Source of the DNA: Planctomyces sp.
GTDB lineage: Bacteria > Planctomycetota > Planctomycetia > Planctomycetales > Planctomycetaceae
NCBI GenBank assembly: GCA_027483405.1
Contig: JAIXUU010000311.1
Location: 1-32,587, forward strand
Reading direction: 5' to 3'
Length of the DNA: 32,587 nucleotides
Made by a program: the position numbers and the translations under genes. The stretch's first letter is position 1. Every line of letters starts with the position of its first letter. Below are positions 1-32,587 of this stretch, piece by piece. A model generated the notes under the pieces. The model saw nothing but the letters and a program-made list of their open reading frames with translations. It was not told the DNA's origin and did not search any database.

Positions 1-66
1 ACGGCCATGTTGATGGGGGTTGTGAGGAAGTCTACAGCTGCATCTGTGGTGGAGAACCGTATTGAC

Positions 67-104
67 CAGGGGGCGGATGAAGACATCCGACCCCTGCCAC
101 CCGG
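67..104 (+). repeat. Dispersed hairpin repeat (family A), copy 1
   Basis: CAGGGGGCGGATGAAGACATCCGACCCCTGCCACCCGG; matches 36/38 bases of the reverse complement of 18803..18840. Internal stem CAGGGG-G-CGGATG / CATCCG-A-CCCCTG. Confidence 0.75.
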
Positions 105-204
105 CTGATGGCTTGGGGGGCGTTGATCGGCACTGGCCAGTTTGTGGATTTTGTCAGGACGCAACACGTGCTAGGAACGCTTCGTTCCACGTGAAACCTG
201 CGAG

Positions 205-789
205 TCAGATGCCAGAGAACGCCTGCCCCACCTCCATCTGAAACTCTTTGAGCGATGGCGATGTGAGTGTCTCACCCATGCGGAAGCGGATGGGATCGCG
301 ATCGAGCCGGTGCGATTCGATGAACCGGTCGGCAGGGGCCAAAGTGGGTTCGACCAGCCAGACTTCTTCGACGCCAATCTTCAGGTACTCAACCGCCTTC
401 TCCAACAGGTCAGTCCAGCGGTTTGAAGGTGACCTGACCTCAATGCATAGCTCGGGAGCCGGGAGCAACGGACCTTCGGGAAGCACGTTCCCTTTGAGGC
501 GTGCAAACGAAATGTAGAAGCCGTCAACGCCGCGAACGGTGTCTGGTTCGGACTTTGTTTGTAGAGCCGTCTCGTGCCCACCAGCCAGGCCGCAATTATG
601 AGTGCGAGCTCAGGTCGTCAAGAGATAGTTCAAATTGGAAATCACGATGGCATGACGCGGGGATGGTGGATTCATCTCGACAATGACTCCCTTGACCAGT
701 TCACACGGTTGCTCGTCCGGAAGTGCCAGGAACTCAGCGGCCGTCATGCGCCTTGTCACTGGGCTCAGGGGAAGTTCGGCAATCGACAT
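205..789 (-). pseudogene. Uma2-family (DUF820) protein interrupted by one in-frame TGA
   Basis: Reading from ATG at 789 (GGAGG upstream): MSIAELPLSPVTRRMTAAEFLALPDEQPCELVKGVIVEMNPPSPRHAIVISNLNYLLTT*ARTHNCGLAGG...PDTVRGVDGFYISF...PELCIEVRSPSNRWTDLLEKAVEYLKIGVEEVWLV. The TGA is at 610..612 and both halves are in the same frame. Confidence 0.75.
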
Positions 790-905
790 CGTTATGCCTC
801 CTCGATTGAAGATTCACTCCCTCTCAGCCTACCACCTGGCGTGAGGTGTCGAAACCCCTTCTTCGTGCTGGCTGGAAGTCGTGGGCCTGCGTGCTGAATC
901 CTGAT

Positions 906-3900
906 TCAAGCTCTCACGAGGAGAGGAAGACGCACAGCCAGTCGCACGGCAGCCAGGGCCGAGAGCATTCCGACCACGAAGACCAGCAGGAGCCAAATGC
1001 CACCTGTGCCCCATGGGACATCTGCCCCGGCGGAAAGAAGTTGAGGCAACATCGAGACCAGAGCCGCGACCGTTCCAAAGCACAACCCCCAGACCAGCAG
1101 CAGAGCATTCTCGCACAGAATCATGCGGGTGATCAGCCCGTTGCCAAAGCCAATCGCTCTCATCAGCGAAAGCTCGGCTTGCCGCTCCCAGACGTTTCTC
1201 AGCATGACCGTCGCCAGCCCGATGGTTCCCAGCAGCAGCCCTAAGCCACCCAGAGCCTGGAAGGCGGCCAGATAAGTGTTCTGTACGGCCAGAAAGCGGG
1301 CGATCCGCACACCCACCGGTTCGAGGTCGAGGCCGTACTCCACCAGACGGGATTCCAACAGGTCGATCGCGGGTTGTTCCTCGGCTGGAGGCACTTCGAT
1401 GAGAAAGTAGCCGTATCCCTTCTGCTCGGGATAAAGCCTCAGGAAGTTTTCCTCGGACATCAGCAGTACACCTTGCAGCACCGAGCCATCAAGCATCCCG
1501 GCAATCTTCAAAGGGGGCGAACCAGAGGGTGCTTCTGGTGCAGGAAGCGTGGCTCCCGGCCCCTTTTTCAGGCTGTAGAGCAAAGTGTTGATATCGCCAA
1601 TCACAGGGATCGTTTCGGTACTGGTGCCCAGCAGTAGCTCCCATGGATTCGCTTCTCTCGCACCGACAAACTTAAAACCCCCGCGTTCGATGAATGATCG
1701 CGGCACACCCAGAATCGTGGGAGCCGTCGCCTGGAACAGGTTGATGCAACTGGCATCTTCTCCCGGCTTCACGCGGAATTGATAAGCCCGCATCGCATCG
1801 AGCAGGCTGGCTTCTTTCGAACCTGCGGGGAACTGGAGCTGGAGCGATTGCCTCCCTGCGGGTGTGTTCAAGTCGTACAGAATGGGACTGGCTGATTCTC
1901 CCACGAGAGCGAAGCCGCCATTCCCACTCGACTTCATCGGTCGGTCAGCGGCAGGATTTCTTTGCCCGGCAGCCACGGTCACAATCACAAAGGTGGCTGC
2001 GGAGATCATCCCTACTGTGAGCAGACTGCGCTGCCTCGCTCGAGTGACGTTTCGCTCTGCCAGTCTGGTGATCCCCGCCAAGCCACTCCCTTGGAGGACA
2101 CTGATCACAGGCCGATCCAGCCACGCACTCAGCGTCCAGAGGGAGGTGGCCAGCAGCAGCATCCCGCAAACGAAGAATCCCACGATCTGCCACGACAATC
2201 CGCCAAAGGCTTCACTGGCGGGAACTACCCCGGCCACCAGGAGGAGGATCATCACAGCTGAGATTCCACCACTGGTCATGGCCTTCCAGCGTGCCTGCAA
2301 ATACCTCGATGGTTGATCTTCCATGAGGTTGCTCTGTCCAGCAAGGAGGTCCCGGATCTCGATCCGGGAGAGATCCCGCAGTGCCCACCAGACGCTGAAC
2401 ATCGCACCGGCAATGGCAATCGCGGCCCCCATGACGAGACTTCCAGGGAGGACATACAGGTCAATGGCACTGGTGCGAATCGCCCCCTTCCACCAGTTGG
2501 TGAGACCGTAAATCATGAGCCGGGCATACGCGGTTCCCAGCAGCAGGCCCATGAGTGAACCCAGGCATGCCAGCCAGAAGCCTTCGCACAACAGCAGCCA
2601 GCGGATCGATGTGGGTGTGAATCCCGTGGCGGCCAGTAGACCCAGTTCGCGGGTGCGCTGCTCGACACCGAGCCGGAAGAGCAGGCTGATGAGTATCAAG
2701 GCGGCCACAATCAGGAAGAAGCTGAAGCCAATAAACAGCCCAGTGAAATCGGTTGCTCCTGCTGCCGTCTTCAGGCCGTAGGCTTTGAGTGGCTGGAGCG
2801 ATAAGCCCGCCGCCGACAGATCGAGCTGCTCAACCATTTGTGAAACAAGTTCTGTTTCGATCGCCTCACGAGTTGTGCCTGCTGGCAATGCCAGACGAAT
2901 CGATGTCAGCGTCCCGTACCGGCTGGGCCAGAGTTCCTGGGCGGTCTCAAGCGACAGGAAGAGTTTCGGGAGGGCCTTGTACTGATCCCAGTACTCATCA
3001 TCACGGGTCGTCACCAGATCGAGCTTCATCGGAAAAGGCTGATCCCAATCCGACAGCGAATCGACATCCGTAATCCCCTTCACTTCAGGAGTCAGATGAC
3101 GGTCAGCCGCTGGCCCCTCGATCTTTGTGATCGCCTCAACCTTGAATAGTCCCGATTCTTCGGGAAGCTCGCCATGTGCCCCGACCTGATGCCATTTCAG
3201 TTCAAGCTCGTCGCCGACTTTTGCGCCCAGGTCTTCTGCAAGATAAGTGTTGATCATCACCCCACGCCCGGAGAGCTTGAACGCTGTCACGGGTTGACCA
3301 CCGACGACTGCCTTAGGCTCGACAAGAGGGAATGGGCCAAAGGGTGGTTCCAGCGCTTTCGCATTGATCCCGGCGACAGTCGAGTACATGGAGTACTGCC
3401 GGGGTTCCCCACCCACTTTTCGAATCGAGTTCGCCAGGTAAACCATGACTGGCGAACTGGCCAGCTTCAGCTTGTCGGCTGCTGACTGAATGGCCTGGGC
3501 CAGCGGGTCTTCGAGCAGCATCCGCTCGCTGTCAATACTCAGGCCCCCGATTGCAGCATCATTGATGACTCGCAGCTGCAGATCGCTGAACGAAACAACG
3601 CTTCGCAAAGCCTCCTCAACGGCGGCTCGGTCTTCTTGTGAGGCCAAGGCACTCTCTGGAGAAGTCGCCCGGGAGTCATGAAAGAAGATCGCATTGACTC
3701 GAGCCGGTGAGCCTTGAGGATCCCGGCGACTGGGCCGAACTTCACCCAGCCCCAGATCCGCTTGTAATGTCTTAAGACTCATGAACAGGCTGAGAGGATC
3801 GAGCTGGCTGGGTGCCAGTCCAAAGTGGGCTGCGGTCACCTCCTGAGGAAGAATCTCGCGAACCGTGAGCGTCACCTCCTGCGAATCGTTGTCTTTCTGC

Positions 3901-4487
3901 CCCAGCAGAGTATCGCGGGGAACAGCCGACGGCAGCTCGACCCAGAGTGTGATTGTGTCTCCCGCCCTCGCTTGAAGTGCTTCAGCCAGTGCCGTGGTGA
4001 TGAGAGCTTCTCGCCCAGCAGGAGGTGCCACTCGCGAAGCTGCTGACGAAATGCTGGTGCCGGGTGCAGATCGATCCAGCCAGGGCCAGAGCCGTTCATC
4101 GACGCCATAAGCCATCACCTGCCCTGCCCGGCGAACGAGCGAGTCAGTTCCGGATTTCGACGATTGTTGATGTTCAACGCCTCCGCGCAGGATCAGTCCT
4201 GGGGCGATCTCGATGCCCTGATCTTTGAGTTTCGCCTGCAATCGGGAGGTGAGATCTTCACGAACAAACCGGGGCCCAGTGATGACAGCATCGACTTCGC
4301 CCAGCCGGCGCAACGTCATGGCCCGCAGACTGCCACGCATGGAGTCGCCCACCAGCAGTGCACCCGTCACGACGGCTGTCGCCGCAATGACGCCCAGCCA
4401 GACGGCCAACGAGGTTCGCCAGTAGTAACGGAGGCTGGCTTTGATCAACAGTGAATGGTGAAGCGAGGCGGCTCCAGAATGTGGCAT
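906..4487 (-). CDS. Large FtsX-like ABC transporter permease (MacB/FtsX family)
   Basis: About 1,190-aa ORF with an N-terminal TM helix, a long periplasmic region, and multi-helix FtsX blocks (FIGFSFFLIVAALILISLLFRLGVEQRTRELGLLAATGF; LSLMRAIGFGN). ATG at 4487; the ORF track starts at an upstream TTG (4493). Confidence 0.85.
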   Translation of the reverse strand: MPHSGAASLHHSLLIKASLRYYWRTSLAVWLGVIAATAVVTGALLVGDSMRGSLRAMTLRRLGEVDAVITGPRFVREDLTSRLQAKLKDQGIEIAPGLILRGGVEHQQSSKSGTDSLVRRAGQVMAYGVDERLWPWLDRSAPGTSISSAASRVAPPAGREALITTALAEALQARAGDTITLWVELPSAVPRDTLLGQKDNDSQEVTLTVREILPQEVTAAHFGLAPSQLDPLSLFMSLKTLQADLGLGEVRPSRRDPQGSPARVNAIFFHDSRATSPESALASQEDRAAVEEALRSVVSFSDLQLRVINDAAIGGLSIDSERMLLEDPLAQAIQSAADKLKLASSPVMVYLANSIRKVGGEPRQYSMYSTVAGINAKALEPPFGPFPLVEPKAVVGGQPVTAFKLSGRGVMINTYLAEDLGAKVGDELELKWHQVGAHGELPEESGLFKVEAITKIEGPAADRHLTPEVKGITDVDSLSDWDQPFPMKLDLVTTRDDEYWDQYKALPKLFLSLETAQELWPSRYGTLTSIRLALPAGTTREAIETELVSQMVEQLDLSAAGLSLQPLKAYGLKTAAGATDFTGLFIGFSFFLIVAALILISLLFRLGVEQRTRELGLLAATGFTPTSIRWLLLCEGFWLACLGSLMGLLLGTAYARLMIYGLTNWWKGAIRTSAIDLYVLPGSLVMGAAIAIAGAMFSVWWALRDLSRIEIRDLLAGQSNLMEDQPSRYLQARWKAMTSGGISAVMILLLVAGVVPASEAFGGLSWQIVGFFVCGMLLLATSLWTLSAWLDRPVISVLQGSGLAGITRLAERNVTRARQRSLLTVGMISAATFVIVTVAAGQRNPAADRPMKSSGNGGFALVGESASPILYDLNTPAGRQSLQLQFPAGSKEASLLDAMRAYQFRVKPGEDASCINLFQATAPTILGVPRSFIERGGFKFVGAREANPWELLLGTSTETIPVIGDINTLLYSLKKGPGATLPAPEAPSGSPPLKIAGMLDGSVLQGVLLMSEENFLRLYPEQKGYGYFLIEVPPAEEQPAIDLLESRLVEYGLDLEPVGVRIARFLAVQNTYLAAFQALGGLGLLLGTIGLATVMLRNVWERQAELSLMRAIGFGNGLITRMILCENALLLVWGLCFGTVAALVSMLPQLLSAGADVPWGTGGIWLLLVFVVGMLSALAAVRLAVRLPLLVRA

Positions 4488-4704
4488 CGTCAACTCTGTT
4501 TAGAATCGTGGTGCGTCGAAGGTTCATCTTCGAATCGATCTACCGGCAGCGAGGTCGATCTGCCCAAATTCATCCTACGAAAATCAGAGACCAGTTGCGC
4601 CGCATCCTGAAAGATCTCATCTCGTCGGAACTGTGCTTCGAGGCCACGATCCATGAACTTTGTGAGAAATGCCGGCGTGGTCAATAAAACTGCGCGTTTC
4701 GTCA

Positions 4705-4751
4705 ATGATCAATCTTCATGACTAAATTAGCATAATTGACTGATTGATCAT
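4705..4751. promoter_or_regulatory. AT-rich dyad upstream of the FAD oxidoreductase gene
   Basis: Perfect 10-bp inverted repeat ATGATCAATC (4705..4714) / GATTGATCAT (4742..4751), 27-nt spacer, immediately upstream of the ORF at 4776. Confidence 0.45.
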
Positions 4752-4775
4752 CCCCACCTGTTTGAGCTACGCTCA

Positions 4776-6080
4776 ATGCCTCGTAAGCTGGACGAACCCG
4801 TGACTCTTGATCTGACGACGACCATGCCATCTCCCGACCACACCGACTTCAGCCCGAAGTCAGCCGACACCTCCGGGCCCACCTTTGATGACATTGTCGT
4901 CGGAGCGGGTGTGATTGGTCTGGCACATGCCTACGCGCTGGCACGTCGTGGCCGCAAGGTGCTGGTCATCGAGCGGCATGCCCGGGCCTTGGGCGCCTCA
5001 GTTCGCAACTTCGGCATGATCTGGCCGATTGGCCAGACCCTGGGCACAAACATGAACCTGGCCCTCGACAGTCGCCAGATCTGGGCCGGGCTGCTGGAAC
5101 GATCAGGGATCTGGCATCATCAAGGGGGCTCGCTGCATGTGGCTCATCACGATGATGAAGCTCAGGTATTGCGCGAGTTTCACGAACTGGCGACCCAGGC
5201 TGGCTATGAACTTGAACTGCTGGATGCGCGGGCGACGACCGCCTGCTCACGGGCCGTCAATCCAGAGGGACTCAAACTTTCGCTTTACAGCCGGCATGAG
5301 ATTGCTGTCGATCCACGCGAGGTCATTGCGAAACTGCCAGGCTATCTGCGGGCCAACTATGGTGTGCGATTTGAGTATGGTCAGATGGTGCGTTCCATTG
5401 ATGGACAGAAGGTCAAGACGTCTGCAGGTCAATGGTCGGCCCGGCGCGTCTGGCTCTGCACGGGTGATGAAACACAGATTCTGTACCCGGAAATTTTGAC
5501 CCGGCAAGGGATGTTCCCCTGCAAACTGCAGATGCTCCGCACGGCGGCTCAAACGGGTGATTGGAAAATCGGACCACACCTGGCTGGTGGACTGACACTC
5601 CGGCACTACACATCGTTTGCAGCCTGCCCGACACTCGCTGAACTCAAGGCGCGAGTGGCTCGCGAAATGCCTCTGATGGATCACTTTGGAATTCATGTGA
5701 TGGCTTCGCAGAATGGGCGCGGCGAACTCACGATTGGTGATTCGCACGAATACAACCCGCCCGAAGAACCCTTCGGCAACGTGTCGCCATTCAATACCCG
5801 GCAGATCGACGACCTGATCATGAGCTATCTGAAAACCATCATGGTCGCACCCGATCTGGAGATTGCCGAGCGATGGTTCGGAGTTTATCTGAAGCACCCC
5901 GGCAAGCTGTGGTTTGAAGCGGCTGCCGAACCACACGTCGAAATCCTGACCGGCATCGGTGGGAATGGCATGACTCTCTCGATGGGTGTGAGCGAACAGC
6001 ATGTGGCCCGTGTGCTCGGAGAAGCAATCACTCAGGATCCGGCTCCTGCCAACGCCAGTACGAAACCAGCACTGGTGTAG
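4776..6080 (+). CDS. FAD-dependent oxidoreductase, DAO/TIGR03364-like
   Basis: DDIVVGAGVIGLAHAYALARRGRKVLVIER dinucleotide-binding motif; ASVRNFGMIWPIGQ and C-terminal TGIGGNGMTLSMGVSE resemble the TIGR03364 family. Confidence 0.8.
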   Translation: MPRKLDEPVTLDLTTTMPSPDHTDFSPKSADTSGPTFDDIVVGAGVIGLAHAYALARRGRKVLVIERHARALGASVRNFGMIWPIGQTLGTNMNLALDSRQIWAGLLERSGIWHHQGGSLHVAHHDDEAQVLREFHELATQAGYELELLDARATTACSRAVNPEGLKLSLYSRHEIAVDPREVIAKLPGYLRANYGVRFEYGQMVRSIDGQKVKTSAGQWSARRVWLCTGDETQILYPEILTRQGMFPCKLQMLRTAAQTGDWKIGPHLAGGLTLRHYTSFAACPTLAELKARVAREMPLMDHFGIHVMASQNGRGELTIGDSHEYNPPEEPFGNVSPFNTRQIDDLIMSYLKTIMVAPDLEIAERWFGVYLKHPGKLWFEAAAEPHVEILTGIGGNGMTLSMGVSEQHVARVLGEAITQDPAPANASTKPALV

Positions 6081-6185
6081 CTGCGTAACCCTCGCCCACG
6101 TCTGCGGGTGAGAGGGGGGTACGGAGTGCCGGGTGAGGTTTTTTCGTGGCGATGTGGAGCAGCCACTTACACTTCCGCTGGGTGC

Positions 6186-6207
6186 CACTGCTGGCTTGCC
6201 AGCAGTG
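6186..6207. repeat. Perfect intergenic palindrome
   Basis: CACTGCTGGC-TT-GCCAGCAGTG, 10-bp arms with 2-nt loop. Confidence 0.7.
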
Positions 6208-6298
6208 CTCATCCCACGATGTTTTCGGCGTCAGAACTTATTGATGACGAGTCGGGGTCAAAGTACCTCGTTGATAGAACGCCCAATACGTTCGGGCT

Positions 6299-6340
6299 CA
6301 CCCTCATCCCGGCCTTCTCCCGTCGAAACGAGAGAAGGGG
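6299..6340 (-). repeat. Dispersed hairpin repeat (family B), copy 1
   Basis: CACCCTCATCCCGGCCTTCTCCCGTCGAAACGAGAGAAGGGG; reverse complement closely matches 11191..11230. Confidence 0.75.
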
Positions 6341-6454
6341 AAACCGATGCCTGATGCAGTCGCGATCACGACTGACGGCTTCAGCCAATCAAACTCTTGG
6401 TGATCAATAGTATGGAGTGGCATCCATCGCACAATGGCGTCAGTCTCCAACGGC

Positions 6455-7054
6455 TCACCGCGAGTTCGACCAAAGTTCCCGATTTTCGGCTGCCAGAAAC
6501 GCGGTCAAAATCATATGAGCAGCGAGCTTATCCACCGGGCTGACGGGAGTTTTTTTCTTCGCACGATTCTGAGGTGAGGAGTGACCAGCACCTGGGGATT
6601 TTTTAGAGGTTCGCCCACTGGCTGGTTTGTTGCCAGAGCGTGGAAAAACTCCATCCTGCCACAACAGCAGTTCTGCCGAGACCGAGGTGTATCGCTCATC
6701 CCAGTATCGAAGTGGCAGGCTCGTGCAGCGAGCCAGCCATTCACCGAATTGTCGGGCTTCCCGCGAGAGCTCACTTTCTTCACCACTGGTATGGAGTGGC
6801 AGACCCACAACTAAACCTGCGACGCGGTAATCGAGGCAGGTCGCCTTAAACCATTCCCGATCGACCGACTCAGACTTACGCTGATAGATCTCCATGGGCA
6901 TAGCCAAAGTCTGCTCGAATGTCGAGATCGCCAGACCCACCCGCTTCTGGCCATAGTCAACTCCCAGGAGACACCCTTCGCGAGGAAATGCCTGCTCACT
7001 CGCCGACTGGCCTTCTTCCGGCTGCTCACCAGAGATTGGAGAATCCTGTGGCAT
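6455..7054 (-). CDS. ruvX: Putative pre-16S rRNA nuclease / RuvX (YqgF) family
   Basis: LLGVDYGQKRVGLAIS, VVGLPLHTSGEESELSREARQFGEWL, YWDERYTSVSAELLL and VDKLAAHMILTAFL are the YqgF motifs. Start approximate (MPQDSP); the track ORF extends to 7138. Confidence 0.88.
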   Translation of the reverse strand: MPQDSPISGEQPEEGQSASEQAFPREGCLLGVDYGQKRVGLAISTFEQTLAMPMEIYQRKSESVDREWFKATCLDYRVAGLVVGLPLHTSGEESELSREARQFGEWLARCTSLPLRYWDERYTSVSAELLLWQDGVFPRSGNKPASGRTSKKSPGAGHSSPQNRAKKKTPVSPVDKLAAHMILTAFLAAENRELWSNSR

Positions 7055-7393
7055 CAAGTAATCCAGGCAAAATAGGGGGTTGATTTTCAGGGGTGATCCA
7101 GCGGAGAAAAACCTCTGTCGAGCTGGCGTAACATGCATTTCGACATCAGTTTACGCAGTTTTAGGACTCTTCGTGAAGTCGCTTGTCTGGTTCTGGAAGC
7201 CAGATTGACCCATTTTCCGGCCCAGACATATACTCCCGGACGTTGGAATACTGCCCAATCTGCAGGCTGACAACCTGAAGATGGCCGCAGTCTTCCAACA
7301 AGTTGCCAGGGAAGGTCATCGTTTGGCAGTTCTTGCCAATTTTCGCCGGGGTCTTTCGGTGACACATCCAAGGACGGATGTGACAAGACAGGA

Positions 7394-10300
7394 GTGCCCG
7401 TGAAGGGCTATCTCAGACTATCGATCTGGGTCTGCATAGGACTCGTGGGATTGCTGCTGGCAATCACGGGGATCGGTGGCGGTGCGCACCTCTGGGCACG
7501 CACAACAGCTCTTCAAGAATCCATCAGTCTCTCGGCGGACTGGCTCCAGGAATGGGAACAGGGACGTGAACACATTGGGCTGTTCCGTGGTCACTGCCAG
7601 ATCACTCAAGGGGCGACCACGTGGCAGGCCGACAAAATGGTCGTCTGGGTCGAAAGTGCCGACGTCGATAGTCAGGTCGTCGAAGATCGACTGGTGATCT
7701 GGCTGGAAGGAAACGTCCAGGAAATCTCGGCCACTGGTCATCGTAACGATTCTTCCAGGCTGCTGAAGCTGAGGACGATTGAGGGGGTTGACCTCTCGGT
7801 TCGAGGTCGAGTCAGTGATCAGCCCGCGATTGATGACGCACTATATATAAGGGCGCTCAAGCAGCGGTTAGCCGGGACTCCTGAAGCTGCCCTGGCACGC
7901 AGTGAACTCCTCCAGACACAACTGACGGTCGATCCTCCGGCCCTCACCATACCGCCGGGTTCCGGGAATTCCGGGTTTGCCAATCCAGGTGTCATGACGC
8001 CACAGCTTGGTCAGCCTGCTCCACTGATGAACAATTCACCCGCTCCAGCTGCTATGCGGCGAGTGAGGATCTTCCCGCGTAGTGCCGTTCCTTTCGATGT
8101 TCGCAGCTTCCGCAATGAGAACACATTACCGCCTGAGCAGGTCGTGCAGTTGACCGGTGGCGTGACGATCATCGTCGATGGGATTGAGCGCGTGGGGGTG
8201 ATCGACCTTTCCGCGGATAACGCGGTCATCTGGACAACGGCCCTGGGTAAAGAAGAGTTCTCGACAGAATCTCTCCAGACAGGGGATACGCCTTATCAGG
8301 TCTACCTCGAAGGGAACATTGTCATCCGGCAAGGTGAGAACATTGTTCGGGCCACGCGTGCCTTCTACGATGCCCGCGAAGATCGCGCTCTCATTCTCGA
8401 TGCCGAACTGAAAAGCATCATTCCTGATCAGCAGGGGCTGACGGTACGAGTCCGGGCCGAATCCATTCGCCAGCTTTCACGCGATACGTTCCAGGCCCGC
8501 AATGCCTACGTCACGACGAGTCAGTTGGGCGAACCGGTTTACCGGATTCAATCGAGCGATATCTTCATCGATCAAAGGACATGGTCTCCCTGGTCACAGC
8601 CCACGGTCGATCCAGAGACAGGTTTACTGAAGCCAAATACGATCCCGTGGGTCACAGCTCAGAACAATGCCTTTGTTTTTGGAAGTGTGCCGCTGCTCTA
8701 TGCTCCGGTGATCTCAGGACCGGCTGAAGATCCGAACATCCCGATTCAAGGCTTCACCTTCGGCCAGGACAATATTTTCGGCTCGCAGATTCGCACCCGA
8801 TGGGATGCCTTCCAGATCTTTGGGCTGCAAAAACCAGCCGATACTCGCTGGACGTTGGAAGCAGATTACCTGTCGGATCGCGGCCCATTCCTGGCCACCG
8901 ATGGTAAGTACCGTGGACTTGATAATTACGGCAACAGCTTCTTTGGCCAGGGCCTGGCGGCTTATGTCAATGATGGCGGTGTCGATAACCTTGGTCTTAA
9001 CCGGCGCGATCTCGCCTTCCCGAATGCCAACCGCGGGATTGTTGATGCCCAGCATCGGCATCAGTTTCTCAACGGGATCGAACTCCAGGCGGAAGCCGGC
9101 TATGCCAGCGACCGCAACTTCCGCGAACAGTATTACGAGCAGCAGTTCGACACGGGCAAAGATCTCGAAATGTATCTGGGGATGACTCAAAGATACGATC
9201 AGCTCGCATGGTCCATCTGGGGTCGGCCGAGTGTGAATGATTTCGAATACACCACCCAGTGGTTACCTCGAGGCGATCTGTTCGTGCTGGGTACTCCCCT
9301 GCTCTCCAACATACTGAGCTACAGCTCGCACAGTTCCGTCGGTTATGCCCAGCTCGATAATGCGGCACCACCACCGGACCCCAACGATCTCTTCACACCG
9401 CTTCCTTATTACACCGATGCCAATGGTCTGGTAGCCATGACCAGGCATGCAATCGAAGCACCATTCCAGCTGGGAGAGTTGATGCTCGCTCCTTACGCCA
9501 TGGGCGAAGCGGCTTTCTGGAGTGATGGCTTTACGAATGATTCGGTTGACCGGTTCTATGGCCGGGCGGGCTTAAGGGCTAATCTGCAGATGTGGCGGGT
9601 CTACCCCTATGTGCAGAGCGATCTCTACAACCTGAATGGCCTGGCTCACCGCATGAACTTCGGAGCCGACTATGGTTATGCGGCCAGCAGCAAAAGTCTC
9701 AGTGAGATCCCTCAGTGGAACGAATTTGACGACAACTCGCAGGAGCGATTCCGCGAACGTTTGGTCGTGAATACTTTCGGTGGCATCCTGCCCAATGTCT
9801 TCGAACCGCGAAATTATGCAGTTCGATCGGGTGCAGCCACAGGTGTCGCTGACCCCTACCACGAGCTGGTGGATGACCAGCAGGTGCTGGCACTCGCGTG
9901 GACACATCGACTGCAGACGAAGGTCGGTCCTCCGGAACGATTGCGAATTAAAGACTGGATGACACTCGATCTGGGGGTCAACTACTATCCCGATGCAAGT
10001 CGGGATAACTTTGGCGAATCGTTCGGCCTCTTCAATGCCCGCTATGCCTGGTATGTGGGTGATCGAACCAGCATTCATGCCAGTACATTGCTCGACTTCT
10101 TTGATGATGGCCAGAAGATTTTCAACGTGGGCGTGCTCACTCAGCGCAGCGTTCGCGGCAGTGCTTATGTTGGCTTCCGACAGGTCGATGGCGGAGCCCT
10201 GCTCAGCCAGATTTTGACCGCCAGTTACAGCTACCAGATGAGTCCCAAGTGGATCTCCACGGCGGGAACAGCTTATGACGTGGGTGAAGGTCAGAATCGC

Positions 10301-10471
10301 GGCCAGTCGCTCACAATTACTCGTGTCGGTGAATCGTTCCTGGTTCATCTGGGAGCCAGCTACGATGCCAGCAAAAACAACCCCGGGATCGCCATTTCGA
10401 TTGAACCCAAGCTGGGCAATCGCAAGACATCCCCGACCATGATCAGCCCTTTGATGGGGGCAGGCTTCTAA
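7394..10471 (+). CDS. LptD/OstA-like outer-membrane (LPS-assembly type) protein
   Basis: 1025 aa; N-terminal membrane anchor, LptA/OstA-like repeats (WQADKMVVWVE.., VYLEGNIVIRQGENIVRATRAFYDAREDRALILDAEL), then a long aromatic-rich region consistent with a beta-barrel. Confidence 0.75.
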   Translation: MPVKGYLRLSIWVCIGLVGLLLAITGIGGGAHLWARTTALQESISLSADWLQEWEQGREHIGLFRGHCQITQGATTWQADKMVVWVESADVDSQVVEDRLVIWLEGNVQEISATGHRNDSSRLLKLRTIEGVDLSVRGRVSDQPAIDDALYIRALKQRLAGTPEAALARSELLQTQLTVDPPALTIPPGSGNSGFANPGVMTPQLGQPAPLMNNSPAPAAMRRVRIFPRSAVPFDVRSFRNENTLPPEQVVQLTGGVTIIVDGIERVGVIDLSADNAVIWTTALGKEEFSTESLQTGDTPYQVYLEGNIVIRQGENIVRATRAFYDAREDRALILDAELKSIIPDQQGLTVRVRAESIRQLSRDTFQARNAYVTTSQLGEPVYRIQSSDIFIDQRTWSPWSQPTVDPETGLLKPNTIPWVTAQNNAFVFGSVPLLYAPVISGPAEDPNIPIQGFTFGQDNIFGSQIRTRWDAFQIFGLQKPADTRWTLEADYLSDRGPFLATDGKYRGLDNYGNSFFGQGLAAYVNDGGVDNLGLNRRDLAFPNANRGIVDAQHRHQFLNGIELQAEAGYASDRNFREQYYEQQFDTGKDLEMYLGMTQRYDQLAWSIWGRPSVNDFEYTTQWLPRGDLFVLGTPLLSNILSYSSHSSVGYAQLDNAAPPPDPNDLFTPLPYYTDANGLVAMTRHAIEAPFQLGELMLAPYAMGEAAFWSDGFTNDSVDRFYGRAGLRANLQMWRVYPYVQSDLYNLNGLAHRMNFGADYGYAASSKSLSEIPQWNEFDDNSQERFRERLVVNTFGGILPNVFEPRNYAVRSGAATGVADPYHELVDDQQVLALAWTHRLQTKVGPPERLRIKDWMTLDLGVNYYPDASRDNFGESFGLFNARYAWYVGDRTSIHASTLLDFFDDGQKIFNVGVLTQRSVRGSAYVGFRQVDGGALLSQILTASYSYQMSPKWISTAGTAYDVGEGQNRGQSLTITRVGESFLVHLGASYDASKNNPGIAISIEPKLGNRKTSPTMISPLMGAGF

Positions 10472-10498
10472 CTGAGCGGGCTGCGAGGAACGGAATCC

Positions 10499-11122
10499 AT
10501 GAACCCAGCATCCTTGAAAGCACTGGCCAATTCGACTGGCGGCAGGACGGAAGAAAATCACGCCTCCGCTGTTGATTCTCATCCACGAGCGGACAGTCCG
10601 ATGATCACCCGCTTGAGCGCATCCCCGTTGCCCGGATCGTTACCGAAGCTCGCGCCGGGATCGTCGGCGGTTCGAGACCAGGCCACAGAGACAGTCCCTC
10701 TCGATCCCTTGAAGATTCGGATTCATCAGTCGGCCGTTGATCGTCCCGAATGGCGTCAGCGTCTGGTGGAAATTGAAAAGGGATTAGCCACTGCCCTGCG
10801 CACAGACAGCACGCTCTTTATGCATCTATTCTTCGATTCGATCATCATGGCCAGTGGGGCTGTGCTGGGTTTGCATTTGTGGCAATGGGTGGCCCTGACA
10901 GCCACTCTGATGATCGTGTTGACTGTGGAACTCCTCAGCCAGGCAATTCGCCGACTGGCACTGCTAGCTCACCGCCCTCATGAAAAACGCACACCACTCA
11001 CCGAAGTGACACATCAGACCGAGGCGCTCTGTTTCGCAGCCAGCTTCGTCACCATTCTGGGCGGGCTGGTCATCACCACGTTGATCTTTGCTCAACGCAT
11101 TTACGAAACGATTCCTGAGTAG
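10499..11122 (+). CDS. Divergent DgkA-like (diacylglycerol kinase/UdpK) membrane protein
   Basis: GLATALRTDSTLFMHLFFDSIIMASGAVLGLHLWQWVALTATLMIVLTVELLSQAIRRLALLA follows the DgkA helix pattern (..VEILNSAIE..); further TM helix at the C-terminus. Confidence 0.6.
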   Translation: MNPASLKALANSTGGRTEENHASAVDSHPRADSPMITRLSASPLPGSLPKLAPGSSAVRDQATETVPLDPLKIRIHQSAVDRPEWRQRLVEIEKGLATALRTDSTLFMHLFFDSIIMASGAVLGLHLWQWVALTATLMIVLTVELLSQAIRRLALLAHRPHEKRTPLTEVTHQTEALCFAASFVTILGGLVITTLIFAQRIYETIPE

Positions 11123-11190
11123 GCTCAGCCGTTCAGTGATGATTGTGCGGTAGGGTGCAAGGAGTTTTGCGGATTGCACCAGCTCTTGCA

Positions 11191-11230
11191 CCTTCTCCCG
11201 TTCCGACGGGAGAAGGCCGGGATGAGGGGA
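11191..11230 (+). repeat. Dispersed hairpin repeat (family B), copy 2
   Basis: CCTTCTCCCGT-TCCG-ACGGGAGAAGG perfect 11-bp stem followed by CCGGGATGAGGG. Confidence 0.75.
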
Positions 11231-11307
11231 GTCCCAACGTCACGGATAATCGATCTCCGTGCAGTCTCATCGCCCATGACCGAAAGCCGAACCAACTCCA
11301 TCACTGC

Positions 11308-13215
11308 TCACACATCGAGATCGTCCACCTGATTCGCCTGTTCCATGATCAGCTTGTAGCGCTCGGCCGGTTCCTTCCCGAGGAGTTTTTCAAACGTCTG
11401 GTCGGCTTCCAGCTGATTGTCGATATCGATACGGAGCAGGATGCGCGTCTTCGGATCGAGTGTCGTCTCTTTCAACTGGGAAGGAGTCATTTCACCCAGA
11501 CCTTTAAATCGCAGCACATCCGGGTTTCGATTTGCTGGAAGTGAATCGAGAATCTCTTCCTTATGCAGATCATCGCGGGCATAGAAGATCTGATTGCCAG
11601 ACTGAATGCGATATAACGGGGGCTGTGCCAGAAACAATTTTCCCTGTGTAATCAACACGGGCATGTGCCCAAAAAAGAAGGTCAGCAACAGCGTACTGAT
11701 GTGATACCCGTCCGAATCGGCATCCATCATCAGAATGATCTTGCCGTAGCGCAAGCGATGCAGATCAAAGTTCGGCCCGATCCCTGTCCCTAATGTCTCC
11801 ACCAGATCCTTGATTTCCTGATTATCCAGGATCTTTGCCGTCGTCATATTCTGGGTGTTGAGCACCTTGCCTCGAAGTGGCAGAACCGCCTGAGTTCGAC
11901 TGTCGCGGCCCATGCCGGCAGTCCCACCAGCCGAAAGACCTTCGACGATGAAGAGCTCGGATTCATCCGCATTGGTGGATCGACAATCGAGGAGCTTACC
12001 AGGCAGACTCAGTCTGCGGGCCGCGGGAGATTTCCGGCGGACTTCACTGGCTGCCTCACGACTGGCAGCCCGAGCTCTCGCTGCCAGCACAATTCGCCCG
12101 ACAATCGCGTCGGCCGTCGTCTTGTTACTCGATAGCCAGTTCTCGAGTGCAGGCCGGATCTGCCCTTCGACGACGCTCGACATCTCAGGGTTATTGAGTT
12201 TTTCTTTAGTTTGGCCCTGGAACATGGGCTCTGCCAGAAAGACCGAAAGCAGACCCACAATTCCTTCACGAATGTCGTCGTTCTGGATCGTGAGACCTTT
12301 GACCTTGATATCGTGCACTTCCATGTAATTGCGAACGGCTTTGCCTATGGCACTTTTGAGGCCACTTTCGTGAGTGCCGCCGGCATGTGTGCGAATGCCG
12401 TTCACGTAACTTCGCAGGTGCTCATCTGTCGATTCTGACCAGCGAAAGACCGCCTCGACTTTGTAATTGCCATCATCTTTCGAGAATTGAAACAGATTCT
12501 CATGGACAGGTTTGCGCTGCCCTTCGGTCATCAGGCGGGCGAGGTAGGTCTGTAATCCATCGGGATGATGCAGGACGACCGTTTCTTTCTTGGCTTCGTC
12601 GATCAACGTGATCTTCAGCCCGGCATGAATGTACGAAATGTCTTCCAGATGAGCCTTGATGGTCTCGATGCTGAAGACAGTTCGTGCGAAGATTTCTTTA
12701 TCAGGACGGAAGAAAACATCGGTTCCGCGACCTCGGAATGGACGTACCTGCTTGAGAGCAGTCGTGGGTTTGCCGCGTTTGAAGCGCTGCTGCCATTCGA
12801 AGCCATCACGATGGATGGTGGCCACCATTTCTTCTGAAAGCGCGTTAACCACCGATGAGCCCACACCATGCAGACCACCACTGCGGGCATAGGCATTCTT
12901 GCTGAATTTCCCACCCGAGTGGAGCGTGGTGAGAATGGTTTCGAGCGCCGACTTTTTCGTTTTGGGATGCAGATCGACGGGAATGCCGCGACCGTTATCA
13001 CTCACCGAACATGACTCGCCATCTTTATGCAAAGTGACCGTGATCTCGGTCGCCTCGCCTGCCAGGCATTCATCGACACTGTTATCGACAATCTCCCATA
13101 AGAGGTGATGCAGCCCGCGGGTATCGACACCGCCGATGTACATGCTGGGTCGGCGGCGCACGGCCTCCAGACCTTCGATGACTTCAATATCTGATGCGGT
13201 ATAGGCTGTCGCCAT
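11308..13215 (-). CDS. Type IIA topoisomerase subunit B (ParE/GyrB family)
   Basis: RRRPSMYIGGVDTRGLHHLLWEIVDNSVDECLAG; NGRGIPVD; SGGLHGVGSSVVNALS; ELFIVEGLSAGGTA; MMDADSDGYHISTLLLTFFF; FKGLGEM. DADSDG form resembles ParE. Confidence 0.93.
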   Translation of the reverse strand: MATAYTASDIEVIEGLEAVRRRPSMYIGGVDTRGLHHLLWEIVDNSVDECLAGEATEITVTLHKDGESCSVSDNGRGIPVDLHPKTKKSALETILTTLHSGGKFSKNAYARSGGLHGVGSSVVNALSEEMVATIHRDGFEWQQRFKRGKPTTALKQVRPFRGRGTDVFFRPDKEIFARTVFSIETIKAHLEDISYIHAGLKITLIDEAKKETVVLHHPDGLQTYLARLMTEGQRKPVHENLFQFSKDDGNYKVEAVFRWSESTDEHLRSYVNGIRTHAGGTHESGLKSAIGKAVRNYMEVHDIKVKGLTIQNDDIREGIVGLLSVFLAEPMFQGQTKEKLNNPEMSSVVEGQIRPALENWLSSNKTTADAIVGRIVLAARARAASREAASEVRRKSPAARRLSLPGKLLDCRSTNADESELFIVEGLSAGGTAGMGRDSRTQAVLPLRGKVLNTQNMTTAKILDNQEIKDLVETLGTGIGPNFDLHRLRYGKIILMMDADSDGYHISTLLLTFFFGHMPVLITQGKLFLAQPPLYRIQSGNQIFYARDDLHKEEILDSLPANRNPDVLRFKGLGEMTPSQLKETTLDPKTRILLRIDIDNQLEADQTFEKLLGKEPAERYKLIMEQANQVDDLDV

Positions 13216-13339
13216 GTCACTTCCTGATCGACTGAGTTTTTCGCTTGAATACTACCGCTTTGTGCCATGCCCGCAGCTCTGGGCAAGCATGTCTTCGAGA
13301 TGATCAACACGGGCTAGTGAGGGTCTTCCTTCCAATGGA

Positions 13340-15721
13340 TCAACCTTCAATGCTGTTCCAATCCACCAGTGCAATCTCGGGTCGCACAATTTCGCCCACC
13401 TGACTGCGATGGCTGACCTTGACCCCTTTGCCTCCACGTGTCGTCAATGCATATTTCATCTGCCCGCAGGTCAGTTCTTTTTCGTTAGCCAGCTTGAGCC
13501 TCAACACATCGCTGGGTCGCGACATCAGTGCCGCACCCAGGACGAGATCCTTCTCTTTCTCTTCCAGGCGAATGCCGCGCACACCTTTCCCTGCTCCAGA
13601 AAGGACAGGAATCTCTTCGAGTGAGAAATGTATGAGCCGAGCTTCGCGAGTGACGAGAAAGACCGATGTCTGATCAACGATCAATTCGACCTTGGCCACC
13701 ACGTCACCTTCCTGCAGCTTACAGAACTTGCGGCCCGATCTCGTGCTCGCTGTCCGAAATGGCTGCAAAGGCACCCGCATCACCTGCCCCTGGGCTGTGG
13801 TGACAAACAGATGTGGTGGCGCAGGTTCGGCTCCTTCGGCTGTCTCTTCGGCAACCGCCGTAAAGCGAGGGTCTGTCGTGACGGCAGCGATCACCTGCAC
13901 TCCATCTTTGAACTTGTAGTGCTTGGTGAGTGGTTCGCCGTACCCCGAAGAAACGGGCACTTGAGAAATGGGCATCGTGTAGGCAATCCCGTCGCTCGCA
14001 AAGAAGATCACATGATCGACCGTGCTCCCTGGGAGGACATCGAGCACCTGGTCGCCTTCACGGACGCGCGTCGATTCCACACTTTGCAGCCGGCCGACAC
14101 GTTTGATCCATCCATCTTTGCTGAGCACTACGTTCGTGTTCTCGCGAACGATATAGTGCGATTCATCAAACTCAGTCACTTCGTCGGAAGAGCCCAAAGT
14201 CGTTCGCCGCTTATCGCCAAACTGCTCACTCAGCTCGCGCAGTTCGCCTTCGATGACATTCCAGATGCGATCGTCTTTGGCAAGAATGCGCGTGATCCGG
14301 TCGGCCTCTTTCTGTTTGGTATTCAGTTCCGCGAGGACGGTATCAATTTCCAGTTGGGAAATGCGGTACAACTGCATTTCGAGAATCGCCATGGTCTGCG
14401 GTTCATCGAGTGGGAAGGCCGCCATCAACTTGTCGCAGGCATCTCGCTTGCCATTGCTGTTGCGAATGATCTTGATGGCCTTATCGATCCCGTTAAAGAT
14501 GATTTCCAGGCCGCGCAGGATATGAATCCGCGCCTGCAGTTGATCGAGTTGGAACTGGAAACGTTTCTTGACCACCTTCAAGCGGAACTTGAGAAACTCG
14601 CTCAGCAGACGATGGAGCGGCAGTCGTGCTGGAGTTAACAACCCCTGATCATCCGGGATCAAGACCGTGCTGTTGTAGTTGAAGTTCTGCTCCAGTGGCG
14701 TCTTCTTGTAGAGGAACGCCATCACCGATTCCGGGTCACTCCCTTTCTTCAGTTCAAGCACTACGCGCAGGCCATGTTTATCGTCGGTTTCATCAGCCGC
14801 ATTAATCAGTTGAGGCAGCTTGCGGCTGGCGATCACATTGCCAATCTCTGCCAGCAACGGCCCTGTCTCGACACCATAAGGTACTGAGTAGATCACCACC
14901 CGGTCTTCAACCTCAGCGCGTTTCTCTTTATCCATCCGCCATTCGGCCCGCACTTTGAAAGCGCCTCGCCCTTCCTCATAAATGGGGAGCATCGCTTTTC
15001 GATCGGTAATCATGCGGCCACCCAACGGGAAATCGGGGCCCTTGATGAACTTGAGCAGTTCCTTGGTAGAAGCCTCAGGATTTGTAATGAGGTGAATACA
15101 GGCTTCGAGCACTTCTTTTAAGTTATGGGGCGGCATATTCGTCGCCATCCCCACGGCAATGCCGGCAGTCCCATTGACCAGCAGATTGGGAAATCGGGTC
15201 GGCAGGACCACGGGTTCTTTGCGGGTGCCGTCATAATTGGGCCGCATTTCGACAGTATCGAACCGCAGCTCGTTCATGAGTTGTTCGGCAATGCCCGTCA
15301 GCCTGGCTTCGGTATATCGCTCGGCGGCAGCGGGCAGGCCCATGATGGAGCCAAAGTTTCCTTGCCCGTCGACGAGCGGATATCTCAAGGTGAAATCTTG
15401 AGCGAGGCGAACGAGTGTGTCGTAGACCGATTGATTGCCGTGAGGGTGATAATTGCCGGTGGTATCGCCGGAGATCTTCGCGCACTTGCGCGTTTTAGCA
15501 TCCGCCATCAGCCGCAATTCTTCGTACATGACGTAGAGGATGCGGCGCTGGACGGGTTTGAGACCATCTCGAACATCGGGCAAAGCACGCGACTGAATGA
15601 CAGACATCGCGTAGTTAAGGTATCTCCGCCGGGTCTCAGAAGAGATTTCCCGAAACTGAATACGGTCTTCCTGATTTTCTGTCACGGAGGATCCTGGTGT
15701 CGAACTGTTTCGTTTTGGCAC
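13340..15721 (-). CDS. Type IIA topoisomerase subunit A (ParC/GyrA family)
   Basis: YAMSVIQSRALPDVRDGLKPVQRRILY; GNYHPHGNQSVYDTLVRLAQDF; catalytic region AAERYTEARL; GIAVGMATNMPPHNL; C-terminal pinwheel-type repeats. Confidence 0.93.
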   Translation of the reverse strand: MPKRNSSTPGSSVTENQEDRIQFREISSETRRRYLNYAMSVIQSRALPDVRDGLKPVQRRILYVMYEELRLMADAKTRKCAKISGDTTGNYHPHGNQSVYDTLVRLAQDFTLRYPLVDGQGNFGSIMGLPAAAERYTEARLTGIAEQLMNELRFDTVEMRPNYDGTRKEPVVLPTRFPNLLVNGTAGIAVGMATNMPPHNLKEVLEACIHLITNPEASTKELLKFIKGPDFPLGGRMITDRKAMLPIYEEGRGAFKVRAEWRMDKEKRAEVEDRVVIYSVPYGVETGPLLAEIGNVIASRKLPQLINAADETDDKHGLRVVLELKKGSDPESVMAFLYKKTPLEQNFNYNSTVLIPDDQGLLTPARLPLHRLLSEFLKFRLKVVKKRFQFQLDQLQARIHILRGLEIIFNGIDKAIKIIRNSNGKRDACDKLMAAFPLDEPQTMAILEMQLYRISQLEIDTVLAELNTKQKEADRITRILAKDDRIWNVIEGELRELSEQFGDKRRTTLGSSDEVTEFDESHYIVRENTNVVLSKDGWIKRVGRLQSVESTRVREGDQVLDVLPGSTVDHVIFFASDGIAYTMPISQVPVSSGYGEPLTKHYKFKDGVQVIAAVTTDPRFTAVAEETAEGAEPAPPHLFVTTAQGQVMRVPLQPFRTASTRSGRKFCKLQEGDVVAKVELIVDQTSVFLVTREARLIHFSLEEIPVLSGAGKGVRGIRLEEKEKDLVLGAALMSRPSDVLRLKLANEKELTCGQMKYALTTRGGKGVKVSHRSQVGEIVRPEIALVDWNSIEG

Positions 15722-16094
15722 TCAATCAACCTTCCTGGGAGAGCTTGACGCTCTTATCGGCTGGGAAAAGCAGGTTGCTTTTGCCGGGGATCATGACGGA
15801 TTTCGCTTCTTTGGCAAACTTTTCCGTTCAGCGGGTTTTTGCCGATAAGCGGGAATACACCACTCTTACGAGATTTGCAACTCGACGTAAGGCATGAATT
15901 GCCAACAGCTTGTTGGCTTGGAGAACTTGGACGTTCCAGCCCGGGAATCGTTCATTTCTCGACGGGCCAAATTCCGAAAAGAGAAGCGAGTCTGATTTGT
16001 AGTCTCCGCGACGACTCGCCACGAAGGCAAATCCCGTTGCGTATGGGCCTCAATTCAATTGTTGCTGATGAATCCGTCCCACGGAGGGGATGAA

Positions 16095-16739
16095 ATGCAA
16101 TTCCTGAAATTGTCTGTCTTGATCCTGCCTGCAGTCATCTGTCATTCGGCAATTGCCAATGATCCGATCTACCTGCCGGCCGAAGTGGTTGCACCCGCAC
16201 CTCAGGCAGCATCCTTTGGTAACATGCCCGTGGTGACTGCACCAGCCGAGCAGGTTCCACCTTCTCCACTGTATGCATACCCCACAGCTGCTGAATCGGA
16301 GTTCGCTCCCATTCCCAAAGCCCCATCGATCCATACACCGGTCATCTCTCGCCAGGTGACTCCACCTCCTGCTGCGACGACCACGATCCCACAGGGGGCA
16401 GTTGTTTCGGAAGCTCCACAAAGCGGATATGTTCGCCTGGGTGCACCGCTCTATCCATCACCCTCACCACACGTGCCAGTCTGGACGGGTGGAAGCATGA
16501 TTACCAATCAGGCCTTTGCACCTCACGAAATGCTGTATGCCCATAAGTACAAGGCTCTTTATCCACCTTACTATCACAAGGTGAAAGGCCACTGGTTACT
16601 GACTCCGTTTGGCGTTAAATCGCATGAGCGATGGGAACTGCAGGGGACGATGGTCGAAGTGAATTATCACAGCCACTATCCACTGCTCCCGAAGTTTACA
16701 AAACCCCATACTTCGCAAAATCATGGCCCTTGGCGCTAA
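16095..16739 (+). CDS. Secreted Pro/Tyr/His-rich hypothetical protein 1
   Basis: Signal peptide MQFLKLSVLILPAVICHSAIAND (ATG 16095); contains SGYVRLGAPLYPSPSP and KALYPPYYHKVKGHWLLTPFGVKSHERWELQGT. Confidence 0.7.
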   Translation: MQFLKLSVLILPAVICHSAIANDPIYLPAEVVAPAPQAASFGNMPVVTAPAEQVPPSPLYAYPTAAESEFAPIPKAPSIHTPVISRQVTPPPAATTTIPQGAVVSEAPQSGYVRLGAPLYPSPSPHVPVWTGGSMITNQAFAPHEMLYAHKYKALYPPYYHKVKGHWLLTPFGVKSHERWELQGTMVEVNYHSHYPLLPKFTKPHTSQNHGPWR

Positions 16740-16889
16740 GTAACGACGGCATAAAAAGGTTGGCGGCCTGCCTGCGAACAGGCCACCGTTCGGCCTGATA
16801 ATGAACCCTGAATTCTGGCACTTACCACAACACTCTGAACTTTGATCGCCTGGTTAATTGCTCGACCAGTACACAGGAAGTGATTTGTC

Positions 16890-17606
16890 ATGAATGCATT
16901 CACACACCCGACAACAAGGTTGGTTTTAGCACTTGCTTTGTGCGGTGCCTGTGAGTGGCCCATGGCCCAGGCTGCCGAACCTGCACCAATGCCAACCGAT
17001 GCAGCACCGGCTGTAACGGCGCCAGCGGCAGTATCCAGCCAATCTGCCGGTGTCGTTCGAATTCGCAAAGAGCGAACTCAGGCAGTGCAGTCACAAGCTC
17101 CCGTCAGCGGGCCGGTGGCTCCCGTCGGTTTCCGCGATGCGATCTCGGAAGGGTTTGAATCCTTTCAGACACCAGCCCGCCCTGTGACGATGACTCAGGC
17201 TTATGCTCAGCCTTACTCCTCACAAGGTTATGCGGCACAACCCGTCGCGATGCATGGTCAGGCTCACAGCTATCCTGTCGAAACAGTCTACACCGATTGC
17301 CCGAACGGCGAATGTGATCGTCACGGATACTGCAAAGAGCGATTTCACGAGTGGCTCAAATACAAGTTTGGCTACTTCATTCCCACAGGTAACGGGGGGA
17401 CAGGGACTCCGCTGTTTGGCAAATACCATCGCGTCTATCCACAGGATCCTGGCTACTTCGATCAGCGGGATGGTCAGCTTTATTCCGCTCAAGGCTACGG
17501 AGTGCCAGTTTCTGTCCCTCTGGCGCCAGTTGTGGGTCACCAGTACAACTACGGTTGGGGAATTCCTTCCAGCCGCTTAACACCGATTTCTCATCCTGCG
17601 AACTGA
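16890..17606 (+). CDS. Secreted hypothetical protein 2
   Basis: Signal-like N-terminus LVLALALCGACEWPMAQAAE; SAGVVRIRKE motif; CPNGECDRHGYCKERFHEWLKYKFGYF. Confidence 0.7.
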   Translation: MNAFTHPTTRLVLALALCGACEWPMAQAAEPAPMPTDAAPAVTAPAAVSSQSAGVVRIRKERTQAVQSQAPVSGPVAPVGFRDAISEGFESFQTPARPVTMTQAYAQPYSSQGYAAQPVAMHGQAHSYPVETVYTDCPNGECDRHGYCKERFHEWLKYKFGYFIPTGNGGTGTPLFGKYHRVYPQDPGYFDQRDGQLYSAQGYGVPVSVPLAPVVGHQYNYGWGIPSSRLTPISHPAN

Positions 17607-17731
17607 TGTGAGAAGGTGGCGGCGCGGTGACCACAGGGTGGTTACCGGGTCGTGTCCGTGAGTCTGTAATAAGTCGATTTTCACAAGGAACAACAGCGCC
17701 TTAATCCGGCCTGCGTAAAGAGGATTCTCTT

Positions 17732-18517
17732 ATGACTTCCCAGGATACTCGATGGCTGGCACTCGCGGCCGTTTCGGCTGCAACGAGCTTGTGCGGTGGT
17801 CTTGTTGAACCCACCATCGCCAGTGCTCAGGAAGTTGGCCTTGTGCGAATTTCTGACCGCTCTCCATCCAGCGTGCAGACCACACCTGTGGGGCACAAGC
17901 ACTATGCTCACGGTCCGGTCATGACGACCACCATTCCTGCTGATGGTTCTGGTCAGTACTGCGATAACTGCGACCGCCGCGGCGGACACGGTGGCAATGC
18001 CTGGCGGATGCATCTGCCACCAGATCATGGCTACTCTGTTCCTGCGAAATTCCCACTTCAACGTCGTGGTGTCGAGTACGAAAACTACTTCCCGCCACAG
18101 TGGTATGGTGCTGGCCTGACTTACCAGCAGAACTATCCCATGGTCTACATGCCCACTGATACCACACAGCTTGGCTTCTACTCCCAGCATGTGCCATTCT
18201 GGCGGCCCAATCCCAATATGCTGCCACCACGTCCAGTACCTTCACAGTGGCACATCCACGCTCCTGTGGTTTACTCGTCGGACTTCCATCGTATGCATGC
18301 CGGTGCTGGCAACCAGGGCTGGCAGGAAGTGCAAGTCCTTGATTCCACCACAGCCCCGGCGACCAATGGTGCTCAGCCCACACCGATCGACGGAAACGGC
18401 CTGCAGCCAGTTCCAGCACCTATGGTGCCACAAGTTCCTGGGACAGAAGTGCCACCAGCACCTATGCTCGACTCGGCTGCCAGTGGACACATCAAGCGGG
18501 CAGCAGCTCAGCAGTAA
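17732..18517 (+). CDS. Secreted hypothetical protein 3
   Basis: Signal-like N-terminus ending ASAQ; EVGLVRISDRSPSS motif; CDNCDRRGGHGG; Pro/Tyr/His-rich body. Confidence 0.7.
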   Translation: MTSQDTRWLALAAVSAATSLCGGLVEPTIASAQEVGLVRISDRSPSSVQTTPVGHKHYAHGPVMTTTIPADGSGQYCDNCDRRGGHGGNAWRMHLPPDHGYSVPAKFPLQRRGVEYENYFPPQWYGAGLTYQQNYPMVYMPTDTTQLGFYSQHVPFWRPNPNMLPPRPVPSQWHIHAPVVYSSDFHRMHAGAGNQGWQEVQVLDSTTAPATNGAQPTPIDGNGLQPVPAPMVPQVPGTEVPPAPMLDSAASGHIKRAAAQQ

Positions 18518-18554
18518 TCTGCCTCAGCGTTCGATGAGCAGTCTCAATAGATTC

Positions 18555-18581
18555 AGCCTTGGTGAGATGCTCACCAAGGCT
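18555..18581 (+). terminator. Rho-independent terminator of the secreted-protein cluster
   Basis: AGCCTTGGTGAG-ATG-CTCACCAAGGCT perfect 12-bp stem followed by GTTTTCACT, 38 nt after the stop of the ORF ending at 18517. Confidence 0.75.
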
Positions 18582-18701
18582 GTTTTCACTACTGTATCGA
18601 GCGATGGAGAAGTAAATCATTCATGGCCACACGCATCTGGCTTCGTGCCATGCCTCGCGGCTTTGAGCTGTCTATGACAAACATCTTTTCACCCAACTAT
18701 G

Positions 18702-18746
18702 GGTAGCACGACCTTGACTGGCACGACCCTGGGTGGCACGACCCTG
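18702..18746 (+). repeat. Short 15-bp tandem repeat, three units
   Basis: GGTAGCACGACCTTG / ACTGGCACGACCCTG / GGTGGCACGACCCTG. Confidence 0.65.
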
Positions 18747-18802
18747 GAGGCTTTGCGGAAGGGCGTGGTCTTTTCGCCCTTGAACGTCAGATTTAATTTA
18801 GC

Positions 18803-18840
18803 CCGGGTGGAAGGGGTCGGATGTCTGCATCCGCCCCCTG
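18803..18840 (-). repeat. Dispersed hairpin repeat (family A), copy 2
   Basis: CCGGGTGGAAGGGGTCGGATGTCTGCATCCGCCCCCTG; inverted relative to 67..104. Confidence 0.75.
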
Positions 18841-19193
18841 TTCATCAATGTTTGCAAGCACGATTGCACCTGTTACGTTCCTTCCCATGATTGCCATGAA
18901 CATTAACGCCCCATGAACTGGGGGCAAACGAGGACGTTTGACCCCAGCCACTCATCCCATGAGCACTCCAGCGAAGATGTGTGTGATAAGCCGGCTAGCG
19001 CTGCACCATGGTACACAGCCGATTCGTGCCATGCCTGCATTTTTTCCGCTCAACTCCCAACAAACAACTCCCAACAAATGATGAACCGGGATCAGATCCT
19101 TCGATCTAACCCCGTTTCACAATTCATCCATAAGCCATGCTGGTGTGACAGGCTGTCAGAAAATCTGCACAACCCACCAAGTCACACTTCGGC

Positions 19194-20621
19194 TTAATAC
19201 TCGCGAGTTGTCTTCAGGCCAGGCATCGGCACTGGATACTTGCCTTCGGCATCGGCCACCACGGGAGCTGGGCCGTCTTCTGTGAGAGAGTCGACATTCG
19301 GTGCGAATTCGTGATCACAGTTGAGCATGGCATCGTAGGTGATGACCTGTCCGGTGTGAGCTGCCATGCGTCCCATGGAGGTCACCAGACTGGCTTCAGC
19401 ACCACGGCGAACTTCATTGTAAGGTCGATCCTTGCGAATGGCTTCTACCAGATGATCCCATTCGAGCTGGTAGGGGCTGGGCTCTTTCGGACCGAACTGC
19501 CAGAGAATGTTATCCTTGCTGGACATATCCTGGCTCTTGTAAGTGCGGGCACGCGAAGGAGCATGGCCGGATTGCGAAATCACTGCAGCACCCTTCGAAC
19601 CATGAGCATAGCTGGCGAACTCCTGATGGCAGCCGGGCATGGTGCGGCCTTCCATCAACAGTTTCGTGCCATCAGCAAAGGTGTACTCAACGGCATACTG
19701 ATCGAAGTTCTGATCGACATAATCGCCGCGGAAGTGACGTCCACCCGTTGCCTGGGCTTTCACTGGCCAGGCATTCTTCATCCAGCAGCACTCGTCAATG
19801 TTGTGAATGAGGAAGTCGCTGAAGCCGCCCCCAGAGGCCCACAGGAAGGCATGGAAATTCTGGATCTGGTACATCAGTTCCTTCTGATTTTCCGGCTTCT
19901 TTTTCGCAAAGGCAGTCGCGGTAGGACCGGCCATACGATAAGCCCGCAGCAGCAGCAGGTCGCCAATCTCACCATCCTGAATCCGCTTGAACAACTCGCC
20001 ACGGGCATCGCAGTGCCGGCACATCAGGCCGACACCGACCTTGAGATTCTTCTTTTCGGATTCATCGGCCAGTTGCAGCATACGCTTTGTGGAAGGGCCA
20101 TCTACGGTGACAGGCTTTTCCATGAACGTGTTCACGTCCTTGGCAATTGCATAGGTAAACTGTACCCAGCGGAAGGCGGGAGGCGTCGCCATAATCACGA
20201 CATCGCCGGGCGAGAGGCAATCGATGGCCTGCTTGTAAGCCTCAAAGCCCACGAATCGGCGATCTTCCGGCACATCGACCTGATCTTTGAACTGACCTTT
20301 GAGTCCCTCATAACTGCTGTTCAGTCGATTGGGGAAGACATCGGCCATTGCGACGAGCTTGATGGGCCCTTGATTCTTCACCGAAAGAGCATTGGCTGCC
20401 GCACCGGTTCCACGTCCACCGCAACCCACCAGCGCCACCTTGATCGTATTGTCTTCACCAGCATAAACCGTCTGCGGGATCGCCATGCTCGCAATCATCG
20501 ATGTCGTCGCCAATGCTCCCGTGGCTCTCAGGACATCGCGGCGACTGACCACTGAATTCGAACGGGGCGGTTGTGATGTGCCGGAAGCATGATTAGCGGA
20601 TGGTGAATTCTCAGGATTCAT
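19194..20621 (-). CDS. Gfo/Idh/MocA family oxidoreductase with twin-arginine leader
   Basis: SRRDVLRATGALATTSMIASMAIPQTVYA leader; IKVALVGCGGRGTGAAANAL Rossmann motif; FMEKPVTVD motif. Confidence 0.88.
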   Translation of the reverse strand: MNPENSPSANHASGTSQPPRSNSVVSRRDVLRATGALATTSMIASMAIPQTVYAGEDNTIKVALVGCGGRGTGAAANALSVKNQGPIKLVAMADVFPNRLNSSYEGLKGQFKDQVDVPEDRRFVGFEAYKQAIDCLSPGDVVIMATPPAFRWVQFTYAIAKDVNTFMEKPVTVDGPSTKRMLQLADESEKKNLKVGVGLMCRHCDARGELFKRIQDGEIGDLLLLRAYRMAGPTATAFAKKKPENQKELMYQIQNFHAFLWASGGGFSDFLIHNIDECCWMKNAWPVKAQATGGRHFRGDYVDQNFDQYAVEYTFADGTKLLMEGRTMPGCHQEFASYAHGSKGAAVISQSGHAPSRARTYKSQDMSSKDNILWQFGPKEPSPYQLEWDHLVEAIRKDRPYNEVRRGAEASLVTSMGRMAAHTGQVITYDAMLNCDHEFAPNVDSLTEDGPAPVVADAEGKYPVPMPGLKTTREY

Positions 20622-20726
20622 CAGGAGGGATCCTCAAAACGGGAACAGAGATCGGGCTGGATGTCATTAAGCTGGGATACTTGAGCAGGTGACCCTGTAA
20701 CTAGGCTAACCTCCTCCAGGTTCGCA

Positions 20727-21629
20727 TCACAAGTCATTGATACGAGAATTCCGGCCCCCGCGTGGGATTTGCGATGGCTCCCCGTCGTCTTCTTCATAGC
20801 CAGGGTCTGTTTCGTGTTCTTTGTCAACAGACTGCCGCTCGAATTCCCGGATGAGCAATGTCTGTTCGGCTGGTGAGAGCAGCGGGAGTTGTCCAGATTC
20901 GACGGGGCTAAGTGCCTGGGCGAGTTTCCAGCAAAATTGTGCCAGAACAAATACAATCACGTATTGTGCGATCCAGAATCCCCAGATCACAGTGGGAACC
21001 GCTGCTGGAGGAATCATCTGTGGAAAAAACCGGACAGCCAGCATCGCAATCACGAGGATATTGATGATCTTGGCCATTTTCGCGTAGGCCTCCAGTAGTG
21101 ATTGATCCATTCTGTAGACAGCCACTTTCTGCAGGGCGGCTGTCACACCCAGCCAGAGCAGCATCGCCAGAACCTGCACCACCAGCCACCTTTGGCCAGG
21201 GTCTGGCATCAGCATCAGAATCACACTCAATAGAGGTAACAGGATCGAGGCAAACCGACCGGCCATCTCGAGTTGACTGAGCCGTTCGCGCGTTAGTTGC
21301 CAGGTAACCCAGGCGAGCGGAATCGTGAGCGCAAACAGCACCCAGTTGCAGGCCAATCCCTGAGCACGCAACCGTCGAAATTCCTCCATCACTTTTTCCA
21401 GACGATCATTGATCGACTTCAGCTCAGGAAGATTTTTCGCCTCACTGGCCACTTTCCATTCTCGTTCAATATCGACGATCCCTACCGCCAATTGACGAGC
21501 TTCTCTCTGCAAGTACTGCGAGACATCGAGTCCCACTAGAAGTGCCAGAAACAGTAGGGGCAACAGCAGGATCGAGATTCGCCAGTATTTCCAATAAGGC
21601 TGCATACGAGGTGGCCTTCTGTGCGACAA
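20727..21629 (-). CDS. Multi-pass membrane hypothetical protein
   Basis: 300 aa with several hydrophobic segments (ISILLLPLLFLALLVGLDV, WVLFALTIPLAWVTWQL, FASILLPLLSVILMLMP). Confidence 0.65.
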   Translation of the reverse strand: MSHRRPPRMQPYWKYWRISILLLPLLFLALLVGLDVSQYLQREARQLAVGIVDIEREWKVASEAKNLPELKSINDRLEKVMEEFRRLRAQGLACNWVLFALTIPLAWVTWQLTRERLSQLEMAGRFASILLPLLSVILMLMPDPGQRWLVVQVLAMLLWLGVTAALQKVAVYRMDQSLLEAYAKMAKIINILVIAMLAVRFFPQMIPPAAVPTVIWGFWIAQYVIVFVLAQFCWKLAQALSPVESGQLPLLSPAEQTLLIREFERQSVDKEHETDPGYEEDDGEPSQIPRGGRNSRINDL

Positions 21630-21744
21630 GCAATAGAACGGTACGTTTGCGAGAGATCTCAGCGATGAAATCCGTTCGAAAGGATCTCATAACTCAAGGC
21701 AAAACTCCACCACCCGGCAAGCCTTGACAATGCCGATGTGCATA

Positions 21745-22000
21745 AAACAAAACAGGCAATCCGATCATGGCCGGATTGCCTGTTGTATGTTTGGTTCGAC
21801 GTGGCTTTAAGAGCTGGGGACAGGAGAGCTTTAATCAGCAGGCCTATCCAGGACGACTCGTCATGTTGGAGAGTTGTGTGTCCTCTCGAGCCGGAAGTCT
21901 TTCGCGAGAGGAGCCCCTGAGGAGAGCCGTAGCTCTCCCCAGGTTTGGCCTCACGTTCCCGGATCCGCCGGGCTTCAAGCTGGATTCATTCTAACCAGGC
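21745..22000 (-). ncRNA. Candidate structured RNA ending at the 21751..21784 terminator; 5' end unknown
   Basis: Minus strand: CCTGGGGAGAGC-TACG-GCTCTCCTCAGG (21916..21943, 12 bp with one G-U, cUACGg loop), CCTCTCG/CGAGAGG (21882..21911), CCCGG/CCGGG (21958..21972), then the terminator. No convincing protein-coding ORF. Confidence 0.35.
21751..21784 (-). terminator. Strong intrinsic terminator, minus-strand orientation
   Basis: AACAGGCAATCCG (21751..21763) / CGGATTGCCTGTT (21772..21784), perfect 13-bp stem; on the minus strand it is followed by TTGTTTTATG. Confidence 0.65.
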
Positions 22001-22287
22001 TTTTGGACGACAACAGACTCTGAAGTGAGTGTCTGTTTCCATCTCGATCAGCAACCAAATCTTTCGTTGCCCCTGACATCGCTTAGACTAGATTCCATCA
22101 ATTGCCTGGCATGTGCAAGTTGATGGATTTGTCTCGTACTCAGTTAACAACAGCCAGAGTCGGCTATGTCGATTTTTGATCGGGTGTGACCAGTATGTTC
22201 GACTTATCATGTGATCAGGCGGAAACCAGTTGCGGCTGAAATCCGCCCAATCGACACGCTTTGTTTTACGAACCAGTCGTTTTCAAC

Positions 22288-22878
22288 TTAGTGGCAAGGT
22301 GTGGCCATAGGAGCGGCACATGTTGGAGCACAAGCGGCTGGAGCAGCACATGTTGGAGCACAGGCGGCTGGGGCAGCGCAGCTTGGGGCCACTGAGCAGC
22401 AAGAGGTCTTGCGGCTGCAGGCCTTGCGGAGCTTGCACTTCATGGCAGCAAACTTTTCCTTGAGGTGGCAGCGCTTCTTGGCGCAAGGATCGCAAGCTGG
22501 AGCACATGTTGGTGCACAGGTGGCTGGAGCACAGGCAACAGGAGCAGCACAGCTAGGAGCACAAGCGGCAGGAGCTGGTGCACAGGCAGCTGGAGCTGCA
22601 CATGTAGGAGCACAAGCGGCTGGAGCTGGAGCACAAGCAACAGGAGCAGCGCAAGTTGGAGCACAGGCTGCAGGAGCAGGTGCACAGGCAACAGGAGCAG
22701 CGCAGCTCGGGGCACAAGCCGCAGGAGCGGCACACGATGGGGCACATGCAGCAGGTGCAGCGCAGGTAGGCTCAGGAGCGCAACCGCAGTCGCTCTTCTT
22801 GAGCCAGTGGAAACCGGCGTCAGCCGAGTTCAAACCGGCGATACACAGCAGCACAGCGGAAATCCATGCAAACTTCAT
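22288..22878 (-). CDS. Secreted Cys-Ala-Pro repeat protein
   Basis: ATG at 22878 preceded by GGAGAGA; signal peptide [21 protein letters not shown]; repeats AAP[AV]ACAP[ST]C and AAP[AV][11 protein letters not shown][ST]C around a basic Cys-rich core [34 protein letters not shown]. Confidence 0.75.
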
Positions 22879-23350
22879 CTCAATCTCTCCTAAACAAATC
22901 CAAGGGAACGTGAGGAACCAGGAGCGAAACAGGACACCTTGTCCCGCCATCTGAACCCCTGGCCCAACCCTGCGTGTCACAACGGACATCACACCCTACT
23001 TTTCGGACTGAAGAGACCTGGAGGTCTACGAAGTTTGCCCAAAATCTGCATGACTCACACTGCTGGCGAGAATGTGAAGAATGCAACGAATTTACTGGCG
23101 GATCACAGGCTGTTTTTGCATTTCACCCTCTGGTCACGTTTTTCCACTCAAGTTGGCTCCGCCAGAACTTTTGGCCCTTGCTCCACGATGCTTCATATTG
23201 TGGGCTGGTATTGACTCAATGAGTTCAGTTGCCTGTGAGTGATTGCCGTAAGTCGTATCTAATGAATGCGATACGCATTTTGGTTCCACTCCACATCGGA
23301 AAACCAGTCAATGCCTGATAAGATGCTCGTCATCAAACAGAGGCCTCACC

Positions 23351-24640
23351 ATGCACGACATCACTCACGACCACGCCAGCCAGCATCGCATTCTTGCCTT
23401 GAGCCGCATGCTGGAACTGGTACTCAAGCTCAATGATGTCAACGACCTCGCTGCCGTCCTGAACGCGATTACCCACGGTGCCTGTCAGGCAGTGGAATGT
23501 GATCGAGCCAGTCTTTTCCTCTACGATTCGCAAGCGGACGTACTCTACTCTCACTCGACGACTGAATTGGAAATCCGCGAGATTCGCCTCCCCATCGATA
23601 GTGGCATCATTGGACATGTCGCCCGGGAGCGCGTTCCATTGGTTGTCGCACAACCTCATGACGATTCGCGATGGTCACCCGTGTTTGACCAGCAGACGGG
23701 CTATCGAACTCGAAACATTCTGGCTGTGCCCGTGGTTTCCAAATCGGAGAATCGACTTCTCGGTGTTCTCCAACTGCTCAACAAGCATGCAGACTGTTTC
23801 GAAGACTTCGATGTTCAATTGATGCAGGCCTTTGCCGTGCATGCGGGAGCCGCCATTGAAAGGCAGTGGCTGCAATCGGCTGCCAGGCAAGCGGAGGATT
23901 ACCGCCGCTCGATGGAAATGGCACGACAGATTCAAATGGGTTTTTTGCCGAAAGAACGCCCCCGCTTCCCGCAGTACGAAGTGACGGCCTGGTGGGAACC
24001 TGCCGAGTATGTGAGTGGTGACTATTACGACTGGCTCGTGGCTCCCGATGGTCGCCTGGGCATCGCTGTGGGGGATGTCAGCGGTCATGGCATGGCTGCC
24101 AGTCTGATCATGGCGTCGGTGCGGGCCATGATTCATGCGCTGGGAAGATTGGCAACCACACCAGCCGATATGATGGAACTTTTGCAGGATGTCGTGCAGG
24201 CCGATCTCGTCGATGGTCGATTTCTGACACTTTTACTTCTGACCATCGATCCCGTGACTCATTGCGTAGAATTTGCCAATGCGGGCCATGCACCTGCCAT
24301 CTACTATCAATCGTCCAAACGCTCCTGCAGACGGCTCGAAGCCACTCGCACGCCACTGGGATTTCCAGTCAATCAATCCTTACGAATGCCCATCTATCCC
24401 GTCATGCAGCCTGGCGATCTTTTGATTCTCGGTACGGATGGACTCATTGAAGTTCACGACCGAACTGGCAAAATTTTTGGCATGCAACGCCTGGAAGAAC
24501 TCATAGCAAAACATGCACATGAGTCCGTTGAAACGTTATCTCAGATTCTGAAACGTGAAGTTTTCGATTTCTCCACAGAACATCCCTTTCCAGACGACAT
24601 GACGTTGCTCATCATTAAACGCATCGATGAAGCCTCCTGA
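23351..24640 (+). CDS. GAF domain plus SpoIIE-type PP2C phosphatase
   Basis: N-terminal GAF-like region; EMARQIQMGFLPKERP; EYVSGDYYDWLVAPDGRLGIAVGDVSGHGMAASLIMASVRAMI; ANAGHAPAIYY; LGTDGLIEVHDRTG. Confidence 0.9.
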   Translation: MHDITHDHASQHRILALSRMLELVLKLNDVNDLAAVLNAITHGACQAVECDRASLFLYDSQADVLYSHSTTELEIREIRLPIDSGIIGHVARERVPLVVAQPHDDSRWSPVFDQQTGYRTRNILAVPVVSKSENRLLGVLQLLNKHADCFEDFDVQLMQAFAVHAGAAIERQWLQSAARQAEDYRRSMEMARQIQMGFLPKERPRFPQYEVTAWWEPAEYVSGDYYDWLVAPDGRLGIAVGDVSGHGMAASLIMASVRAMIHALGRLATTPADMMELLQDVVQADLVDGRFLTLLLLTIDPVTHCVEFANAGHAPAIYYQSSKRSCRRLEATRTPLGFPVNQSLRMPIYPVMQPGDLLILGTDGLIEVHDRTGKIFGMQRLEELIAKHAHESVETLSQILKREVFDFSTEHPFPDDMTLLIIKRIDEAS

Positions 24641-24728
24641 ATTTCTGGTGGCACTTCGCACGATTCGGCAGCCATTGAAAGGCCGCCTTGTCTGCGCTTC
24701 TCGATCAAACTCCTCTCTAAAGCAATAG

Positions 24729-26123
24729 ATGCCAACTTCCATGTATGTCAGCGTGTTTGATCTGTTCAAAGTAGGGATTGGACCGTCCAGTTCTCACACC
24801 GTCGGCCCTATGAAAGCAGCTCAAATCTTTGCTCAGCGACTGGTCGACCAGGGCCACCTGGAAAAGCTGGGGATGGTGCAGGCTCACCTGTTTGGTTCGC
24901 TGGCACTCACAGGCAAAGGCCATGCGACGGATTCGGCAGTCATCTGGGGGCTGGCTGGTGAAATGCCAGCCACAGCCCAGTCTGAGAATCTCGCCAGAAT
25001 TCTCGATCGAGTCCAGAAGGAACATCGTCTTCCCATTGGAGGGACAGATCACGAGATCGAGTTCCTCCCCGATCGGGACATCTTCTTCCACTACAACGAG
25101 GTCTTGCCACAACACCCCAACGGCATGAAGTTCGTTGCTCTCGACAAGAATGGCCTCCCACTGGCGATGGACAGTGCGTTCTCCGTCGGCGGCGGATTTG
25201 TCATTTTTGAAGGGGAAGACCAGGCACAGACATCAAACTCACCACAAGTCGAAATTCCCTTCCCTTTCACGACGGCTGCCGAACTTCTCGAAATCGGTAT
25301 CCGTGAGAAAAAGTCGATTGCTGCCATTGTCCGCGAGAATGAGCGAGCCTTCCGCACGGATGCTGAGATCGATGCTGGTCTCGACCGCATCTGGGAAGTC
25401 ATGCAAAGTTCCATCGATCGAGGTTGCCGCACCGAAGGGATTCTTCCTGGTGGCCTGAACGTCAAACGCCGTGCCGCGAGCATGTGCCGCACACTCATGA
25501 CCTCTGGTCCTCGTCCGATTGATCCGCTGCAAAGCCTCGATTGGGTGAGTCTGTTTGCACTCGCCGTCAATGAAGAAAACGCTGCCGGTGGTCAGGTGGT
25601 GACGGCACCCACAAATGGCGCTGCGGGAGTCATTCCTGCGGTCATTGCCTACTACAAACGTTTATTGGCAGGTGCCACACAGGATGGTGTTCGCACTTTC
25701 CTGTTGACGGCAGGTGCCATTGGTATGCTCTATAAGCGTAATGCTTCACTCTCTGCTGCCGAGATGGGTTGTCAGGGTGAAGTGGGCGTCGCCTGTTCGA
25801 TGGCCGCTGGTGGCCTCGCTGCCGTCATGGGTGGCTCGAACGAACAGATCGAGAACGCTGCGGAAATTGGTATGGAACATAACCTGGGCCTGACCTGCGA
25901 TCCCATCAAAGGGTTGGTGCAGGTTCCATGCATCGAACGCAACACGATGGGGGCTGCCAAAGCCATTAACGCTGCCCGCCTCGCTGTGCTGCATGGAGAT
26001 GGTACACACCGCGTATCGCTCGACCGCGTCATCGAAACTATGCGACAGACAGGTGTCGATATGCAGGTCAAATACAAAGAAACCTCCATCGGCGGACTCG
26101 CGGTCAACGTCGTCGATTGCTGA
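24729..26123 (+). CDS. sdaA: L-serine ammonia-lyase (iron-sulfur dependent, single chain)
   Basis: VFDLFKVGIGPSSSHTVGPMKAA; GGGFV; ENAAGGQVVTAPTNGAAGVIPAV; GCQGEVGVACSMAAGGLAAVMGG; CDPIKGLVQVPCIERN. Start may be 24741. Confidence 0.95.
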   Translation: MPTSMYVSVFDLFKVGIGPSSSHTVGPMKAAQIFAQRLVDQGHLEKLGMVQAHLFGSLALTGKGHATDSAVIWGLAGEMPATAQSENLARILDRVQKEHRLPIGGTDHEIEFLPDRDIFFHYNEVLPQHPNGMKFVALDKNGLPLAMDSAFSVGGGFVIFEGEDQAQTSNSPQVEIPFPFTTAAELLEIGIREKKSIAAIVRENERAFRTDAEIDAGLDRIWEVMQSSIDRGCRTEGILPGGLNVKRRAASMCRTLMTSGPRPIDPLQSLDWVSLFALAVNEENAAGGQVVTAPTNGAAGVIPAVIAYYKRLLAGATQDGVRTFLLTAGAIGMLYKRNASLSAAEMGCQGEVGVACSMAAGGLAAVMGGSNEQIENAAEIGMEHNLGLTCDPIKGLVQVPCIERNTMGAAKAINAARLAVLHGDGTHRVSLDRVIETMRQTGVDMQVKYKETSIGGLAVNVVDC

Positions 26124-26279
26124 TGCCGTTCGCTTTCCACTGCCGGGGAAAATATGTGTGGCGGTTGATGGGTTGATCCCGCTTGTGGTTCAATCAGTGG
26201 ATCGAACTCCGTTGAGCCATGCCTCTCTCATGACGACTTGAGAGTCGCTAAACACATGAACAACCTGGCAGAGTGAACG

Positions 26280-27716
26280 ATGTCGCATCACATCCCCACA
26301 CGTCGCAGCTTCCTGACAGCGGCCGTCACAACGACATCCGCAGGCTGGCTGCTGGCCACTGCTCAGAGCGCCACTGATCAGAGCGTCGCTGCAAACCCCG
26401 GCGAATTCGTGGAACCAGCCCGTACGCTCCCGGTTCAACGCGATGCCGATGTCATCGTGTGTGGCGCAGGACCGGCTGGCGTCACTGCAGCCATCACCGC
26501 TGCCCGTCTCGGTGCTCGTGTGCGACTTTTCGAAGCGCATGGGTCACTCGGCGGAGTCTGGACAAGTTCGCTCCTGGGCTATCTCCTTGATTTTGATAAG
26601 CCCGGCTTCAACGTAGAACTTGTTCGCCACCTCCGTCAGCGCGGTGCCATTCGTGGTGAAGGGATGAACGGCCTCACCTATCACCCCGAAGAAATGAAGC
26701 TGATTCTCGAAGAGCTTTGCACGCGTACGAACGTCCATCTCCAGCTCCATAGCCGCGTGACAGCCGCCTATCGCGAAGGGAACCGGCTCTCAACAATCAT
26801 CACAGAATCGAAATCGGGCCGGGAAGCCTGGCAGGCTCCCATCTTCATCGATACGACAGGTGATGGTGATCTGGGTGCTCAGGCGGGCTGTGAATTCGAG
26901 ATTGGTCGCGATCAAGCTTGCCCCTGCCAACCCATGACAATGTACGCCCTGCTTGTCGTCAGGAACCTGGCAGAGATCGCCCCGTACCTTCACGGCGTCG
27001 GAAATGATGGCCAGCATGTCGGGCCGAAAGTCTTTCAGGAACTTCTCAAATCGGCAGGAGTTCAGCCCAGCTATGGCAAAGCCAGCCTGTTCCCGATCTC
27101 GGGCCAGCTTGTTCTCCTGATGGCAAATCATGAATACGGCATCAACGCCACCAATGCCGCTCAAGTCACGACGGCGACACTTCACGCCCGGGCAGAACTT
27201 CACCAGATTGTGAAGGCTCTGGCCAAACTCGGCGGCCCCTGGCAAGGGACAGAAATTGTGGCGACTCCCGAACAGATTGGCATTCGCGATGGCCGACGGA
27301 TTCGCGGCCGCTACATCATGACTGCCGATGACTTGATTCGCGGTGCCACCCAGGACGATGCCGTTGTCAGGGCGAAGTTCCCGGTCGATATCCACGCACT
27401 AACGCTCGAAGAAAACCGCAAGTCTGCCTATAGCAATGCGGGGGTAAAAGCGAAGCCTTATGATATCCCCATCAGGGCTCTCATTGCCCGCGATGTCGAT
27501 GGCCTGTTAATGGCTGGCCGCTGTATCAGTGGCGATTTCATTTCACATGCCAGTTACCGCGTGACGGGGAACGCCGTCGCAATGGGCGAAGCCGCCGGCA
27601 CCGTCGCAGCTCTCGCGGCAGAAACGAAACAACTCCCGCAAAACATCCCCTGGCCCACCACTCAAGCCGCCATCCAAAAATCCCGCACGATTGGAGAAGC
27701 CGCCCTGCTGGAGTGA
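26280..27716 (+). CDS. FAD-dependent oxidoreductase (FAD_oxidored type) with twin-arginine-like leader
   Basis: TRRSFLTAAVTTTSAGWLLATAQSA; ADVIVCGAGPAGVTAAITAARLGARVRLFEAHGSLGGVWTSSLLGYLLDFDKPG; GLLMAGRCISGDFISHASYRVTGNAVAMGEAAG. Confidence 0.87.
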   Translation: MSHHIPTRRSFLTAAVTTTSAGWLLATAQSATDQSVAANPGEFVEPARTLPVQRDADVIVCGAGPAGVTAAITAARLGARVRLFEAHGSLGGVWTSSLLGYLLDFDKPGFNVELVRHLRQRGAIRGEGMNGLTYHPEEMKLILEELCTRTNVHLQLHSRVTAAYREGNRLSTIITESKSGREAWQAPIFIDTTGDGDLGAQAGCEFEIGRDQACPCQPMTMYALLVVRNLAEIAPYLHGVGNDGQHVGPKVFQELLKSAGVQPSYGKASLFPISGQLVLLMANHEYGINATNAAQVTTATLHARAELHQIVKALAKLGGPWQGTEIVATPEQIGIRDGRRIRGRYIMTADDLIRGATQDDAVVRAKFPVDIHALTLEENRKSAYSNAGVKAKPYDIPIRALIARDVDGLLMAGRCISGDFISHASYRVTGNAVAMGEAAGTVAALAAETKQLPQNIPWPTTQAAIQKSRTIGEAALLE

Positions 27717-27800
27717 AAATCGGCTCCAGCGATGGTGAATACGCGATGAGCAACTTCAGCCATTTCCCCGATACGACCAGTCGTCAGGCATGAGAGATAC

Positions 27801-28409
27801 GTGGGTATGACCGAGAATAAGTTCTTCGCTGTTCGCTTGATATTGACGATCTGCTTAATCGTAATTTCCTGCCTGGTGATTAAGCAAATTTATGATCGCA
27901 TCCAATTGAATCGTTACATCACATACGCCCAGAGCCAGGGTTTGGTCGTCCAGACTTCGCAAAAGAGCTATCTGCCAGCGTCACTTTATGGCCAATTTCC
28001 CAGAGAGGTCACTCACTGGTTTGATGCCCATCCTCATGCGGTGACATTCCAAATCGAGAAACAACAGAGATTTGATCCCATAGAAGTCGCTCTACAAATC
28101 ATTCCTTTGATTGATCAGTTTCCCCAGAAACAAAGCGTTACGAGTTGTAAAGTCGGACAACATAGTTATCCCGCATGCAATCCCGCTTTATTTAAGCATT
28201 TGGCTCAATGGCCATGCGTCGAAAAGGTTAGTCTCTTAAAGTCTCCGTTCTTGGAGGAGATACCGCGTGAGCAGTTTGAAGTTGTCTCACGGCTGATTTC
28301 GCAGATCGAATATGCCATGTGGTTTGAACGGATCGGCCAACCACCAAATCAACAGGTTTTCGAGATTCAGAGAGAACTTCAAAAACTTCAAGAAGCGCGT
28401 CACCACTGA
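27801..28409 (+). CDS. Membrane-anchored hypothetical protein
   Basis: 202-aa ORF with one N-terminal TM helix (AVRLILTICLIVISCLVIKQIY). Confidence 0.55.
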   Translation: MGMTENKFFAVRLILTICLIVISCLVIKQIYDRIQLNRYITYAQSQGLVVQTSQKSYLPASLYGQFPREVTHWFDAHPHAVTFQIEKQQRFDPIEVALQIIPLIDQFPQKQSVTSCKVGQHSYPACNPALFKHLAQWPCVEKVSLLKSPFLEEIPREQFEVVSRLISQIEYAMWFERIGQPPNQQVFEIQRELQKLQEARHH

Positions 28410-28580
28410 GCTTCATGGCAAATTCCCAAACTGTGATCCGGCCTTAGAGGTGTCACGTTATCCATGTTCAAAAACGATCCCTTAAGGGACATTTAACGAA
28501 AGAGCTTTCACACCCATCACTTGGAAAGCTGCTCAATCAGGTTTTCGCATGTCAACGAAGGCTTCTTTATGCGATTCACA

Positions 28581-28607
28581 AATTCCGGCACAGGCTGTGC
28601 CGGAATT
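28581..28607. repeat. 27-bp perfect palindrome with a single central base
   Basis: AATTCCGGCACAG-G-CTGTGCCGGAATT. Confidence 0.8.
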
Positions 28608-28620
28608 GACCAACTCCTAA

Positions 28621-28917
28621 CCTCCGCCAGCCGTCGCCAGGATTCCCTGGCGGCGCAACATCGTCCTTATGCAGAAGGTGAAGGATCCGGCCCAACGGCT
28701 GTGGTATGCCTCCAAGATACTCGAGCATGGTTGGAGCCGGGCGGTCCTCACGGTGCAGATCGAAAGCGATCTCTTCGGACGACAGGGGAAGGCGATCAGC
28801 AACTTCGCGGGGACGTTGCCCGTGCCTCAGTCCGACCTGGCCCAGCAATCGCTTGAAAACCCGTATCGTTTCGACTTTCTCATGCTGCAGGAAGACGCCG
28901 TCGAACGGGATCTGGAA
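28621..28917 (+). pseudogene. Remnant of a DUF1016/YhcG-type (PDDEXK superfamily) protein
   Basis: IPWRRNIVLMQKVKDPAQRLWYASKILEHGWSRAVLTVQIESDLFGRQGKAISNFAGTLPVPQSDLAQQSLENPYRFDFLMLQEDAVERDLE is the family core; a TAA at 28618 blocks the 5' side and homology stops after ERDLE. Confidence 0.75.
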
Positions 28918-29179
28918 TTGGTCAAAGAACTTGATCGCGAATTCAAAGGCACCATCCACACCAAGAGCCAGTTGCGACCGCATGGACGTCGTTTGCCCTC
29001 GGCACACAGCGACTGTTGCCGCAATACACCGTCGTGACTTCGTATTCGGCGGTTCATCTTTTTTCGCCGAAATAATTAGGGATTTTGACATCGAGTGCTT
29101 ACGATTCTGGTTGCCAAGGCGATTCTACTTGGCTGTCGCGGACAGAGAATGTTTCTCTCATTAACGAAGGTGAACCAAC

Positions 29180-31057
29180 ATGTTGCGGAGTATGAAAATC
29201 CACGCCATCCTAGTTCTTGCAGCCGGTGCGCTGTTGGGATACGCGGCCGCATCCAGCAACGTCCTTCCAGGCCGGCCTGCGGACGCCTCTCCCCCCAAGT
29301 CGCAGTTGGCGAGCAGCAAGGCGAGTGAATCCTCGCCTTCCCCCTACGGCACGGACGAAGACGCACGAGGCGTTTTGATCGCGCAGGCCGAAACCAAGGC
29401 AGCAGCCCAGAAGCAGCCACCGGCCACCGGCAAGAAACCGAACATTCTCTTCATCATGGGCGATGACATTGGCTGGATGCAGCCCAGTTGCTATCACCGC
29501 GGACTGATGGTGGGCGAGACACCGAACATCGACCGGATCGCTAACGAAGGCGGGATGTTCATGCATTACTACGCCGAGTCGAGCTGCACGGCGGGACGCA
29601 CCGCGTTCATCACCGGCATGCACCCCTATCGCGCGGGCATGGTCATGCCGCAGTTGCCCGGCGCGATCTCGTATTTGCGCCCCGGCACACCGTGTCTGGC
29701 AAAATTCCTATTGAACCTCGGCTACAACACCGGGCAGTTTGGCAAAAACCATCTCGGCGACCATCCTGATTCCTTGCCCACCGCGCATGGCTTCCAAGAG
29801 TTCTGGGGCTACCTCTACCACCTCGACGCGATGCAGCAGGTCAGTTTCCCGGACGTCAACAGCAGCCCGCTCGTGCAGGGCGTCGTGCCACCGATGAAGA
29901 TGGTTCCAATTCCCGGCATCCCGCCAACGCCCGGTGAGATCGATCCGAAAGACGGCGTTTGCATGGCTGCTCCTAGGCCGGTTCTTTGGATGAAGTCTTC
30001 GGACGGCACCGCCAAGAATCAGATGGGCAAAGACGAAGGTCCGCTGACTCTCGAGCGCTCCAAGACAATAGACGAGGAAATCTCCGCGCACGTTGTCGAT
30101 TTCTTGGATCGCAATGACCCCGAGAAGACCAACAAGCCATTTTTCTGCTGGTATAATCCCGCCCGGATGCATGTTACGACCGTGCTGTCGCAGAAGTACC
30201 TGGACATGCTCGGCACCAAGGGCGGCAAGGATTGGGGCATCAACGAAGTCGGTATGAAGCAGATGGATGACAACATAGGCGTCGTCCTCAAGAAGCTCGA
30301 AGATATGGGCGAGCTGGACAACACCATTATCGTCTTCACCACTGACAACGGCGCAGAGGTGCAGACCTTCCCGGACGGCGGCGTTACCCCGTTCAAAGCT
30401 GGGAAACTTAGCACTTGGGAAGGTGGCATGCGCGCTCCCTGCGTTGTCCGCTGGCCGGGCGTCATCAAGCCGGGCACGGTCTACAAGGAGATGTTCGCCT
30501 CGTTGGATTGGCTGCCTACCTTAGTGGAAATCGCCGGCGGCCCTAAAGGTGACGAGCTGAACAAACAGATCATGGCCGGAAAATATGAAGGGATCGTCAA
30601 GACCAAGCTTGATGGCACCAACCAACTCGCCTACCTCACCGGCAAGTCGGAGAAATCGGCTCGCGACACTTTCTTCTACTATCAGGGCACCGTCCCCTCG
30701 GCCGTGCGTTACAAGAACTGGAAGTTCTACTACACCATGATGGGGTCTGAGGGCATTGATGCGCTTAATGCACCCATGACATTCCACTGGACCCAGGTTC
30801 AAAACATCATGAGGGATCCCTTCGAGGATAATGTCGGGGCCGAACAAAAGGGTGCAATGGCGATCGGCGGTGCCTTGGCCGCACCGAGCACCGCGTATCT
30901 GTATGACTGGAATCTCCTGCCCATAGGCCAGCTTCTCTGGGAGAAGGAACTCATGTCCTACATCGACTACCCACCGCTCCAGCTCGCCGCGAGCTACAAC
31001 CTCGAACAGGTTCTCCAGCAGGTACGGGAGATGGGCAAAAATCACCCGAGCAAATAA
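29180..31057 (+). CDS. Arylsulfatase (sulfatase family, Cys type)
   Basis: KPNILFIMGDDIGWMQPSCYHRGLMVGETPNIDRIANEG; formylglycine motif CTAGR in ESSCTAGRTAFITGMHPYRAGM; IIVFTTDNGAE. N-terminal signal/anchor. Confidence 0.93.
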   Translation: MLRSMKIHAILVLAAGALLGYAAASSNVLPGRPADASPPKSQLASSKASESSPSPYGTDEDARGVLIAQAETKAAAQKQPPATGKKPNILFIMGDDIGWMQPSCYHRGLMVGETPNIDRIANEGGMFMHYYAESSCTAGRTAFITGMHPYRAGMVMPQLPGAISYLRPGTPCLAKFLLNLGYNTGQFGKNHLGDHPDSLPTAHGFQEFWGYLYHLDAMQQVSFPDVNSSPLVQGVVPPMKMVPIPGIPPTPGEIDPKDGVCMAAPRPVLWMKSSDGTAKNQMGKDEGPLTLERSKTIDEEISAHVVDFLDRNDPEKTNKPFFCWYNPARMHVTTVLSQKYLDMLGTKGGKDWGINEVGMKQMDDNIGVVLKKLEDMGELDNTIIVFTTDNGAEVQTFPDGGVTPFKAGKLSTWEGGMRAPCVVRWPGVIKPGTVYKEMFASLDWLPTLVEIAGGPKGDELNKQIMAGKYEGIVKTKLDGTNQLAYLTGKSEKSARDTFFYYQGTVPSAVRYKNWKFYYTMMGSEGIDALNAPMTFHWTQVQNIMRDPFEDNVGAEQKGAMAIGGALAAPSTAYLYDWNLLPIGQLLWEKELMSYIDYPPLQLAASYNLEQVLQQVREMGKNHPSK

Positions 31058-31082
31058 GACGCCGGGCGAGTGTGACATCACG

Positions 31083-31112
31083 AGCGGGGCGGTTAACATC
31101 AGCCGCCCCGCT
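31083..31112 (+). other. Intercistronic GC-rich hairpin
   Basis: AGCGGGGCGG (31083..31092) / CCGCCCCGCT (31103..31112), 10-nt loop, between the sulfatase stop and HAD start; no T-run follows. Confidence 0.5.
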
Positions 31113-31152
31113 GCTAATTGCGACTCTCATTCCACGAACACTGGCAACAATT

Positions 31153-32148
31153 ATGAAATCGTTCCTAATCAACGTCTTTGCCGCGACGGTATGCGTGATT
31201 CTATTCTTGGCCTCAACCATTCGCGCTGAGACCGACCCGCTCCCATCTTGGAACGACGGGCCGACCAAGAAGGCAATCACCGACTTTGTCACCATCGTTA
31301 CGACCAAAGGCGGGCCGGACTTCGTAAAACCCAACGAACGTATTGCCACATTTGACAACGATGGCACGCTCTGGACCGAAAAACCTGTCTACACACACGC
31401 CTTTGCGTTGCTGGATCGCGTAAAGGAGCAAATAGCTACCGACCAGACGCTCAAAGATCGGCAGCCTTATAAATCCATTGCCGCTAAAGACAAGGAATAC
31501 TTCGCAGCGCTCTACGAAAATCAAGAACTGGACACATTGGCTGACGAGCTGGTCGCACTGCCGTTCGGTGGCATGACCACCGAGGAATACGCCGACTGGA
31601 ACCGCGCCTGGTTGAAGAAGTGGAAGCATCCCAAATTCGGTGTTGGCGTCCAATCGCTGACGTACCAGCCCATGGTCGAGTTGATCCGCTATCTTGAGGT
31701 GAACGAATTCAAGGTCTTCATCTTCACGGCAGACGAAGGCACATTCCTGCGGCTCGTCTCACAGGAGCTTTACGGTCTCCCGCCCGACCGAGTGTATGGC
31801 TCGCACGTGCGGACAGACTATTTGGCCGAAGGAGACAAAGCAGGGTTAGTCCGCTCTTATCGGGTTGATTACATCAATAACTGGGCCGGCAAACCTCGCC
31901 TGATCGAGCAGGTCATCGGCGCCCGTCCGATTTTCGCAGCTGGCAACTCGAACGGAGACGAACACATGCTGCAATGGACCGCCCGGCAGGAACGTCGCTC
32001 GATGTCCCTGCTCGTTCATCACACCGATGCCGAACGGGAGTACGCCTACGACACGCACACCGATAAAGTTTTGCCACTTGCCAAGAAGGAGAATTGGACC
32101 GTCGTCGATATGAAGAACGACTGGAAAACGATCTTCCCGTCCAAGTAA
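31153..32148 (+). CDS. Secreted HAD-family hydrolase
   Basis: Signal peptide MKSFLINVFAATVCVILFLASTIRAET (ATG 31153); FDNDGTLW motif I; FIFTADEGTF; IFAAGNSNGDEHML motif IV-like. Confidence 0.85.
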   Translation: MKSFLINVFAATVCVILFLASTIRAETDPLPSWNDGPTKKAITDFVTIVTTKGGPDFVKPNERIATFDNDGTLWTEKPVYTHAFALLDRVKEQIATDQTLKDRQPYKSIAAKDKEYFAALYENQELDTLADELVALPFGGMTTEEYADWNRAWLKKWKHPKFGVGVQSLTYQPMVELIRYLEVNEFKVFIFTADEGTFLRLVSQELYGLPPDRVYGSHVRTDYLAEGDKAGLVRSYRVDYINNWAGKPRLIEQVIGARPIFAAGNSNGDEHMLQWTARQERRSMSLLVHHTDAEREYAYDTHTDKVLPLAKKENWTVVDMKNDWKTIFPSK

Positions 32149-32231
32149 AACCGGCGGATAGACATCCTTCGAAGCGCAGCGAAGAGCTGATGAGGAATGC
32201 AGCTCTCTACCTCACTTTTTCAGGTCTTCCC

Positions 32232-32489
32232 ATGCGTGTCTGGCTGCTGATTGGCTGTTTGTGGTTGTTGGTTTCTCCGTTTGTTGCCCAGGACGAACCT
32301 ACGCAGCGGGTGGCGGCTGTGGTGAACATACCCGGCTGTGTGGCGGTTTGGGATTTTATGAAGCGGGAACCTGTAGATGAGCGGCGGTTTCTGGCACAGC
32401 GCCTCCGCGCCAGATCGTTCATGATCCAACTCATCGCCGAGGTCGCGTCGATACGCATCCTGAACGCTTCAAATTGCCCACTCACATAA
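32232..32489 (+). pseudogene. Truncated secreted protein
   Basis: MRVWLLIGCLWLLVSPFVAQDEPTQRVAAVVNIPGCVAVWDFMKREPVDERRFLAQ has a signal peptide and a plausible domain start, then shifts in character and stops after a few dozen residues. Confidence 0.35.
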
Positions 32490-32587
32490 ACGGCCAGCGG
32501 AGAGGATACAAACCTCTACTGAATAAGGAATACAGGTAGCTCGACGACGAGCAACCTATGCCACTCTGCGATCTGTTTATTGCACAA

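Follow-up and report, generated by a model that had tools for sequence, protein, structure and literature searches.

A conserved structured element in the probable 3′ UTR of planctomycete CAP mRNAs, with predicted pairing to their own 5′ UTRs

A handful of bacterial mRNAs are known to pair their own 5′ and 3′ untranslated regions (UTRs). In the icaR mRNA of Staphylococcus aureus, a 3′ UTR motif covers the Shine-Dalgarno sequence and makes a substrate for RNase III (PMC3868564); not even S. epidermidis has this motif (PMC7821165). In the hbs mRNA of Bacillus subtilis, a 14-nt pairing between the two UTRs shields the 5′ UTR from RNase Y, and it is reported to be unconserved in relatives (PMC7821165). 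Functional bacterial 3′ UTRs are, according to a 2021 review, usually unconserved even between close relatives (PMC7821165). Separate RNAs that act on the transcript of the gene just upstream of them are also known, examples being IcaZ, which acts on icaR in S. epidermidis, and OppZ and CarZ, which act on their own operons (PMC7821165). No RNA-level work on the bacterial group of the present host was found in the literature searched.

Here we describe a candidate for a related arrangement in a 32,587-nt stretch of Planctomyces sp. DNA (the window, to which all coordinates refer unless another contig is named). We propose, with a probability of roughly 0.62, that a conserved, structured 3′ UTR pairs with the 5′ UTR of its own mRNA, that of the CAP gene. 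The predicted pairing resembles that of hbs in joining the two UTRs of one mRNA over a similar length (up to 12-14 nt in CAP, 14 nt in hbs). The 5′ element occupies positions −37 to −26 relative to the start codon and stops about 12 nt before the Shine-Dalgarno sequence (−13 to −6), whereas the icaR motif covers it; the 3′ motif is therefore not of the anti-Shine-Dalgarno subtype, and in the position of its 5′ element the CAP arrangement is closer to hbs than to icaR. It further differs from icaR in that the 3′ motif is set in a covarying fold and that the pair of motifs recurs across the family. The effect of the hbs pairing is protection from RNase Y, whereas the CAP pairing is predicted from the sequence, its two motifs being conserved over 10 genera. 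Like IcaZ, OppZ, and CarZ, the CAP element lies just downstream of a gene and is complementary to the transcript of that gene, but those act as separate RNAs (PMC7821165) while the CAP element is read here as part of a predicted long transcript.

The CAP gene (22288..22878, minus strand), taken from the list of open reading frames, encodes a small secreted, cysteine-rich protein of 196 aa with a signal peptide and Cys-Ala-Pro repeats. The protein matched no Pfam family, and a protein search found homologues in 59 of the 171 genomes of the family. The Shine-Dalgarno sequence AGGAGAGA, read directly in the sequence, lies at 22884..22891 (minus strand). At the other end, an intrinsic terminator hairpin with a T-rich tail (21751..21784, minus strand), four pairs of which show two-sided changes in the related genome G004, marks the probable end of the 3′ UTR. 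This is the sole minus-strand terminator-like site found from the CAP stop codon to the next gene, and none was found between the stop codon and the 3′ element. A hairpin-like GGCGGA...UCCGCC lies right behind the stop codon (22251-22220, minus strand); it is kept in G004 and is without a T-rich tail. Many CAP genes of other genera (L071-L155) end in a similar terminator, AAGGUGGCG...CGCCACCUUUU, located 200-280 nt past the stop codon and unlike that of this genus. The CAP mRNA is predicted from the sequence to begin upstream of 22946, span the CAP gene, and end at the terminator (21751-21784), and the stretch behind the gene is most likely its 3′ UTR. G004 likewise has the CAP gene upstream of the element but another gene downstream of it, indicating that the element goes with CAP. 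Linkage to the gene 3′ of the element in the window (20727-21629, minus strand), which encodes a 300-aa predicted membrane protein without a Pfam match, was considered and rejected: this gene is not beside the element in G004, and its strong homologues are confined to the genus.

A preliminary description of this DNA had named several hairpins at 21745-22000, all of which exist, and had favoured a minus-strand RNA. The main stem, P4 (21916..21943, minus strand), folds as drawn there, with 12 bp and a UACG loop (−24 kcal/mol, z −5.2 against shuffles). Over 21740-22000 the minus strand folds with a z of −5.07 against shuffles and the plus strand with −3.87, and the T tail of the terminator is likewise on the minus strand. 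P4 is flanked by the two strands of a further helix, P3, in which UCCUCUCG (21905..21912, minus strand), variable in sequence among genera, pairs with CGUGAGGC (21948-21955). The core strand GGGAACGUGAGG (21949..21960, minus strand) serves both as the 5′ strand of P3 and as the complement of the 5′ element. Directly 5′ of the core lies hairpin P2, CCCGG-CGGAU-CCGGG (21958..21972, minus strand), which is invariant within the genus and, judged by eye, has other hairpins in its place in other genera. The conserved region reaches upstream to about 22036. The weight that had been placed on an extra-stable UNCG loop was misplaced, since within the genus the P4 loop is UACG in two species, UAAG in a further two, and UUCG in another, and its length differs in other genera; the UNCG cap is thus not the conserved feature.

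An Rfam scan of the window found no family at or above the gathering threshold and a single, meaningless low-threshold match, and no tRNA or tmRNA was found in the window. As 6S RNA is encoded at another place in the same genome, the element is not 6S RNA, and together with the Rfam result this rules out 6S RNA, tmRNA, RNase P, and other known RNAs. The preliminary description had likewise recognised no RNase P, tmRNA, SRP, or 6S signatures, and its proposal of an undescribed structured RNA agrees with both the Rfam result and the covariation described below.

Three close species (G001, G002, and G003) share the element region at 95-98% identity, and the more distant G004 shares about 180 nt of it at 83%. 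R1, a covariance model built on the 110-nt core, gave weak matches in the family. Those outside the genus are mostly chance matches, but those in G005, G029, G094, G122, and G162 lie directly downstream of CAP homologues, and it was these that led to a second model, R2; the same motif is seen by eye in G028. R2, built from nine hand-aligned sequences with N padding, locates the element beside a CAP gene in 34 of the 171 family genomes (33 others and its own), representing 10 genera. The family-wide core corresponds to 21899..21962 (minus strand), which R2 scores at 60.5 bits (E 5e-11), the window sequence being in the model's seed. In most of these genomes a separate protein search places the CAP gene on the same strand, 60-350 nt upstream of the element; in G094, G117, and G122 it was found by a separate ORF search, and in G111 and G166 the R2 matches are at contig starts with the CAP C-terminus just upstream. 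Weaker R2 matches beyond the family (G379, G239, G237, G042, and G326) are not downstream of CAP-like genes, and a wider class was rejected for this reason. The host genome has a second CAP-like gene (G000:C292:12768-13076, L162), with no R2 match in its locus. In G065 (L137/L164), G145 (L146/L167), and G127 (L143/L169), CAP 3′ UTRs without an R2 match contain AACGUGAGG, differently arranged and in some loci with a local CUCAC behind it; this is possibly a divergent version of the same element. Other possible 5′-3′ UTR matches seen by eye in these three genomes are no better than shuffles.

Covariation supports the fold. Within the genus, the main stem already contains two changes, one from U-A to C-G and one from G-U to G-C. 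In the R2 alignment of 28 distinct sequences, 91.6% of cells are paired and 58 cells are two-sided, compared to 16.0 in shuffles, and the whole-structure covariation score is 0.351 against 0.176 in shuffles, with a slide of the register destroying the signal; this alignment was fitted to R2, which favours the structure, and a smaller hand-made alignment gives the same picture. P4 is the source of most of the signal: 98% of its cells are paired, and two-sided changes occur in 10 of its 11 pairs, such compensatory changes being what the preliminary description had looked to relatives for. The main stem is therefore strongly supported by covariation. P3 is weaker (82% paired), with a nearly invariant 5′ strand, CGUGAG, and a variable 3′ strand. 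The 3′ UTR appears to fold into a hairpin, the strand GGGAACGUGAGG, and the stem P4 closed by helix P3, where covariation establishes P4 and argues less strongly for P3.

The preliminary description had missed the complementarity of this strand to the CAP leader. GGGAACGUGAGG, itself almost invariant, is the exact complement of CCUCACGUUCCC (22904..22915, minus strand), the 5′ element, such that the CAP gene stands between two complementary segments. The 5′ element is preceded by a hairpin, CGGGACAAGGUGUCCUG (22930..22946, minus strand), of 7 bp with a 3-nt loop, and a hairpin of these dimensions occupies the same position in many CAP leaders. Across 18 sequences 96% of its cells are paired and four pairs show two-sided changes, and this covariation supports transcription of the 5′ region. 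Further upstream is a conserved box, CCGAAA...UAGG...GUGA.GC (about 22950-23020, minus strand), found in the same place at other CAP genes, including loci without the 3′ element. The box is possibly a promoter or a regulator site.

The two elements occur together. All 31 of the element-bearing CAP loci tested have CUCACG at −36 to −43, and none of the 21 CAP loci that lack a strong element has it there; 0.005 occurrences per tested window would be expected as background (Fisher 5e-15, a value that ignores relatedness). CUCACG is likewise present in G111 and G136, whose gene is divided between contigs, giving 33 of 33 loci with an assembled 5′ end; the core of G166 reads UGUGAG, and no CAP 5′ end was found in the assembly of this genome. 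Mapped on an rpoB tree built from 26 genomes, the element requires five to six changes, and the 5′ element changes jointly with it except in G163, which keeps a weak 3′ element (E 0.007) without the 5′ element. Genus g73 includes both states, elements present and elements absent. Supported branches yield three to four independent pairs, which agree in nearly all pairings and are too few for significance. The co-occurrence is clear, with moderate statistical weight once corrected for the tree.

Over 33 genomes, 8-12 of the 12 positions of the predicted 5′-3′ helix can pair. The six central pairs are invariant and so contribute no covariation. Pairing of the flanks is commoner within genomes than between lineages (p=0.009 by shuffles, one row per lineage), one column showing C-G, U-A, A-U, and G-U and another a change from C-G to G-C, a modest covariation of the flanks. 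Several lineages have flank mismatches, and in genus g71 just 6-7 central pairs are left; there the 5′ element may pair locally. Few single genomes have a complementarity that stands out from shuffles of the whole region. When the 5′ and 3′ parts were folded together, the long-range helix was predicted in six of the eight genomes tested.

The preliminary description had left the choice between a small RNA and a 3′ UTR of CAP. The fixed linkage to CAP, and not to the downstream gene, speaks for the 3′ UTR and makes a free-standing small RNA less likely. A small RNA made separately or by processing from the CAP 3′ region could nevertheless act in trans on the CAP 5′ UTR, as do the staphylococcal and operon-derived RNAs introduced above: the element ends in a strong terminator of its own, and its core strand, as a seed would be, is complementary to the CAP 5′ UTR. 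Set against this, the element begins just 60-70 nt past the CAP stop codon in many genera, leaving little room for a promoter, and the CAP mRNA would have no other terminator-like site ahead of it. A scan for sigma-70-type promoters found none in the window region, although planctomycete promoters may differ. Trans targets in the host genome were also considered and rejected, as none of the other exact copies of CCTCACGTTCC, the target of 11 nt, resembles a 5′ UTR site; three of these copies lie in long ORFs and one at a contig edge. A wider regulon is thus not indicated, and the result fits action of the element on its own mRNA. Overall, we regard a small RNA acting in trans as unlikely.

The invariance of the central six pairs exceeds what pairing alone requires, and the flank complementarity in genus g71 is poor. 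Both speak for a reading in which the 3′ element only stabilises or processes the CAP 3′ UTR and the 5′ match has a role of its own, for example as a protein-binding or promoter site; inverted DNA-binding sites could also yield matching sequences. Such separate roles are quite improbable given that both elements are present or absent together, also within genus g73, and that their flanks change together beyond expectation. Chance hairpins are excluded by conservation and covariation over 10 genera beside CAP. A mobile repeat might be suspected from a second, partial copy in G002, whose contig C32 ends in 72 nt of the element joined to alaS (L027:6155-6226); this copy is identical to G002's own locus and stands at a contig end, so it looks like an assembly chimera. 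We consider chance or a mobile repeat extremely improbable.

Under the proposed 5′-3′ pairing, the long-range helix would join both ends of the CAP mRNA just upstream of the ribosome-binding site, leaving the Shine-Dalgarno sequence uncovered. The helix would most likely protect the 5′ UTR from nuclease or gate ribosome loading, and CAP output would then need a complete transcript. Protection is a tentative proposal for the effect of the pairing, and repression a rather doubtful one. As the long-range helix competes with P3, the element could act as a switch. We see an even chance that the CAP mRNA amounts to a closed-loop mRNA in bacteria, one documented by comparison among genomes.

Relative to the pairings described to date, what is new in CAP is the covarying 3′ domain, the position of the pairing upstream of the Shine-Dalgarno sequence, and conservation across the family, the last in contrast to the usual lack of conservation of functional bacterial 3′ UTRs. 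Together these features would make the CAP element a distinct variant of 5′-3′ UTR pairing. If the proposal is true, the occurrence of the element in 10 genera, gained and lost with its 5′ partner, would offer natural variants in which communication between the ends of an mRNA could be tested.
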